From: Desulfobacterales bacterium
Lineage (GTDB): Bacteria; Desulfobacterota; Desulfobacteria; Desulfobacterales; JAFDDL01
DNA length: 64,000 nt
Reading direction: 5' to 3'
Assembly: GCA_034003325.1 (NCBI GenBank)
Contig: JAVEYW010000009.1
Coordinates: forward strand, 1-64,000
Each line of letters starts with the position of its first letter. The first letter of the stretch is position 1. Under the pieces are notes generated by a model. That model had not been told where the DNA came from. It saw only the letters and a program-made list of their open reading frames with translations, and made no database searches. Position numbers and translations under genes: made by a program. This document shows, piece by piece, positions 1 to 64,000 of this stretch.

Positions 1-117
1 GCGCGTGTTATTTGTCTGACGCTCACGGTAGAAAGCAAAAGCCAAATGCCGGTCCTGTTGCTTAGGCCTTGTATTTCATCAGTGAAGAACGGAAGAAAAG
101 AAAATCTAAATCCGATT

Positions 118-921
118 CTAAGGGGGTGTTATTTTCTCTTGACTTCCTCGGCCATATAGATGTTCGGCCTTAACCGCCTGAATTATTGATTTAATATTAT
201 CAATACTTATCGTGTCTTTCTTCCGATGAATAACTGCATGACAATTTGGACAAACTGGAATCAGATCTTTTATCGGATCGACTTGATAACCTTCACCAAT
301 TTGTGCCAAAGGCTTTAAATGATGAACATGAATGAGTCCTTCACCAATATTGCCATAGAATTTATAGAAATCGAATTTACATATTTGACAAGCACAACCG
401 TAATACTCAATGCAAATCTTTCGAGCAGTTACATTCCGTTCATATTTGTTAATTGAAATTGTTGTAGCGCTGCCTTCTGAAAAAGTTGCTGCAACTTGGG
501 GAATCTCTTCAGGTAAATAAAAAGTTTGAGGCTGGCTCATTCCAGACTTCTTTTTTTCAGAGAGTGGATAAGCGTTTGCACATAATATTTGCGCGACTTG
601 TGGAAGTAAGTGGTGATCACTTATTTCCACAAAATATGGGAATTCTTTATCCCAACCCTTTTCAATTTTTGGACGGATATTTATTGTGATTCCAGATTGG
701 AAAGCTGGTTTTACAATAACATCTCCCCTAAAATAACATCTAATAAAACCACTTTTTGATCGATGGTATACATATGCAAATCTATTCCTTCCTGGCACAT
801 ATAAAGCACAAGTATCATTTGATTCATTGCGAGTTGCCGTAGGTAAGAATTTGCGGACTTCTTCAAGTAAATCTTCACATAAACTTTGTGATTCAATACT
901 GGCTTTTTTATGGCTTGGCAT
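118..921 (-). CDS. HNH endonuclease (integron cassette gene)
   Basis: This is a 267-residue protein with a C-terminal HNH nuclease domain at about residues 170-240. A CxxC pair (C178, C181), an HxHH stretch (H198-H201), a second CxxC pair (C224, C227) and H232 form the usual zinc-stabilised beta-beta-alpha-metal fold. The first 150 residues match no domain I know; they may recognise DNA, as in modification-dependent HNH restriction enzymes. The ATG lies 18 bases after the attC core that ends at 939, with a GGAG-type ribosome-binding site between, so translation signals sit inside the cassette. A defence (restriction) role is an inference from the domain and the neighbours; a homing or repair role is not excluded. 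Confidence 0.82.
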   Translation of the reverse strand: MPSHKKASIESQSLCEDLLEEVRKFLPTATRNESNDTCALYVPGRNRFAYVYHRSKSGFIRCYFRGDVIVKPAFQSGITINIRPKIEKGWDKEFPYFVEISDHHLLPQVAQILCANAYPLSEKKKSGMSQPQTFYLPEEIPQVAATFSEGSATTISINKYERNVTARKICIEYYGCACQICKFDFYKFYGNIGEGLIHVHHLKPLAQIGEGYQVDPIKDLIPVCPNCHAVIHRKKDTISIDNIKSIIQAVKAEHLYGRGSQEKITPP

Positions 922-938
922 TCATACTCCAGTTTGTG

Positions 939-998
939 GCCGAACGCTGCTAATCAGCCGCGCTGCTTTTTGCGTCGGCTGAATTAGCCTTGTTATGG
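939..998 (-). other. attC site 1
   Basis: This 60-bp imperfect palindrome lies between the adenosine deaminase-like gene and the HNH gene. In gene orientation it opens with CCATAAC and closes with GTTCGGC. The arms GGCTAATTCAGCC and GGCTGATTAGC flank a GCAAAAAGC centre. It is nearly identical in plan and sequence to attC site 3. It encodes the last residues of the upstream ORF. Confidence 0.85.
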
Positions 999-2005
999 GT
1001 TTTACGGTTAAGTTTCGAGATTAATTTTATATTTTTGAATGAGTAACTATTCTGATTTTCATACATTTTATCAATGCAATCATCATTTCCAGTAATGCTT
1101 CTAAACATAGTATAGTTATCACTAAGGTTGTTATTGTTTATACTTGGGTTATCAGAACAAAGGACAAAAGGCACCCCTTGCTTTATAAATTCAACAATGG
1201 GGTGATCTTTCATTTTTTGAATAGAGCGTGTCAGATAGTTACTACAAAGGCAAATTTCTAAACATATTTTTCTTTCGACAATCTCATTCATTAATGTCAT
1301 AGACTCTGCAGCGGCTAAACCATGGGCTATCCGATCAGCCCCACATTCATTAATAGCCCACCATATGTTTTGTATTTTCCCTGTTTCTCCTGCATGTACT
1401 GTTATTCCTAATCCGAATTCTTCTTTCGCTTTTTTGAAAAATTTTTCTACATCTGGAATTACTGGTGAATCTTCATTTCCGCTGAGATCAACACCTACTA
1501 ATGTGCTACTGAAATTTACATATTGTATTGCTTTTGAGAGCTTTTTGATCTTTTCTTCGGATAAACCATACCGGGAGAGGGACAATATGAGCTTTGCATC
1601 AATACCGACTTTAACTGACGCAGTTTCAATTGCTTCGATAAGCCACTCTAAGGATTTTTCTAATGGTATTTGATTTATTTCCGAAATATTAAAGGGAGAG
1701 TTTCGCAGTTCAACATAATGCACATTATCGTCAGCAAGACTAATCAATGCGGATTCGACCATCGAATAAAGACATTCTTTGCTGTATGGTAATTTTTTAA
1801 GTGCGTACCATGGTTTGAAGTATTCCTGCAATCCATTCACTGGTGCATTTATTTGTAGATCATTATCTAAATTGAACCACTCTGGCAATTGAGCGGCCAC
1901 TGGCCCCAGGAGTTGAATGGCCGTGCTTGTTGTAATCGCACCATTAAGATGGACATGAAGATCTGCTTTTGGCAAATGACAGAAAACGTTGTTTTCAGTA
2001 TTCAT
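950..2005 (-). CDS. komA: adenosine deaminase-like protein, Kongming-type KomA candidate
   Basis: This 351-residue amidohydrolase belongs to the adenosine/AMP deaminase family. Visible zinc-site elements are HVH (H17, H19) near the N-terminus, HAGE near residue 205, IAHG near residue 228 and SDNP near residue 287, where the usual SDDP has its second Asp changed to Asn. The family deaminates adenine nucleosides or nucleotides to inosine forms. It is the last of three overlapping genes (its ATG overlaps the stop of the SIR2 gene as ATGA), behind HAM1-like and SIR2-like genes. That trio matches the Kongming antiphage system, in which the deaminase helps make dITP as an alarm signal. The last 16 or so residues are encoded by attC site 1. 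The symbol rests on this gene context; the assignment is inferred, not tested. Confidence 0.8.
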
Positions 2006-2793
2006 GGTTGTAACTTTTTAAAAAAATTAATTAGTGCTTCTTGTGGGTCATCCTCATCAGAAGTTATCATATTGATACCCCATTGATCTAAAATTGCTTC
2101 TTGAATTGGATTAGGTCTGTGCGTAAAAACATAAGATCGTGGTTGGACGCCCCCGCATGTATTGGATTTCCATAGCTTAGCTAGTTTATAAAAAAGGAAC
2201 CTCAAATTAACATCTGTCAAACTATAACCAATAAATAGGACAGACTTTCCGAGCACATCAGACCTTAATTTAATATCGAGAGGAGTCTCAAACTCTAAAC
2301 GTTCATAGTAACTTGATTCATCGAGGACTATTGTGTCATCATTATCAAAATCACCATGGAATTTTATAATTTGGGTGATTCCATCCTTTATCTGCGTTAT
2401 ATCCGAAACACTTGCAATCTTGATGTATTCTTTTTCATAGAGATCAAATGAACGTTCGAGCCAACGGTCATAGTTGGTTGTATAGATCATTGGAAACTTC
2501 ATGTTTGCTATCAATCTGTGTAATTCTGAACTATTCAAATCGATATCTTTAGAATGCCAATTTGTGTCCATCCAACTTCTTAGGGGGCCTATATTCCCTT
2601 TTTTTACCCGGTAATATTCTGCAAGAGCTAAATTTTCACCGAAAGTTTTATATATCTCAGGATCATATCCAAGTTCATCAGCAATGTGATCTATTAATTC
2701 AGACCACGCCGGCAAGCCCAGATTCTTTGATACGCCAGCCCCGACAAATAAAATAACATTTCTTTCACGATAGGCGGATTTTAAATCGTCCAT
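2002..2793 (-). CDS. SIR2-like NADase effector of a Kongming-type system
   Basis: This 263-residue SIR2-family protein carries GAGVS (18-22), LPAW (27-30), TTNYD (105-109), FHGDF with the expected catalytic His (H146) and GYSLTD (189-194). It lacks the zinc-ribbon cysteines of classical sirtuin deacetylases, like the stand-alone SIR2 domains of Thoeris, DSR and related defence systems, which degrade NAD+. It starts at an ATG overlapping the stop of the HAM1-like gene (TAATG) and ends overlapping the next start (ATGA). This tight coupling suggests a stoichiometric complex. In Kongming the SIR2 partner is held with the HAM1 protein and depletes NAD+ when dITP binds. Its role here is inferred from this context. 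Confidence 0.86.
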
Positions 2794-3347
2794 TACAGTA
2801 TTTCCTTCAATAGAAACTCTCTAAACTGATCAAATGCCAATTTGCGCATTGATATTTCATTCTTTTTTTCGCCCAATTCTGCAAAAGTTTCTGTGTATCC
2901 ATTTGGTATAAAAACACAGTCCCATTGAAAAGCTCTATCACCTTTTGGCTCAGGGGAAATTTTACCTTCAACTGACCCTTCAAAAGTATATATTTTTTTT
3001 GCATCACAGTATGCTATAACGGTCCTGGCAGTTAATGAGGTATTTTCAAGTCCTCCCAGCAATTCTGAGAATTTGTCTGCTTCCAATTTATCCCAAAAAA
3101 CTTGGGTCAATCCTCCAGGAAATCCTTGTAGACTATCGATATAGAGTCCAGTATGTTCTATAAAAACTGGCCTCCCTATTTGATTAAAAGCCTTCAGCAC
3201 CTTATCCCTAACAATTTCATGAATATCCTCTGTTTGTATCTCATGAATTGTGAGTGGAGCATGAATAATAGAGATACCGATATCACCTATAATTGTCTCG
3301 ACTTCTTTTGCTTTATGAGGATTTTTAGTTACAAATCGTATTTCCAA
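2793..3347 (-). CDS. HAM1/ITPA-like nucleotide sensor of a Kongming-type system
   Basis: This 184-residue protein follows the HAM1 (RdgB/ITPA) fold from end to end, beginning [13 protein letters not shown] and containing [16 protein letters not shown] (from residue 64), a WD pair in FQWDCVF and KNEISMR near the C-terminus. The start is a TTG preceded by AGGGA, close after the attC core at 3367-3373. RdgB/ITPA enzymes hydrolyse dITP/ITP using an Asp in the (D/E)D(S/T) motif; here that position is His (E64-H65-T66). The His of the usual SHR base-recognition motif is Met (SMR). The WD pair and Arg remain. This fits a protein that binds dITP without cleaving it. First gene of a three-gene operon with SIR2 and deaminase genes. 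Confidence 0.84.
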
Positions 3348-3366
3348 AATTTAGTCCCTTTGAGAC

Positions 3367-3427
3367 CCATAACGCCGCGCTTAACCGGGCGCTGCTTTTT
3401 GCGCTCCGGTTGAAGTGCTTGTTCGCA
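3367..3427 (-). other. attC site 2
   Basis: This 61-bp imperfect palindrome lies between the DUF2939 cassette gene and the HAM1-SIR2-deaminase cassette. In gene orientation it opens TGCGAAC and closes GTTATGG. Arms CAACCGGAGCG and CGCCCGGTTAAG pair around a GCAAAAAGC centre. It sits about 110 bp past the stop of the upstream gene. Confidence 0.83.
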
Positions 3428-3534
3428 GTTTAATTTACTACCTATCGGATATTTGCAGAGAATCATCAATACAAGCCCCAGTGTCATTTCCATTTTAACA
3501 TTTGGCCATTACCAGGTCTTTCAAGCTTTCATTC

Positions 3535-4563
3535 TTATTGTTGTGCATAGACTGCTTGTTCGGAACCTGCCACTTCCAAAGTAAATTCTTCAAGATTTTC
3601 CGGAAGGTTTAAAAACACTATCATGAAAGGCCGGTCTTCCCCTGGCTTGATGTTCATGTTTGCATTATTATCCCCTTTAGCGTTACCCAGCCGACTTTTA
3701 ATTTCATCCAAGCCCAGTTTCGAGAGTTCCGCGATGGCAATAACATTCCCGCAATAAACTATTTCCGAATTTGATAGCTTTTTCCCTTTTGTATGTAGCT
3801 TGCCGTTAATCCGTATCAAACTTCGGGCTTCCCCATATCCGTTTCGCGCTTTTCCTGTAATGACAAACAATCGCCCAGCAGGGCCGTTCTCAACAAACTG
3901 ACTGTCAATATCAGTGGTCGTAATTTTAAGATTACCTTTGATATCGCGTGATATTTTATCGTTTTTCTCATTTGGTCCCGTTTCAATATGTGGATCTTTT
4001 AGGTCGGTATTCGCTAATAATTCCTCAAAAGGGAACTCTATGTTTGTTACCTTCCAATTAAATCCGTAACGCTTTAAACAAAATACTATATTTTTAACAG
4101 GTTGAGTGTTTTTCATAGGGATGCTAATAGTAAACTTATTAAAACCCTGTAATTTATATGAGGCCTCATAAAAAAGCTGCTTGGATTGGATGTTTTTATT
4201 TTCAGAGGGATTTTGGCTGCTGCTTGCCAACTCAATCGAGTTGCCTTGTAAAAAATGCAATATGCCATAAGGGGTGATTAATGAATCAACTAAACCCTCT
4301 GAAAATTTAGAAGCGATCGCTGTTCCGAACGCGCTGAAAGGATGATCTTTTAGTGTTTCACCAGCAGATTTCATGAAATGAAAATTAAGCTGATCTTTAA
4401 AATTTTGCCTCAAAAGTTGGAAGTCAACGTTATCTGACAATTTATCCGGATCATTATCTTTAATGCTATTCTCAATATTATATACCGCAATATAAGGAGA
4501 ACCAATAAAATAGGTGGCTGTAAGGACGAGTGCCACAATTAAGGCAAACATAAATCTTTTCAT
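3535..4563 (-). CDS. DUF2939 family membrane-anchored protein (cassette gene)
   Basis: This 342-residue protein has an N-terminal membrane segment or signal anchor (about residues 5-22) and then a DUF2939-like stretch: SPYIAVYNIENSIKDND, then DKLSDNVDF and LLRQNF (about residues 27-60). Family members are secreted or inner-membrane anchored and of unknown function. The remaining 270 residues are predicted soluble and periplasmic and I do not recognise them. It is a single-gene cassette flanked by attC sites 2 and 3. The ATG follows the attC core by about 60 bp, so there is room for a cassette promoter. Confidence 0.7.
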   Translation of the reverse strand: MKRFMFALIVALVLTATYFIGSPYIAVYNIENSIKDNDPDKLSDNVDFQLLRQNFKDQLNFHFMKSAGETLKDHPFSAFGTAIASKFSEGLVDSLITPYGILHFLQGNSIELASSSQNPSENKNIQSKQLFYEASYKLQGFNKFTISIPMKNTQPVKNIVFCLKRYGFNWKVTNIEFPFEELLANTDLKDPHIETGPNEKNDKISRDIKGNLKITTTDIDSQFVENGPAGRLFVITGKARNGYGEARSLIRINGKLHTKGKKLSNSEIVYCGNVIAIAELSKLGLDEIKSRLGNAKGDNNANMNIKPGEDRPFMIVFLNLPENLEEFTLEVAGSEQAVYAQQ

Positions 4564-4623
4564 TATAACTCTCTTTTCTTAAAAGTTTTTGCTTACAGTA
4601 TGCCATATCAAATTCATGGGTGC

Positions 4624-4684
4624 TGCGAACGCTGCTAATCAGACGCGCGGCTTTTTTGCGTCGGCTGCATTAGCCTTGTTATGC
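4624..4684 (-). other. attC site 3
   Basis: This 61-bp site closely resembles attC site 1, sharing AACAAGGCTAAT, CAGCCGACGCAAAAA and CTGATTAGCAGCGTTCG in gene orientation. Cores are GCATAAC and GTTCGCA. It contains the last codons and the stop of the upstream 381-residue ORF. Confidence 0.86.
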
Positions 4685-5784
4685 TTATTTTTGTAATTTT
4701 TTTCCCAGATTTCTTCTGGCGCTGTTGTTAAATGAAATCTGTTTGAAGGAAATTTAAGTACGCTATCATTAGAGAAAATAGATGCGATTCTAAGCAATAC
4801 ATATAATTCAGGTTTATTTGCATCACCCGGTACAAATCCTTCATGCACTATATCATTGCGTATTTCTATAGCCTTTATCGCGAGCTCGATTTGTTGTTCT
4901 GGTATTTCATCTACAGCCGCACATAAGATAGCTAATTGAGACCTTAATGGAAGATTATTGAAGGAATTGGTTGATTCTAAAATTTCTTTTTTAACCACCC
5001 TTTTTCTAATGAAATTATGTATGCTCAATTCAAGAGCTGTTACTCCTTCTATAAAAGCAAGTCGCACATCCCCTTCATCACATAACCTGTGCGCCCTGAT
5101 AATAAATAAGTCACCGTTAGTTTGGGTGTAGTCTATGTTGGATAATGATTCCCAATCACGCTTATTCATGTATTGTTCATAGTCTGGTGGAGGTCCGACT
5201 CGAAAAGTAGCCTTAGTTGTTTCAGGTCCATCGGGGTCCAAAACTTTCCATTTCCTGCCACGAGAAAAGCGCCATTTCATACCCAAAACACTACCAGCAT
5301 AATAGCCAAGAGATTGGGTTCTAGAATCAAATTTAGGCATTTGATGCAACCAATACTGCCCCATCCTAATCCTTAGCATTTCAATAAAATTATGAAGTGG
5401 CTCATATATGATATTTTTGATTACATTTTTGGTGAATTTAATATATTTTTCATCACCTTTCCTTGAGGCACCAATTGCCGCGGCAATATCATCCGGAATT
5501 TTATCAAGTTCGAGGAGACCATTAAGGGGTCCAGAATATAGACAACCTTGTTTCCCCATAATTTTTAAATCGACTTCTCTTCGAGAAGGATTAAAACGTA
5601 CAAAAGAATCATCTGTAAATCCGAATCGTTCAAACCAGACTTTTAGTTTAGCATTTGGATTGTCGACGGATAAAGTTATAAGATTTTTTTCACCGTCAGG
5701 CAGCCATCTGTGAAAAATTGCCCCTTCATTGTCATCATCATGAGAACTCAAATCAATTCTGAATTTGATAAGTATTTTTTTCAA
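4639..5784 (-). CDS. uncharacterised HEPN-like protein (cassette gene)
   Basis: I do not recognise this 381-residue protein as a named family. Its C-terminal part (about 230-340) is helical and contains RNDIVH (R309 to H314), which fits the R-x4-6-H motif of HEPN domains, many of which are RNases in toxin-antitoxin, abortive infection or CRISPR systems. The N-terminal 220 residues are mixed alpha/beta with no clear motif. The last 15 residues are read from attC site 3, and the stop (TGA) lies inside the site. No antitoxin-like partner is in the same cassette. A defence function is a suggestion from the motif and the neighbouring cassettes. Confidence 0.6.
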   Translation of the reverse strand: MKKILIKFRIDLSSHDDDNEGAIFHRWLPDGEKNLITLSVDNPNAKLKVWFERFGFTDDSFVRFNPSRREVDLKIMGKQGCLYSGPLNGLLELDKIPDDIAAAIGASRKGDEKYIKFTKNVIKNIIYEPLHNFIEMLRIRMGQYWLHQMPKFDSRTQSLGYYAGSVLGMKWRFSRGRKWKVLDPDGPETTKATFRVGPPPDYEQYMNKRDWESLSNIDYTQTNGDLFIIRAHRLCDEGDVRLAFIEGVTALELSIHNFIRKRVVKKEILESTNSFNNLPLRSQLAILCAAVDEIPEQQIELAIKAIEIRNDIVHEGFVPGDANKPELYVLLRIASIFSNDSVLKFPSNRFHLTTAPEEIWEKNYKNKHNKANAADAKKPRV

Positions 5785-5832
5785 TATTGGACGCCTATTG
5801 GTGATAAAACTTTGAAATTTGACGAAAGTAGA

Positions 5833-5894
5833 GCATAACGCTCGGCATAAGGCGCGGCGGCCTTTTGCCGTCGCCCTTAATGCCGTTGTTAGCT
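5833..5894 (-). other. attC site 4
   Basis: This 62-bp site lies just 3' of the 246-residue ORF. In gene orientation it opens AGCTAAC and closes GTTATGC. Arms CGGCATTAAGGGCGACGG and CCGCCGCGCCTTATGCCG flank a CAAAAGG centre. The layout is like that of aadA-type attC sites. This is the clearest canonical site in the array. Confidence 0.88.
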
Positions 5895-5905
5895 ATTTTG
5901 TTGCA

Positions 5906-6646
5906 TCATTTCGAATTATTCAACATTCCTGCTGCGAAGAAATCTGATGCTAATTGCTGCATGAACTTTACGGCTGGCCCTCCAACCTTGAAAACAGGAA
6001 GATTCCCGTTTTCTGAAAGAAACACTTCATGAGGAACACGTGACGAATGATTCGAAACAATGAACAGCCAGAATAAACCGCCAAAAACTGCTCGATAGGC
6101 CGTGTGGCCGTCTATCTTTGTGGGAAGCCTTTCAGGAGGATAAACAAATTGCTGCATCAGTTCTTGGCTCAACGCCGGCAGCACCAGAATTGAGCCGTAT
6201 TCATAAACCTCCCCGGGTCTTTCCTCGGATAGCATTTTACGAATTCTCTCTGAGTGAGGACCCAAGTCGATTCTATGTACCTCAGGTCTACTTGCGATTG
6301 ATGCTCGCCAAATCAAGGACATTTGGAATAGTTTAAAAGAGTCGTAATTCAGACCTGAAAATACAACCGCTCGATTATTTTCAATCACTTTTAGTGGCAA
6401 TTCAAAGAAAACATTCCTGGCGTATCCTTCCCACCTGCTAAACCGCTGTTCACATTCATGGCATAAAAGTCTTTCATAGATCCCTTTTGGACGGGTGCTT
6501 CTTCTTTTGTTTGCATCCGTGGAAAGAACAAAGAATCGATGATTATCGTCATACAGCGGTCTGTAAAGCCATTCTGGAAATATATGAGATTCCCTAAGTG
6601 GAATATTCTTATTGCACAATCTGCACGCCATATCTTCACGCTTCAA
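5906..6646 (-). CDS. uncharacterised Cys/His metal-binding protein, HNH-like N-terminus
   Basis: This 246-residue protein begins with a CxxC pair (C8, C11), an ESHIFP stretch with H21 and a second pair LCHEC (C62, C65). This spacing recalls the zinc knuckles and the leading His of HNH-type nucleases. The final catalytic His is not obvious, so nuclease activity is doubtful. The rest (80-246) is not recognised. Such proteins recur as isolated genes in accessory DNA. It is a single-gene cassette ending 12 bases before attC site 4. No good attC can be seen on its 5' side. Confidence 0.55.
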   Translation of the reverse strand: MKREDMACRLCNKNIPLRESHIFPEWLYRPLYDDNHRFFVLSTDANKRRSTRPKGIYERLLCHECEQRFSRWEGYARNVFFELPLKVIENNRAVVFSGLNYDSFKLFQMSLIWRASIASRPEVHRIDLGPHSERIRKMLSEERPGEVYEYGSILVLPALSQELMQQFVYPPERLPTKIDGHTAYRAVFGGLFWLFIVSNHSSRVPHEVFLSENGNLPVFKVGGPAVKFMQQLASDFFAAGMLNNSK

Positions 6647-6812
6647 TTATTACTAAAAACAAAGGCGATGCCATAAATATCCAGTCCTTAGGATTTTTGG
6701 TCCCGAACAACCCGCAAAATAGAATCCATGGCCCTTGTAAGTTGAACAGACGATCGTTACAATACGATATGAGCGTTTTTGCCTTCGGATGAAGGCCCAC
6801 CAGGACAATCGT

Positions 6813-7979
6813 TTAATAACCTAAGACCATCACCACGGCATTACCGGACTGCTTCACAACTTGTGCTCGACTCAACCCATTATTTCTATTCGGTTCAAGT
6901 CTGCCACTCAATTCCGGCAATGATTCGAGAAAACTTAGTACGATTGAACTTTTTAGCGCATAGTTCACATTCTGAGGCAAAGTTCCTGTTGCTCGTGCAG
7001 CGGATATTTCATCCAGCTTCGCGATAACCACCCCGATCACCCGACCCTGTTCATCCAGAAGCGGCCCGCCAGAATTACCAGGCTGAACCGGCACGCTAAT
7101 CTGGAACAGGCGCGGGTCATTGCCTGCACCCGTAAGGCTACTAATGTTTCCCTGGGTGTATTTAACCTCGGTTCCCTGAAGTTGGATGTTCGGGAAACCG
7201 AGCGTAAAAACATCTAAGCCAGTTCTCACATTTCGACTCGATATAACCGGCAACGCCGCAACTTTTAATCCATCCAGTTTCAGCAGTGCAATATCATTGG
7301 CGGCATCGAAACGAACCAACTGTGCGGGCATCAATCCGCCGTTTGTCCATACGTTGAGTACAGCGGCTTCTTTGACTGCATGATAAGCGGTCAGTAAGTA
7401 TCCGTCGGCTGTAATAAAGAAGCCAGTTCCATTGTTCCTGAACTCTGCTGCCGCCGGTTCTCGCGCGGTTGCGTGTTCACCCTTTCGTGGACGAAATTCC
7501 CGGCTCAGCCGCTGGGCCTCGGCTATTTGGGCGGGTGACATCACTTTTCTCAATAAATATCTATTTTTCTTAGCACCTTCAAAACCCTGTGCAACGGATA
7601 GATTACACCATTTATAAGCTTGGACATAGTCTTCAGGAACACCTTGGCCAATGTAATACATCGTTGACAGGTAGGCTTGGGCATCTGCACGCCCCTGTTC
7701 TGCTGATTTGGTGAGCCACTTGGCCGCTTCTTTGTAGTCTTTTGGGATACCTTCGCCGTTGTAATACATCAGGCCCAAATTAAGTTGAGCACCCGCATGC
7801 CCCTGTACCGCTGCCTTGGTAAACCATTTGAATGCTTCTTGGTAATCTTTTTTAATAGAATACAACAATCCCACACCATAGTTGGCTTGGGCCTCGTCAG
7901 TGTGGTCTTCTGCCAGTAATCCGATCGGTATGAGCAAGATAAATGCAAGGATTGCTGCATGGACAATTATTTTCATCAT
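6813..7979 (-). CDS. Sel1-repeat trypsin-like serine protease
   Basis: This 388-residue protein has a signal peptide (cleavage near residue 23), two to three Sel1/TPR-like repeats at about 30-140 (NYGVGLLY, LNLGLMYYNGEG and YLSTMYYIGQG types) and an S1C trypsin-like domain at 180-355. The catalytic triad can be read as H200 (AYHAV), D229 (NDIALL) and S303 (GNSGGP), so it should be active. There is no PDZ domain, unlike HtrA/DegP. A periplasmic protease that uses the repeats for protein contacts is likely. It is the gene nearest intI. The usual attC is not visible behind it, so it may be an old cassette with a decayed site or a resident gene. Confidence 0.85.
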   Translation of the reverse strand: MMKIIVHAAILAFILLIPIGLLAEDHTDEAQANYGVGLLYSIKKDYQEAFKWFTKAAVQGHAGAQLNLGLMYYNGEGIPKDYKEAAKWLTKSAEQGRADAQAYLSTMYYIGQGVPEDYVQAYKWCNLSVAQGFEGAKKNRYLLRKVMSPAQIAEAQRLSREFRPRKGEHATAREPAAAEFRNNGTGFFITADGYLLTAYHAVKEAAVLNVWTNGGLMPAQLVRFDAANDIALLKLDGLKVAALPVISSRNVRTGLDVFTLGFPNIQLQGTEVKYTQGNISSLTGAGNDPRLFQISVPVQPGNSGGPLLDEQGRVIGVVIAKLDEISAARATGTLPQNVNYALKSSIVLSFLESLPELSGRLEPNRNNGLSRAQVVKQSGNAVVMVLGY

Positions 7980-7989
7980 CGAATTCCCC

Positions 7990-8026
7990 AGCTAACATTA
8001 TATTATACGGCCTAAAAAAATTACAA
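7990..8026 (-). promoter_or_regulatory. promoter and possible attI-type core before the first array gene
   Basis: On the minus strand TTGTAA (8021-8026) and TATAAT (7997-8002) are 18 bp apart, a good sigma70 match and a candidate cassette promoter. A second TATAAT overlaps at 8002-8007. Just downstream, 7990-7996 reads GTTAGCT, which matches the cassette core GTTRRRY closely and sits 11 bases from the ATG. The core assignment is inference. Confidence 0.5.
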
Positions 8027-8156
8027 TTACAGCGGAATCAACCGCCTATACCGAAATCCAGCCTTTGCTTTTAAAATCAATATTAACAAAAATTTCAGCA
8101 CAATAACCTCTATTAAGCCAAATTCACCCGTTTGTTTATACGGCGCAAACCTGCAG

Positions 8157-8267
8157 CCTAATCCGGCAAAGCCGGATGCTGGAATGCTGGGATGCTGGGA
8201 TGCATAAAAGCCATCTTTCACCTTCGGCGAATATACACGCAAAAGCGTGCATGTTTCTGGTAAAGGG
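8157..8267 (+). repeat. R1 dispersed repeat, copy a
   Basis: This 111-bp element has a hairpin (ATCCGGCAAAGCCGGAT), three 8-bp units of the CTGGRATG type, a GCATAAAAGCCATC block and a second hairpin (CACGCAAAAGCGTG), and ends TGGTAAAGGG. It ends 13 bases past the 3' end of intI, between integrase and array. The 87-residue ORF across it (8027-8290) is an effect of the repeat and is not called a gene. Confidence 0.9.
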
Positions 8268-8279
8268 TTAAACAACTCA

Positions 8280-9263
8280 TCAAAGATCATCCGCCGGGCT
8301 TCTCACCCCTCGGCCGCCGCTATTTAAAACATGGGTATATATCATCGTCGTTTTCACGTCATTATGGCCCAGAAGTTCCTGAATCGTTCGAATATCGTAA
8401 CCGGATTCCAGAAGGTGTGTGGCAAATGAATGCCGAAGCGTATGGCAGCCCACCTTTTTATTTAGCTTGGCCGCCCATGCCGCTTCTTTGACTGCCCGCT
8501 GAAGCACCGTTTCATGAAGATGGTGCCGCTGTTCCACTCCCGACCGCGGATCAATCGAGCGCTTCGCGGACGGAAAAACATATTGCCAGATCCATTCACG
8601 ATTTGCATGGGGGTATTTTCGATCCAGGGCGTGCGGCAGGTGAACGCGACCGAACCCCTCGCGCAGATCGTTTCCGTGCAGGTCCTTAACAACCGCAAGA
8701 TGGTTTTTTAATGGGGTTATTACGGAGCTTGGCAGCATGGTGATCCGATCCTTTTCACCCTTGCCATCCCGCACGGTGATTTGCCGATAACTGAAATCGA
8801 TATCTTTTACTCTCAGCCGAAGGCATTCCATGAGCCTCAGACCCGCGCCGTAGAGCAGGTTCGGCATAATCCATTTGTCGGCCTTCAAATGGGAAATAAG
8901 GGTTTTGACTTCATTTTTCGTTAAAACCGCTGGCAGTTTTCGGGAGCGTTTTGCCCAAACGATGCCGTCAAACGTACCGGGTTCCTTTTGAAGAACATGC
9001 TTGTATAAAAAGACAAGGGCGCTCATCGCCTGGTTTTGCGTTGAAGCCGCCACGTTCTGATGGGCCAGATGAGAAAGAAAATGGGTAATTTCACTACTCC
9101 CCATTTCAAGGGGATGGCGCTTTTGATGAAACAGAACTAACCGCTTGACCCACTGGACGTATGTCTCTTCCGTGCGAATGCTGTAATGCCGCATCCGCAC
9201 CGCATTCCGAACCTGGTCCAATAGTTTGGGTTTTTTCCCCGGAGGTTGATTGTCGGTTTTCAT
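8280..9263 (-). CDS. intI: integron integrase IntI
   Basis: This 327-residue tyrosine recombinase has an N-terminal SAM-like DNA-binding domain (about 15-95) and a catalytic domain with R143 (GAGLRLME), K171, H274-x2-R277 (HTLRH), H300 and nucleophile Y309. The extra segment specific to IntI proteins (about 200-235, with YPHANREW and WQYVFP) separates it from XerC/D and phage integrases. The C-terminus ending [14 protein letters not shown] is also typical. It catalyses attI x attC and attC x attC recombination of cassettes. The gene is intact. It is transcribed towards the array rather than away from it. Confidence 0.95.
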
Positions 9264-9761
9264 TCAAGTCACCAATTGGAACTGCAGCGCGAAACATTAC
9301 TCTGTATATGCTATCGGAACATGAGAACACCGCCCGGAGCTGTTCGCCGGCGCCGGGTACCACGATGAAACGATTTGTTGCGGGATGATTGGCTGAATGG
9401 AGGGGGCTTTGGCCGCCGTGAAATTGGGGCGTTATGATGTGGGGCTATCATAAAAAACGGCGGTCGAGTGTGTTTTCACCCTTCCTGCAATGATCCACAA
9501 CATGAACAGCGATTTTAAAGCCTTTGTTTTTCAATCGCGTTCAAATGGTTCATAAAGAGTTCGCCGGTCAAAATCAAGAGGGAAATGAAAAATGGCAGGC
9601 GCTTTGGAAGAGGAAATCCGAGACGTTTTTTATCCATTCCACGAGCGTCTTTGATTCGGCCGGTTGAAGGGCCAACTGGTATTGTGCGGTCATCTATGCT
9701 AATCTGGGCGAAAATTGCCGGTTGAACCACCCAAAAGCTTTCAGGAACAGCGCTCATTACC
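9264..9761 (+). other. intergenic region upstream of intI and tamA
   Basis: About 500 bp separate divergent intI and tamA. I see no intact gene. A 39-codon minus-strand ORF (ATG near 9694) and neighbouring open frames look like worn coding sequence. The tamA promoter probably lies near the right end. Confidence 0.5.
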
Positions 9762-11618
9762 ATGAAATGCAGCCTCTTTTGTTTTCTGTTGATAGGTTTC
9801 GTCGCTGTTTTACCCGCAGCGGCGCAGGAATCCCCTTTTCGATTAAGCAAGGTGACATTCAGCGGCGTCAACTCCATTTCCAAACAGGATCTTTCCGAAA
9901 CCTTGTCCGCGCAGGTTCCCAATCGGCTGAAAATCTGGATTCGAAAACCGGTGCTGACCGAAGAGGATCTTCACGAGGATGTGGACAAGATCAGGCGGTT
10001 TTATCAGGCATATGGTTATTTCCATGTGAAGGTTGAATATAGCCTTAAACGGATGAAGGATATTGCGCAAAAGGAGGCGGCCGGACCGCTGGCGCCGGGT
10101 TATACGGCCGAGGTCACGTTTACGGTGACCGAGGGCGCGCAGGTTAAGATCAGTGCCGTTGAGATTCGCATGAAGAACGCGGCGGGCATGGACCTTGAGT
10201 CGGCGTTGCGCGCGAATCTGCCGGTTCAAGAGGGCGCGGCGTTTGAAATCGCCAAATACAGGGAAGCCAAGGTCTTGATTCAAAAGGAATTGGGAAACCG
10301 GGGATATCCGTTTGCCAAGGTGACATCTAATGTGGTGGTGGATACCGCTTCCGAGACCGCGCGGATCAGCTTTGACATTGATTCGGGAATGAAATGTGTG
10401 TTTGGCCCGATGGAAGTTTCAAAGCAGGAAATGGCGATAAAGGATGAGATCATTGAACGGGCGGTCACGGTTGCGCCCGGCGCGCCCTACGAAACACGAA
10501 AGATCGAGCAGAGCCAGCGCAATTTATTTAACCTGGATGTGTTTAAATCCGCATTGATTCGAACGGAACCCCCGAAGACGGCCGGGGATAATCATGTGCC
10601 CTTGCACCTGGAGCTTAAACCTAAAAAACAGCAGAGCGTTAAATTCGGATTGGGGTATGGCAACGAGGACGGGGTTCGGGTCAAAACCGGTTGGATTTAC
10701 CGGAATTTCGGCGGATGGGCCGGCCGGTTCAGCCTGAACGGCAAGCTTTCGGATTTGTATCAGGGAATCGAGGGCGATTATACGCAGCCGTATTTCATGG
10801 ATGCGCGAAATACGCTTTCGGCCGCAGCCGGGACGGAAACAGAGACGCTTGATTCATACGACAATCGGAAAATATTCGGGCGGCTTGACCTGAAACGCAA
10901 ATATCTTTCCAATTGGGAAGTGATCTGCGGATATGCGCTTGAGATGAACAACCTGGAAGATCTCAGCGTGACCGACCCGGAAGAACTGCGCCAGTTCCGG
11001 AAGGACAAAGACTACCTTATCTCTTCTTTCGGCCTGGGTGTCTCCCGAAGCACGGTCGATAACGAGATTAATCCCACCAAGGGCCAAACGGTCTCGTTCC
11101 TGGTGGAACTGGCTTCCGAGTATTTCGGGTCCAATATCGCTTATGTCCGGCCGGATATGGAATTTAAAACCTATATGGTGAGCTGGTTTCAAACCATTGT
11201 GGCATGCCGGTTTCGGGCGCAGACGATCAATGATTTCGGGAATACCACCTATATTCCGATTTTCAAGCGCTTGTTTTTAGGCGGCAGCAATACGGTACGC
11301 GGGTATGGGTACCAGGAGCTGGGCCCTTTGGATGACACGGGAACGCCGCTCGGCGGATTGTCCTTTCTGAACGCGAATATCGAATTGCGGCGCAGCTTGT
11401 ATGAATCGATATCCGGGGTATTGTTTCTGGACGCGGGCACGGTGGAAGAAAAGGCCTTTGACTTTCCGCTGGATAAGTTGCGGTACGCGGGCGGTGCCGG
11501 GTTACGATATGACACGCCGATCGGGCCGGTTCGGCTTGATTACGGGTATCAGTTAAACCCGCTCACCGAGGAAGATGACCGATGGCGAATTCATTTCAGC
11601 ATCGGCCACACCTTTTGA
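9762..11618 (+). CDS. tamA: TamA/BamA-family outer membrane assembly protein
   Basis: This 618-residue Omp85 protein has a signal peptide (cut after PAAAQ, about residue 22) and about three POTRA domains (25-275). The beta-barrel (about 290-618) has the VRGY loop-6 motif (in NTVRGYGYQELGP) and the C-terminal pattern TPIGPVRLDYGY, ending in Phe. It sits in the outer membrane and helps insert or secrete barrel proteins. The next gene encodes TamB, which favours TamA over BamA; the three POTRAs fit as well. The first gene of a plus-strand envelope block. Confidence 0.88.
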   Translation: MKCSLFCFLLIGFVAVLPAAAQESPFRLSKVTFSGVNSISKQDLSETLSAQVPNRLKIWIRKPVLTEEDLHEDVDKIRRFYQAYGYFHVKVEYSLKRMKDIAQKEAAGPLAPGYTAEVTFTVTEGAQVKISAVEIRMKNAAGMDLESALRANLPVQEGAAFEIAKYREAKVLIQKELGNRGYPFAKVTSNVVVDTASETARISFDIDSGMKCVFGPMEVSKQEMAIKDEIIERAVTVAPGAPYETRKIEQSQRNLFNLDVFKSALIRTEPPKTAGDNHVPLHLELKPKKQQSVKFGLGYGNEDGVRVKTGWIYRNFGGWAGRFSLNGKLSDLYQGIEGDYTQPYFMDARNTLSAAAGTETETLDSYDNRKIFGRLDLKRKYLSNWEVICGYALEMNNLEDLSVTDPEELRQFRKDKDYLISSFGLGVSRSTVDNEINPTKGQTVSFLVELASEYFGSNIAYVRPDMEFKTYMVSWFQTIVACRFRAQTINDFGNTTYIPIFKRLFLGGSNTVRGYGYQELGPLDDTGTPLGGLSFLNANIELRRSLYESISGVLFLDAGTVEEKAFDFPLDKLRYAGGAGLRYDTPIGPVRLDYGYQLNPLTEEDDRWRIHFSIGHTF

Positions 11619-11705
11619 TCGGACGAGAACCGGAACATGACTGAAAAGGAGCCCATGCCGGCACCACCGCCCGAAATACCGTCACGGGCCCGAACCCGGG
11701 TCAGA

Positions 11706-11825
11706 CCCTTTACCAGAAACACGCACGCTTTTGCGTGTATGTTCGCCAAAGGTGAAAGATGGCTTTTATGCATCCCAGCATACCATCATCCCAGCATTCC
11801 AGCATCCGGCTTTGCCGGATTAGGC
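11706..11825 (-). repeat. R1 dispersed repeat, copy b
   Basis: This inverted copy of R1 fills most of the gap between tamA and tamB and enters the open frame of tamB. It holds a divergent set of 8-bp units, one of them GTATGCTGGGAT-like. On the plus strand it supplies AAAGGTGAAAG followed by the ATG at 11759. Confidence 0.88.
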
Positions 11826-14800
11826 GCTTACTGAAATCGGCAGCCCTGCTCTGCCTCGCGGTGCTTTTCTGCGGGGTGGCCGCCCTGGCCTTGCTGCAAA
11901 CGGAAACGGTCAGATCTGGCCTTAAATCCGTTTTACTTGAACAATTGAGCGGGGTTTTAAACGCCACCGTTGAAATCGGGCGGATTGAAGGCGATTTTAT
12001 TCGGGAGCTGACCCTGGAGAAGGTGCGCCTGTCCGATCCGGACGGTGATATTTTGTCCTGTGACCGGTTGTCGCTCAAGTGGCTGATGCCGCTATTGCTG
12101 AAAAAAACCATTTATATTCAGTCGGCTGAGATTCACGGATTGCATATTCAGTGGCGTTTTTTGGCGGACGGATCCTCTAATTTCACCCGAATGTTCAACT
12201 CGGACGCGGAATCGGCCGAGGATGACGTGCCCTCGGCGATCCAGTTTATTCTGGGCAGGGGGGTGTTGAAAGATAGCGGCATCGCTTTTATCGAACAAAA
12301 GGATGATACGGTCGGGCCGGAGATTTCGGTGGCGACGCTTGCCCTTCAACTGAAATACGGCCGGGTGTTGCGCTTCGATATTGAAGCGTCCGCCTTTTCG
12401 ATGAAGTCTCCCCGATTACCGGAAACGGCGCTCAAGGGCATCGCGATATTGGATCCGGACACCTTGCGGTTCCGGTTTGAAACGATTGATGTAAAGACTT
12501 GCGACTCATCGGTTCATGTGGCCGGAGAAATGTCCTTTGAGGGAGATGTCCCCGCGTTTGACCTTGCGCTTCAAAGCGAGCGGTTGAACCTGGGGGCGTT
12601 GGACCGTGCGTTTGATCTGCAATGGGGTCTTACGGGCACTCTGGCCGGCGAGGGAACGGCCAAGGGGGACTTTGACCGATTTGAGCATCAGTTAAGTCTC
12701 ACCCACGGGGACGCCGCGGTGAGCACCGCCGGAACGATCGCCATCCTCGCAGGGGGGGAGGTGGATCTGGCCGTGACCGGCAGCGTAAGAGAGTGGAATC
12801 CGGCGGGTATGCCTTTTTACCAGAGGCCTGCTTTTGCGGCCGGACTGAATGCGGATTTTTCGGTGAAGGGAAAATGCGGCGCTTTTCACCCCGTATTTGA
12901 TGGAACCGTGGAAATAACGATGCATCAATCCGAATTGGCATCGGTGGCGGTTACAAAAGGATATCTGGCCGCCCTGCTTTCGGGGCATTCCATCGCCATT
13001 CGGACGCTGTTGTTGGACGGTAATTTCGGCGCGATTCAAGCCGGCGGGGAGTTGGCGGGCGTGCTCGATGATACCGGGGATAAAACCGGCGCATTTACCG
13101 TTTCGTGGTCCCATTCAAATCCGGCGGCATGCCCTTATTTGGAACAGTTAAAGCTGAGGGGGAATGTCAACCTGGAGCTCGATCTCACCGCTTCTTTTCC
13201 CGCGGATTACGATTTGTCTAAAGCAGCGGGAAAGGTCACGGCGCGGTTAAAAGAGTCGCGGTTAAAGGTGGATGATCTTACCATCGGCAGCGGGGAGATT
13301 AATGCCGTTATGGAAAAAGACCGTCTGACGGTGAAGGACGCGGCTTTTTCCACCTCGGCCGGCGGGATTGTGTTCAGCGGGATGGGGCAGGGGTTGCTTT
13401 CACCTCACAGCGATAAGAACATTGAGGTGTCGGCAAATCTTCAAAAGGTGGATCCCGGTGTTTTTCTGCGGCGCCTGCGGGATCAGGGCGAGGGGGCAAA
13501 TGTGAATCTTTCGCTCGATGCCTCGGCCCAACTCCCCTCGAACTATCAACTCAAGGCCGGCCGCATTCTTTTCAATTCGAATGTCTTTCCTTCCGTTATC
13601 GGTGGCATGACGGTGAATTCCGGCGGGGTGCAAGGGGAGTGGATGGCCGGAAAATTGCGGGTGGACCGGGTTGAACTCACTACCGGGGATGTCCGGCTTC
13701 ATGCCGATGGCGAGTACGACACGAATGCGTGTTCCCTGCATGGCCGCGCACAAGCGGATGTAAGCGACCTCAAAGGGCTTGAGGGCCGGCTGAAAAGCTT
13801 TCTTCCGGAGATGCCGACGGCGCTTAACCTGTCCGGCCGGGGCCGAGTGACCGCCACCGCGAGCGGGGCGATTGATGCGCCGGATTTTTCGATTCAGATC
13901 GACGGGACCGATCTGTCCGCGATGGGGCTTTCCGCGGGCAGCATCGCGCTGAACGGAAAATGGCAGGGAGTTGCGGCGGTTCCACGGCAATTATCGGCTG
14001 TTTTGAAAGCAGGTGGCATTGATTATAAGGGAAACCGGTTTCCTGAACTCAACGCCACCGTTAACCGGGACGGCGAAAGCCTGTCAGCGGATATCGAACT
14101 TTCGCATGAAAGCAAAAACGTCCTCACGCTCATCGCTACCGCGGAGGGGCTGGAAAACGAGACGAAATCCATCACGATAAAGAATCTTTCGCTTAGCGGG
14201 CCGGATTTTCCGGAATCCGAAAAACTGTTCAATCAAGGGCCGATCCTTCTGCGCTTGACACCGCAACTGCTGGCTGTCGATGCCTTGCATGTGACTTCAA
14301 ATCGGGCCGAATTGACGATGAACGGTCTTTTTGCGCCGGACGCCGAGCAGCGCCTGGCGATGAGGTTAAGCGGACTTGAAATGGCGCGATTATCCCGGCT
14401 GTGGAACTCGAAAGACAAGATCAGCGGCCTTGCCTCGGCCAATGTTTCCCTGAGCGGAACCCTCACCGCACCGGTGATCGAAGGGCGGATAGGCATCAAA
14501 AATATCGCCGGATATCAGGTGACGCCCGCGGATTTGACCGCCGATATCGCTTACCGGAATGGCGCAGGCACCCTAAAGCTCGATCTGACCCGAAACGGCG
14601 AACCGTTAGTCGCCGTCGCCGGCAGCATGACGGTGCCGATACGGCTTGTGCCGTTTGAGGCCGATTTTGACAATAGCCCGATGCGGGCATTCATCAAGGT
14701 CCGCACATTGCTCTCGGCGTTGCCGATTCCGGCGATCAAAGAGGTGACCTATGATGCCTTCGCCGATATGGACCTGAACGTTGCGGGAAAAATCGCGGCG

Positions 14801-15979
14801 CCTGAGATTTCGGGGCACATTCGGCTCTTGAACGGGCATCTGGCTGTCCCCGGAAAGGGGCTGAATTACGACACTGTGAGCGCCGAGATCGATGTGGAAA
14901 ACCGGCGAATTTTCATTCGGGAATTACTGGTTAAGGGGAAAAAGGAAGGATACCTGCGCGGCGCCGGACAAATCGAGATGGACGGTTTTGCGCCCGCTTA
15001 TCTGAATCTGCAGTTGACCGGCGAGAAGTTTTATATTCCGTATCAGAAAGCGATTCAGGCACGCCTGACCCCCGAATTGACCCTTGCCGGTCCAGCGGCT
15101 TCCCCGGTGTTGACCGGGGAGATTCGCATCGTGGAAAGCAAAATCAATCTGGATAAAATGGCGCCTCAAGCGCCGCCCGAGATCTTAATTGTTGACGGCG
15201 CGGCGGAAGAGAACAGGTCGCAACAAATCCTGGATGATGAAGAAATGCCTTGGTTTTTAAAAGGCTTATCCACTGATGTGCTTGTGCACGTGCCCGGAAA
15301 CGCATGGTTGAAAGGGCAGGACATCAATACGGAACTGACGGGAGAAATTGCGCTGAAAAAGACGAAGGGAAAACCCTTTACTCTGATAGGAGAGCTTTCA
15401 ACCATTCGGGGCACCTATAATTTCAGGGGCAGGCTTTTTAAGATCGAGCAGGGCGGGGTGCGTTTTATCGGGCTCGAAGACCTGAACCCGTTGATCAACC
15501 TCAAGGCGGTGAGTCAAATCGACGATGCCGATATCATCATTTTGCTCACCGGAAGGGCCGATAAGCTCGTGCTGACGCTGGACAGCGACCCCAAGATGGA
15601 TCAGTCCGACATCATTTCGTATCTGGTGTTCGGAAAATCCACTGATTCCTTAAAAGGCGGGCAGGCCTTCAATGCCGAAAAGGCGGCGATGAGTTTGTCC
15701 GGGGGCATGGTGGCCAATGAGCTTCGCAGCATTTTGGGAGATGTGTTTTTCCTTGATTCGTTTGCCATCGAATCCGGTGAGGAAAGTGCGGCCGGAGCCG
15801 TTTCCTTCGGCAAGTACCTTCGGCCGAAAATTTTTGTTCTTTACCGGCAGGGGCTTGCCGAAGATCAGCACAACCGGGTTGAAATTTCCTACGAGCTGAG
15901 TCCCAATATCCGCGTCGAGACGCAGTTGGGCAATGATCGGAATAACGGGGTGGATCTGTTCTGGGAATATGACTTTTAA
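11759..15979 (+). CDS. tamB: TamB-like translocation and assembly protein (DUF490)
   Basis: This 1406-residue protein has one N-terminal membrane helix (about 25-45) and a very long repetitive beta-strand body typical of the AsmA/TamB superfamily. The C-terminal DUF490 region (about 1100-1406) contains TIRGTYNFRGRLF, FKIEQGGVRF and SDIISYLVFGKS and ends in a barrel-like aromatic pattern. It spans the periplasm from the inner membrane and works with TamA; recent work on the family also implicates lipid transport. The first 22 or so residues are encoded by an R1 repeat, which provides a ribosome-binding site and ATG. I find no better start between the repeat and the membrane helix, except possible non-ATG starts. 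Confidence 0.9.
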   Translation: MAFMHPSIPSSQHSSIRLCRIRRLLKSAALLCLAVLFCGVAALALLQTETVRSGLKSVLLEQLSGVLNATVEIGRIEGDFIRELTLEKVRLSDPDGDILSCDRLSLKWLMPLLLKKTIYIQSAEIHGLHIQWRFLADGSSNFTRMFNSDAESAEDDVPSAIQFILGRGVLKDSGIAFIEQKDDTVGPEISVATLALQLKYGRVLRFDIEASAFSMKSPRLPETALKGIAILDPDTLRFRFETIDVKTCDSSVHVAGEMSFEGDVPAFDLALQSERLNLGALDRAFDLQWGLTGTLAGEGTAKGDFDRFEHQLSLTHGDAAVSTAGTIAILAGGEVDLAVTGSVREWNPAGMPFYQRPAFAAGLNADFSVKGKCGAFHPVFDGTVEITMHQSELASVAVTKGYLAALLSGHSIAIRTLLLDGNFGAIQAGGELAGVLDDTGDKTGAFTVSWSHSNPAACPYLEQLKLRGNVNLELDLTASFPADYDLSKAAGKVTARLKESRLKVDDLTIGSGEINAVMEKDRLTVKDAAFSTSAGGIVFSGMGQGLLSPHSDKNIEVSANLQKVDPGVFLRRLRDQGEGANVNLSLDASAQLPSNYQLKAGRILFNSNVFPSVIGGMTVNSGGVQGEWMAGKLRVDRVELTTGDVRLHADGEYDTNACSLHGRAQADVSDLKGLEGRLKSFLPEMPTALNLSGRGRVTATASGAIDAPDFSIQIDGTDLSAMGLSAGSIALNGKWQGVAAVPRQLSAVLKAGGIDYKGNRFPELNATVNRDGESLSADIELSHESKNVLTLIATAEGLENETKSITIKNLSLSGPDFPESEKLFNQGPILLRLTPQLLAVDALHVTSNRAELTMNGLFAPDAEQRLAMRLSGLEMARLSRLWNSKDKISGLASANVSLSGTLTAPVIEGRIGIKNIAGYQVTPADLTADIAYRNGAGTLKLDLTRNGEPLVAVAGSMTVPIRLVPFEADFDNSPMRAFIKVRTLLSALPIPAIKEVTYDAFADMDLNVAGKIAAPEISGHIRLLNGHLAVPGKGLNYDTVSAEIDVENRRIFIRELLVKGKKEGYLRGAGQIEMDGFAPAYLNLQLTGEKFYIPYQKAIQARLTPELTLAGPAASPVLTGEIRIVESKINLDKMAPQAPPEILIVDGAAEENRSQQILDDEEMPWFLKGLSTDVLVHVPGNAWLKGQDINTELTGEIALKKTKGKPFTLIGELSTIRGTYNFRGRLFKIEQGGVRFIGLEDLNPLINLKAVSQIDDADIIILLTGRADKLVLTLDSDPKMDQSDIISYLVFGKSTDSLKGGQAFNAEKAAMSLSGGMVANELRSILGDVFFLDSFAIESGEESAAGAVSFGKYLRPKIFVLYRQGLAEDQHNRVEISYELSPNIRVETQLGNDRNNGVDLFWEYDF

Positions 15980-16189
15980 TGGTATTCCGGCTTGATATCG
16001 GCCGAATCACTTTCCTGCGAAAAATTAAAATTTGAAAAATGGCGTTAACTGCCTTATGGTGGCGAAATCGGACTACCGGTTGTGAAACCGGTTTGTATTC
16101 AAGGTCATTCACGCCCGGTTTACTTCAATCAAGGCAGAAAACAGACTTCCGGCAACGCCGGATCAGGCACAAGGAGTAAATACGCATTG

Positions 16190-17554
16190 ATGAACCTGCC
16201 GTTGCATTTTAAAAAACCGATTTCATGGATCGGCCTGATACTGATGTGGCCGGTTATGCTTCAGGCCGCCGCACCGGAAGCGCCCGAACCGCTGGAACGA
16301 TCCCGCGCCTTAAGCATGGCGGTTTCCGGGCACCCCCGCATGCGCGTGTATGCGCATCGGCATGATCAGGCGATGGAAAGAATTACGCAGGCAAGGTCGG
16401 GGTTTTTGCCGCAGCTTTCTTTTTCGGAACGCTACAGCCAGACGAATAATCCCATGTGGGCCTTCGGCACCATGCTGAATCAGGAAAGCATTACACAAAA
16501 CGATTTTGACCCGGCAAGGCTTAACGACCCCGACGGCATCGACAATTTTGTGGGGTCGTTTTCAGTCCAATGGCCGCTGTTTGATTCCGGACGAACCTGG
16601 TACGGCTGGCGCCAGGCCCGGCAAGGGGCTGAAGTGTCCGAACTGGATATGGAAAAAACAAAGCAGCAGGTGGTGGCCGGCGCCGCTGTCGCCTACGACA
16701 GCCTGCTGCTCGCAACGGCGCATTCTCAGGTGATCGACCAGGCGATGTTGCTGGCCGAAGCGCACTTGCGCATGGTGACGGAACGCTTTCAGGCCGGTTT
16801 TGTCGTCAAAAGCGATTTGCTGCGCGCACAGGTCCGCCTTGCGGAGTTAAAGCAAAAACGCTATGCGGCCCAAAGCCGGGTGGCGGTCGCCATCGCGGCG
16901 CTCAATGCGGCCATGGGCGAGCCGCCGCACGAGAATTACGAGCCGAGTGATGATCTGGTGATGACCGCCTGTAAATCGCAAGTTATAGAGGACTGGATTC
17001 ACACCGCCCTTTCCAAGCGGCCCGAGCTGCTTCAACTGGATAAGCAGGCATCCATCGCGGAAAAAGAGATTGCCAAGCAAAAGGCGGCCCACCTGCCGAG
17101 TCTGGGGCTTTTCGGCAATTATGAAATCAATTCGGAGTCGTTGGACGAATCCGCGACCAATTACACGGTGGGGGCCATGGTGCAGGTCAATCTGTTTTCC
17201 GGATACCGTGATGTGGCCAAAACCCGCGAGGCCCGGGCCGCACTTGAAGAGATCAACGCCCAACGCCTCGATCTGGTCGCCCATATCGAAGTGCAGGCAA
17301 GACAGGCCTATTATGAGGCATGCAGCGCCAAAGAGCGCATTGGGGTGACCGAGTTCGCCGTGAGCCTGGCGGAAGAAAACCGGCGAATTGTCGCGGACCG
17401 GTACAAGAACGGTCTATTGACCATCGTCGAGCTGCTCGATTCGGAAACGGCCCTGGAAGAGGCGCGTATCAACCGGTATCAGGCATTGTATGACTACCGG
17501 GTGGCCTATGTCAATTTACAGCTTGCGGCGGGACTGGTGCCGTCGGATTTATAA
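16190..17554 (+). CDS. TolC-family outer membrane efflux channel
   Basis: This 454-residue protein has a signal peptide (about residues 1-27, ending MLQAAA) and two OEP repeats (about 35-225 and 245-450) rich in long coiled-coil helices. The ATG at 16190 is chosen because a signal peptide follows directly and AAGGAG lies 13 bases upstream; an in-frame start at 16082 would add 36 residues of no obvious role. It should form a trimeric outer-membrane and periplasmic tunnel. The adaptor and pump genes follow at 20 bp and with overlap, so the three make one tripartite exporter. Confidence 0.88.
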   Translation: MNLPLHFKKPISWIGLILMWPVMLQAAAPEAPEPLERSRALSMAVSGHPRMRVYAHRHDQAMERITQARSGFLPQLSFSERYSQTNNPMWAFGTMLNQESITQNDFDPARLNDPDGIDNFVGSFSVQWPLFDSGRTWYGWRQARQGAEVSELDMEKTKQQVVAGAAVAYDSLLLATAHSQVIDQAMLLAEAHLRMVTERFQAGFVVKSDLLRAQVRLAELKQKRYAAQSRVAVAIAALNAAMGEPPHENYEPSDDLVMTACKSQVIEDWIHTALSKRPELLQLDKQASIAEKEIAKQKAAHLPSLGLFGNYEINSESLDESATNYTVGAMVQVNLFSGYRDVAKTREARAALEEINAQRLDLVAHIEVQARQAYYEACSAKERIGVTEFAVSLAEENRRIVADRYKNGLLTIVELLDSETALEEARINRYQALYDYRVAYVNLQLAAGLVPSDL

Positions 17555-17574
17555 TCGATTGAGGAGGATGAGGA

Positions 17575-18738
17575 ATGCGACGTTCCATTTTTTTAAGCAT
17601 GGGATTATTCCTTTTTATGAGCATTAGCGGATGCGGGGACAAGATCGAACCCGGCACGAGCAAAACCGATTCTGTAAGGGGCATTAAGGCGAAAACCGCG
17701 ATGGTGCAGGCTGAATTTAGAACGTCCCTTCAAGATGCGGTCGGTACGGTGGAAGCCAGATTAACCAGCACCTTGTCCAGCAAGATCATGGGCACCGTGA
17801 CGGAAGTGAAGGTTGAAGAGGGGGCGTCCGTAACCAAGGGCCAGGTGCTGGTGGTGATGACGCAGCAGCAGATTTCCTCGGATCAGCAACAGGCGTTGGC
17901 GGGTCTGGATGAAGCCCGTCGCGGTCAGGCGGCGGCTGAGGCGGCCCTGCGCGTCGCTCAGGCAAATGCCAGACTGGCCGAAGCCACCTATGCGCGATAC
18001 CAGCAGTTGGTTTCGGGTGAATCCGCCACGGCCCAGGAGTTTGATGAAATCAAGGCAAAGAAGGATTCCGCCAAAGCGGCGGTGTCTCAGGCCGAATCCA
18101 TGCTCTCGGCTGCAAAGCAGCGGGTGGCGAGTGCCGGCGCGAGATTGCAAGGGGCAACGGCGACCGAACGGGATAGGATTATATCCGCGCCCTATGATGC
18201 GGTGGTAATGGAAAAGATGGTGGAGCCCGGAGATCTGGCCGCTCCCGGGCGAGCCCTGATTCGCCTTGAAGGAAAGGAAGGCCATCGGGTGGTGTTTATG
18301 CTGGAGGAAGCCAAAATTCATGCCATTCACCCGGGGCAAAAATTGCCGGTTTCTTTCCCTGCGCTTTCGGAACTGCAAGCGGAAGGAACCGTGGAGGCCA
18401 TTATGCCGTCAACGGACGCGGTTACCCGTTCGGTTGAAATCAAACTGGCGCTGGCGTCGATTCCCGGACTCAGATCGGGATTATTCGCGCGGGTGCTGGT
18501 GCCGGGCGATGAGAAAAAAAGCATCCGCATTTTCAACAGCGCCATCGTTACCCGCGGCCAGTTGACCGGCATCTACAAGGTGGATGCGGATTCAATCGCC
18601 CGGTTTCGGCTGGTCAGAACCGGCCGCGTCTTTGAGGATCAGGTGGAGATTCTTTCCGGCGTAACCGATTCGGATCGCTACATCGTCTCGCCCGGTTCCG
18701 ATGTGGCCGACGGCCTTCGCGTGGAGGAAGGGGCATGA
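17575..18738 (+). CDS. RND efflux adaptor (membrane fusion protein), lipoprotein
   Basis: This 387-residue HlyD/AcrA-type adaptor has a lipoprotein signal (SISGCG, lipidated Cys near residue 20), a biotinyl-lipoyl half-motif (about 60-95), a long alpha hairpin (about 100-195, rich in Ala, Gln and Lys), the second lipoyl half (about 200-225) and beta-barrel and membrane-proximal domains. It links the inner-membrane pump to the TolC-like channel. A GAGGA site lies 5-10 bases before the ATG. Its stop overlaps the start of the pump gene (ATGA), which implies translational coupling. Confidence 0.9.
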
Positions 18739-21700
18739 CATATTCATTGGGTCCATCGGGTAAAATCGCAAAATTTTTTATCGATTCGAAACTGACGCCG
18801 CTGATTATTATCGCCTCCCTGCTTCTCGGCATTGCGGCCGTGTTTGCCCTGCCGCGCGAGGAGGAACCGCAGATTATTGTGCCGATGATCGATATTTTTG
18901 TGGCCATGCCGGGGGCTTCGGCCGAGGAGGTGGAGCAGCGCGTCACCCGGCCCATGGAAAAGCTCCTCTGGGAAGTGCCGGGCGTGGAGTATGTGTATTC
19001 CACATCGAGCACCGGCATGGCCATGACCGTGGTGCGCTTTTTTGTGGGAGAAGCCGAGGAGCAGGCCATCGTCCGGCTTCAGTCAAAGCTGGTGGCCAAT
19101 TTTGATCGAATCCCGCACAGCGTCAGCCAGCCGCTGATCAAACCCCGCTATATCGATGATGTGCCGATTCTGGCGCTGACCTTTACGGGCAAGGATATGG
19201 ATCATTATACCCTGCGACGCGTCGCCGCAGAAATAGAGGACCAGATCAAGCGCGAGCCCAATGTGTCCCTGACCAAGCTGATCGGCGGCGGCCGGCGAAC
19301 GCTTTATGTGCGGCTCGATCCGGTCCGGCTGGCGGCGTACGGATTGGATGCCGATCAGGTCGCCGGCATGATTGCGACGGCAAACCAGGAACTGGATGCG
19401 GGGAGTTTCCCGTCACCCGTTGGGCAGATATTGGTTCACAGCGGGGGATTTTTGCGGGATACCGATGATGTGGGCCGCGTGGTGGTGCATGTGGCTGAAT
19501 CTCGCCCGGTATATCTGCGAGATGTGGCGCAAATCGAAGACGGCCCCGAAGAACCGGATCAATATGTGTTTTTCGGTCAAGGCCCGGCGTTTGAGGAAAA
19601 GGAGGCGTCCGGCCATACGGATTCGGACCTGCTCCCGGCCGTTACCCTGACCGTGGCCAAACGCAAAGGGACCAACGCCATCAGCGTTGCAAGCAGCGTA
19701 TTAAGACGGGTGGAGAGTGCAAAAGGAAATATCATTCCGGATAACATCACGGTGCGCGTGACCCGAAATTACGGGGAAACCGCCAAGGAAAAATCGGACG
19801 AGCTGTTGCTGCATATGTTGATCGCGGTGATATCGGTCAGCATTCTGATCTGGTTTGCCCTGGGGCATCGCGAATCGGGCGTGGTGGCACTGGCGATTCC
19901 GGTGACCCTGGCCCTGACCCTGGCCGTGTTTTATCTCTACGGCTATACGCTCAACCGGATCACCCTGTTCGCGCTGATTTTTTCCATCGGTATTTTGGTG
20001 GATGACGCCATTGTGGTGGTTGAAAACGTGGTGAGACATTACCGGCTGCCGGAAAATCAAAACCGGCCGAAGCTTCAGGTGGCCATAGAAGCTGTGGATG
20101 AGGTGGGAAACCCCACCATTTTGGCCACATTGGCCGTGATTGCCGCCATATTACCCATGGCCTTTGTCGGCGGGCTGATGGGGCCTTATATGCGGCCCAT
20201 CCCGGTGGGGGCATCCGCGGCGATGATTTTTTCCATGATGATCGCCTTTATTGTTACCCCCTGGGCCTCGGTCCGGTTAATCGGTGAGCAAAAGGCCGGG
20301 CATGAAGGTTCTGATCATCACGGCAGCGAAGACTGGTCCACCCGGCTCTACCGGCGCATCATGGACCCGCTGCTTCACAAGCCGGTATTGCGCTGGGGAT
20401 TTTTGCTGCTGGTGGTGGGGCTGCTGCTTGGTGCGTGCGCGATGGTGCTCCTGGGGATGGTTCGCGTCAAAATGCTTCCCTTCGACAACAAGAGCGAGTT
20501 TCAGATCGTGCTGGATATGCCGGAGGGCGCGACGCTGGAAGCGACCACGGCGGTATGCCAGGAATTCGGCAATTATCTATCGACGGTCAATGAAGTCGCC
20601 GATTTTCAGATCTACTCGGGAACTTCGGGGCCGTTTAATTTCAACGGGCTTGTCCGGCATTATTATCTTCGCGGCGGACCGAATATGGCCGATATTCAGG
20701 TCAATCTGGCGGGTAAAGGGCAACGAAAGCTTCAGAGCCATGAAATCGCCAAACGGGTGCGCCCGCCGCTGAAAGAAATCGCGGATCGATACGGCGCAAG
20801 GGTCAAGGTGGCCGAAGTGCCGCCCGGACCGCCGGTTCTCTCCACCCTCGTGGCGGAGATTTACGGCCCGGATTATCAGCGGCAGCGCGAAATCGCCGCG
20901 GAAGTCATGCGAATTTTTGAAGAGACCCCGGGCGTGGTCGACGTGGACTGGTATATGGAAGAGGATCAGGCCCGATACCGCGTTGAGATTGACAAGGAAA
21001 AGGCTGCGCTGAACGGCATATCCGCCGGAAAAATCAGCGCGGCCTTGCAGGCGGCGCTGAGCGGCCGTCAGGTGGGCCTGCTGCATAAACCCCTTGAAAA
21101 GGAAGATGTTCAAATCCTGATGTGGCCGGAGCTGGCCTCACGAGCGGGGATTGAACAGTTGGGCGCCATCAAGCTCTCCGGTGCCAGCGGGCGGCTCGTC
21201 CCGTTATCCGCGCTCGTTACGTTCACGAAGGAGGTGAACGACAAAAGCATCTATCATAAAAACCTCATGCCCGTGGTTTACGTCACCGGTGATGTGGCCG
21301 GCGAAGTGGAAAGCCCGGTGTATGCCATTCTGGATATGAGTAAAAAGATTGATGCCTTGAAATTACCCGAAGGCTATACGATGAAACAGCACACCGCGCG
21401 GTTGCCGGATAGCGACCAGCGGTTTTCGATGAAATGGGACGGCGAGTGGCATATTACTTACGAGGTATTCCGGGATCTGGGACTCGCGTTCGGGATTGTG
21501 CTGGTATTGATTTTTGTGCTGGTCGTGGGGTGGTTTCAGTCTTTTTCAACGCCGCTGGTGATCATGGTGGCGATTCCGTGTTCGCTGATCGGTATTTTGC
21601 CCGCGCATTGGGCTATGGGCGCCTTTTTTACGGCCACTTCCATGATCGGATTTATTGCGGGCGCGGGGATCGTGGTGCGAAATTCCATCATTCTGGTCGA

Positions 21701-21986
21701 TTTCATCGAGCTGCGCATCAGCCAGGGCATGCCATTGGATAAAGCCGTGGTGGATGCCGGCGCCGTGCGCTTCCGGCCCATGATGCTGACGGCCGCGGCC
21801 GTGGTGGTGGGCGCTTCGGTCATTTTGTTCGATCCCATTTTTCAGGGGCTGGCCGTTTCGCTGATGGCGGGCGAAATCGCCTCCCTGATCTTTTCCAGAA
21901 TGGCGGTGCCGATTCTTTATTTTCTGGATAAGCGATGGGAATCGGAACATCTTCACAGCCATTCCGAAAAACAGCCCGACGCCTGA
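18735..21986 (+). CDS. RND efflux permease
   Basis: This 1083-residue pump has the normal length and topology of the RND family: a first membrane helix near residues 15-33, a large periplasmic loop, helices 2-6 (about 355-530), a second loop and helices 8-12 to the end. [14 protein letters not shown] in helix 4 carries the Asp-Asp proton-relay pair of HAE1-type drug pumps rather than the DxxxD pattern typical of heavy-metal pumps. Substrates are probably amphiphilic compounds, but this cannot be read from sequence. It overlaps the adaptor gene by four bases. Confidence 0.92.
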
Positions 21987-22003
21987 AAAAAAGGACGAAC
22001 ACG

Positions 22004-23110
22004 TTGTCACGCTTTCTAAAAAAAGTGGCCAAAAAAACGGGGGCCGCACCCGGCACCTTGATTCATGTCGGCGAAAGAAGGATCGATCGGGCAAAGATCT
22101 CTCTGATGTCTTATAACCAGGAGGACTTTCACTTCGTGGAATATGAATCCATTGATGAATTGCCCGATATCGGAACCGATATCGGACCTGATATCGAACC
22201 CAGTATCGAGTCAGGCACCGGAAAAACCGTCTGGCTCAACATCGACGGTGTTCATGATGTGGCCTTGATTGAAGCCATCGGCAACCGGTATACCATTCAC
22301 CCCTTGACCCTGGAGGATATTCTTCACACGGGGCAGCGTCCCAAGGCGGAGTTGTTTGACGATTATATGTATATTGTCCTGAGAATGATTCAATACGATG
22401 AAGCGGATGGACAGCTTCGCTCCGAACAAATCAGTTTCATCCTATTTCCCGGCTTGCTGATTTCGTTTCAGGAATCCATCGATGATGATGTGTTTTCGGG
22501 CGTTCGGGAAAGAATTCAAAAAGGGAAAGGAAAAATTCGCGGCCTATCATGCGACTATCTCGCTTACGCCTTGATCGATGCCATTGTGGATCATTATTTT
22601 GTGATACTCGAAAAATTCGGCCAGGATGTCGAATCCCTGGAAGAGGAGCTGACCGACTCGCCGAGCCGTCACTCGATGCAACGAATCCACGAGTTAAGGC
22701 ACGAATTTATCTACCTGCGAAAACAGATCTGGCCGCTTCGTGAGGTGGTTAACAACCTGACGAAAGGGGATGGCGGTTTTTTCCAGGAAAAAGCTCGGTT
22801 TTTTCTGCGGGATGTTTACGATCATACCATTCAGGTCATTGATACCATCGAGTCCTACCGGGACATTCTCTCCGGGTACATGGATCTCTATCTGTCCATC
22901 GCCAGTAACAGGATGAACGAGGTGATGAAGGTTCTGACGATTATCTCAACGATTTTTATTCCCATTACCTTTATCGCGGGCGTTTACGGCATGAACTTCA
23001 AGCACATGCCGGAATTGGACTGGCGGTGGGGTTATTTCGGCGCATGGGGGCTGATGGGAATTTCGGCGTTCGCCATGATTTTTTATTTCAAGAAGAAAGA
23101 CTGGTGGTAA
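22004..23110 (+). CDS. corA: CorA-type Mg2+/Co2+ transporter
   Basis: This protein of about 368 residues has a cytoplasmic N-terminal domain, a long helix and two C-terminal membrane helices. The GMN signature is present as YGMNF, 30-40 residues before the end. I choose TTG at 22004 because AAGGACG lies at a good distance and the CorA pattern (KKTGAAPGTLIHVGE) begins right after it; an ATG at 21935 would lie inside the pump gene. An Asp/Ile-rich insert of four 12-bp repeats (about 22165-22212) lies in the soluble domain. It is probably cotranscribed with the efflux genes. Confidence 0.9.
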   Translation: MSRFLKKVAKKTGAAPGTLIHVGERRIDRAKISLMSYNQEDFHFVEYESIDELPDIGTDIGPDIEPSIESGTGKTVWLNIDGVHDVALIEAIGNRYTIHPLTLEDILHTGQRPKAELFDDYMYIVLRMIQYDEADGQLRSEQISFILFPGLLISFQESIDDDVFSGVRERIQKGKGKIRGLSCDYLAYALIDAIVDHYFVILEKFGQDVESLEEELTDSPSRHSMQRIHELRHEFIYLRKQIWPLREVVNNLTKGDGGFFQEKARFFLRDVYDHTIQVIDTIESYRDILSGYMDLYLSIASNRMNEVMKVLTIISTIFIPITFIAGVYGMNFKHMPELDWRWGYFGAWGLMGISAFAMIFYFKKKDWW

Positions 23111-23119
23111 CGGTTACCG

Positions 23120-23671
23120 CTACCCGATCACCATGGGCGCCGCCACTTCAGCCGCTTTTTCTTTTCCATACAGCGCGGCCACCAGCTCAAGCGCGAACGC
23201 CAGGGCGGTGCCGGGGCCTCGGCTGGTAATGCAGGGTCCGTCGACCACCACACGGTCTTCGGTTGCGCTGTTTCGGTCAATCTGCCCAATGAAATTCGGA
23301 TGGCAAGTGGCTTTCCGGTTTGCCAGCAGTCCGTGATGGGCCAGGACGACGGCGGGTGCCGCGCAAATCGCGCCGATCCAGCGGCCTTCAGCATGCTGTT
23401 TTTTCAGCAGATGGGTTAATGCGTCACAATCCCTTAAATTGGCGGCGCCGGGAATACCGCCGGGCAGCGCGATCATATCGTAAACATTGCCAGTGCAATC
23501 GGATATGAGCTGGTCCGCAACAAGCCTGACGCCCCTGGAGGCAGTGATTTGCAGCGCGTCTACGCCGGCAACGGTGACCGATGCCCCGGCCCGTCTCAAG
23601 ACATCTATGATGGTAACGGCTTCCATTTCCTCGCATCCCTCTGCAATGGGAACCAAAGCGGTTTTTTCCAT
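23120..23671 (-). CDS. DJ-1/PfpI-family protein (YajL-like)
   Basis: This 183-residue protein has the class I glutamine amidotransferase-like fold of DJ-1. The conserved Glu is in EGCEEME (about residue 15) and the reactive Cys is in GAICAAPA (about residue 103), with the LPGG loop near residue 69. DJ-1/YajL proteins are linked to oxidative and carbonyl stress; the deglycase activity is debated. The gene is convergent with corA, with 9 bp between. The start ATG has AAGGGAG 6-12 bases upstream. Confidence 0.88.
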   Translation of the reverse strand: MEKTALVPIAEGCEEMEAVTIIDVLRRAGASVTVAGVDALQITASRGVRLVADQLISDCTGNVYDMIALPGGIPGAANLRDCDALTHLLKKQHAEGRWIGAICAAPAVVLAHHGLLANRKATCHPNFIGQIDRNSATEDRVVVDGPCITSRGPGTALAFALELVAALYGKEKAAEVAAPMVIG

Positions 23672-23710
23672 GCTTACTCCCTTTCTTTCTTTCTTTGTTT
23701 GTTTATTTGT

Positions 23711-23857
23711 AACTGCTCAGTATCCAGGAGACAGTATTCAGAATTCAGAATAAAAACAACTGAGGGCGGCCGGATTAATCCCATTGCATGAAGATATCGG
23801 TGGCGTAGTGCTTCATTCTGAATTCTGGCTTCTGAATTCTGTGTTCCTGAGGTGTTA
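23711..23857. repeat. MITE-like repeat, copy 1
   Basis: This element starts AACTGCTCAGTAT and ends in the inverse form CCTGAGGTGTTAC, with internal GAATTC-rich arms and a central GGCCGGATTAAT ... TTGCATGAAGATATCGGT block. A second copy is at 25856-25975. No coding capacity. Confidence 0.75.
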
Positions 23858-23892
23858 CGTTTATTTTATAACTCCTTTTTTCCGAACGGTCA

Positions 23893-24011
23893 AACCGTGC
23901 CGCAGCTTCCATCCGATCCCCCTCCAGGCTTTCGCTCCCGGCTGTTCTTTTCTACAGGCGATTTCCCTGCCAGGCAGCCGGTGACAGTCCGGTCGCCGGG
24001 CGGCACGGGTT
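23893..24011. other. possible structured RNA or inverted-repeat element
   Basis: The ends pair over nine bases (CCGTGCCGC and GCGGCACGG) and enclose several smaller GC-rich hairpins, including CCGGTGACAGTCCGG. I cannot match it to a known riboswitch and cannot tell which strand is used. It lies between the DJ-1 gene and perM. The rest of 23858-24164 shows nothing I recognise. Confidence 0.35.
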
Positions 24012-24164
24012 GAATACGAACCCATATCCGGCACAACTCGGTATAATTTATCCTTTCCGCGATCCTAAAGCCAAATGGTCGATATTTCGGGTCTCGTTTG
24101 TATTATTTTTATTTTTAGGCTAAAAGAACGCATCGAATAAATGTGCTTTGGAGAAGGACACACG

Positions 24165-25259
24165 GTGGGACCGATATTCAACTGGTTGAAGCGTCACATG
24201 GGGAATCCCCAGATTGTGATTCTGTTCGGGGTCATTCTGGGCGTCTTGATTGTTCTCATCGGTTTTGGCTCGATGCTGATGCCGGTTCTTGCCGGAGGGG
24301 TGATTGCCTACCTGTTGGAAGGCCCTGTTAAGCGACTGCAACGAATCGGATTGCCCCGGATCATGGCGGTCATACTGGTGTTTATTTTATTTCTGGCTGT
24401 TTTGGCGCTGCTGGTTCTGGGGATCATTCCAAAGCTTTCTCAGCAGATTTCCGATTTTGTCGAACGGATTCCGGAATACATGATTCAGATACGCACCGGG
24501 CTGGAAATTCTGCCGGAACGGTATCCGGAATTCATTTCCCATGAACAGGTGGCCTATCTGGTGAGTGAGTTGACGTTGCAAATCAATGAATCGGCCCGCC
24601 AACTGGCACTGCGCTCCCTATCCGGGCTGGTGAATTTCATCGGGGCCGTCGTTTACATTTTTTTAGTTCCGGTACTGATTTTTTTCTTTATGAAGGACAA
24701 GGATAAAATTGCGGCATGGGTTCATCAATTTCTGCCGGCGGAGCGAACCCTTGTGGATCGAATCGGTCGGGATGTCGATTTACAGATGGCCAACTACATA
24801 CGGGGAAAAACACTTGAAATGGTGATTGTCGGGGTTGCCGCCTACATCATGCTGTACCTGTTCGGGTTGAATTATTCCATACTGCTGGCTACCCTTGTCG
24901 GTATGTCGGTTTTCATACCCGTGGTCGGCGCCATTGTCATGACCGTTCCGGTGGTTCTGGTCGGCTATCTGAAATTCAGTTTTACGCCGGAACTCATGTG
25001 GCTTACACTGGCGTATATCGTCTTACAGCAACTGGACGGCAATGTGCTGGTTCCCATCCTTTTTTCCGAAGTCAATAAACTCCATCCCGTGGCTATCATC
25101 AGCGCCGTGTTGGTGTTTGGCGGCATGTGGGGTTTCTGGGGCGTTTTTTTTGCCATCCCACTGGCCACCCTTGTACAGGCAATCATCCGGGCGTGGCCGG
25201 GGGTACAGAACATGGAAAGCCAACCTTCGCGAGAGCAAAGCGCAACGGATAACGAATAA
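24165..25259 (+). CDS. PerM/AI-2E transporter family permease
   Basis: This protein of about 364 residues has eight or so predicted membrane helices and the layout of the UPF0118/PerM family: two helix pairs at the N-terminus (about 10-85), a soluble middle region and a C-terminal bundle with the DGNVLVPILFS motif. Members export small solutes or act as Na+/H+ antiporters; the AI-2 role of TqsA does not hold for the whole family. GTG at 24165 is preferred over ATG at 24141 because GGAGAAGGA lies directly upstream of the GTG. Confidence 0.85.
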   Translation: MGPIFNWLKRHMGNPQIVILFGVILGVLIVLIGFGSMLMPVLAGGVIAYLLEGPVKRLQRIGLPRIMAVILVFILFLAVLALLVLGIIPKLSQQISDFVERIPEYMIQIRTGLEILPERYPEFISHEQVAYLVSELTLQINESARQLALRSLSGLVNFIGAVVYIFLVPVLIFFFMKDKDKIAAWVHQFLPAERTLVDRIGRDVDLQMANYIRGKTLEMVIVGVAAYIMLYLFGLNYSILLATLVGMSVFIPVVGAIVMTVPVVLVGYLKFSFTPELMWLTLAYIVLQQLDGNVLVPILFSEVNKLHPVAIISAVLVFGGMWGFWGVFFAIPLATLVQAIIRAWPGVQNMESQPSREQSATDNE

Positions 25260-25445
25260 GGCTGAAGGTCGTTCGAAGAAAAGATGGGCAGACTGACACC
25301 TATCGAAATCATCAAATCCCGCCAGATAAGATAGCTTCTCATCGTCTATGAGAATGCACCTGCCGCGCGGATGCTGTATCTCATTGTATCCACCATGCCC
25401 CCATGCGAAATGTGGCCCCATGGGGCATGTGCATGTGGAAAAATA

Positions 25446-25481
25446 AAAAAGGCCACTCCCGTGTAAGGAAGCGGCCTTTTT
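25446..25481. terminator. bidirectional intrinsic terminator
   Basis: The stem AAAAAGGCC...GGCCTTTTT flanks a CTCCC...GGAAG-type centre. It has runs of A and T on both sides, so it can end both the perM transcript (+) and the tRNA-Ala transcript (-). Confidence 0.7.
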
Positions 25482-25555
25482 AAAATTACATGTCACAAAA
25501 CTGTCACATTTTGGGGTATCCCGGGTAGTGCGTGTTTTGTAACTTATTCCATTCA

Positions 25556-25631
25556 TGGTGGAGCTGAGGGGGCTCGAACCCCTGGCCTCATGACTGCCAG
25601 TCATGCGCTCTCCCAGCTGAGCTACAGCCCC
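25556..25631 (-). tRNA. tRNA-Ala (anticodon GGC)
   Basis: The 76-nt cloverleaf includes an encoded CCA. The acceptor arms GGGGCTG and CAGCTCC pair with a G3-U70 wobble, the alanine identity element. The anticodon stem CATGA/TCATG encloses the loop CTGGCAG with anticodon GGC. The D arm is GCTC...GAGC and the T arm AGGGG-TTCGAGC-CCCCT. Discriminator base is A. Confidence 0.96.
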
Positions 25632-25647
25632 GTTGATTGAGATGCAT

Positions 25648-25676
25648 CTACTAACAAATAGCGCATACGGTGTCAA
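25648..25676 (-). promoter_or_regulatory. promoter of tRNA-Ala
   Basis: On the minus strand TTGACA (25671-25676) and TAGTAG (25648-25653) are 17 bp apart, about 17 bases before the mature 5' end of the tRNA. The -35 is perfect and the -10 weaker. Confidence 0.55.
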
Positions 25677-25855
25677 CCCTCTTTTTTTTGCTTTTCTGCC
25701 GGCACCAATTTTTCAAAGTCCGGATTGACGTAGGGGGCAGCGCAGCGCAGTTCACTTTAATAAAGGAGAACCGAAGCTTTGCTGTGCGACACTTTTTGAA
25801 TCATTCGCTTCAGGGCGTTCATGGCCGGACTCACCCCGACGGTAAAAAAATAAGT

Positions 25856-25975
25856 AACTACTCAGTATTCGGAATTCAGGATAAACACAACTGAAGGGCG
25901 CCGGATTAATACCGTTGCATGAAGATATCGGTGCGTAGTGCTGCTTCATTCTGAATTCTGTGTTCCTGAGTAGTT
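25856..25975. repeat. MITE-like repeat, copy 2
   Basis: This 120-bp element has terminal inverted repeats AACTACTCAG / CTGAGTAGTT and inner GAATTC arms. It shares its centre with copy 1. It lies in the 760-bp region between tRNA-Ala and amt, which otherwise holds no gene I can support; a 71-codon ORF at 25993-26208 has no recognisable features. Confidence 0.8.
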
Positions 25976-26308
25976 AAAATAAAATTACATTTATGTCAAA
26001 AAGGATAATGAATTCAGACCAGTGTTTTCCGGCTGGCGTGCAGTGGCTCGAAACGACCTTCACGAGAAAGGCCGCGCCAGGACCTCAGCGCGGGCACATG
26101 GAGATTTACCGTGGTGCCGAAGATGAAACGAATGGTTTCCCGAAGATCAAAATTGAGGTGGTTGGGGGTTTGTCCGCGTGTAATTTTTACATAATTGTTG
26201 TCTTTTAATTATAAAATTACATTTTTGTCTTTGAGGTGCTATCGTCAGTTTTTTTGTTGTGAGCATTATCGATTGAAATAATAGCCAGATACGATTTCGC
26301 AACCGCCA

Positions 26309-26326
26309 TTGGCATACCCATTGCTG
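26309..26326 (+). promoter_or_regulatory. sigma54-type promoter of amt
   Basis: TTGGCATACCCATTGCTG keeps the invariant GG-N10-GC of -24/-12 promoters and most flanking bases. It lies 67 bp before the amt start, as expected for an NtrC-type nitrogen-controlled gene. Confidence 0.7.
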
Positions 26327-26392
26327 TTAATCGAAGCAACAGGGCGGAAACGGGGTCATCATCTGGACGAGATACTAAAGGGAGGTAATACC

Positions 26393-27679
26393 ATGAAGAG
26401 GGTTTTTGGGGCGACGCTCATCGCGATCACTATTTTTCCAACCATCGCATTTGCAGAAGGGGTCTTGAACTCAGGCGATACGGCCTGGATGATTGTCTCG
26501 ACCGCATTGGTTATGATGATGACGCCGGCGGGGCTCGCACTCTTTTACGGCGGCATGTCCCGGTATAAGAATCTGTTAAATACCTTTGCCATGACCTATG
26601 CGGCTTACTGTCTCGCCAGTGTTATCTGGGTGATTTGGGGCTATTCCCTCTCTTTTGGCGCTGACAAATTCGGTCTTTTCGGCTCGTTGAATTTTCTCTT
26701 TCTAAACGGCATTACCGTGAACAGCATCAGCGGCAGCATACCGACTTATGTTTTCGTTGTCTTTCAGATGACCTTTGCGGGCATTACCGCTGCGCTTGTC
26801 CTGGGCTCCGTTGTGGACCGAATGAAATTTTCATCCTGGCTGGTTTTTACGGTGCTTTGGATCACCTTTATTTACTGCCCGATCGCGCATTGGGTTTGGG
26901 GCGGGGGGTGGTTGAGCACATTGGGTGCGCTTGATTTCGCCGGCGGCAATGTGGTGCATATCAATGCCGGTGTGGCCGGTCTGGTGCTTTCCCTTGTGCT
27001 CGGAAAACGTATCGGTTACGGCAAAGAAGCCATGTTTCCATCCAGCATCGCCTTTACCGCGCTGGGCTCCGCTCTGTTGTGGTTCGGCTGGTTCGGTTTT
27101 AATGCCGGCAGTCAGTTGGCTGCCGATGGGCTGGCGGGGTCGGCGTTTCTGGTGACCAACACTTCTGCTGCGATGGGCGCACTTTCCTGGATGTTTCTGG
27201 AATGGCATATCAACAAAAAGCCAACCCTGCTGGGATTGGCCTCCGGTGTGGTCGCCGGCCTGGTGGCAATCACGCCTGCCGCCGGGTTTGTCGATTTGGC
27301 CGCATCCATCGTGATCGGACTGGTGGCCGGTGTTCTGGGATTTTATTGTGTAGCGGTGGTAAAGAGAAAGATGGGTTATGATGATTCGCTGGATGCCTTT
27401 GGGGTTCACGGCATGTGTGGGTTGTGGGGAGCACTTGCCACCGGCATTTTTGCCAATCCGGCGGTCAATAAAGTGGGTGCCGGATTGCTCTATGGCAACC
27501 CGAAACAGTTGCTGATTCAAGCTGTGTCCATTGTCGCCACGGCCGCCTTCACTGCTGTTGGCACCCTGATCATCGTAGGGATTACGCGGCTTGTAACTGG
27601 CGGGTTGAGAGTCGGACAAGAAGAAGAAATTGAAGGGCTTGACAGTTCGCTTCACGGCGAGCGCGCCTTTGAGTTATAA
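26393..27679 (+). CDS. amt: ammonium transporter Amt
   Basis: This 428-residue protein has a cleavable signal (MKRVFGATLIAITIFPTIA) and eleven membrane helices. The family signatures are visible: WMIVSTALVMMMTPAGLALF, the twin-His pore residues (HINAG and FGVHGMCG) and the aromatic gate region. It conducts ammonium/ammonia across the inner membrane. The ATG at 26393 has GGGAGG 8 bases upstream and is preferred over an earlier in-frame ATG at 26309, which falls inside the sigma54 promoter. No glnK/glnB follows, unlike most amt loci. Confidence 0.95.
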   Translation: MKRVFGATLIAITIFPTIAFAEGVLNSGDTAWMIVSTALVMMMTPAGLALFYGGMSRYKNLLNTFAMTYAAYCLASVIWVIWGYSLSFGADKFGLFGSLNFLFLNGITVNSISGSIPTYVFVVFQMTFAGITAALVLGSVVDRMKFSSWLVFTVLWITFIYCPIAHWVWGGGWLSTLGALDFAGGNVVHINAGVAGLVLSLVLGKRIGYGKEAMFPSSIAFTALGSALLWFGWFGFNAGSQLAADGLAGSAFLVTNTSAAMGALSWMFLEWHINKKPTLLGLASGVVAGLVAITPAAGFVDLAASIVIGLVAGVLGFYCVAVVKRKMGYDDSLDAFGVHGMCGLWGALATGIFANPAVNKVGAGLLYGNPKQLLIQAVSIVATAAFTAVGTLIIVGITRLVTGGLRVGQEEEIEGLDSSLHGERAFEL

Positions 27680-27682
27680 CTT

Positions 27683-27790
27683 CTATTGGCCAAAGGTTAA
27701 TTCATTCATGATGGCGCGGGCAAGGGTGTCGATACCCTCGGAGGAAACGATCATCGTGCCCGCGCATACTGCCTTGATTTTCGTCCCCAT
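27683..27790 (-). other. 35-codon ORF overlapping a nested hairpin
   Basis: A minus-strand ATG ORF (27790 to 27683) reads MGTKIKAVCAGTMIVSSEG and ends NELTFGQ. It coincides with a strong nested structure: GCGCGGGCA (27714-27722) pairs with TGCCCGCGC (27757-27765) and encloses AGGGT/ACCCT. The 262 bp after amt could hold a tiny gene, a gene remnant or a transcript-end structure; I cannot decide. Confidence 0.3.
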
Positions 27791-27941
27791 ACAATTGTGT
27801 ACCGTGCCATAGGATCATCTTGCCTTTCGGTATCGCCCGCAGCTTTTCTTTTTGCCGCTGAAATATCTTTTAATTTCATGGTCGATATGTTATGGCAAAC
27901 TGCGATTGCAGAATGATAATTTTTTTCTTAGGATGGCAGGC

Positions 27942-28964
27942 ATGGGAAACACCGGCTCTCACATCAGTCTGAATGACAGGCGATCGAGCGCGATCCTGGG
28001 AATGTTCGTCGGGGATGCGCTTGCCATGCCGGTCCATGGGTACGCCGATCGGGAGACCCTTGTTCGCGATTACGGGCTTGTCACGGATTATCTGCGACCC
28101 AAAAATCCCCATCCCGGCAGTAGGTTGTATCGTTCAAAATATACGCCGCTTAATGAAAAGGGTGAGATTCTTCATGAACAGGCGCAGTATTGGGGAGAAA
28201 TCGGTATTCATTATCACCAGTTTCTGTCGGCCGGTGAAAATACGCTGAATCTGAAACTTTGCACCTTGTTAATCAACAGCCTTATTCATCACAGGGGCTA
28301 CAATCCGGATGATTACCTGAAATCCTATATTGATTTTATGCGTACGCCCGGAAACCATCGCGACACCTACATTGAAGAACATCACCAACAGTTTTTCCGC
28401 AGTTATGCGATGGGTAAACGGCCGCGGTTTTGCGGGTCACCGCAAAAGAATATCAGCGGTATCATCGGCATGATTCCTATCGTGCTTTTTTATGCTGAAC
28501 ATCCGGACATGGCACGGGAAGCGGCGCTGACCCATCTGAATTTGACCCACCTGGGGCCGACGATAGAGGTGGCTGCTTCGTTTTTACTGGATGTGCTAAT
28601 ATCGGTCCTTAACGGCGAGCCCTTACAGAAGCTGATGCGCCGAATGATTCTGGGGCAGGAAAATCAACTGTTGAATCCGAATCTTATGGATTGGCGATAC
28701 AAACCCGATGAAACAGTTATCGGCGATTATATCGGATCAGCCGATACCGTGGAGCAAGCCGTGCCGGCGATCGCCTATCTGGCCATGAAATATCATGAAG
28801 ATACGGAAAGATGTCTGATCGCCAACACCAACCTGGGGGGTGATAATGCGGGTCGGGGCGCGATTTTAGGCGCGCTGATGGGCGCGGCCAATGGTATGGC
28901 CTCCATTCCCGATCGTTGGATCAAGGGCCTGCTTGAACCACCACCCGAATTGTTCGGAAGTTAA
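27942..28964 (+). CDS. ADP-ribosylglycohydrolase-like protein
   Basis: This protein of about 340 residues has the all-helical ADP-ribosylglycohydrolase fold. SAILGMFVGDALAMPVHG matches the first family motif and NLGGDNAGRGAILGALMGAANG the last. Canonical DraG/ARH enzymes bind two Mg2+ through a T-D/E-D motif and GGDxDT; here the first is not evident and the last reads GGDNAG, so catalysis of ADP-ribose removal is uncertain. Related J1-crystallin-like members share the GGDN form. ATG at 27942 follows AGGATGG; ATG at 27933 and 27852 are alternatives. It follows amt, which recalls DraG-Amt control of nitrogen metabolism, but no nitrogenase genes are in view. Confidence 0.75.
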   Translation: MGNTGSHISLNDRRSSAILGMFVGDALAMPVHGYADRETLVRDYGLVTDYLRPKNPHPGSRLYRSKYTPLNEKGEILHEQAQYWGEIGIHYHQFLSAGENTLNLKLCTLLINSLIHHRGYNPDDYLKSYIDFMRTPGNHRDTYIEEHHQQFFRSYAMGKRPRFCGSPQKNISGIIGMIPIVLFYAEHPDMAREAALTHLNLTHLGPTIEVAASFLLDVLISVLNGEPLQKLMRRMILGQENQLLNPNLMDWRYKPDETVIGDYIGSADTVEQAVPAIAYLAMKYHEDTERCLIANTNLGGDNAGRGAILGALMGAANGMASIPDRWIKGLLEPPPELFGS

Positions 28965-29001
28965 CCAAAGGGTTCGCGCCCATCTTAGCTGATAGCGAGG
29001 G

Positions 29002-30795
29002 TTAAAAACTGCTCGGCACTACGGGCGCTGCCTTCGCGGTTTCAGCGATATTCCGCACCGTCATATCGATTTTAAAGCCAATAACATTCCCGGTTCTCCG
29101 GCGCGCGGTGTTTCGCGCTGAATTTTCAAGGGCAATAGCGGCGGGATTTTTTTCACAGAAGGTTTCGGGTTCATAGGTCCATCCCTTTGCCAACCGTTTT
29201 TCTTCTCTTTTCAGCGTGATATAAAGGTATCGGCCGATCAGCGGGGCCATCATTTTCGGTCCCCATCCGAACTCATGATAGATATCACGCAAAAGGCGAG
29301 TCAGTTTTTCTGAAAGTCGCCGATTATTTCGGTAATGGGTTTTCATGGCCCATACGGCACCTGCATAGACGCTTCGAAGGGGAAAGGCTTCGCGGGCAAA
29401 GCGATTCCGGATACGCGAATCTGAATGATTTTTGTACCGTTGCCATCCCGTCAAAAGGGTGCGTATCAACCGGGCCAGGCTTGGGCCGTTGACCTCGAAA
29501 TCCCGTTGAAAAGCCTTTAAGAGAAATCCCTCTTCCCGGTTTTGATGAATGTGGGGATGGTGAAAATTGAAACGGTATTGCCCATGGGTGTCCGCCAGGG
29601 GAAAGGCTGCTTCGGAAAGGAGTGACCCGTTTTTCCGGTGCTGATCATAAAGAGGGGTTCCCGGAATCGGCGTATAAAGCATGAACTGGTGAAAGTCGGA
29701 ATCATGCCGAATGGCGTCCTCAATCACCTGGTCGATATTTTCGGGGGTGTGCTCCTCCAGGCCGATGATGGAAGATCCTAGAACGCGAATTCCGTGAGAT
29801 TTCAGATGCTGAACCAGTTCATAGGTGTCAACGCCCCGAAGCTTCCGATACTGACTGCTTTGGCCCTCCAGGCCCATCCAGACCCAGGAAATTCCAAGCC
29901 CCACGAGTTGATCAATGGTATAGGATTGCAAGACCCGGGCTGAACTGAAAACATACAGGGACCAGCTCTTTTGGTTGGATGCCATTAATTCCATCAACCT
30001 AAGAGCCCGGCTTCGATGCAAAAGAAAATTTTCGTCCATGACAAAAAACGATGTCACCTTCAGTTTTGCTTCAAGGTCACACATGACCGCAAAAAGCGCG
30101 TCTCCGGTTTCATAAAAGTTGACAAAGTTTCCCTTGCCGCCGAACAGGGCGGAGGTGGAGCAAAAATTGCAGCCCACTGGACATCCGACGGATGGAATCA
30201 ACATGGCAGCCGTATTCCCCTGTTGATGCTCCCGGTGCAGGGGAAGCCCCAGGGTCCGCGTTCCGTGGGCCGAATAGGCCAGGGGATGGCGAATCGGTTC
30301 GGTTTCATTTTGCCCGAGAAATTTTTGAAACCATCGAACGCCCTCGCCCTTAACAATGTGATCCGCATCGATAATTTCCGAAAGTTCTTCTTTATTGGCG
30401 ATATGACCGCCGATAACGATGGTTGCTCCTGGTAAGTGTTCTCGAACCAGTTCACACATTTTTTTCACTTTTCCCACGTTCGGAATGATCGCGCTGATGC
30501 CCACAATGTCATATTGATTGTCCCGGATTTCCTGGACAAACCGGTCGAGAGAGGGAAAATCAAGCAGCGTGCAGGGCGCATTGAGATTCGATTGTATCAT
30601 CATCAAGCCGAAACTGCGGTGAAACATGCGCAGCGAAAAACCACCTTGCACCCGGGTCACCTGGTTCTGGTAAAGCTCCATGGGATTGATCGTTCGGCTG
30701 CCGTATTCATCGTTTTGTGCATAAGGGCCGAAAACGCCGGAAAGTAAAATCCTGGCATGGGTTCCGAGCGAATGCACGGGGGTTAGCGTCGTCAT
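29002..30795 (-). CDS. B12-binding radical SAM protein
   Basis: This 597-residue protein has an N-terminal cobalamin-binding-type Rossmann domain (about 40-180, with DIVGISAIIPNVGKV and VIGGHIANKEE) and a radical SAM domain with CPVGCNFC (CxxxCxxC, about residues 205-212). The C-terminal 180 residues are helical and not recognised. Such enzymes perform radical methylations or rearrangements on lipids, cofactors or natural products. ATG at 30795 has AGGAGG five bases upstream; an in-frame ATG at 30840 lacks this. It stands alone, so the substrate is unknown. Confidence 0.87.
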   Translation of the reverse strand: MTTLTPVHSLGTHARILLSGVFGPYAQNDEYGSRTINPMELYQNQVTRVQGGFSLRMFHRSFGLMMIQSNLNAPCTLLDFPSLDRFVQEIRDNQYDIVGISAIIPNVGKVKKMCELVREHLPGATIVIGGHIANKEELSEIIDADHIVKGEGVRWFQKFLGQNETEPIRHPLAYSAHGTRTLGLPLHREHQQGNTAAMLIPSVGCPVGCNFCSTSALFGGKGNFVNFYETGDALFAVMCDLEAKLKVTSFFVMDENFLLHRSRALRLMELMASNQKSWSLYVFSSARVLQSYTIDQLVGLGISWVWMGLEGQSSQYRKLRGVDTYELVQHLKSHGIRVLGSSIIGLEEHTPENIDQVIEDAIRHDSDFHQFMLYTPIPGTPLYDQHRKNGSLLSEAAFPLADTHGQYRFNFHHPHIHQNREEGFLLKAFQRDFEVNGPSLARLIRTLLTGWQRYKNHSDSRIRNRFAREAFPLRSVYAGAVWAMKTHYRNNRRLSEKLTRLLRDIYHEFGWGPKMMAPLIGRYLYITLKREEKRLAKGWTYEPETFCEKNPAAIALENSARNTARRRTGNVIGFKIDMTVRNIAETAKAAPVVPSSF

Positions 30796-31173
30796 AGAAA
30801 CCTCCTGTGGGCTAATTTCAAGCCATTTCAGTTCGGTCAAGGTTAAGTGGATTCAAATTTCATCTGCGCAATACAAACTGTATTTTGAGGATAAAAATTT
30901 TAATCCAACGAAAGGATCGGCCGTAACGGGGCGTTTTGAAATTCGCTTTTTTGTTTATGGTTTTAAAAAAACGCTAAGTGCTTCAAGATCATCTTCGTAA
31001 GGATGTAGAATACAGGGGAGAATACTTTCTCAGCGCGGGATTTTGTGTTGATCATAGAGGAATTCGAGCGGACTTCAAGAATATTCGTCGCATTGACAAT
31101 TCTATTACAATTCAATGCAATGGCGTCTAATCTCACGATCGCTCGTGAGCCGCCAAAAAAACCGGCGATTAGA
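30796..31173. other. intergenic region, no gene seen
   Basis: About 380 bp of AT-rich DNA between the radical SAM gene and a small hypothetical gene. A 69-codon plus ORF at 31045-31254 overlaps the neighbour and looks like noise. No repeat or clear promoter recognised. Confidence 0.5.
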
Positions 31174-31578
31174 TCATACTTGGAGGTCGTTGCTTATAAT
31201 CTTTCGTGCCTTTTGCTTTGTCTGTTCGCCGGAATCAATTTTTTCTTCAAATAGATCCACATCATCAAAGAATAACTCGGCAGAACGGTTTTCATCGGAT
31301 TCATACAGCCTCATGACCGATTCGGCAATTTTCGTCGCATGGGGCCCGATGGGAAAAAGGTTGCGGGTTCGCAGGGTCGCGACCAGTGCTTCTATCCCGC
31401 AGTGAATGGAGCCTTCTATGGCCGAGCTATCATAGGTTTCTTCGCCGAGAAAGGAAAAGGCTTCCTTGCCCGGTGTCGAAGATGCTGCATGATTTAGAAC
31501 TCTTAGAATAACGGCATATTCTTTGATGTTGAGTTTGTTTTTGACGCTTTCTCGAGAAATAAAATATTTTTGGCGCAT
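31174..31578 (-). CDS. hypothetical protein, 134 residues
   Basis: I do not recognise this protein. It begins MRQKYFISRESVKNKLNIKE and is mixed charged and helical with no membrane segment. ATG at 31578 has AAGGAG seven bases upstream and is preferred over an earlier ATG. It lies 29 bases after the small basic ORF at 31608-31763 on the same strand and is probably cotranscribed with it. The codon pattern and ribosome-binding site support a real gene. Confidence 0.6.
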   Translation of the reverse strand: MRQKYFISRESVKNKLNIKEYAVILRVLNHAASSTPGKEAFSFLGEETYDSSAIEGSIHCGIEALVATLRTRNLFPIGPHATKIAESVMRLYESDENRSAELFFDDVDLFEEKIDSGEQTKQKARKIISNDLQV

Positions 31579-31607
31579 ATTTGCTCTCCTTAATGTCGGC
31601 ATACGCG

Positions 31608-31763
31608 TTAGACTGCGGATTCTTCTTCATCCCGAAGATGCGTTGGCTTCTCTTCGGGCGTTATCGGTTTTTTATCCTGTCTGGATTGCTTTTTTTGCTC
31701 TTTCTTGTTTTTCCTTGCCAATTCTTTCTGACGTTTTTCGAATTGAAAATTTGGTCTTGCCAA
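31608..31763 (-). CDS. small basic conserved protein, 51 residues
   Basis: This TTG-started ORF has a strong AGGAGG site 8 bases upstream. It encodes ARPNFQFEKRQKELARKNKK then a Lys/Gln-rich stretch and an acidic tail ending EEESAV. Small proteins opening with (M)ARPN(Y/F)xFEKRQ(R/K)ELAKK are widespread in proteobacteria-like genomes and remain uncharacterised; the pattern here is from memory of that family. The high charge suggests nucleic acid or ribosome contact. The neighbours are the 134-residue protein downstream and the cspA group upstream. Confidence 0.7.
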   Translation of the reverse strand: MARPNFQFEKRQKELARKNKKEQKKQSRQDKKPITPEEKPTHLRDEEESAV

Positions 31764-31831
31764 TTTTGCCCTCCTCCTTTGTTACCATTTTATAAATAAA
31801 GAAAAGAATCGCGGGATGACCTTATGTGTGT

Positions 31832-31905
31832 CCTAAGCCGGCAACCGGGCGACTTGACCGCCGACAACCTTCTCCAACCATGAACGCTTTTGCGTGCATA
31901 TTTTA
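31832..31905 (+). repeat. R2 dispersed repeat, degenerate copy
   Basis: CCTAAGCCGGCAACCGG ... AACCTTCTCCAACCATG ... CGCTTTTGCGTGCATAT matches the R2 units at 36018-36110 and 39030-39122. R2 shares its left end and its CGTTTTTGCGTGTAT block with R1 but lacks the 8-bp tandem units. Confidence 0.65.
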
Positions 31906-31967
31906 AGATAAAGGTACGAAGGGTAGGGCGCAGCAGGGCATCGGGGTGCAAAAAATCAAACGAATCG

Positions 31968-32008
31968 AAAGGGCACGCTTCAAAATATGAGAAGCTATGC
32001 CCTTTTTT
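31968..32008. terminator. hairpin downstream of cspA
   Basis: AAAGGGCA and TGCCCTTT pair around an inner GCTTC/GAAGC stem, 17 bases past the cspA stop. The T-run is best on the plus strand, but the stem can end the cspA transcript on the minus strand. Confidence 0.55.
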
Positions 32009-32025
32009 CAAATGATAACAAAAAA

Positions 32026-32226
32026 TTAAATTACAGTAACATTTTCAGCACAAGGGCCTTTTTGCCCTTGCGCAATGTCAAAGGAAACTTGATCGCCCTC
32101 ACTGAGGGACTTAAAACCGGTGGCATTGATTGCTGAATGATGAACAAACAAGTCCGGTCCGTTTCCCTGCTCAATAAATCCAAACCCTTTTTGGTCGCTG
32201 AACCACTTTACAGTTCCATTGGCCAT
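32026..32226 (-). CDS. cspA: cold-shock protein CspA family
   Basis: This 66-residue protein is a single cold-shock domain with RNP1 (KGFGFIE) and RNP2 (LFVHHSA). It binds single-stranded RNA and DNA and melts secondary structure, in the cold or in normal growth depending on the paralogue. An AGGAGG-type site precedes the ATG. A 120-base leader from the promoter at 32353-32380 is typical of cold-inducible csp genes. Its neighbours are two DEAD-box helicases with similar RNA-remodelling roles. Confidence 0.95.
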
Positions 32227-32352
32227 AGTGACTTCCTCCTTTCATAAAATTCTCTTAGTTCCAGACTTCAGGATGCCACTACTTAAAATGGAAGTTCCCT
32301 TGGGGAGAAACCGGTCTGAAAATTAATACAAACCATACACAGATTAACCCGT

Positions 32353-32380
32353 AACATAGTCATCAGTTGGGTTATGTCAA
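32353..32380 (-). promoter_or_regulatory. promoter of cspA
   Basis: On the minus strand TTGACA (32375-32380) and TATGTT (32353-32358) are 16 bp apart. Transcription would begin near 32346 and give a leader of about 120 bases. Confidence 0.65.
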
Positions 32381-32523
32381 GTAATTATTTTAATAAAATC
32401 AATAATATTTGGCAATATTTCGTTAATATGGCAACTAAAAAAAGAATCGTTGGGGATGCGATGTCAAAAAGAAACAAAAGAGCATCCCTTCGCATGAAAA
32501 GAAATGCCTTTTTTACAGTTATA

Positions 32524-33807
32524 TTAGGCGGATTGCAGGCTTCGCCGGCCGGTTGGCTTCGTCTCCCGGCCGGACATCCAGGCAAACGCGCCTTTTCTCG
32601 ACCGCCCTTTTGGCTCATAGGCGGGTTTGTTCCTTTGCGGTTGATACCCTCGATCGGATCGGGGGCCGCTTTTTTGCGAAGTTGCCGGCGCTGCATGATA
32701 ATCGAAATCCGCCAGGGTGCGCCGTTCGATAGGCGTGCCAACGGTCTGATTGATGGCGCGGACCATATCCTTGTCCTCTCCGGTAATCAGGGTGAAGGCC
32801 TCACCGTTGCGCGTGGCTCGACCGGTCCGCCCGATGCGGTGAATATAAGCTTCGGGGGTGGAAGGGATATCGTAGTTGATGACGTGAGACACCTGCGTGA
32901 CGTCAATGCCCCTGGCGGCGATATCGGTGGCGACCAGAATCTGAAAGGTTCCATCGCGAAAGCCATCGAGAGCGGCCTGGCGGCGTCCTTGGGAAAGATT
33001 GCCCTGCAAAGACGTCGAGCGGTATCCGGCGACAGCCAGCTTTTGGCCCAAGGTTTTGGCGCGGTGTTTGGTCCGGGTAAAAACAAGCACCGAATCAGCG
33101 GTGGTATTTCCCAACAGCTTTAACAGCAGCGCCGTTTTCAAATGCTCGGCGACTGGATAGAGCGCATGACGAACCGTATCGGCAGGGGCTGTGGTTCCCA
33201 CCTGGACCGTGGTCGGGTTTTGCAGAATATCCCCTGCCAAGCGGCGAATTTCCGTGGGCATTGTCGCCGAGAAAAGCATCGTCTGGCGCTGTTTGGGAAG
33301 ATGCGTCAAAATGCGCCGAATATCCGGGAGAAACCCCATATCGAACAACTGGTCCGCTTCATCAATCACCAGCACTTCCACTTGGGAAAGATCGACGGTA
33401 CGGCGATTGATATGATCCAGAAGCCGGCCGGGACAGGCCACAACAATATCGGCTCGCTTTAGTTTTTGAATCTGCGGATTAATTCCAACGCCACCGTAAA
33501 CCGTGGCGCTTTTCAGGCGGGTCTTGCTCCCCAGGGTTTCGATCGCCTGATGAATCTGTTCGGCCAACTCTCGGGTAGGGGCCATGATCAGCGCGCGAAC
33601 GCAATTTTTTCCCCCCAACAACCGGTTGAGTATCGGCAGGACAAAGGCAGCCGTTTTACCGGTGCCGGTTTGGGCCAGTCCCATCACATCGTGATTCCTG
33701 AGGACTTCCGGAATTGCCCGAACCTGAATAGGGGTCGGGGTTACATATCCTGCCGCTACGACGCCTGCCGCAACATGGGGATGAAAATTAAAAGACTCGA
33801 AATTCAA
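32524..33807 (-). CDS. rhlE: DEAD-box RNA helicase, RhlE type
   Basis: This protein of about 427 residues has all helicase motifs: the Q motif (PTPIQ), AQTGTGKT, PTRELAEQ, DEAD as VLVIDEADQ, SAT, and HRIGRTGR in motif VI. The tail after residue 370 is basic and low complexity (RGYQPQRNKPAYEPKGRSRK), as in RhlE, and there is no DbpA domain. I choose TTG at 33807, with AGAAGG nine bases upstream; the open frame extends to 34113 but that part overlaps a promoter and a terminator and is not protein-like. RhlE helps ribosome assembly and RNA decay. Confidence 0.9.
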   Translation of the reverse strand: MNFESFNFHPHVAAGVVAAGYVTPTPIQVRAIPEVLRNHDVMGLAQTGTGKTAAFVLPILNRLLGGKNCVRALIMAPTRELAEQIHQAIETLGSKTRLKSATVYGGVGINPQIQKLKRADIVVACPGRLLDHINRRTVDLSQVEVLVIDEADQLFDMGFLPDIRRILTHLPKQRQTMLFSATMPTEIRRLAGDILQNPTTVQVGTTAPADTVRHALYPVAEHLKTALLLKLLGNTTADSVLVFTRTKHRAKTLGQKLAVAGYRSTSLQGNLSQGRRQAALDGFRDGTFQILVATDIAARGIDVTQVSHVINYDIPSTPEAYIHRIGRTGRATRNGEAFTLITGEDKDMVRAINQTVGTPIERRTLADFDYHAAPATSQKSGPRSDRGYQPQRNKPAYEPKGRSRKGAFAWMSGRETKPTGRRSLQSA

Positions 33808-33833
33808 CAAATACCTTCTTTCTGTGTTCCAAT

Positions 33834-33862
33834 AAAAAAAGCCCCGGATTATTCCGGGGCTT
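33834..33862 (-). terminator. intrinsic terminator in the rhlE leader (probable attenuator)
   Basis: AAGCCCCGG-AATAAT-CCGGGGCTT followed by a run of T, on the minus strand. It lies downstream of the promoter at 33907-33935 and upstream of the rhlE start, so it interrupts the leader. Confidence 0.85.
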
Positions 33863-33906
33863 ACGTGATTTTTAGTTACAACCAGGAACACTAAATAATT
33901 ACCTGG

Positions 33907-33935
33907 ATAATACGGGCTGTTAATGCCAAAGTCAA
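33907..33935 (-). promoter_or_regulatory. promoter of rhlE
   Basis: TTGACT (33930-33935), a 17-bp spacer and TATTAT (33907-33912) on the minus strand, between the two helicase genes. Transcription would start near 33900 and meet the terminator about 38 bases later. Confidence 0.75.
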
Positions 33936-33958
33936 GGGTATTATGGCATCCGTGCGAT

Positions 33959-35599
33959 CTATTGGGCAAGCGCCACCGCAACGGATTGCCGGCCAATCCG
34001 ATAAGCGCCGGCCCTGGACAACACCTTTTCCACGAATTTTTCCGGCACATCGACAAAGGTATGTTTGTTTTGAATGCTGATTTTTCCGATGGAACCGCCC
34101 GGTATATCGGCATAGTGGGTCAGGGCGCCCACGATGTGGTTCACCCGCGTGCCGTCTGATTTACCCGAACTGAGCGTCAGGCGCACCATTCCTTTTTCGT
34201 GCGAAAGGGCGGTCGGGGCAGGGCTGTTTTTCCTGTTTTCCCGTTTCTCGGCACGCCGGGGTATCGCCGGTTGCCATTCCTGAATCTCGCTCACCGGCGC
34301 GATGGGGCGTTTCTTGTCGTCTTCGCGGGCCAGTTTCAGCGCAATCGCGGCAATCTGAATGGGGTCATGCCCCTCTTCTATCAGGGTGGCGACGATTTCC
34401 CGCTCGCGGGTGCACCGCCCGCGCCGCAGCCAAACCCTTACCTGTTCCAGCAACCGGGCATCCCGCTGGGCCTGAATGTCTTCAACAGTCGGCAGGCTAC
34501 ACGGCTTCAATTTTTGCTTTGAATACCCCTCAATTCTACCTAAACGCCACCGTTCCTGAGGGGTCAGCAACGAAATGGCAATGCCGGGTTTTCCGGCCCG
34601 CGCGGTGCGGCCCACACGATGTACATAGATTTCCGGATCACGGGGTAAATCATAATTTAACACATGGGAAATATCGTCGATATCGAGTCCCCGTGCCGCC
34701 ACATCCGTCGCCACCAGCACTTTTATCTGGTTGTTCCGAAACCGCTGCAGCACCCTTTCCCGGGCATCCTGGCTCAAATCGCCATTTAAAGCCTCGGCCG
34801 GAACGCCCCGAACCGAAAGCGCATTGACCAGTTCCCCCGTGCCAAGGCGGGTCTGAACGAAGATAAGCGCGCTGGAGATGGGTTCGGCTTCGATCAGCCG
34901 GGTCAGGGCCGCGAGCCGTTCCGTTTCATTGACCAGATAATAGCGTTGCTCAACCGATGCGACCGTCAGTTTTTTTTGCCCGATGGTAACCGACTGGGGA
35001 TTGTGCATGTAGCGTTCGGCCAATTGTCGAATTTTAGCCGGCAAGGTCGCGGAAAAAAGAGCTGTTTGGCGATCGGGAGGCGTTTTTTCAAGAATGGCTT
35101 CAATATCCCCGATAAAGCCCATGCTGAGCATTTCATCGGCTTCATCCAAAACAACGCTCGACACGCGGCTGATATTCAGTGCCCCCTTCTGTATCAAATC
35201 CAGCAGGCGCCCCGGCGTCCCCACGACGATATCCACCCCTTTTTCGAGTTGCCGAATCTGAGGAACATAGGGTTGACCGCCGTACACAGCCAGCACGCGA
35301 ACGCCGATCAAACGACCGTATTGATGCATGGCGCCGGCCACCTGCAGGGCCAGTTCCCTGGTAGGGGCCACTATGAGGCTTTGCACATGATCCCTCTTGG
35401 TTTCCAGGGTTTGTAGTATGGGGAGCGAAAAGGCGGCTGTTTTTCCGGTGCCGGTTTGGGCCTGACCGATGACATCCCGGCCGGTCAGCATGGCCGGAAT
35501 AATGGCGGCTTGAATGGGCGTCGGTGCGGTATAGCCTAATTCAGTTACGGTTTGCACCAGCATGGGGTGCAGATCTAGAAGGGAAAATTCGTTGGTCAT
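33959..35599 (-). CDS. deaD: DEAD-box RNA helicase with DbpA RNA-binding domain (DeaD/CsdA type)
   Basis: This 546-residue protein has the complete helicase core (PTPIQ, AQTGTGKT, PTRELALQ, VLDEADEM, SAT, HRVGRTAR) in residues 1-365. A C-terminal DbpA RNA-binding domain follows at about 470-540 (MVRLTLSSGKSDG to FVDVPEKFVEKVL), as in DeaD/CsdA. It unwinds RNA during ribosome assembly and cold adaptation. The leader of about 250 bases contains a strong intrinsic terminator and further hairpins. GGAGC lies upstream of the ATG. Confidence 0.93.
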   Translation of the reverse strand: MTNEFSLLDLHPMLVQTVTELGYTAPTPIQAAIIPAMLTGRDVIGQAQTGTGKTAAFSLPILQTLETKRDHVQSLIVAPTRELALQVAGAMHQYGRLIGVRVLAVYGGQPYVPQIRQLEKGVDIVVGTPGRLLDLIQKGALNISRVSSVVLDEADEMLSMGFIGDIEAILEKTPPDRQTALFSATLPAKIRQLAERYMHNPQSVTIGQKKLTVASVEQRYYLVNETERLAALTRLIEAEPISSALIFVQTRLGTGELVNALSVRGVPAEALNGDLSQDARERVLQRFRNNQIKVLVATDVAARGLDIDDISHVLNYDLPRDPEIYVHRVGRTARAGKPGIAISLLTPQERWRLGRIEGYSKQKLKPCSLPTVEDIQAQRDARLLEQVRVWLRRGRCTREREIVATLIEEGHDPIQIAAIALKLAREDDKKRPIAPVSEIQEWQPAIPRRAEKRENRKNSPAPTALSHEKGMVRLTLSSGKSDGTRVNHIVGALTHYADIPGGSIGKISIQNKHTFVDVPEKFVEKVLSRAGAYRIGRQSVAVALAQ

Positions 35600-35744
35600 G
35601 GTTGAAGCTCCTACTTGCGTTTTGACGAATCCACGGTGCCTGCATTCCCCTTGCGGGGTTTGCCCCTGATGTCGATCAACAGTCGACTCGTCCCGGTAGG
35701 GGTGTCACCCCCTAGACACAAAGTAAGAGCCTTGCTGTTGCAAC

Positions 35745-35776
35745 AAAAAAAAGCCCGGCCAATTGATCTGCCGGGC
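35745..35776 (-). terminator. intrinsic terminator in the deaD leader (probable attenuator)
   Basis: GCCCGGC and GCCGGGC stem arms with loop AGATCAATTG and a run of eight T on the minus strand. It lies 146-177 bases before the deaD start. No minus-strand gene lies upstream that would need it. Confidence 0.8.
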
Positions 35777-35821
35777 AACCACTTTTGATTATTCAAAACA
35801 GGTTGTGTGAAAAAATAAAGA

Positions 35822-35855
35822 TCCGATATCGGATTCCGTGGCTCTTTTATAATAT
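35822..35855 (-). promoter_or_regulatory. possible deaD promoter with palindrome
   Basis: Minus-strand -10-like boxes TATAAA (35847-35852) and TATTAT (35850-35855) have only weak -35 matches. The perfect 14-bp palindrome ATCCGATATCGGAT (35822-35835) lies just downstream, at the expected start region. It could be an operator. Confidence 0.4.
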
Positions 35856-35875
35856 GTTTCGAGAAAATGCAAACC

Positions 35876-36017
35876 CTAATCCGGCAAAGCCGGATGCTGG
35901 AATGCTGGAATGCTGGAATGCTGGAATGCTGGAATGCTGGGATGCTGAGATGCATAAAAGCCATCTTTCACCTTCGGCGAATATACACGCAAAAGCGTGC
36001 ATGTTCCTGGTAAAGGG
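35876..36017 (+). repeat. R1 dispersed repeat, copy c (expanded)
   Basis: This copy has the two hairpins and seven 8-bp units (CTGGAATG x5, then CTGGGATG and CTGAGATG), against three in copies a, d and e. It is followed directly by an R2 unit. Confidence 0.92.
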
Positions 36018-36110
36018 CCTAATCCGGTAAAACAAGAAGCCGGGCGGCCGGACTGCTTAGCCGCAAACGACCTTCTCCAGGTATGCCCGTTTTTGCGTGT
36101 ATGTTTCTCA
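36018..36110 (+). repeat. R2 dispersed repeat next to R1 copy c
   Basis: Begins CCTAATCCGG, continues AACGACCTTCTCCAGG and ends CGTTTTTGCGTGTATGT. It is arranged head to tail with R1, as at 38919-39122. The 600-bp deaD-SDR gap is mostly these two repeats and the deaD leader. Confidence 0.75.
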
Positions 36111-36267
36111 TCTATCTTCGGGGCCGCGTATCGAACTGCTCGGTGATAAAAAATTTTGACCGGATTAACCGTATCGGATATCTTATCGAGTAGCCGATGT
36201 TAACAGGTACGCTGCCATGGAAAAAGAACTGGCAGCGATGAATCAAGGACATGAGAGGTGCGGAAAC

Positions 36268-37029
36268 ATGACTGGAATCATGGCGGGCAAAGTTGCTTTG
36301 GTAACAGGTGGCAGTTCGGGAATCGGCAGGGCCGCTGCATCGGCCTTGGCCAGAGAGGGTGCGCGGGTTGTTGTTGCGGATATGAATGTTGAGGGGGGCA
36401 AGAACACGGTGCACCTGATCGAGAAAGCCGGCGGTCAGGCCGTCTTCGTAAAAACAGATGTATCCAAACCCGCCGAGGTTGAGCAGATGGTGAACAACGC
36501 CATCGCGCATTACGGCCGGTTGGATTGTGCCTTTAACAATGCCGGCATATTGGGCGATATGGCCACTACCGTTGACTGTACGGAAGAGAACTGGGACCGC
36601 GTGACGAACATTCACCTAAAAGGCGTTTGGCTGTGCATGAAATACGAGATTCAGCGGATGCTCCAACAAGGTGGTGGCGCTATTGTTAACACATCCTCCA
36701 TAGCCGGTCTGGTTGGTTTGAAGACCGCGCCGGCCTATGTTGCCAGCAAGCACGGAATTATCGGCCTGACCAAGGCTGCCGCCATAGAATATGCGCGGTC
36801 GGGAATCCGTGTCAATTCGGTGTGTCCTGGCTATATCGAAACGCCAATGCTTGGATTTCAACCTTCCGAGGATTCCGCACTCAAGAAAAAAATGACAGCG
36901 CTGCATCCGTTGGGTCGCTTGGGAACGCCCGAAGAGGTCGGCGAAGCTGTTGTGTGGTTGTGCTCAGACGCGGCTTCTTTCATAACAGGACATGCATTGG
37001 CGGTAGATGGCGGATATGTTGCGCATTAG
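36268..37029 (+). CDS. short-chain dehydrogenase/reductase
   Basis: This protein of about 253 residues is a classical SDR: TGGSSGIG (cofactor loop), D at the end of strand 2 (VVADMN, favouring NAD(H)), NNAG, catalytic Ser in NTSSIAG, YVASK (Tyr and Lys) and a C-terminal ALAVDGGYVAH. The ATG at 36268 has GAGGTG upstream; an ATG at 36217 is in frame but has less support. Substrate cannot be read; hydroxyacyl or hydroxysteroid-like alcohols are typical. Confidence 0.85.
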   Translation: MTGIMAGKVALVTGGSSGIGRAAASALAREGARVVVADMNVEGGKNTVHLIEKAGGQAVFVKTDVSKPAEVEQMVNNAIAHYGRLDCAFNNAGILGDMATTVDCTEENWDRVTNIHLKGVWLCMKYEIQRMLQQGGGAIVNTSSIAGLVGLKTAPAYVASKHGIIGLTKAAAIEYARSGIRVNSVCPGYIETPMLGFQPSEDSALKKKMTALHPLGRLGTPEEVGEAVVWLCSDAASFITGHALAVDGGYVAH

Positions 37030-37278
37030 AAAATATAACGCTAACAATCATCGTATGGACGCGAAAGCCTTGGATCGGCGTTTATAAAACAACCGGCATG
37101 TTTAACACATTGTGTTGCGCGTCACTTCATTTACCGGGATTAGCATCTTGAAGGATAAAACAATAATTGAGATCGACGGAATTTACGGCAGCGCCAAACC
37201 CGCCATTATTTATACCCTTTTGGAGTCCTGTGTAGCGGTTTGCCCCTCCCGTATGAAATAAAGAGAAAGACTGGTTGG

Positions 37279-37722
37279 CTAAAATCTTTCTGTTTGCGCC
37301 AATTCGGCGATGATTTGCCGCTGATGATCCGTTAATGGGCAAAAAGGCGAATTATCGACAGTCGTATCCCTGTTTTCAACAACCAGCACCATCGCGTCCT
37401 TGCTCAGCGTATGGGTGTGCCAAACCCCTTTTTTCACGTTGTACACATGATGGGGATGCATATTTTCAGCATATATTGCCGTTACCGATTCCTGCCCATC
37501 GCCGACAAAAAGAAGGCATCGGCCCTTGAGCAATACAAATACCTCATCGGTTTCATTATGACGTTGCATGGTTTGAAGGGCTTCAGGTCGCAGATCATCA
37601 CTGTAATTTAATACGGCGACCCGCCACGCCTCAAAATCGATAACGGGCTTATAGCCGTTGGCGGTGTGCTTTTTGATTTCCAACAGCGTTTTGTTTCTTT
37701 TCATTTTAGTCATATCATCCAT
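37279..37722 (-). CDS. cupin-domain protein
   Basis: This protein of about 147 residues has one cupin barrel. RHNETDEVFVLLKG holds the His/Glu of motif 1 in a shortened form, and VKKGVWHTHTLSKDA gives the His of motif 2. It probably binds a metal or a small ligand. The N-terminus is uncertain: ATGs at 37749, 37722 and 37707 are in frame and none has a strong ribosome-binding site. It lies 99 bp downstream of the hydrolase gene on the same strand and could share its transcript. The 250-bp gap on its left holds nothing I recognise. Confidence 0.65.
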   Translation of the reverse strand: MDDMTKMKRNKTLLEIKKHTANGYKPVIDFEAWRVAVLNYSDDLRPEALQTMQRHNETDEVFVLLKGRCLLFVGDGQESVTAIYAENMHPHHVYNVKKGVWHTHTLSKDAMVLVVENRDTTVDNSPFCPLTDHQRQIIAELAQTERF

Positions 37723-37776
37723 TTTGCAACAGGTTGAAGAAAGGCGCACGGCAGGTAGTGGCGCTTAATCGGCTCT

Positions 37777-38622
37777 TTATAAAAAATACGATTGAATCAT
37801 TTCAAGAATCAACTTGGGCTTTTCCATCGGAATCAAATGACCGGCATCGGCAATGATTCGATGTTCCCCCTTGGGAAGAAGCTTGACGACTTTGGGTAAA
37901 TTAAGCCGCGCGCGGCTATCGCTTTTTCCGCCCTCCACGACCAGGACCGGGCAGTTGATGTGTGGCAGCACCGGCTCGGGGTCACGGGCGAAGCTTCCCA
38001 TGAATAGGGCGGCCTCGCCAAACGGAGAGCACGTCAATTCAAGCTCGCCATTGGTCGCTTCAGATATTCCGTAATCCAAATAAATTTTCAGCATCTCATC
38101 ATCCCAATCGGAAAAAAGAGACTTGGATCTTAAATATGTCTCCACTTCTTCATGGTTTTTCCATTTATTTCGTCGTTTCATCGCCTTTTCGGCCAAAGGA
38201 AGCCGGTCCAGGGTGACTTCCCCTTTATAGTAATCGTCCGACAAGAGAATCGGCTCGATCAAAATCATTTTCTGCGCCATATCCGGAAGAATCTCATGGG
38301 CTAAGACGCACACGCTGCCCCCCATGGAATGGCCGACCATAAAAGGGTTTTCGATCTCCAGCTGGCGGCACAGACTTACCAGATCATTGGCCAGCACCGG
38401 CCATCGAAGGCCACCTTTGTTGGGGTCGGTGCTGCGATGATCACAAAAAAAAGGCGCGATGATGCGATATGATTCGGAAAGTTCACGGGCGATGGGATGC
38501 CACTGCCAGGGGTTAAAACCGGTGGCATGAACCAACACGATGGCGGGGCCGTCTCCGTCATAGAGAAGATATTGTAGCTCGGTGTCCCTGAAAAAAGCGG
38601 ATAAGGCCTGCGGGGTTTTCAT
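37777..38622 (-). CDS. alpha/beta hydrolase
   Basis: This 281-residue protein has the alpha/beta-hydrolase fold with oxyanion-hole HATGFNPWQW (HG-like), nucleophile elbow GHSMGG and a C-terminal His in ADAGHLIPME. The acid is probably the Asp after the sixth strand. Family members cleave esters, lactones or C-C bonds; the substrate here is unknown. A GGAGG-type site lies upstream of the ATG. Confidence 0.85.
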   Translation of the reverse strand: MKTPQALSAFFRDTELQYLLYDGDGPAIVLVHATGFNPWQWHPIARELSESYRIIAPFFCDHRSTDPNKGGLRWPVLANDLVSLCRQLEIENPFMVGHSMGGSVCVLAHEILPDMAQKMILIEPILLSDDYYKGEVTLDRLPLAEKAMKRRNKWKNHEEVETYLRSKSLFSDWDDEMLKIYLDYGISEATNGELELTCSPFGEAALFMGSFARDPEPVLPHINCPVLVVEGGKSDSRARLNLPKVVKLLPKGEHRIIADAGHLIPMEKPKLILEMIQSYFL

Positions 38623-38717
38623 TAGGGAGCCCTCCTTTTTCTAACCGATTGGAATAAAGCTATCTTTTTTTGTTGGTGTGCGTCAATTGATTTTTGTGGT
38701 CCGGCCATTAAGACCAC

Positions 38718-38763
38718 GCTCGTGCATGCGCACATGCACGAGCACGTTTACGTTCACGTTTAC
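38718..38763. repeat. perfect hairpin and short tandem repeats
   Basis: GCTCGTGCATG-CGCA-CATGCACGAGC is an 11-bp perfect inverted repeat with a 4-base loop, followed by ACGTTTACGTTCACGTTTACG, a run of near 6-bp units. It lies upstream of the hydrolase gene. The rest of the 38623-39154 gap is R1/R2 DNA and plain sequence. Confidence 0.7.
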
Positions 38764-38918
38764 GGGTAGGATTGCCGGGATCCTCGAGAGGTGGTGATGG
38801 CCTGAAAGAAAGATACGCCCGACTGGCACGGCTTTTCAAGGATCGTATAAGGTATGATATTGACGCATAATTTGCTTTGGAATATGCTTTTAATAATAAT
38901 AAATCTCGTGCGTTCAAG

Positions 38919-39029
38919 CCTAATCCGGCAAAGCCGGATGCTGGAATGCTGGGATGCTGGGATGCATAAAAGCCATCTTTCACCGTCGGCGAATATACAC
39001 GCAAAAGCGTGCATGTTTCTGGTGAAGGG
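38919..39029 (+). repeat. R1 dispersed repeat, copy d
   Basis: Full copy with three 8-bp units and both hairpins, ending TGGTGAAGGG, followed head to tail by R2. Confidence 0.9.
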
Positions 39030-39122
39030 CATAAGCCGGCAAAGCCGGATGTTGGGTGGTCGGGCTGTTTGGTGGCCAACGACCTTCTTCAATTATGCAC
39101 GTTTTTGCGTTTATCTTTCTGA
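39030..39122 (+). repeat. R2 dispersed repeat next to R1 copy d
   Basis: ATAAGCCGGCAAAGCCGGAT, then AACGACCTTCTTCAATTATG and CGTTTTTGCGTTTATC. It reaches within 33 bases of the regulator start at 39155, so it may form part of its promoter region. Confidence 0.75.
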
Positions 39123-39154
39123 TACAGGGTCTAAATTCGGCCCGGGCGCTATTT

Positions 39155-40738
39155 ATGGAGAGTTCCCCTTCTTACGCTGAGTTGTTATCGCAACATGAAG
39201 CCTTGCGCCGGGAGTCCAACCGTCTGAAAGCGGCTGAAGCCGCCTTCCATCGCCAAAACGATTATTTAAAGGCCTTGCACCAAACGTCTCTGGCGTTAAT
39301 CGAAAAGCTCGACAAAGAAGAGCTGCTTGAAAATATACTGGAGCGGGCGGCTTCCCTGACTGGAACGGCCCATGGATATATATACTTGCTGGAGCCTGCG
39401 TTGCATCAGATGCAGATGCGGGTGGGAAAGGGTTTTTTCAAGAGCCAGTTGGGACGGCGGGTCCGTATCGAAGAGGGGCTCGGGGGGCACGTTTGGAAAA
39501 CGCAGGCGCCCGTGTTGGTGGATGATTATCAGGCGTGGCCCGGGCGGCTTTCGGATAGCGGCTTGGACGAGTTGCGCTCCGTTGTGGGCATTCCATTAAA
39601 ATCGGATCGTCGTTTTTTGGGCGTTATCGGATTGGCGCATGTGGGCGTGAGAAAACGGTTCGGCCCGGAAGATATCGCCGTTTTAGAGCAATTTGCTGCG
39701 CTGGCGCTGATCGCCATTGAAAAGGCGCAGCTCTATGCGGATGTGAAACGGGAGTTGACCGAACGCAAGCGGGCCGAGTCGGTTTTGAGAGACAGCGAGA
39801 ACCGTTATCGTATCTTGCTTGAATTTTCCCCTGATCCCATTGTGGTATACGACATGAAAGGGGTCGCTACCTATGTGAATCCAGCGTTTGAACAAACCTT
39901 CGGGTTGTCGCGGGATGAACTGTTGGGCAAGCAGATCGATTTTGTTCCCCCGGAGAACTGGCCCGAAACCAAGGCGGCTATCGAGCAAATGCTAAGCGGA
40001 AAAAAGATCAACCTGTTTGAGACGCGCCGGCTGACCAAGGACGGGCGGATACTGGATGTGCAGCTTAGTTCCACGCTGTATTTAGGCCATGATGGCCGGC
40101 CGGTGGGGAATATCGTCACGCTTCGAGATATCAGCGCCAGAAAGCAGGCCGAGCAGGCGCTTCAAACCTATCATGATCATCTGGAAGAACTGGTGGCGGA
40201 GCGGACAGCGGAACTGGCCAGGGCGAACTTAAACCTGGCTCGGGAAGTGGATGAACGCAAACGGGCGGAAAAAACGCTGCGCAAGCATGAAAAGGAACTA
40301 CAAGCCCAATCCCATCACCTCGAAGAGGTGAATACCGCGCTTCGGGTGCTGCTGAAACAACGAGAAGCGGATAAAAAAGAGTTGGGCGAAATCGTTACGA
40401 GAAATGTTCGGGAGTTGGTAAGCCCTTATCTACAAAAAGTAATCAGCGGGCGGCTGGATACGCGTCAGAAAACATTGGTGCGTATTTTAGAGACGAATTT
40501 AAACCATATTATTTCTCCGTTTATCAATAAACTTACCAGCGCAATAGTGACGTTAACCCCCATGGAGCTGCGCGTGGCGGATCTTGTCAAGGTGGGCAAG
40601 ACCAATAAGGAAATAGCCGAATTGCTGTTGGTGTCCAAGAATACGGTGCTGTTTCACCGGTATAACATTCGCAGTAAACTGGGAATAAAAAATAAACGCA
40701 TGAATCTGCGGTCGCATTTGATGTCTTTTGATAAATAG
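39155..40738 (+). CDS. GAF-PAS sensor regulator with LuxR-type HTH
   Basis: This protein of about 527 residues has a GAF domain (about 60-200), a PAS domain (about 220-345, SPDPIVVYDMKGVATYVNPA), a long coiled coil (about 345-450) and a C-terminal LuxR-type helix-turn-helix (about 465-520, LTPMELRVADLVKVGKTNKE). It lacks a kinase domain and is therefore a one-component, ligand- or redox-sensing DNA-binding regulator. ATG at 39155 is chosen over 39056, whose extra residues come from repeat R2. It lies directly before the Liv/acyl-CoA synthetase operon and probably controls it. Confidence 0.85.
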   Translation: MESSPSYAELLSQHEALRRESNRLKAAEAAFHRQNDYLKALHQTSLALIEKLDKEELLENILERAASLTGTAHGYIYLLEPALHQMQMRVGKGFFKSQLGRRVRIEEGLGGHVWKTQAPVLVDDYQAWPGRLSDSGLDELRSVVGIPLKSDRRFLGVIGLAHVGVRKRFGPEDIAVLEQFAALALIAIEKAQLYADVKRELTERKRAESVLRDSENRYRILLEFSPDPIVVYDMKGVATYVNPAFEQTFGLSRDELLGKQIDFVPPENWPETKAAIEQMLSGKKINLFETRRLTKDGRILDVQLSSTLYLGHDGRPVGNIVTLRDISARKQAEQALQTYHDHLEELVAERTAELARANLNLAREVDERKRAEKTLRKHEKELQAQSHHLEEVNTALRVLLKQREADKKELGEIVTRNVRELVSPYLQKVISGRLDTRQKTLVRILETNLNHIISPFINKLTSAIVTLTPMELRVADLVKVGKTNKEIAELLLVSKNTVLFHRYNIRSKLGIKNKRMNLRSHLMSFDK

Positions 40739-40756
40739 TGGTTAATTCCCACTATT
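40734..40756. promoter_or_regulatory. palindrome, candidate operator of the LuxR-type regulator
   Basis: AATAGTGG-TTAATTC-CCACTATT, a perfect 8-bp inverted repeat overlapping the stop of the regulator gene. Its centre is about 65 bases before the expected start of the next operon, a usual activator position. It lacks a T-run, so it is not a good terminator. Confidence 0.45.
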
Positions 40757-40775
40757 ATACTGCTATTTAATAAAC

Positions 40776-40803
40776 TTGACATTCCATGTCGTTGCGGTAT
40801 GCT
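40776..40803 (+). promoter_or_regulatory. promoter of the liv/acyl-CoA synthetase operon
   Basis: TTGACA (40776-40781), 16-bp spacer and TATGCT (40798-40803). It leaves a leader of about 210 bases before livG. Confidence 0.6.
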
Positions 40804-41023
40804 GCAATTACATTCTTCATAAACCGGCATTTTGAAAAGTAAAGCAAGTGAATCGCCGGTCATTCCTTTTGAAACTGACGTGATAGGGTGCGTTCGCCGG
40901 ATTCGGGCGGTAAATGATACCTGAACACGTTGTCAATATTTTGTGGGCTGCATCACGGTTGATAGACCGTCGGTAAAGCCGTTGGCGAGTCAACAAAATA
41001 ACCGGGCGAGTATTGAGACATCC

Positions 41024-41785
41024 ATGACGCAACTCATTGTTTCAGGCGTTACATTGATATTCGGCGGATTGCACGCGCTGTCCAATGTGAATTTGACGAT
41101 TGAACCGGGGCTGATCACTTCCATTATCGGGCCGAACGGGGCGGGAAAAACCAGTCTCTTAAATTGCGTGTCCGGTTTTTATCACCCTACCAAAGGCGAG
41201 ATTCAATACGGCAACCGACGGCTGACCCATGCCTCTCCGCACCAGATATCAAACATGGGGATTGCGCGGGCCTTTCAGAACCTGGAACTCTTTAGCGGGC
41301 TGTCGGTACTCGACAATCTCATGCTGGCCCGCCATCAGAACCTGCATTATAACCTTGTTCAAGCCATCCTGTATTTCGGCAAGGCGTCGCGGCTGGAAGC
41401 TGAAAATCGTGCCTATGTAGAAAAAGTGATTGATTTTATGGAACTCGAACTTTACCGGAAAAAAATGGTGGGCAATCTCAGCTACGGCGTTCAGAAAAGG
41501 GTGGAGGTGGCGCGCGCGCTGACGCTGGCGCCCAACCTGCTGCTGCTCGATGAACCCATGGCCGGCATGAATATCGAGGAAAAAGAAGATATCGTTCGCT
41601 TTATTCTCGATCTGAAAAAAGAATGGGACATCACGATCGTACTGGTGGAGCACGACCTGGGGGTTGTTATGGACATTTCCGATCAGATTTACGTCCTTGA
41701 TTTCGGAGAAGTGATCGGTTCGGGCAAGCCGAAGGAGGTCGCTTCCAATCCCAAGGTAATTGAGGCTTATATCGGGGAAGAATAA
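41024..41785 (+). CDS. livG: branched-chain amino acid-type ABC transporter ATPase (LivG type)
   Basis: This 253-residue ATPase has Walker A (GPNGAGKTS), Q-loop, signature LSYGVQKR and Walker B (LLLLDEPMAGM). The signature is a variant of LSGGQ. The LivG-type tail AYIGEE is present. It powers a HAAT-family importer with the permeases and binding protein downstream. The ATG at 41024 follows the likely leader; upstream ATG at 40943 would add residues of no family match. The next gene starts 7 bases after the stop. Confidence 0.88.
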   Translation: MTQLIVSGVTLIFGGLHALSNVNLTIEPGLITSIIGPNGAGKTSLLNCVSGFYHPTKGEIQYGNRRLTHASPHQISNMGIARAFQNLELFSGLSVLDNLMLARHQNLHYNLVQAILYFGKASRLEAENRAYVEKVIDFMELELYRKKMVGNLSYGVQKRVEVARALTLAPNLLLLDEPMAGMNIEEKEDIVRFILDLKKEWDITIVLVEHDLGVVMDISDQIYVLDFGEVIGSGKPKEVASNPKVIEAYIGEE

Positions 41786-41792
41786 GTTGCTT

Positions 41793-43721
41793 ATGGAACA
41801 CAGGGACGCGTTAAAGCAGTACAGTATTCCGCAACTGTTGCGATGGCGGGTGAACACCAGCGGCGATAAGATCGCCTTGCGGGAAAAGGATTTCGGCGTC
41901 TGGAACTGCTATTCCTGGAATCAGTACTATGATTTTGTCAGAAAAGTAGGCCTGGGGCTGAGAAAGATCGGCTTTGAAAAAGGGGACCGCCTCGCCACCA
42001 TCAGTGACAATATACCGGAAGTGCTTTATGTGGCCATCGGCGCTCAGGCGGTTGGCGGCATTTCCGCCGGTATTTATCAGACGAGTTTGCCCCATGAAAT
42101 CGGCTCGATTCTCGACTATTTGGGCGTGAGCATCGTTTTTTGTAACGATCAGGAGCAGGTCGATAAGGTGGTTGAGGTAAGGGATAAAATTCCGAACGTT
42201 AAAAAAGTGATTTATGAAGATCCGCGCGGAATGCGGGGGTATCAGGCCGACGATTGGTTTATGAGTATTCAGGATCTCTACCAACTTGGAGAAAATGCGC
42301 ACCGGGAAGCCCCTGAGCTCTTTGATGCCCTGGTGAATGACGGCAAACCCGATGACGTGTGCCATCTGTGTTTGACTTCCGGAACCACCGGTTTGCCCAA
42401 GGGCGCCATGCTGACCCATCGCAATTACATCAACATGGGCCTTCAATTGACCGCGGTGGATCCCCTGGCGGAAACCGATGAGTACCTGTCATTTCTCCCC
42501 TTTGCCTGGATCGGGGAGCAGATGAATTCCTTCGGGGTCGCCATGGCCACCGGCATCGCCGTCAATTTTCCGGAGTCGGTAGAGACCGCTATGGAAGATC
42601 TCAAGGAAATTGGGCCGCATTTCATGTTCGGTGCGCCCAGAATCTATGAAACCATTCGCTCCCGAATCTGGCTTAAAATCGACGAGTCTTACTGGCTGAA
42701 CCGAATGCTCTATTATTATTTTATGAAAGTCGGCGAGGCTGCGGCCCAATATCGCATGGCCGGCCGGAACATGCCGCTTAAACTTCGGTTTTCGGCCTGG
42801 ATCGGAAAGCAAATCATTTTCAGACCGCTTGTCAACCAGATCGGATTGCTACGGTTGCGAAGAGCCTATACAGGCGGAGCGGCACTGGGGCCGGAGTTGT
42901 TTACCTTTTACCAGGCCATCGGGGTGAACCTGAAGCAGATTTACGGTCAAACTGAAATTGTGGGCATTGCCTATATGCACCGGGACGGCGATGTTAGGCC
43001 CGATACCGTGGGAAAGCCCTTGCCCGGAACGGAGTGCCGAATTTCCGAAAAAGGCGAAATTCTTTCCCGATCCGAATCGGTCACGATCGGATATTATAAT
43101 ATGCCGGATAAGACCGAAGAAGTGCTCGAAGGCGGCTGGCTGCATTCCGGGGACGCCGGATACATTGACGATAACGGGCATTTGGTGGTCATCGACCGGT
43201 TATCGGATGTGATGCATACGCAGGCCGGCGAGATGTTCAGCCCCATGTTTCTTGAAAACCGGCTCAAATTCAGCCCCTATATCAAGGAGGCGGTGATTTT
43301 CGGTGACAAGATGGCGTATGTGGCCGCGCTGATCAACATCGATCCCATTGTTGTGGGAAAATGGGCCGAGGACCGGGGCATTTCTTTTACCACGTTTATG
43401 GATCTTTCCGCTAAGCCGGAGGTGGCCGAGCTGGTGCATGAGCAGATTAGGAAGATCAACCACCATGCGGAAAAACCGCATTTTCGAATTCGACGATTCG
43501 CCATTTTGTACAAGCTTCTGGACGTGGATGACGGTGAGTTGACCAAAACCGGAAAAATCCGCAGAAAATTCGTTCGTGAAAAGTTTGATGAATTGTATCA
43601 GGCGCTTTATGATGACGCCATTACCGAGAAAAAAGTCGAAGCCCTGTATCAGTACCAGGACGGCCAAACGGCCACCGTGGAAACGATAATCCGCTTTTAT
43701 ACGATGGAAGAGGTCCGATGA
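41793..43721 (+). CDS. AMP-forming acyl-CoA synthetase (long-chain type)
   Basis: This 642-residue adenylating enzyme has the P-loop motif LTSGTTGLPKGAML, the YGQTE motif, the GWLHSGDAGYID hinge region and a C-terminal lysine region (LTKTGKIRRK). Length and C-terminal form match the long-chain acyl-CoA synthetase group (FadD15-like). It would activate a carboxylic acid to its CoA thioester. Its place between the ATPase and the permease genes of one transporter suggests uptake and activation of the same acid. Its stop overlaps the livH start (ATGA). Confidence 0.88.
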   Translation: MEHRDALKQYSIPQLLRWRVNTSGDKIALREKDFGVWNCYSWNQYYDFVRKVGLGLRKIGFEKGDRLATISDNIPEVLYVAIGAQAVGGISAGIYQTSLPHEIGSILDYLGVSIVFCNDQEQVDKVVEVRDKIPNVKKVIYEDPRGMRGYQADDWFMSIQDLYQLGENAHREAPELFDALVNDGKPDDVCHLCLTSGTTGLPKGAMLTHRNYINMGLQLTAVDPLAETDEYLSFLPFAWIGEQMNSFGVAMATGIAVNFPESVETAMEDLKEIGPHFMFGAPRIYETIRSRIWLKIDESYWLNRMLYYYFMKVGEAAAQYRMAGRNMPLKLRFSAWIGKQIIFRPLVNQIGLLRLRRAYTGGAALGPELFTFYQAIGVNLKQIYGQTEIVGIAYMHRDGDVRPDTVGKPLPGTECRISEKGEILSRSESVTIGYYNMPDKTEEVLEGGWLHSGDAGYIDDNGHLVVIDRLSDVMHTQAGEMFSPMFLENRLKFSPYIKEAVIFGDKMAYVAALINIDPIVVGKWAEDRGISFTTFMDLSAKPEVAELVHEQIRKINHHAEKPHFRIRRFAILYKLLDVDDGELTKTGKIRRKFVREKFDELYQALYDDAITEKKVEALYQYQDGQTATVETIIRFYTMEEVR

Positions 43722-44611
43722 GCTATTTTTTTCAATTGGTGGTCAGCGGGATCGTGGTCGGCTCCATTTACGCCCTTTCGGGACTCGGGTTTGTGCTGAT
43801 ATACAAATCCAGTCGGGTGCTCAATATTGCGCACGGACAGATCATCGCCGCAGGGGCCTTTATTACCTATGCCTTAACGGTATGGGCGCGGGTGCCGATT
43901 TACATCTCCTTTGGGCTTAGCATGATCATCACCTTTTTTCTCGCCATGAGCGTGGAAAGAATTTTCCTTAGACGCTTGATCGGGGAGCCGATCATTTCCG
44001 TGATCATGGTGACCATCGGGCTGATGTCCATTTTGGATGGATTGGTCTATCTAACGCCCTTTGGAACGGAGAACTTCTCCTTTCCGGCGTTTCTTCCCAG
44101 AACGTCGATTGAATGGGGAGGGGTTTCCATCTCGTGGACACAACTGGTGGGCGTGATGATCACCTTTATCCTGATTGGCGCTTTTTCCTGGTTCTTTAAA
44201 AAATCCACGTTGGGAATCGCCATGCGGGCCGTGTCGGACGATCAATTGGCCGCCATGTCCATCGGCATTTCCGTACCCCGAGTATTTGGCTTGGCCTGGG
44301 CCATGGCCGGCTTGAGCGCTGCGGCCGCCGGCAGTATTATCGGAAATATTACCGGTCTTAATTTTGAGACCCTTCATGCATTCGGGATCGTTGTGTTTCC
44401 GGTGGTTATTCTTGGCGGACTCGATTCGATTCTCGGCGCGGTGGTGGCCGGCATTATCATGGGGCTGATTCAACAGTTCGCCGGCGGCTATCTGGATGGT
44501 AACTTGGGGCTGAACGGAACCGGTGAGGTTTTGCCCTACATCATTTTGCTGGTCATTTTGCTGTTTAAACCTCACGGCTTGTTCGGAATTCATGAAATAG
44601 AGCGGGTGTAA
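43718..44611 (+). CDS. livH: ABC transporter permease, LivH type
   Basis: This 297-residue inner-membrane protein has eight or so helices and the LivH pattern GIVVGSIYALSGLGFVLIYK at the N-terminus, NIAHGQ and VILGGLDSILGA near the end. It overlaps the upstream gene by four bases and the downstream livM start by one (TAATG). Confidence 0.9.
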   Translation: MSYFFQLVVSGIVVGSIYALSGLGFVLIYKSSRVLNIAHGQIIAAGAFITYALTVWARVPIYISFGLSMIITFFLAMSVERIFLRRLIGEPIISVIMVTIGLMSILDGLVYLTPFGTENFSFPAFLPRTSIEWGGVSISWTQLVGVMITFILIGAFSWFFKKSTLGIAMRAVSDDQLAAMSIGISVPRVFGLAWAMAGLSAAAAGSIIGNITGLNFETLHAFGIVVFPVVILGGLDSILGAVVAGIIMGLIQQFAGGYLDGNLGLNGTGEVLPYIILLVILLFKPHGLFGIHEIERV

Positions 44612-45708
44612 TGATGGCATCAAATCGTTGGTTGGCCACCGGTAATTATTTTACTTCCTATAAGGAAGAGCAGCGGATTTTTTTCACTCGCCTGGACCAA
44701 TCCGTGATGTGCCTTTTTATTCTCGCACTCTTTGTCTGGCCCATGCTGATTGAGGTGGATAATAAATACATGCTTGTCATCGACAACATTCTGGTGGCGA
44801 CGGTTGCCATTATCGGGCTGAACCTGGTGACCGGATTTGCCGGCTTGATTTCAATCGGCCATGCCGCCTTTGTGGGCATCGGGGCATACACCATCGCCTC
44901 TTTTGCAAGGGTTCTGGGAGATTCCCATGTTCTGCTGACGCACGCCTGGCCGGTGATGATTTTCATTTCGGGTTTGGTGGGGGCCTTGTTCGGTGCGATT
45001 GTCGGTTTGCCGGCCCTGCGCTTAAAGCATCTGTATCTGGCCATCGCGACCCTTTCCTTTCAAATGATTTTTCAGTGGACCATCAATTTTATGGATTTTT
45101 TCAACCAGGGCCAGACGATTTCCGTGGGAAGGGTTTCCTGGTTCACTGGCACCGTGTCGCGCAGTCAGCATTATCTTTTCTGGTATTATGCCATTTTGGT
45201 GGTGATTATTATCGCGGGCTTTTCCGTTCGAAATTTGTTGCGAACCCGCTACGGCAGATGCCTGGTTGCCGTGCGGGACAATGACCGGGCGGCCGACGCC
45301 ATGGGAATGCATCCCGGGTTTACCAAGGTGTATGCCTTTTCACTGGCGGGCTTTCTGGCGGGGGTGGCCGGTGCGTTAAACGCCTATCTTTATCGGGGAG
45401 TCGGCATCGAATCCTTTACCCTGCATGCCTCCATTACGTATCTGGCCATGGCCATCGTGGGTGGCCTGGGCACGCTGCACGGCTCGTTTTGGGGTCCTGC
45501 GGCCATCAAATTGCTGGACTTACAGGTGGAAAAACTGGCGGAATGGTCGGCCACCTTTTTGCCCTCCGGCATGAACCTGGCGACAGCCCTGCGACCGCTC
45601 AGTTTCGGGCTGGTGATCGTTTTGTTTTTAATGTTTGAACCGCGGGGAATCGCCAACTGGTGGCGGATTGCCCGATCGTACGTTAAACTGTGGCCTTTCC
45701 GTTATTAA
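44611..45708 (+). CDS. livM: ABC transporter permease, LivM type
   Basis: This 365-residue permease has eight to ten helices and the LivM signatures GFAGLISIGHAAFVGIGAY, RTRYGRCLVAVRDN and VGGLGTLHGSFWGP. The N-terminal 35 residues are soluble. With LivH it forms the membrane channel of the importer. Confidence 0.9.
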   Translation: MMASNRWLATGNYFTSYKEEQRIFFTRLDQSVMCLFILALFVWPMLIEVDNKYMLVIDNILVATVAIIGLNLVTGFAGLISIGHAAFVGIGAYTIASFARVLGDSHVLLTHAWPVMIFISGLVGALFGAIVGLPALRLKHLYLAIATLSFQMIFQWTINFMDFFNQGQTISVGRVSWFTGTVSRSQHYLFWYYAILVVIIIAGFSVRNLLRTRYGRCLVAVRDNDRAADAMGMHPGFTKVYAFSLAGFLAGVAGALNAYLYRGVGIESFTLHASITYLAMAIVGGLGTLHGSFWGPAAIKLLDLQVEKLAEWSATFLPSGMNLATALRPLSFGLVIVLFLMFEPRGIANWWRIARSYVKLWPFRY

Positions 45709-45793
45709 GCGCGGCCGCTGAATGCATTGTTTCGGTCCGGCATCCCGCCGGTTGATATTCGACCTTGAACAACACTTACTGCAAGGAGGAGAC

Positions 45794-47017
45794 ATGAAAA
45801 GACATAACATGATTCTGCGGATACTAGTTTTTTCAGCTGTTTTGATGGCGATTTCAACACCCGCGCTGGCCGGAAACGTGTATAAAATGGCGTTGTCGCT
45901 TGCCATAACCGGACCGACGTCCGATGCCGGCAATCCCTATGCCAAGGGCGTTGAGGATTTTTTCAATTTTGTGAACGAAACAAAAGTGCTTGGAGATGAC
46001 ACCATTCAGTGCACGATTCGGGACGATCAGTACAATAACGATGTGACCAAAAGAAATTTCGAAGATTTCATGGATCAGGGCATTGTGTTTTATCTCAACT
46101 ACTCAACGGGAAGCACGCTGGCCCTGAAAAAGGATTTCGAGGAAGAAAAAATGCCGGTCATTCCCGCGTCTTTTCATGCCGGCAACCTGATTGACTCAAA
46201 TTATATTTTTCTTCCGATAGCGTCCTATTCCGCCCAGGCCATCGGTCTGGCCGAATATGTCGTTAAAAATCATCAGGGAGACACGCCGAAAGTCGCCATG
46301 TTCATTCATCCATCGGCGTTTGGTCGAGGGCCGGTGGAAGATCTTCAAAAAGCCGTTGCCGCCGGCCTTAAAATGGAAATTGTGGAGGTGGTGGAGCACG
46401 GCAAGGATCTCGATAACACGGCCATGTTGAAACGACTGATGAGCAAAGGCGTTCAATACGTGATCAGCCAGACTGTTCAATCACCGGTTGCCACCATGCT
46501 TCAGGATGCCAGCCGTCTCGGCCTGGTGGCCGGTTCTTTCGGCGAAGCGGGTAAAATCACCTTTCTGGGCTGCCATTACACGGGCGGAAACGATCTGATC
46601 GCGCTGGCCGGTGCGGCCGCCGAGAATTTTTACTGGACGACCTCTTACATCATCACCAATGAGCCGAGTGCAGGCGCGGATGCCCAGTTGGCGCTGGCAA
46701 AGAGATATAACCGCGATGAAAAAGCGGCCAACTCCCATAACTATGCGAACGGCATGATGGTGGCCCAGGTTGCTACCGAAGTGATTCGCCGGGCAAAGGC
46801 AAAAGGGAAGCAAATCAACAAGGAAACGTTATATGAGGAAATGCTTGCAATGAATGGAGACAACGCGTTTTCACCGGGCACCACGGTGGGGCCGGTCACC
46901 TTTTCCGCGACCGATAAAGCCGGTGTGGATACCCTTCAGCTTTATGCTGTTAAAGGGGGTGCCTTTAAATCCATCGGCGCTCCTTTTATTCCCGAGTATA
47001 CAAGCAAAATCAAGTAG
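45794..47017 (+). CDS. ABC transporter substrate-binding protein (LivK-like)
   Basis: This 407-residue type I periplasmic binding protein has a signal peptide ending PALAGN. The ligand-binding fold begins YKMALSLAITGPTSDAGNPY. AAGGAGG lies 4-10 bases before the ATG at 45794, so the longer ORF from 45722 is not used. It differs from classical LivK in the first strand and probably binds an organic or aromatic acid rather than leucine; this is an inference from the two acyl-CoA synthetases in the operon. Confidence 0.85.
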   Translation: MKRHNMILRILVFSAVLMAISTPALAGNVYKMALSLAITGPTSDAGNPYAKGVEDFFNFVNETKVLGDDTIQCTIRDDQYNNDVTKRNFEDFMDQGIVFYLNYSTGSTLALKKDFEEEKMPVIPASFHAGNLIDSNYIFLPIASYSAQAIGLAEYVVKNHQGDTPKVAMFIHPSAFGRGPVEDLQKAVAAGLKMEIVEVVEHGKDLDNTAMLKRLMSKGVQYVISQTVQSPVATMLQDASRLGLVAGSFGEAGKITFLGCHYTGGNDLIALAGAAAENFYWTTSYIITNEPSAGADAQLALAKRYNRDEKAANSHNYANGMMVAQVATEVIRRAKAKGKQINKETLYEEMLAMNGDNAFSPGTTVGPVTFSATDKAGVDTLQLYAVKGGAFKSIGAPFIPEYTSKIK

Positions 47018-47166
47018 TCGTAAGGACTGAATGGGAAGAGATGGAATCGGTGCCGCCCCGCCATCTTTCGAACCGAAACCAGGTGAATTCGGTTTCGGTT
47101 CGGAGAGGGATAATGTGGGGTTCTGAGTCATCCATTGTCTGCTGAAACTGATTGAAAAGCCGCCTT

Positions 47167-47982
47167 ATGGAAAAAAAAACTGAGAACCTGCTGGAAGTCA
47201 ATAACATCGAAGTCGTTTATAACGACATTATTCAGGTGCTCCGCGGGGTCAGTCTGAATGTTGCCGAAGGGAGTATTGTCGCCCTGCTCGGAACCAACGG
47301 CGCGGGAAAAACAACTACCTTGCGGGCCATCAGCGGACTGCTGAAGCCCGAGAACGGCTATATTCGGGAAGGATATGTTAAATTTGAGAAAGAAGACATC
47401 ACCAATGTGCTCGGAACCCAGGTCGTTCGGCTGGGTGCGGTGATGGTGCCGGAGGGGCGCAGGGTGTTCAAGCACCTTTCGGTGGATGAGAATATACGCG
47501 CTGGCTCCATCACCCGTCGGGATGGTGCGCAGAAAATTCGCGCCGACCATGAGCTGATGTACACGCATTTTCCGCGGCTATCGAACATTACCCATCGGCT
47601 TGCCGGCTATTGTTCCGGAGGAGAGCAGCAAATGATCGCCATCGCCCGAGCGCTGATGGCGGCGCCGAAAATGCTTATGCTCGATGAGCCGTCCCTTGGG
47701 TTGGCGCCCCTGTTGGTTAAAGAGATTTTCGAAAATATCGGGATTATCAACAAGAAGATGAATACTACGATTTTGGTCGTCGAGCAAAACGCCAAGATTG
47801 CACTCAATATTTCCGATTATGCGTATATTATGGAATCGGGAAAAATCGTGCTGGAGGGCGCCTCCAAAGAGTTACAGCATAATCCCGATGTCAAGGAGTT
47901 TTACATGGGCGTCACACAGGGCGGAGGCCGAAAATCCTTTAAGGAAGTAAAGTCTTATAAACGACGCAAACGCTGGATGTAA
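47167..47982 (+). CDS. livF: branched-chain amino acid-type ABC transporter ATPase (LivF type)
   Basis: This ATPase of about 271 residues has Walker A (GTNGAGKTT), signature CSGGEQQ and Walker B (MLMLDEPSLGL). The C-terminus is extended by about 30 basic residues compared with E. coli LivF. ATG at 47152 and 47167 are both possible; neither has a strong ribosome-binding site. It forms the ATPase pair with LivG. Confidence 0.88.
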   Translation: MEKKTENLLEVNNIEVVYNDIIQVLRGVSLNVAEGSIVALLGTNGAGKTTTLRAISGLLKPENGYIREGYVKFEKEDITNVLGTQVVRLGAVMVPEGRRVFKHLSVDENIRAGSITRRDGAQKIRADHELMYTHFPRLSNITHRLAGYCSGGEQQMIAIARALMAAPKMLMLDEPSLGLAPLLVKEIFENIGIINKKMNTTILVVEQNAKIALNISDYAYIMESGKIVLEGASKELQHNPDVKEFYMGVTQGGGRKSFKEVKSYKRRKRWM

Positions 47983-48112
47983 GAAGCATTGAAAATCGGG
48001 AGTCGGCGCGTTGGGAGGGGCGAAAAATTTTTCGCCCTTACGGGCTGTGGGCATCGCTCGCGTTGGTATTCATCAAATGGTTGAAGCGCCTGATAGGGAA
48101 AGGGTAAGAACA

Positions 48113-48517
48113 ATGAAATTTTTGGTGGGGTATAACGGTTCGGATGTGGCCAAAGCGGCACTGACTTTGGCGCGAACCTATGCGGAAGTGTTTAAAGCCA
48201 AGGTCTTTATCATGACGTCCATGGGAGGTGGCTCCCAAGAAACGCTGGAAACCATTACAAGGGCGGAAAATGAGCTGACGCATGCAGCGGAATTTCTGAA
48301 AGAAAAAGGGATCGAGTGCGAGACCCATCAACTCGCGCGCGGGCTTGCGCCCGGTGAGGACCTGGTGGCCTTTGCGCAAGAAAATGAGATTGACCAGATC
48401 TTTGTCGGGGTGGAGAAAAAATCGAAAACGCAGAAAATTATTCTCGGCTCTACCGCGCAGTACATCGTACTAAAAGCGCCTTGCCCGGTTGTAACCGTCA
48501 ACCGGTCGTCTATTTGA
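48113..48517 (+). CDS. universal stress protein (UspA family)
   Basis: This 134-residue single Usp domain begins MKFLVGYNGSDVAKAAL and ends with the ATP-loop pattern G(S)TAQYIVLKAPCPVVTV. The ATP-binding G-2x-G-9x-G(S/T) motif is only partly kept. AGGGTAAG precedes the ATG. It lies between transporter and acyl-CoA synthetase genes and is probably part of the same operon. Confidence 0.82.
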   Translation: MKFLVGYNGSDVAKAALTLARTYAEVFKAKVFIMTSMGGGSQETLETITRAENELTHAAEFLKEKGIECETHQLARGLAPGEDLVAFAQENEIDQIFVGVEKKSKTQKIILGSTAQYIVLKAPCPVVTVNRSSI

Positions 48518-48563
48518 GATAATACTTTTTTTCAGGCATGAAAAGATTGCCGAGGATAGCACC

Positions 48564-50084
48564 ATGGGACTTTATGATTTTACTTTCTATGATCTGATCA
48601 ATCGTAACGCCGTCGCTTTTGGCGAGCGTTTCTGTTGGATAGAGGCCGATGACGGCCGGCAATTGACGTTTAGCAATTATAAAAACCAAGTGGACTGCCT
48701 GGCGGGCGGGCTTTACCATGCCGGTATTCGCAAGGGCGATCGAATCGGCCTTGTGGGAAAAAACAGCCTGGAATTTTTTTTGCTGTACGGCGCAGCCGCG
48801 GCTCTGGGCGCTATCATGTTGCCGGTTAACTGGCGACTTTCAGCGGACGAGCTGTGCTTTAACCTGAATGATGGCGCACCCAAGTTGCTTTTTGCCGATG
48901 CCGAATTTCAACCCATGCTCAATGAAAAGCGGTCGGAATTACCCTCCATCGGAGCCTATTATAACTTAAAGGCCGATATGGGTGATGCCTTGCCTTTTAA
49001 AGAATTGCTGAATTCATTGGACGCAGCACCCCTGACGGATGTGGCCGATGCGGACGGGTTTGTTATCATTCATACGGCCGCCGTGGCGGGGCGACCCCGC
49101 GGGGCCTTGGTAAGTCACGGCAATTTTATGTGCGCAGACCTTCATTTCAACTATTATCTTAATCTATGCGCCGAGGATGTGCACCTGAATTTATTGCCCC
49201 TTTTCCATGTGGCGGGGGTGGTTATGGCCTTTAACGCCTTTCATGCCGGAGCGTTGAATATCAATGTCGGAAAATTTGATGCTGCCGCGGCCGCGCAATT
49301 GATTCGGGACAAAAGGGTTAGCCTGTGTTTTGACTTTCCGCCGATTTTAGATTCCATCCTTGATGCGGCAAGTAAAGAGAGGATTGATTTAAGTTCTTTT
49401 AAGGCGGTAGTGGGGTTGGGTACTGCGGAGGGAATGGAACGGTTCCAATCCGAAACCGGCGGCACTTACCATTGCATGTACGGGCAGACCGAAACCGCGT
49501 GTCTGGTCACCATGGGCCGATATGGCGATCGGCCGGGATCGATCGGAAAACCCATTTCTCTGGCGGATGTGTGCCTGGTGGACGAGCGGGATCAACCGGT
49601 CAAGGTCGGTGAGATCGGTGAAATCACGGTGAAAGGCCCCATGGTGTTTAAAGGGTATTGGGGGTTGCCTGAAGACAATGCTTATACGTTTCGTGACGGT
49701 CGGCACCATACCGGCGATTTGGGCCGCTTTGATTCGGACGGATTTTTATTTTATGCGGGCAGAAAAGAAGAGAAAGAACTCATCAAGCCGGGGGGTGAAA
49801 ACGTTTATCCCGCCGAGGTGGAAAAAGTTATCTTGCAGCATCCGGCGGTGCTGAAAACGGTCGTGATCGGTGTGCCGGATCCCAAATGGAAAGAAGGCAT
49901 CAAGGCGGTTTGTCAACTTCATTTGGGACAGACACTTTCCGCTGCGGAGCTGATGCGCTTTGTGGCGGATCGTATCGCCAGTTATAAAAAACCCCAATAC
50001 GTGGAATTTGTCAGCGAGTTGCCCTTAAAATCCGATGGAACCCCGGATCGGGCCCGGATAAAATCGCTATATGGGCAACCTTAA
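48564..50084 (+). CDS. AMP-forming acyl-CoA synthetase
   Basis: This 506-residue member of the adenylate-forming family has the YGQTE motif (in CMYGQTETACLV), the HTGDLGRFDSDGF hinge region and a C-terminal Lys region (PLKSDGTPDRARIK). The P-loop is unusual: HTAAVAGRPRGALVSHG instead of (T/S)SGTTGxPKG, with Arg in place of the Lys. Length fits medium-chain or aromatic-acid CoA ligases. Function is likely but the altered P-loop may lower or change activity. Confidence 0.8.
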   Translation: MGLYDFTFYDLINRNAVAFGERFCWIEADDGRQLTFSNYKNQVDCLAGGLYHAGIRKGDRIGLVGKNSLEFFLLYGAAAALGAIMLPVNWRLSADELCFNLNDGAPKLLFADAEFQPMLNEKRSELPSIGAYYNLKADMGDALPFKELLNSLDAAPLTDVADADGFVIIHTAAVAGRPRGALVSHGNFMCADLHFNYYLNLCAEDVHLNLLPLFHVAGVVMAFNAFHAGALNINVGKFDAAAAAQLIRDKRVSLCFDFPPILDSILDAASKERIDLSSFKAVVGLGTAEGMERFQSETGGTYHCMYGQTETACLVTMGRYGDRPGSIGKPISLADVCLVDERDQPVKVGEIGEITVKGPMVFKGYWGLPEDNAYTFRDGRHHTGDLGRFDSDGFLFYAGRKEEKELIKPGGENVYPAEVEKVILQHPAVLKTVVIGVPDPKWKEGIKAVCQLHLGQTLSAAELMRFVADRIASYKKPQYVEFVSELPLKSDGTPDRARIKSLYGQP

Positions 50085-50450
50085 CCCATCGGAATGCATA
50101 CCTCGAAAAAATCGGGATATCTCCAAGCACTGTGAGCCGTGTGGTGCTCGACGTTTTTTATAGGGATTTTTCTGTTTCTATTAAAGCGTTATAGCGCTTT
50201 CTTGCGTGGCATAATCAGCTCCAAATCGTCTTTTTCAATCCGATAGCCGCTTGCCAGATACCGGTCTGATTCGGTCTTGACAAACGGATTATATTTTGAC
50301 TTGCTTTTCCCTGAGTAAGCACACCCCGTGTATGAGCGGTCGCAGGGGCGGTGTTGGCGATGTTTATTATATTGGGTGCCGGGAGATCGAAAATTGATAT
50401 CTCGAAACCTTAAACTGCTTGAATAAGCGAGGGAGAAAATTAATCGTATT
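50085..50450. other. intergenic region with decayed coding traces
   Basis: After the acyl-CoA synthetase an open stretch reads GISPSTVSRVVLDVF, helix-turn-helix-like, then stops. On the other strand a short C-terminal fragment ends ELIMPRKKAL near 50189. AAAGCG/CGCTTT (50183-50200) forms a small hairpin. No intact gene. Confidence 0.45.
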
Positions 50451-50942
50451 ATGAACGATTTGACGAGTACTGATTCCAATTCAAGAGTCAAGTTGACTGG
50501 CCCGCATACATTCCACATGGAAGGATGGATCAGTTGTGCGCCCTTTGAAAGACTGCTTCGCATGGATATACTTGAGGCGCTAAATGGCCGAGCAGTGCTG
50601 ACAATGCCATTTCTTATCGATTATGCCCAAGGCGCGGGGCTGATGCACGGCGGCGCTCTAGTAAGCCTTGCCGATACGGCTGTTGTGATGGCCATCAAAA
50701 GCATTCTGCCTTCCGGGACGCATTTTGCAACCATATCTCTGATGTCAAAATTTCTTTACCCGGTCAAATGCGGTATAGTGACTGCTGTTGCTGAAGTTTT
50801 GCAACCTGAAGAGAGAACTTTATCCGGCCGGGCCACTGTTTACAATGATAAAAAAAAAGAAGTGCTTGAATTTGAGTCTGTTTTCAAAATAGCCAAGGAT
50901 GCCAGTATAAAAGGGGTGAAGATCACCCCGGGGATGGCCTGA
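50451..50942 (+). CDS. hotdog-fold thioesterase (PaaI type)
   Basis: This 163-residue protein has a single hotdog domain with the PaaI/4HBT pattern LMHGGALVSLADTAVVMA (about 64-81). It would hydrolyse acyl- or aryl-CoA thioesters, releasing CoA from compounds made by the nearby synthetases. The start at 50451 (ATGAACGATTTG) is accepted for lack of a better one; the first 40 residues are poorly conserved in the family. It may have its own promoter in the upstream gap. Confidence 0.78.
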   Translation: MNDLTSTDSNSRVKLTGPHTFHMEGWISCAPFERLLRMDILEALNGRAVLTMPFLIDYAQGAGLMHGGALVSLADTAVVMAIKSILPSGTHFATISLMSKFLYPVKCGIVTAVAEVLQPEERTLSGRATVYNDKKKEVLEFESVFKIAKDASIKGVKITPGMA

Positions 50943-51125
50943 ATGGCTCGGGTTAGTATTTGACATCATAGTAGATATGTGATGTTATTGTCATCGTTGA
51001 ATGGCCCATCCTTTTTGCCGTTTTGGGACTCTACATCGGCACTACGCCGGCCTATGACGCCCGCGCTTTGCTGACGGATCAAACGCATGCGTTGGATGAA
51101 TCGGTATGGAGATCTTCGAGCAGTC

Positions 51126-52490
51126 ATGGAAATATCACAATGCTGGAAAACCATTATTGATACCCTTCAGGATGGTCTGATCGTGGTGGATACGGCCGGC
51201 GTGATTCAGGCGGTCAACCCGGCGGCTGAGAGGCTGACCGGTTATGCCATGAAGGAGCTCATCGGCAGTTCTTGCCGCATTCTGAATTGCACCGGGTGCA
51301 AAATTATCGGCAAAGGAGTGGGGAAAGATTTTTGCAAATTATTTACCGTTGGAGAATCCAGAGGGAAGCAATGCGTGATCACTCAGAAGGATAACCGGTC
51401 GGTTTCCATTCATAAAAGTGCGACACTGCTCAAAGGGCCGACAGGAGAAGTGGTCGGTGCCGTTGAGATTCTTACCGACATGTCCGAGCTGATGCGCAAG
51501 CAGACGGAAATCGAATCGCTTCGAAAAACGCTGCATATGGATGACGGGTATCATGGTATTTTAGGGAAATCCCCGGCTATCGAACGGTTATTCGAGCTGA
51601 TTGATAGCGTGGCCCCATCCAATGCGCCGGTTCTTATTCAAGGACAAAGTGGCACCGGCAAGGAACTGGTTGCCCGGGCGATTCATGAGGTCAGCAACAG
51701 AAAGGCGGGACCGTTTGTAAAGGTCAATTGCGCAGCCCTGAATGAGAGCTTACTGGAAAGCGAATTATTCGGTCATGTGAAGGGTGCTTTTACTGGTGCG
51801 GACCGGGATCGTATCGGGCGGTTTGAAGCAGCGCACGGGGGCACGATTTTCCTCGATGAGGTGGGGGATATTCCGCTATCCATCCAGGTCAAGCTGCTTC
51901 GCGTGCTTGAAGAAAAGGAAATCGAGCGGGTCGGGGACCATAAACCGGTCAGCGTGGACGTGCGGATTGTTTCGGCCACCCATCGAAATCTGGAAGAATT
52001 GGTGGCAAACGGGGCGTTCCGGGAAGATCTCTTTTTTCGAATCAACGTGTTTCCGTTGTATTGCCCGCCGCTCTCAGAGCGCATAGAGGATATTCCGCTC
52101 ATTGTGCAGCATTTTATCGATCGTCATTCGGAAAAAGGGAATAAAAAAATACTGGGTTTGACCGCCGAAGCCATGCGGCTGCTTTTATCGCATCCGTGGC
52201 CGGGAAATGTGCGGGAGCTTCGAAATGCCATTGAATATGCGTTTGTGTTGTGTCCGGGCGGGTATGTGGAGGTGGCCCATATGCCGCCTAAGATTTCCGC
52301 GGGCAATGGCAACACCGTGTGCTTCAGGCCGCCCGATCCGGCGAATTCCGAAGAACAGTCCAAATTTCTTGACTTATTGCGCCGAACCGGCGGCAACCAG
52401 TCGGAGACGGCCCGCTTATTAGGGGTTAGCCGCGTGACGGTATGGAAGCGGATCAAAAAATATGGTATTCGGCTGCCACAGGATTTATAA
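51126..52490 (+). CDS. sigma54-dependent activator with Cys-rich PAS domain
   Basis: This protein of about 454 residues has a PAS domain (about 5-120), an AAA+ domain (about 145-375) with GQSGTGKE Walker A (173-180), the sigma54-contact loop GAFTGA (220-225), and a Fis-type helix-turn-helix at the C-terminus (NQSETARLLGVSRVTVWKRI). The PAS domain contains C50, C55, C58 and C70, which could bind an Fe-S cluster or another metal. No phospho-receiver is present, so it senses directly. It lies after the acyl-CoA/thioesterase genes; its targets are unknown. ATG at 51087 is an alternative start. Confidence 0.9.
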   Translation: MEISQCWKTIIDTLQDGLIVVDTAGVIQAVNPAAERLTGYAMKELIGSSCRILNCTGCKIIGKGVGKDFCKLFTVGESRGKQCVITQKDNRSVSIHKSATLLKGPTGEVVGAVEILTDMSELMRKQTEIESLRKTLHMDDGYHGILGKSPAIERLFELIDSVAPSNAPVLIQGQSGTGKELVARAIHEVSNRKAGPFVKVNCAALNESLLESELFGHVKGAFTGADRDRIGRFEAAHGGTIFLDEVGDIPLSIQVKLLRVLEEKEIERVGDHKPVSVDVRIVSATHRNLEELVANGAFREDLFFRINVFPLYCPPLSERIEDIPLIVQHFIDRHSEKGNKKILGLTAEAMRLLLSHPWPGNVRELRNAIEYAFVLCPGGYVEVAHMPPKISAGNGNTVCFRPPDPANSEEQSKFLDLLRRTGGNQSETARLLGVSRVTVWKRIKKYGIRLPQDL

Positions 52491-52504
52491 AACAGCAGCT
52501 TAGG

Positions 52505-52612
52505 CCCTTTACCAGAAACATGCACGCTTTTGCGTGTACATTCGCCGAAGGTGAAAATGACTTTTATGCATCCCAGCATCCCAGCATCCCAGCATCCGGC
52601 TTTGCCGGATTT
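52505..52612 (-). repeat. R1 dispersed repeat, copy e
   Basis: Inverted copy with three 8-bp units, filling the gap between the sigma54 activator and mobB. As in copy b, the plus strand carries GAAGGTGAAA followed by ATG, but that frame is not used by mobB. Confidence 0.9.
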
Positions 52613-52654
52613 GGAAGTCGGGATGAGACAGCAAGCGAATATAAGGCCCCTTAC

Positions 52655-53176
52655 ATGACGGCGCAAAACGTCAACCCGCTGGGCCCCCCGGTCGTGCCGA
52701 TCGTCGGCTTTTCCGGTGCTGGCAAAACCACCTTGCTGGTCAAGGTGATTGAAGCGCTTTCTTTGCGCGGGTTTCGCATCGGCACCATCAAACATCACAG
52801 CCATGATTTTGAAATGGATGTGCCGGGTAAGGATACCTGGCGGCATAAGCAAGCCGGTGCGAGTACGACACTAATTTCTTCACCCAACCGGATTGGTATG
52901 GTCCGGGACGTGGCGTCTGAAATGCGCCTGGATGAACTAATCCCGCTGGTGTCCGCTGTCGATGTCATTCTGGTAGAAGGGTTTAAACAGATAAAACGGG
53001 ATAAGCTTGAAGTTTTCAGGCCGGAAGTTTCAGCACAACCGGCCTGCCTGAAGGATGAATACCTCGTGGCGCTTATCAGTGACACACCGATCGAGATTGG
53101 GGTGCCTCGATTTTCGCCATTCGATGTCAAAGGAGTGACCGATTTTATTGTCACCCATTTTCAGCTAGCCCGCTAA
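52655..53176 (+). CDS. mobB: molybdopterin-guanine dinucleotide biosynthesis adaptor MobB
   Basis: This 173-residue P-loop protein has GFSGAGKTT (18-26), IKHHSHDFEMD and a Walker-B-like VILVEGFK. MobB assists MobA in making the dinucleotide form of the molybdenum cofactor. ATG at 52655 with ATAAGG upstream is chosen; the open frame runs back to 52442 through an R1 repeat, which is not protein-like. It is convergent with the molybdopterin-binding gene, overlapping it by four bases. Confidence 0.9.
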   Translation: MTAQNVNPLGPPVVPIVGFSGAGKTTLLVKVIEALSLRGFRIGTIKHHSHDFEMDVPGKDTWRHKQAGASTTLISSPNRIGMVRDVASEMRLDELIPLVSAVDVILVEGFKQIKRDKLEVFRPEVSAQPACLKDEYLVALISDTPIEIGVPRFSPFDVKGVTDFIVTHFQLAR

Positions 53177-54204
53177 GCCCCTTTTCCGAAAGGACAATGC
53201 GGAAAGGTGCACGAGTCGCAGTCCTGGCAGAGTCCGCCATGGCCCAACGCGGCCAGTTGCAGCTTTCCGATTTTTTCTCCCGCTAGAATTCTGGGTAATA
53301 TCAGATCCAGCACCGTGATGCGATGATGCAGCCCGCACGCCGGCATACCCAGTACCGGTACCTTGCCGATGTAGGCCACAAGGAACATGGCGCCGGGCAA
53401 TGCGGCCGCGCCGTAATGAATGTCATCCGCACCGGCTTTTCGAATGCCGGCCCGCGAAACATCGTCCGGATCGACGCTCATGCCGCCGCTGGTCAAAATC
53501 AGCTCACAGCCGGCTTCGATATGCTTATGAATAACGTCCGCAATTATCTCCTCGTTGTCCGGCACAAGGGCGGATGCGATCACCTCGGAGCCAAGCGCTT
53601 GCACCTTTTGGGTCAGAATGGCGGCATAACGGTCTTCAATGAGACCACTGAACACTTCATTGCCGGTGATCACAAGCCCGACCCGAACCTGACGCAACGG
53701 TTTGATCGATACAACCGCGCCGTTTTGCCTGGCGATGGCGGCGGCGCGTTCAATGACGGCGCGCTTCATGACCAGCGGAATGGCCCGCGTGGCGGCCACC
53801 TGCTCTCCTTTTTTGACGAGAGAATGCGTGTGTTGCGTGGCACACATCACCTCATCGACCATATTGAAAGCGATCAGCGCGGTGGCATCAACATACAAGA
53901 TCCCATCTCTGTCCGACAGCAATTTGATCTTTCCCTCATGGGGATGATGGTCATGAACAATGCCGTCTCCAGCCAGGGCATCGGCCAGAATGAGCGCGGC
54001 CTGGTCTTCATGAATCTCGCCTTCTTCCAGTTCGAGTTCATACAGATGGTTTTTCCCGAGCCGCTGCAAACGGCAAATGTCTTCGTTGCAAACCGTGTGT
54101 CCCTTTTTAAACGCCGCGCCTTTAAACTCGCCGGGGCGAATTTCGGTGATATCGTGCGCGAGGGCGGTGCCTACAGCGTTTTCTATGGGTATCTTCTTGC
54201 GCAT
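53173..54204 (-). CDS. molybdopterin-binding protein (MoeA/MogA-like)
   Basis: This 343-residue protein has an N-terminal region of unknown type and a MoCF-biosynthesis domain (about 170-310) with VGLVITGNEVF, TSGGMSVDPDD and PVLGMPACGLHH. It ends with a Cys-rich tail, CQDCDSCTFPHCPFG, which could hold a metal or Fe-S cluster. It probably inserts or senses Mo/W cofactor. It follows fmdE by 62 bp on the same strand. Full MoeA proteins have extra domains III and IV order that I cannot see here, so I do not name it moeA. Confidence 0.82.
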   Translation of the reverse strand: MRKKIPIENAVGTALAHDITEIRPGEFKGAAFKKGHTVCNEDICRLQRLGKNHLYELELEEGEIHEDQAALILADALAGDGIVHDHHPHEGKIKLLSDRDGILYVDATALIAFNMVDEVMCATQHTHSLVKKGEQVAATRAIPLVMKRAVIERAAAIARQNGAVVSIKPLRQVRVGLVITGNEVFSGLIEDRYAAILTQKVQALGSEVIASALVPDNEEIIADVIHKHIEAGCELILTSGGMSVDPDDVSRAGIRKAGADDIHYGAAALPGAMFLVAYIGKVPVLGMPACGLHHRITVLDLILPRILAGEKIGKLQLAALGHGGLCQDCDSCTFPHCPFGKGA

Positions 54205-54266
54205 GGTGACTCCTTACGATGCAAAATTTAATTTCCGCCTTTTGATCGTGCTAACAGGGAAGGTGA

Positions 54267-54902
54267 TTATTCCGCCTTTTTTTCGGGTATCCAATTCATA
54301 TTTGGCCAGGATACTTCGCGGGCGTTTTTAAAATAGGATTGCCCCGCGCAGATTTTGCAAAACACACGCCCACTCGAAATCACTTCACGATGGTCCCGGA
54401 CCACCTGACCACAGTTGCTGCAGGTCACTTTCCGGCGGGTCGGGCCCGGAAAATCATATTCACTCAGGATGACTTCGACCGCATGAACCCGGAACAGCAC
54501 GCTGTCCGGCATGCGCTTGTAGGCTTCGATTTGCTGGTCCGGGTAGTTTCTAATATCCGGGGCATACGCCGATACCAAGTCCCTGGATTCTTCCGTGGAC
54601 ACAATCCGAAAGGCCTTTTGCGTTTCAAGGTTTACAAACGTGGCTGCCATAATGCCAAAATCCATGTGTTTCAGGGACCGGCGGCCGAGCTTTACCCCCG
54701 TGGTATGCGCTACGGCATCGCCCGTGCAGCGGTCCATCTCCACATAAACAATCAGTTTTTTAATCTGATCGCGGCGTTTGGGCTCATCCAGTCCGATCAG
54801 CCTGCAGCCGAGAATGGCCATGCGGACCCCCACGACCTGTCCTGGGCAAAGATGGCCGTGTGCCTCGACCGATGATGCCAAAAGTTTTTCAAAAGGTTCC
54901 AC
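54267..54902 (-). CDS. FmdE family protein with zinc-ribbon tail
   Basis: This 211-residue protein has an FmdE domain (1-150), with the family motif HGHLCPGQVVGVRMA (15-29) and further Cys at 33 and 59. A C-terminal treble-clef-like zinc ribbon has C161, C164, C182 and C185. FmdE was named from the formylmethanofuran dehydrogenase operon and is linked to molybdenum/tungsten enzymes; its exact role is unknown. It lies upstream of the molybdopterin-binding gene, with which it probably forms an operon. Confidence 0.88.
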   Translation of the reverse strand: MEPFEKLLASSVEAHGHLCPGQVVGVRMAILGCRLIGLDEPKRRDQIKKLIVYVEMDRCTGDAVAHTTGVKLGRRSLKHMDFGIMAATFVNLETQKAFRIVSTEESRDLVSAYAPDIRNYPDQQIEAYKRMPDSVLFRVHAVEVILSEYDFPGPTRRKVTCSNCGQVVRDHREVISSGRVFCKICAGQSYFKNAREVSWPNMNWIPEKKAE

Positions 54903-55327
54903 GCTGTGTTCCCATGATATTTAAGCCAAGGATTGAAGGGCTGCAGCCAAGTGCTTTCATCGAATAGATCTGGTTGCGCTGCTTGTTCCCGATAATGACC
55001 GAGCCTGTTATGCGACAGCTTTTTTATCGTCTCAACGTATACCATAATGAATCAACTTACAAATTCAACTTTCGGCGCGGGCGAGCCGGTGCCTCCTTAA
55101 GATGATCCCGCCTTATCAGAGTCGCTTTCAGACACAGCGGCGATAGAAGGTATCGGTCAGATGCTTGATGCGACCGTACAAGCAGTTTGATCACGCTGAA
55201 GATCCATAATGAACCTGCTGGTCGCGTTCGGTTTGGGGGCAATTGACGCTTGCTTTTACGTGGTGGCGTCACTATTATTGATTGATAAATTCCGGTTGAA
55301 AATTGCGCCGCAACAATCGCGCAACAT

Positions 55328-55558
55328 TTAGAATACGGCCTTCAACAAGCAGGAAATCGCCATGGAAAAGGGAATATTCGCTGGTTTATCAATGGTACGG
55401 TCTGCGGCGGGAGAGTCCAAGGCAATTGGAAAGAAAAGATGCTCAGGTGCCGTTCCTGTGAAGTATTGCAACGCCTGCTCTGATGCATCTTTTTTCAAGC
55501 CGCCTTTCCTGTCGTATTCATAACGAACCACAACTGCACTTTGATGTTGCCTTGCCAT
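55328..55558 (-). CDS. hypothetical small protein, 76 residues
   Basis: A minus-strand ORF begins MARQHQSAVVVRYEYDRKG. I do not recognise it. It lies in a 690-bp region (54903-55588) that otherwise holds no clear gene, next to the remnant of a transporter gene, so it may also be part of decayed DNA. No strong ribosome-binding site. Confidence 0.3.
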   Translation of the reverse strand: MARQHQSAVVVRYEYDRKGGLKKDASEQALQYFTGTAPEHLFFPIALDSPAADRTIDKPANIPFSMAISCLLKAVF

Positions 55559-55588
55559 GATAAATCCGTTTCATTTATTTTAACCCAC

Positions 55589-55843
55589 TCAGCACTTGGC
55601 CTGACCGGGTGCGATTCTGCGCAGAGAACAGCCGGTCCGCAAGCGGTTCAGGAGGCCGAAAATGATGAACATGGTGTGCATACTGACCATAAAATCGTGG
55701 GCCGTGTGAACCGATATCGGCAGGTTTTCAATAAAAAAGGTAAGAATGATAACGATAGTCATGCTGGTCAACATGCCCATGGAACCCATGGCGGTCCCCA
55801 TGCTCGATGCCATGCCGTAATCCTTGGCATGAACGCGGGTGAC
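55589..55843 (-). pseudogene. C-terminal remnant of an MFS transporter gene
   Basis: The frame reads VTRVHAKDYGMASSMGTAMG and continues with two hydrophobic segments (TSMTIVIILTFFIENL and FMVSMHTMFIIFGLLNRL). This resembles the last two helices of drug-efflux MFS proteins (EmrB/QacA type), where a G(L/M)ASs-type motif precedes helix 13. An in-frame stop precedes it and no N-terminal part is found, so the gene is truncated. It ends 23 bases before the aldehyde ferredoxin oxidoreductase gene on the other strand. Confidence 0.6.
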
Positions 55844-55866
55844 CTATTCACCATGAGGAGGTTTTT

Positions 55867-57804
55867 ATGTATGCATGGTGTGGAACTTTGCTGGGCGTTG
55901 ATTTGACCTGCCAAACCTTCGAAAAAAAGGTTCTGAATCCTGATGTGGCCAGGGACTTTTTGGGGGGGCGCGGTCTCAATGCAAAAACGCTTTTCGATCG
56001 GGTGAAGCCCGGCATCGATCCCCTGGCCCCGGAAAATCTCCTCTGTTTTGCGCCTGGCATGTTGACCGCCACCTCACTGGGGCTCGCCAGTCGTCTTCAC
56101 GTAAGCACCCTTTCTCCATACAGCGGAATTCTGGGGGACGGCAATGTCGGCGGCGCCATGGCCAGTGTCATGAAGCAGGCTGGATATGATCAAATTGTGG
56201 TGGCAGGCGCTTCATCGAAACCTGTTTACCTGCTTATCGAAGACGGTGAAATCTCCTTTCACGACGCAGGTAACCTGTGGGGCCTCACCACTTGGGCTAC
56301 TACCGACGCACTTGTCCAACGCCACGGAAAGGGGGTGTGCGTTGCCTGCATCGGCCAAGCCGGGGAGAACCTGGTGCGTCAGGCTTCTACCATTGTGGAC
56401 AAATACGCTTCGGCTGCGCGGGGCAGTGGAGCGGTATGGGGTTCCAAAAAGCTGAAGGCCATGGTGCTGAGAGGCACAGGAGGACCCGAACTGTTCGATC
56501 GCCCCGGCTATATCGCCCTGACCCGGGAGGACAAACGGTTCCTGACCCAAGACCGCGTGCAAAAGGAAGTGGCCTCGGTATACGGCTCCCACTATGGTGT
56601 GACCCACTGGTTCCCCGGCTTTCGCAACTCCGCGAAAGTACTTTCCGCCGACGAAATCCCACCGGCACTGCGCCCGGAGGCGTGGAAAGCTTACGAAATC
56701 GGTCGCGTGGGTTGTCGAGGTTGCCATATTAAATGCAAGAATGCTTATAAAATTCCAGAGGGGGGGCGCAAGGGTGAAATGGGTGAGGCGCTTGAGTATG
56801 AAGCGATTTACTGCCTTGGCACCAACTGCGGCGTGTTCGATCCCCTTGCCATCATGGAAATGGAGAACCTCTGTGACGCATACGGGGTAGATGTCATTGC
56901 GATTGGCAACACCATCGCACTGGCCAAAGACCTTTATAACCGCGGCATCATCGATGACAGGGTCACCGATGGTCTCGACCTCTCCTGGGAGAACGTCGAA
57001 GGTCAGGTGGAATTGATCCATAAGACGGTGATGCGCGAAGGCTTTGGCAATCTTATTGCCGAGGGGATGTACGCCTTGGCCAAAAGAATCGGCAAAGGGG
57101 CCATGGACTACTGCTACCATGTAAAGGGCCTGGGGCGCGGCGTCTATCCTGCCGGCCTCTTCTCGCTTGCCCATGCCGTTGCCACGCGTGGCGCCGATCA
57201 CTTGCGCGGTCGAAGCTGGGCCGCCGGGGATAACTCCGATGAGGAAGTGCTCAAAGAACTCGTAGCGAAAGGGATCATCAGCAATGATCCTGTCCAATCC
57301 ATCATTCACGGCGAACGGGTCACCACCCTGGCTGATTGCATCGGTCGTTGCAAAGGGGCCGTGAATACGTGGACATGCGCGCTTCCCCTGGTTTGGAAAG
57401 GGTCCCTGTTCGAAGGCTTGGCCGAGATGCTGACCAAAGCCACCGGCATTCCCTTTACGGCCAAAATGGTCGTGGCGGTCTCCGATCGCGTGGGGGCAGT
57501 GGAACGCGCTTTTAACGCACGCCGGGGGATCACGATAAAAGAGGATAGGTTGCCCCAGCGCCTGGAATTCAGAAACACGCCCGAGGGTGCAATGGAAAGA
57601 AAAACTCACCTAACCCTGGTCAGAGCCTGGTATGAAAAGAATGGCTATGACACAGTAACCGGTCGACCCACTCGGCAGACTTGCGAGCGCCTTAATATTG
57701 CCGAGGTTGCCAAAAGACTTGAGGAAGACGGCCCTTATAACACATGGGACGGACCGCCCTTGAGGGATTTGAATAGCTACCCCAAGGGCGGAAAGCGCTT
57801 CTGA
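55867..57804 (+). CDS. aor: tungsten-type aldehyde:ferredoxin oxidoreductase
   Basis: This 645-residue enzyme covers all three AOR domains. Ligands of the [4Fe-4S] cluster appear as C283-x2-C286-x3-C290 and a late Cys (C491 or C495 in DCIGRC), nearly the spacing of the Pyrococcus enzyme. The N-terminal pterin-binding domain begins GTLLGVDLTCQTFE and includes RDFLGGRGLNAKTLFDRV. It oxidises aldehydes to acids with ferredoxin, or reduces acids. GAGGAGG lies 6-12 bases before the ATG. MobB, the molybdopterin-binding protein and FmdE nearby fit cofactor supply. Confidence 0.93.
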   Translation: MYAWCGTLLGVDLTCQTFEKKVLNPDVARDFLGGRGLNAKTLFDRVKPGIDPLAPENLLCFAPGMLTATSLGLASRLHVSTLSPYSGILGDGNVGGAMASVMKQAGYDQIVVAGASSKPVYLLIEDGEISFHDAGNLWGLTTWATTDALVQRHGKGVCVACIGQAGENLVRQASTIVDKYASAARGSGAVWGSKKLKAMVLRGTGGPELFDRPGYIALTREDKRFLTQDRVQKEVASVYGSHYGVTHWFPGFRNSAKVLSADEIPPALRPEAWKAYEIGRVGCRGCHIKCKNAYKIPEGGRKGEMGEALEYEAIYCLGTNCGVFDPLAIMEMENLCDAYGVDVIAIGNTIALAKDLYNRGIIDDRVTDGLDLSWENVEGQVELIHKTVMREGFGNLIAEGMYALAKRIGKGAMDYCYHVKGLGRGVYPAGLFSLAHAVATRGADHLRGRSWAAGDNSDEEVLKELVAKGIISNDPVQSIIHGERVTTLADCIGRCKGAVNTWTCALPLVWKGSLFEGLAEMLTKATGIPFTAKMVVAVSDRVGAVERAFNARRGITIKEDRLPQRLEFRNTPEGAMERKTHLTLVRAWYEKNGYDTVTGRPTRQTCERLNIAEVAKRLEEDGPYNTWDGPPLRDLNSYPKGGKRF

Positions 57805-58008
57805 ATATCCTTTCCCGACCAACCAGCTTCATTTTACGGAAGCTGTGTTGGTGAAGTGATTTCACATGAAGCCTCCGGACAGAACAGTTTCAACCACATG
57901 CTGCCTTTGGTTTCCGTCTTCTCGGTTGTGGGTAGAGAGAACCGCTCCTCTTCCGCCATACAGGCATCTTCGGGACAAAACACCTTTAGCCACTTATCTT
58001 TTTTATTA

Positions 58009-59280
58009 TCAGCCAGTTGGAGCCTCTTTGTCGTTTACGGGCACTGGGGTGTTGCGACCGAAAACCGCGAACCCGACAGTGCCGATGATCCCGAAAACGA
58101 ACGCCGTAAGGAGGTTCGTCTGCGGGCTGATTTGCCATAAGAACGCGCCGCCCAGCGCGGCCATGGCAACAAAAACATCTCGGATGAGATAATAGAGCCC
58201 GAACATGCCCGCCTTACAGCTATCAGGTGATAGATCCATAATGAGTGATTTGCGGGTGGGCTCGCCGAATTCCTTAAGTCCCCGTAAAAAAAAGGCGGCC
58301 AGCAGCCACTCGAAGGAATGGCTGAACAGAAGCACCAGCGGGAAAAGGGTGAAAAAAATAAAGGTCACGAGAACAAAGGGCTTCTTGGTGCTTCTGTCCG
58401 CCATATAGGCTACCGGGATGTAGACAAGCACTGCCGTTGCCATCTCGATGGTGGTCAGAAGACCGAACTGGACGGCGGAGACAGGATCGGCGACGGTTTT
58501 CATGCACCAGACCACTACAAATGCATAGGGGATCTGTTCGCAGAAACGAATCAGTATATCGGTCACCAGCAGCCCCTTCATGGTCGGATTCATCAATCGC
58601 AGCAGTTTGAGCGGGTTTTTTTCCGGCGAGAGATTGCAAGTGTCCTTTGATGGATTTGCAATAGGCGTATCATCTTCGATCAGACGCTGCTGAAGAATCA
58701 GGGCAGCTCCCGCGAGCACCAGTGCTGCCGCAAACGCCAGGCGCACGCCGTCCCGCTCCCCCCAAACACTGATGAAAATGCCGCCAATCAAGGGTCCCAA
58801 AGCCATGGGAATACGGCGCACCAGTGAGTGCATACTCACGCCCATGGTGCGCTTATGCTGAGGTAATACCTTGTAAATGAGACTCATAGTGGCCGGCAGT
58901 GAGATCGCCGACCAGGAGATAAAGAGTAGCGCTCCGGCCAGCACTGCCTGCCAGGAAGGCACCAGAAGCACCAGGGCGAAGCCGGTCATGGCGACCATGT
59001 TGAACACCAACAGGGAGCGCTTTGTGCCGATCCGATCTGACAGATACCCGCCGGGGAAGCTGTAGAGGGCCGAGAGCAAGTTGTCCATCGCCTGCAAAAG
59101 ACCGATGGCAAGCGCACCCCCGCCCAGCGCCATCAGGTAAATGGGCAAAAACCGCTCTGCCATGTGCTCCCCCATTCCGACCAGCACCACCATGGAGAGT
59201 ACGCCCAAGGTGCTGCGCTGAAGACCTAAAAAGCCGGAGAGCCGGAAGGTATGGTTTTTTAAGGTTTCCTGGATTGCCAT
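58009..59280 (-). CDS. MFS transporter
   Basis: This 423-residue protein has twelve predicted helices. The loop 2-3 motif appears as GGYLSDRIGTKRSLL (G-x3-D-R-x-G-x-K), typical of major facilitator proteins. A charged loop near residue 210 separates the two halves. It follows chrB by 57 bp on the same strand. In some genomes ChrB-like proteins pair with MFS genes, so chromate or oxyanion export is possible, but the family is broad. Confidence 0.85.
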   Translation of the reverse strand: MAIQETLKNHTFRLSGFLGLQRSTLGVLSMVVLVGMGEHMAERFLPIYLMALGGGALAIGLLQAMDNLLSALYSFPGGYLSDRIGTKRSLLVFNMVAMTGFALVLLVPSWQAVLAGALLFISWSAISLPATMSLIYKVLPQHKRTMGVSMHSLVRRIPMALGPLIGGIFISVWGERDGVRLAFAAALVLAGAALILQQRLIEDDTPIANPSKDTCNLSPEKNPLKLLRLMNPTMKGLLVTDILIRFCEQIPYAFVVVWCMKTVADPVSAVQFGLLTTIEMATAVLVYIPVAYMADRSTKKPFVLVTFIFFTLFPLVLLFSHSFEWLLAAFFLRGLKEFGEPTRKSLIMDLSPDSCKAGMFGLYYLIRDVFVAMAALGGAFLWQISPQTNLLTAFVFGIIGTVGFAVFGRNTPVPVNDKEAPTG

Positions 59281-59337
59281 GAGCTTTTCCTTTAAGGACT
59301 CGGTGAATTATGCCGATCTTCTTGCGCGCGGTTCGGT

Positions 59338-60306
59338 TCACGTTTGTTTTTCAAAATAGGCATAAAGGTTTTCGAATAGCTTGAAGCCCTCCTGCATGCG
59401 TCGATTGTCCTCCGGGTGAGAGGCAACCAGACCGGTCAACAACGCATTAAAACCATCCGTTTCCCTGCGGCCGTATTTAGCGTCTTTGAGATCGATGTCG
59501 TGAACCACTTCGGCTAAAGGAAAAAGCGCCCGGTCCTGGAGATGCAGGCGCTGGATCATTATTTCGAAGCTGCACAGGTTTCCCTCGTGGGTGAATTCTC
59601 CGTCAAACATGTCGAATCGAAGCTCTCCCTCCTTCGGGACATAGCGTGAACCCTGGACGAACTTGAAAACCGCCTCGGGATCCATAAATCGGAGGATCAG
59701 CCACCCGCACGCGATGCGGTCAATAAAGAGGTTTTTTCTTGTCACCCAGATTTTTCCTTTGAGGGTGTCAAATCCTTCTTTGGGGGCGGATGGTGCCCAT
59801 GTCTTTCCAGACACTTTTGCCGAAAGGTCGCTCAGGAGGCTTTTAGCAGTTTCCTGCTCGGGCGGCGGAAAGAAATCGATGCTCCTCACCTCGTCCAATC
59901 TGCGCTGTAACTTTGTCAAATGGAGCGGAATTCTTACCGCCGAGTCTGGCGGGTCCGTTTGCCTTGAAGAACATTCGGTCACTAACTGATTGGTCTCTTG
60001 AATGATTTTTTCGTAATCCGACTTGCGGGCGCCCTGAAATAGCGCCATAACTTTTTCGTCGGAGAGACCTTCCAGAAACCGGACCTCTGAAATCGAACCA
60101 TCTCCGCCGCCCTCTATGATCTCTTTTAATATCCAGCTCAAGTCTTCCCGGGACTGATCGGAAATGGGCGTGGCGTAGACAGACTGTTTGACGGCCACAG
60201 CCCCCACCTGCTGGAGGCGCCGCCAGATTTTCACTCTAAGCGCGTTGGGGGTGGGCGGTATCTGGTGGATTAGCAGCAACCATTTTAATGGGGCATTGAG
60301 TGTCAT
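59338..60306 (-). CDS. chrB: ChrB-like chromate resistance protein
   Basis: This protein of about 322 residues has a ChrB N-terminal domain (about 5-150, WLLLIHQIPPTPNALRVKIW) and a C-terminal chromate-resistance domain (about 185-320, with WVTRKNLFIDRIACGWLI and FDMFDGEFTHEGNLCSFE). ChrB acts as a chromate-sensitive regulator in Ochrobactrum; other homologues are of unclear function. ATG at 60306 has GGAG six bases upstream; ATG at 60318 is the alternative. It precedes the MFS gene, not a chrA gene. Confidence 0.85.
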   Translation of the reverse strand: MTLNAPLKWLLLIHQIPPTPNALRVKIWRRLQQVGAVAVKQSVYATPISDQSREDLSWILKEIIEGGGDGSISEVRFLEGLSDEKVMALFQGARKSDYEKIIQETNQLVTECSSRQTDPPDSAVRIPLHLTKLQRRLDEVRSIDFFPPPEQETAKSLLSDLSAKVSGKTWAPSAPKEGFDTLKGKIWVTRKNLFIDRIACGWLILRFMDPEAVFKFVQGSRYVPKEGELRFDMFDGEFTHEGNLCSFEIMIQRLHLQDRALFPLAEVVHDIDLKDAKYGRRETDGFNALLTGLVASHPEDNRRMQEGFKLFENLYAYFEKQT

Positions 60307-60343
60307 GGGTTTCTCCATAGCAAATATACCTTAGCAATGTATC

Positions 60344-60362
60344 AGATGTTACATCTTGTCAA
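60344..60362 (-). promoter_or_regulatory. promoter -35 and palindromic operator before chrB
   Basis: Minus-strand TTGACA (60357-60362) abuts the perfect palindrome AGATGT-A-ACATCT (60344-60356), which fills most of the promoter spacer. A repressor or MerR-like activator could bind here. A similar TTGTTACAT lies near 60448. The 60319-60734 gap has no gene I can support. Confidence 0.5.
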
Positions 60363-60734
60363 GATCGATCTTAATAAAAATGCCTTTTGACGTTTAAATT
60401 AACACAATATTTATTGGGATTGACTATCTGATTTGTTAAAGAAACAGTTGTTACATAAAAATAGGTAGCGGGGTGAACGAAGATGGTGCTTAGGGGGTTG
60501 GAAGATGCCAATATGCCGGTTGTAAGCGGAAGGCCGGCGCAGTTTTAAAACCAAGCCGCTTTTTCTGGTCGTTTCGGCTTTGAGGCATCATATTTAATGA
60601 ACGCAGCTGGTAAGATGCAATGGGAAACGGGTTAAAGTACCCCAGCAGCCGCCGGGCTGGCAACCCCCGAAAAAAATAATAAACCAGCTCCCAAAAGCAT
60701 ATGCGGTTGCTCTGGAATCAACCAGTCTAAATCC

Positions 60735-60763
60735 TTGACACTTTCGGGCGTTATGACTAAAGT
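60735..60763 (+). promoter_or_regulatory. promoter of ileS
   Basis: TTGACA (60735-60740), 17-bp spacer and TAAAGT (60758-60763), about 48 bases before the ileS start. Confidence 0.65.
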
Positions 60764-60810
60764 TCCCCGTCTAAAATAGAAATTTCGTTCTATCCGATAC
60801 GGAGGATGTG

Positions 60811-63615
60811 ATGGATTATAAAAATACGCTCAATTTGCCCGAGACTCGGTTTCCCATGAAAGCGAGCCTGATCAACAAGGAACCCGAACAGCTAAAAGCA
60901 TGGGATGAGGCAAGGCTTTACGATAAAATCCGCGAGGATTCAAAGGGAAGACCGCGCTTTATTTTGCATGACGGACCCCCCTATGCCAACGGCCACATTC
61001 ATATGGGCACGGCGCTAAATAAGGTTTTGAAAGATATTATCATTCGTTCCCGCCAGATGAGCGGATTCGATGCGCCCTATGTGCCGGGCTGGGACTGCCA
61101 CGGATTGCCCATCGAGCACAATGTGGATCAGGAACTGGGTTCCCAAAAAAAGGAAATGAGCCAGGCCGATTTCAGGCGGCAGTGTCGAAAATATGCGGAA
61201 AAATTCATCGACATTCAGCGTGAGGAATTCAAGCGTCTGGGCGTCATGGGAGAATGGGAGAACCCTTATCTGACCATGACCTATCCGTATGAGGCCATCA
61301 TCGCACGGGAGTGTTGCCAATTCGCCTTAAACGGCAGTTTGTTCAAAAGCAAAAAGCCGATTCACTGGTGTCCGCGGTGCAATACCGCTTTGGCCGAGGC
61401 GGAGATCGAATACCACGATGAAACCTCGCCTTCCATTTTTGTCAAATTCGCCTTGAAGGATGATATCAGCGGGCTTTATCCGGCGCTCAAGGATAAAAAG
61501 GTGTCCGTGGTCATCTGGACCACCACACCCTGGACGATTCCGGCCAATCTTGGTATCAGCCTGCATCCTGAATTTGAATATGCGGCCGTTGCGGTGGGTG
61601 GCGATGACGTGCTGATTTTGGCCCGAGAGCTGACGGCTTCCTGCATGGCGCAATTTGGCGTAACGGATTATCAGGTGTTGGCTGAGATAAAGGCGTCGGA
61701 CCTGGAAAGGAAAAATTGCCGCCATCCGCTGTATGACCGGGATTCCATGATGTTGTTGGGCACGCATGTCACCCTTGAGGCTGGCACCGGGTGCGTGCAT
61801 ACGGCACCGGGCCATGGTCGCGAGGACCATGAAGTGGGTCTTGCTTATGGTCTTGAAACCTATTCGCCGGTGGATGAAAACGGACGGTTTACCAAGGACG
61901 TTGAATTTTTTGCGGGACAGTTTGTTTTTGACGCCAACAAGGCCATCAATGCGATGTTGACCGAAAAAGGCGCGCTCTTAAAAGAGAGCAAACTGACCCA
62001 TTCCTATCCCCATTGCTGGCGGTGCAAAAAGCCGGTTTTTTTCCGGGCGACGCCCCAATGGTTTATTTCCATGGACAAGACCGGGTTGCGGCAAAAGGCC
62101 CTGGCCGAGATCGATCGCGTTCAGTGGATTCCGCACTGGGGCCGGGAGAGAATCTACGGCATGATTGAAAAACGCCCGGACTGGTGCATTTCACGGCAGC
62201 GGGCATGGGGAGTTCCCATCACGGTTTTTTATTGCCGAGATTGCGAGACCATGCATATCAGCCAGGCCTTTGTGGATCATGTGGTCGAGTTGTTCAAGCA
62301 ACACGGCGCCGATGTTTGGTTTGAAAAGGATGCGTCTGAATTGCTGCCGGTGGGGGCGGCATGTGAAAAATGCGGCGGCACGGATTTTATCAAGGAAACC
62401 GATATCCTGGACGTGTGGTTTGATTCCGGTGTTACCCACGCGGGGGTGCTGGAGGCCCGGGAAAATCTGTCCTGGCCTGCGGACTTGTATCTGGAGGGCA
62501 GCGACCAACATCGGGGTTGGTTTCACAGCTCGCTTCTGGAGGCGGTGGGAACCCGCGGCAGCGCGCCGTATAAGGCGGTGTTGACCCATGGATTCGTCGT
62601 GGACGCCGAAGGCAAGAAAATGAGTAAATCTCTTGGCAACGTGGTGGCGCCCAAGGAAGTGATCAATAAATACGGGGCGGAGATATTGCGGCTGTGGGTG
62701 TCGGCGTCGGATTATCGGGATGACGTCCGGATTTCAGAAACGATTCTAAAGCAGCTCAGTGATGCCTACCGCAGAATCCGAAACACCTGCCGGTTTCTGC
62801 TCGGCAACTTGAAAGACTTTAACCCGGCCACGGACAGTGTTGACGATGCGTCCATGCCGGATATCGACCGGTTTGCGCTGCACAAACTTCAGGAGTTGAT
62901 CGCCAGGTGCCGAAAGGCCTATGATGAGTTTGAGCTGCATATCATTTATCATGCCATTTTTAATTTCTGCACCCTGGACATGTCGGCATTTTATCTGGAC
63001 GTGTTGAAGGATCGGCTCTACACTTCGCCACCGGCGTCTCACGAGAGAAGAAGCGCTCAGACGGTTATGTACGCCTTGCTCGACGGGATGGTTCGGCTGA
63101 TGGCGCCGGTCATGTCCTTTACCGCCGAGGAGGTGTGGCGGTACATGCCCGAAACGGCCGAAAAGGAATCCAGCGTGCACCGGGCCGCAATGCCCACGGC
63201 CAATGAGGCCCGTGTGGATAAGGCGTTGGCGAAAACCTGGGAGGGCCTCCTTCAAGTGCGTCGCGAGGTGACCAAGGTTTTGGAGCGGGCGCGCGCCGAA
63301 AAAATGATCGGTCATTCTCTGGATGCCGGCGTGACGCTTTATGTGAATGACGCGCTGCAAGCCCTGCTGAGACCCTACGCGAATGATTTGCGTACCATTT
63401 TTATTACCTCCAAGGCCGAGATCGCGGCATTCGAAAGCGCCGCCGGTGCGGGAGAGGCAACGGAGATGGAAGGATTGCGAATCGCCGTCTCGCGGGTTTC
63501 CGAAGAAAAATGCGAGCGTTGCTGGATTTATGATGCCACAGTGGGCGAGGATGAAACGCATTCGACGATCTGTAAGCGTTGCCGGGATGCCCTGGCGGCA
63601 ATTGGCGTATCGTGA
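60811..63615 (+). CDS. ileS: isoleucyl-tRNA synthetase
   Basis: This enzyme of about 934 residues has the class I signature HIGH as NGHIHMGTA (about 60-68), an editing domain (about 190-400), KMSKS as KKMSKSLGN (about 603-611), an anticodon-binding domain and a C-terminal zinc site CERCWIYDA ... CKRCRDAL. It charges tRNA-Ile. The Zn tail marks the bacterial type. GGAGG ends five bases before the ATG at 60811; GTG at 60808 is also possible. lspA follows with a one-base stop/start overlap. Confidence 0.97.
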
Positions 63616-64000
63616 TGTCGAATCCTGCTGAAAAAGACATGACACGGCACGGCATCGCCCGGCTGGGTATTATCACGGCGCTGATTGTGGTGTTGGACCA
63701 GATTACCAAGCTGATCATTACGCGCACCCTCCCCCTGCACGAGTCCATTCCCGTCATCGACGGGTTTTTCAACCTTACCCATGTCCTTAATCCCGGCGGG
63801 GCCTTCGGGGTATTCGCTCAGGCCGGGCCGGGGGTTCGGTATTTCTTTTTCATCGGCGTTTCGCTCGTTGCGCTGGGTCTGGTGTTTTATTTTTATCGGA
63901 CCACCCCGCGATCGCATCCGGTTCTCGGCGCCGCATTCGCCCTTATTTTCAGCGGTGCCGTGGGCAATCTGATTGACCGGGTGCGTTTCGGGGTTGTCAT
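63615..64000 (+). CDS. lspA: lipoprotein signal peptidase LspA (cut by window end)
   Basis: The first 128 residues are visible. LVVLDQITK-like (VVLDQITKLII, about 24-34), NLTHVLNPGGAFGVF and SGAVGNLIDRVRFG match the conserved LspA motifs; D in GNLIDR is one catalytic Asp and the second should lie just beyond the window. Three of four membrane helices are in view. It cleaves prolipoprotein signal peptides. The ATG overlaps the ileS stop (TGATG), the ileS-lspA order found in many bacteria. Confidence 0.95.
   Translation, partial: MSNPAEKDMTRHGIARLGIITALIVVLDQITKLIITRTLPLHESIPVIDGFFNLTHVLNPGGAFGVFAQAGPGVRYFFFIGVSLVALGLVFYFYRTTPRSHPVLGAAFALIFSGAVGNLIDRVRFGVV

Follow-up and report, generated by a model that had tools for sequence, protein, structure and literature searches.

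The window, by which we mean the whole 64,000-nucleotide stretch of a Desulfobacterales contig that was analysed here, carries on its minus strand the gene order deaD, rhlE and a csp-like gene, the last of which (32226-32029) lies after rhlE on the same strand as deaD and encodes a CSD protein (PF00313). Upstream of deaD, the neighboring gene (SDR, from 36217) runs on the plus strand. Preceding deaD on the minus strand, at about 35600-35845, is a leader that folds more strongly than its shuffles (z -3.86). The RNA-binding domain of the encoded helicase is closer to that of CsdA (5b88, E 9e-6) than to that of DbpA (E 9e-4). The features of the locus, including the strands of the helices discussed below, are as follows:

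33959..35599, minus strand: deaD, a DEAD-box helicase with PF00270, PF00271, PF25399 (DeaD dimerization) and PF03880 (DbpA-type RNA-binding)
start near 33807, minus strand: rhlE, a gene call that is our own reading
35846..35854, minus strand: probable deaD -10 region, TATTAT/TATAAA, a prediction, approximate as to hexamer and start site
35821..35834, minus strand: 5' stem-loop ATCCGATATCGGAT, a 14-bp palindrome near the transcript start, from sequence and folding
35793..35799, minus strand: 5' box GUUUUGA, the 5' strand of P0, pairing at 7/7 positions with 35625-35619 in the window
35753..35776, minus strand: terminator stem-loop GCCCGGC-N10-GCCGGGC (arms 35776-35770 and 35759-35753), covarying helix 1
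35745..35752, minus strand: terminator U tract of eight U, read from the sequence, 146 nt ahead of the deaD ATG at 35599
35735..35740, minus strand: upstream CAACAG, predicted to pair with the core as the early hairpin PU, from the MFE of the emerging RNA
35721..35731, minus strand: 5' strand of P1, GGCUCUUACUU (anti-SD); helix 2, with 79.5% of cells paired and double changes at 6/10 pairs
35695..35719, minus strand: hairpin insertion particular to the window leader, containing GGGGUGACACCCC, with GGGGTGTCACCCC at 35699-35712; an insertion against the consensus in two alignments
35685..35692, minus strand: 5' strand of P2, GACGAGUC; helix 4, with double changes at 7/8 pairs and P=0.0002 in its own shuffle test
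35677..35682, minus strand: core CUGUUG, the most constant element, with a partner upstream (PU) or downstream (P3)
35666..35671, minus strand: 3' strand of P3, the downstream copy CAUCAG (consensus CAACAG), with 68.6% of cells paired
35647..35658, minus strand: P4 hairpin CCCC-GCAA-GGGG, the conserved small hairpin CCCCTTGCGGGG; helix 6, its modelled pairs being formed in 97.2% of cells
35619..35631, minus strand: switch strand GAUUCGUCAAAAC, whose first part is the 3' strand of P2 and whose UCAAAAC part is the 3' strand of P0
35607..35616, minus strand: 3' strand of P1, AAGUAGGAGC, which contains the SD AGGAG (35608-35612) and bears on the SD openness test

An earlier note on this DNA had described the GCCCGGC/GCCGGGC terminator with its eight T, 146 bases ahead of deaD and with no minus-strand gene upstream, all of which we find in the sequence; because the nearest upstream gene, the SDR gene, is on the plus strand, the terminator closes no visible upstream minus-strand gene. 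The further hairpins that it listed are likewise both present, GGGGTGTCACCCC being the window-leader insertion and CCCCTTGCGGGG the conserved small hairpin, and the 14-bp palindrome that it placed near the expected start is the 5' stem-loop ATCCGATATCGGAT downstream of the predicted -10. What we add is the part of the leader past the terminator, with its SD lock and a competing early hairpin, and the occurrence of the leader in several phyla. Separately, 8-base tandem arrays of ATGCTGGA (6.8 copies) and GGATGCTG (3.8 copies) occur at 35894-35947 and 38936-38965 of the window; they sit in a longer repeated element (...ACACGCAAAAGCGTGCATGTT...) that starts just upstream of the deaD promoter and again near 38900-39060.

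A search for DeaD across genome contigs returned 80 loci, and many of the upstream stretches share a common layout consisting of a TATACT-type -10, the U-rich box GUUUUGA, the terminator, GUUGCAACAG, GGCUCUUACUU, GGGAYGGGUC and the core CUGUUG, with a small hairpin after the core and then GGAYYYRUCAAAAC and the SD. Two covariance models were built, R1 from ten leaders and R2 from thirty, and R1 found the deaD leader of the window at 126 bits, along with leaders in many of the remaining loci. Compared with Rfam 15 at gathering thresholds, the window gave only tRNA, and ten loci gave tRNA, T-box and cobalamin matches, all of them outside the leader; below the thresholds, the leader gave only matches far under the cut-offs, such as L20_leader, which scored 19.1 bits where 58.7 are required. 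We regard the deaD leader as a candidate new RNA family.

Among Anaerolineae, an R1 match at E<=1e-5 lies within 160 nt upstream of deaD in 26 of 30 listed loci, or in 24 of 28 once two loci used to build R1 are set aside, and the other loci comprise three weaker matches and one contig that starts inside the gene. In the class of a Chloroflexota carrier, this DeaD (E<=1e-165) occurs in 46 of 298 genomes. It is rare in Desulfobacterota (6 of 395 genomes), where R2 matches directly upstream of the gene in 6/6, the matches of L193 and L194 being split into two pieces because of an insertion. An earlier blind whole-genome scan of Desulfobacterota had given some match at E<=0.01 in 28 of 297 genomes, and five of the six DeaD-bearing genomes are among those 28, matched at deaD. 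When 20 carrier genomes were scanned, 19 matched, the best match in each was the deaD leader, and further weak matches were found only in the genomes of L019 and L023. The leader was also found in a Rhodothermales MAG (L047, 48 bits) and, by both the R1 and R2 scans, in L009; L144 gave a match in the 30-bit range, again ahead of a DeaD, and L143 one of 32.8 bits that is not at deaD. Weak matches (20-28 bits) that lie away from deaD resemble plain terminators, judging from their short aligned length, and the related helicases of cyanobacteria and others gave no convincing leader match (best cyanobacterial match L079, E 0.2). Whole-genome scanning of 350 Chloroflexota with R1 found the leader at E<=1e-4 in only five (5/350), which we think is because only 8 candidates per genome were scored; locating DeaD and then scanning its flank gave a far better yield. 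Desulfobacterota and Chloroflexota both have the leader ahead of this DeaD-type helicase, as does at least one Rhodothermales MAG. There is good support for the structure of the leader and for its tie to deaD.

A tree of 73 DeaD proteins, made by a quick method with SH-aLRT support only and with labels that we set ourselves and that may be wrong for single MAGs, has 14 Desulfobacterota rows lying within Chloroflexota, and its well-supported branches require three changes or more. This implies that deaD was probably transferred several times between phyla and that the leader went along with it. The leader stays with a single gene and travels with it. Its restriction to one helicase subfamily, with which it moves, suggests that the helicase is its constant partner; if the encoded protein is the partner, one would expect just such an element, complete in itself and functional in new hosts.

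We examined the promoter in 39 leaders (L165, L043, L173, L013, L017 and L047 were left out). A promoter-like -10 is predicted upstream of the terminator in 38 of them, at a median distance of 62 nt to the stem, the sole exception being L042; the earlier note had named a promoter mapped downstream of the terminator as what would refute its reading, and the predicted sites lie on the other side. The -10 has the form TATA[ACG]T in 29 of the 38 leaders and is preceded by an extended TGN in 31, and in the window leader TATTAT was picked, 72 nt ahead of the terminator stem. Over the 42 nt past the -10, the fold is better than the shuffle mean in 32/38 leaders, and in 16/38 no more than 5% of shuffles equal it.

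Terminator sites prove little on their own, because a simple scan of the region found no more of them than chance (29 sites versus 27.0 +- 4.6 in shuffles); the deaD-leader terminator is absent from that scan's list because its loop exceeds 8 nt. It rises above chance because it is conserved: all 37 leaders examined have four or more T in a row after the stem, and the stem has 93.8% of cells paired with double, compensatory changes at 7/7 pairs. A GC-rich hairpin with a U tract therefore lies between the predicted promoter and deaD, which is the layout of an attenuator. By eye, no conserved upstream partner for the 5' arm of the terminator, that is, no antiterminator, was seen in the leaders. 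In two Desulfobacterota leaders, L013 (3860-3997) and L017 (2978-3112), the terminator is missing and the downstream SD-lock domain is kept, so the first of the two gates proposed below is dispensable there and the two gates are separable. A promoter-like stretch apparently occupies the place of the lost terminator. In the window leader, at 35804-35776, a local hairpin (CAACC..GGUUG, GUUUUGA/UCAAAA) is a further option for the GUUUUGA box; it is in contact with the terminator stem and was not seen by eye in most other leaders. A further pairing around the terminator, GUUGC..GCAAC, is good in many leaders; judged by eye, it does not hold for the L022/L161 group, and we discarded it.

Beyond the terminator, the modelled structure comprises P1 (with the SD), P2, P3 and P4. 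Over 45 model-aligned leaders (44 distinct) and including the terminator, 80.1% of cells are paired and double changes occur at 26/35 pairs. The covariation score of the 44 distinct leaders is 0.257; shuffles score 0.142 +- 0.006, and slid structures never exceed 0.07. Because a model-aligned set leans to its model, we recounted covariation on an unfitted MAFFT alignment of ten leaders, which scored 0.253 versus 0.158 +- 0.016 in shuffles and at most 0.11 when slid.

We then asked how accessible the SD is within this structure, using 37 of the 45 leaders, the same set as for the T-runs: L146 was left out for want of a recognisable SD, and L165, L016, L043, L173, L035, L013 and L017 as duplicate, cut-off or terminator-less. 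Compared with shuffles of the terminator-to-SD stretch that keep dinucleotides, mean SD openness is 0.18 versus 0.40 and is lower in 32/37 leaders (Wilcoxon p=1e-7); in the window it is 0.00 versus 0.41, and in 5/37 leaders the SD is hidden no better than in shuffles. The SD is paired within one conserved, covarying fold. In a Chloroflexota group (L015, L031, L035 and L043), UCAUCAAAAC or AUCAAAA can, by eye, pair with UUUUGAUGA around the start codon, and in this group the start codon may be locked instead of the SD.

The earlier note had also held that the two helicases of the locus share one RNA-based control. For deaD, RNA-based control is supported, with the terminator placed inside the predicted transcript of the leader. 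Sharing with rhlE is not supported, as within the window R1 (E<=1) and R2 (E<=0.1) match only the deaD leader, and the same device does not appear ahead of rhlE. A terminator-like hairpin of 10 pairs, present on both strands, lies just before rhlE at 33862-33839; it starts 97 nt after the deaD stop and so could as easily be the end of the deaD transcript. Between the deaD stop and that hairpin, at 33935-33907, is a promoter-like site.

The core is nearly invariant over 41 leaders (C 39, T 40, G 36, T 35, T 36, G 33). Complement to it, in runs of at least five pairs, is found upstream in 29/41 leaders, downstream in 21/41 and on both sides in 16/41; for comparison, a letter-shuffled core finds complement upstream in 13.3 and on both sides in 7.0. 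The upstream complement predicts a hairpin, PU, that crosses P1 and therefore excludes it in a nested fold. We folded 37 leaders (41 after leaving out L165, L043, L173 and L035, minus L009, L024, L166 and L027, which have no recognised core), taking as the emerging RNA the part that begins at the terminator and stops 12 nt beyond the core and shuffling the stretch before the core. PU is in the MFE of the emerging RNA in 31/37 leaders versus 6.5 +- 1.9 (max 13) in shuffles; like the SD openness test, this comparison counts related sequences as independent and ignores pseudoknots and real kinetics. In the full-length fold, the SD region is paired with the 5' strand of P1 in 31/37 leaders. Both properties, PU early and the SD locked late, are combined in 27/37, and the core is still paired upstream in the full-length fold in 2/37. 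From folding prefixes of growing length, the leader RNA is thus predicted to switch between two exclusive folds.

Neither PU nor P3 covaries in excess of shuffles (P=0.66 and P=0.39, respectively), because the core hardly varies. P3 and two further partners of the core were tried as covarying helices, and none covaried. PU is accordingly a predicted hairpin, for which thermodynamics and conserved sequence argue. The column shuffle tests used rows free of gaps in the tested columns, which left 32 to 36 leaders. By such a test, P0 has 178/224 cells paired over 32 leaders (79.5%) compared with 168.6 in shuffles (P=0.010), and slid registers reach at most 53%. P0 is weak or absent in about one third of leaders, and a comparison of duplex energies in which every 5' box was set against every 3' end gave no signal for it (P=0.37), probably because unrelated pairings swamp the signal. 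L042 shows a co-change, with UUAC in the 5' box and GUAU at the 3' side in place of the UUCC and GGAU of most leaders. P0 and P2 overlap on the switch strand and are mutually exclusive, and P0 is compatible with PU. For the window, the fold with the terminator (T), P1 and P2 has an energy of -90.5 kcal/mol, PU+T -81.5 and P0+T -77.5, such that the locked fold is favored by 9-13 kcal/mol over forced PU or P0 folds.

What these computations show is a set of helices, a lock on the SD, an early hairpin, a predicted order of folds and a tie to deaD, and the cell probably uses this RNA folding to set the amount of helicase. The reading that we favor, though tentatively, is that of a two-gate leader in which an attenuator is combined with a bistable SD lock that DeaD closes autogenously. 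At the first gate, the intrinsic terminator would act about 55-65 nt past the start, and only some transcripts would reach deaD. Read-through RNA would then face the second gate, made of two mutually exclusive folds. In the early one, the core CUGUUG would pair with the upstream CAACAG, holding the anti-SD and the 5' strand of P2 in a loop and leaving the SD free (ON), and P0 could form alongside it and occupy the switch strand. In the late and more stable one, P1 and P2 would form and the SD would be buried (OFF). Seen as two folds, CUGUUG and the upstream CAACAG would be paired in early RNAs, and the SD and GCUCUUACUU in long ones. DeaD would drive the system by speeding the refolding from early to late and would thereby close its own synthesis; whenever DeaD runs short, is tied up or is slowed by cold, the early fold would persist and more DeaD would be made. 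Termination in cells, the ON/OFF direction of the switch and the role of DeaD as its driver are what we infer in this scheme. A more specific version, which we think rather unlikely to hold in full, makes helicase activity itself the input of the switch: the leader would be caught cotranscriptionally in its translatable fold, the helicase would resolve it to the closed one, and the core might mimic 23S hairpin 92. If this is true, the cell reads its own RNA-remodelling capacity through the deaD mRNA.

The strongest alternative, unlikely in our view, retains the same leader and replaces DeaD as the driver with temperature or a cold-shock-domain protein, acting by antitermination and melting. 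The csp-like gene two genes downstream on the same strand would be a natural partner for such a mechanism, and a U-rich 5' box stands ahead of the terminator in most leaders, whereas a leader that belongs to one helicase subfamily and travels between phyla with it argues against it. It is improbable to a greater degree that the leader is a static structured 5' UTR, in which the terminator and the SD stem cut expression by a fixed amount with no switching. The locked fold is far more stable than its rivals, and this energy gap could be compatible with a static lock; such a lock needs neither PU, present in 31/37 leaders as against 6.5 in shuffles, nor P0, whose partner strand is kept.

A riboswitch or a protein-binding leader for some other ligand, be it a small molecule or a ribosomal protein, is very improbable. 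A terminator combined with an SD gate is widespread among leaders of that kind, and the core is nearly constant, yet the Rfam matches of the leader are all sub-threshold, association with metabolic genes is absent and the strong matches precede deaD. Still more doubtful is the proposal that the short transcript ending at the terminator (about 90-100 nt) acts in trans as a small RNA and that deaD is expressed from leftover readthrough: promoter, 5' hairpin and terminator would make a complete small transcript, but constraint is strong past the terminator too, in P1, P2 and the core, and L013 and L017 have the lock and no terminator. We give hardly any credence to the idea that the terminator ends an unseen upstream minus-strand transcript unconnected to deaD, since, although the terminator alone says no more than this, a -10 stands at a regular distance upstream of it in 38/39 leaders and the layout recurs before deaD in many genomes.

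The two-gate leader closed by DeaD remains the reading that we prefer, and its parts can be set against known systems. In the cold-sensing leaders of the E. coli cspA type, for which Rfam has a cspA family, two folds govern access to the SD. The deaD leader is like them in its two folds, in SD access and in preceding a cold-related gene, and unlike them in that it has no Rfam match, has a covarying terminator and belongs to another gene with another layout. The conserved structured leader before hflX, an RNA helicase gene of Bacillales, is the uORFC-6-1 motif (PMC8632094); as far as the consulted part of that source describes it, it is an upstream-ORF motif, whereas the structure of the deaD leader surrounds the terminator and the SD. 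Within the open-access literature, subscription papers lying mostly outside this scope, we recognised no description of the deaD leader, and the parts consulted of PMC2864571, PMC5874925 and PMC5378194 contain nothing on such a leader.

The possible likeness of the core to ribosomal RNA is a lead of a different kind. YxiN recognises the loop of 23S hairpin 92, the target of the DbpA/YxiN RNA-binding domains (PMC3695512 and PMC7973409, consulted in part). The core region GGGUCGGCUGUU resembles GGGU..GGCUGUUCGCC or GGGU..GGCUGUUC of the hairpin as given in those parts, and DeaD has a DbpA-type domain. The leader match is partial, with GGCTGTT exact in 12/41 leaders, and the only 23S match of this organism is on a contig that ends before the hairpin 92 region. 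Because the DeaD domain is nearer to CsdA than to DbpA, we treat mimicry of hairpin 92 by the leader core only as a lead.

In the portions of PMC3485376 consulted, the pathways that set the amounts of DEAD-box helicases in bacteria are said to be not well characterized, and the DEAD-box helicase CrhR of Synechocystis is reported to help control its own expression, together with temperature, with effects on transcript and protein half-life. Self-control by a DEAD-box helicase is what the deaD leader would share with CrhR, whose abstract describes no leader switch. An attenuator and a bistable SD lock that move between phyla with their helicase would form a compact test system, in which it can be asked whether a helicase measures its own activity through its mRNA. 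The nearest formal parallel is with transcription attenuators and autogenous leaders of the L20 type, where a 5' leader carries an intrinsic terminator and an RNA-binding product controls its own mRNA (PMC6097659, consulted in part). The deaD leader is alike in its 5' intrinsic terminator and in an RNA-binding product that may control itself, and it differs from them in having a second gate over the SD, in encoding a helicase and in scoring below the Rfam cut-off.
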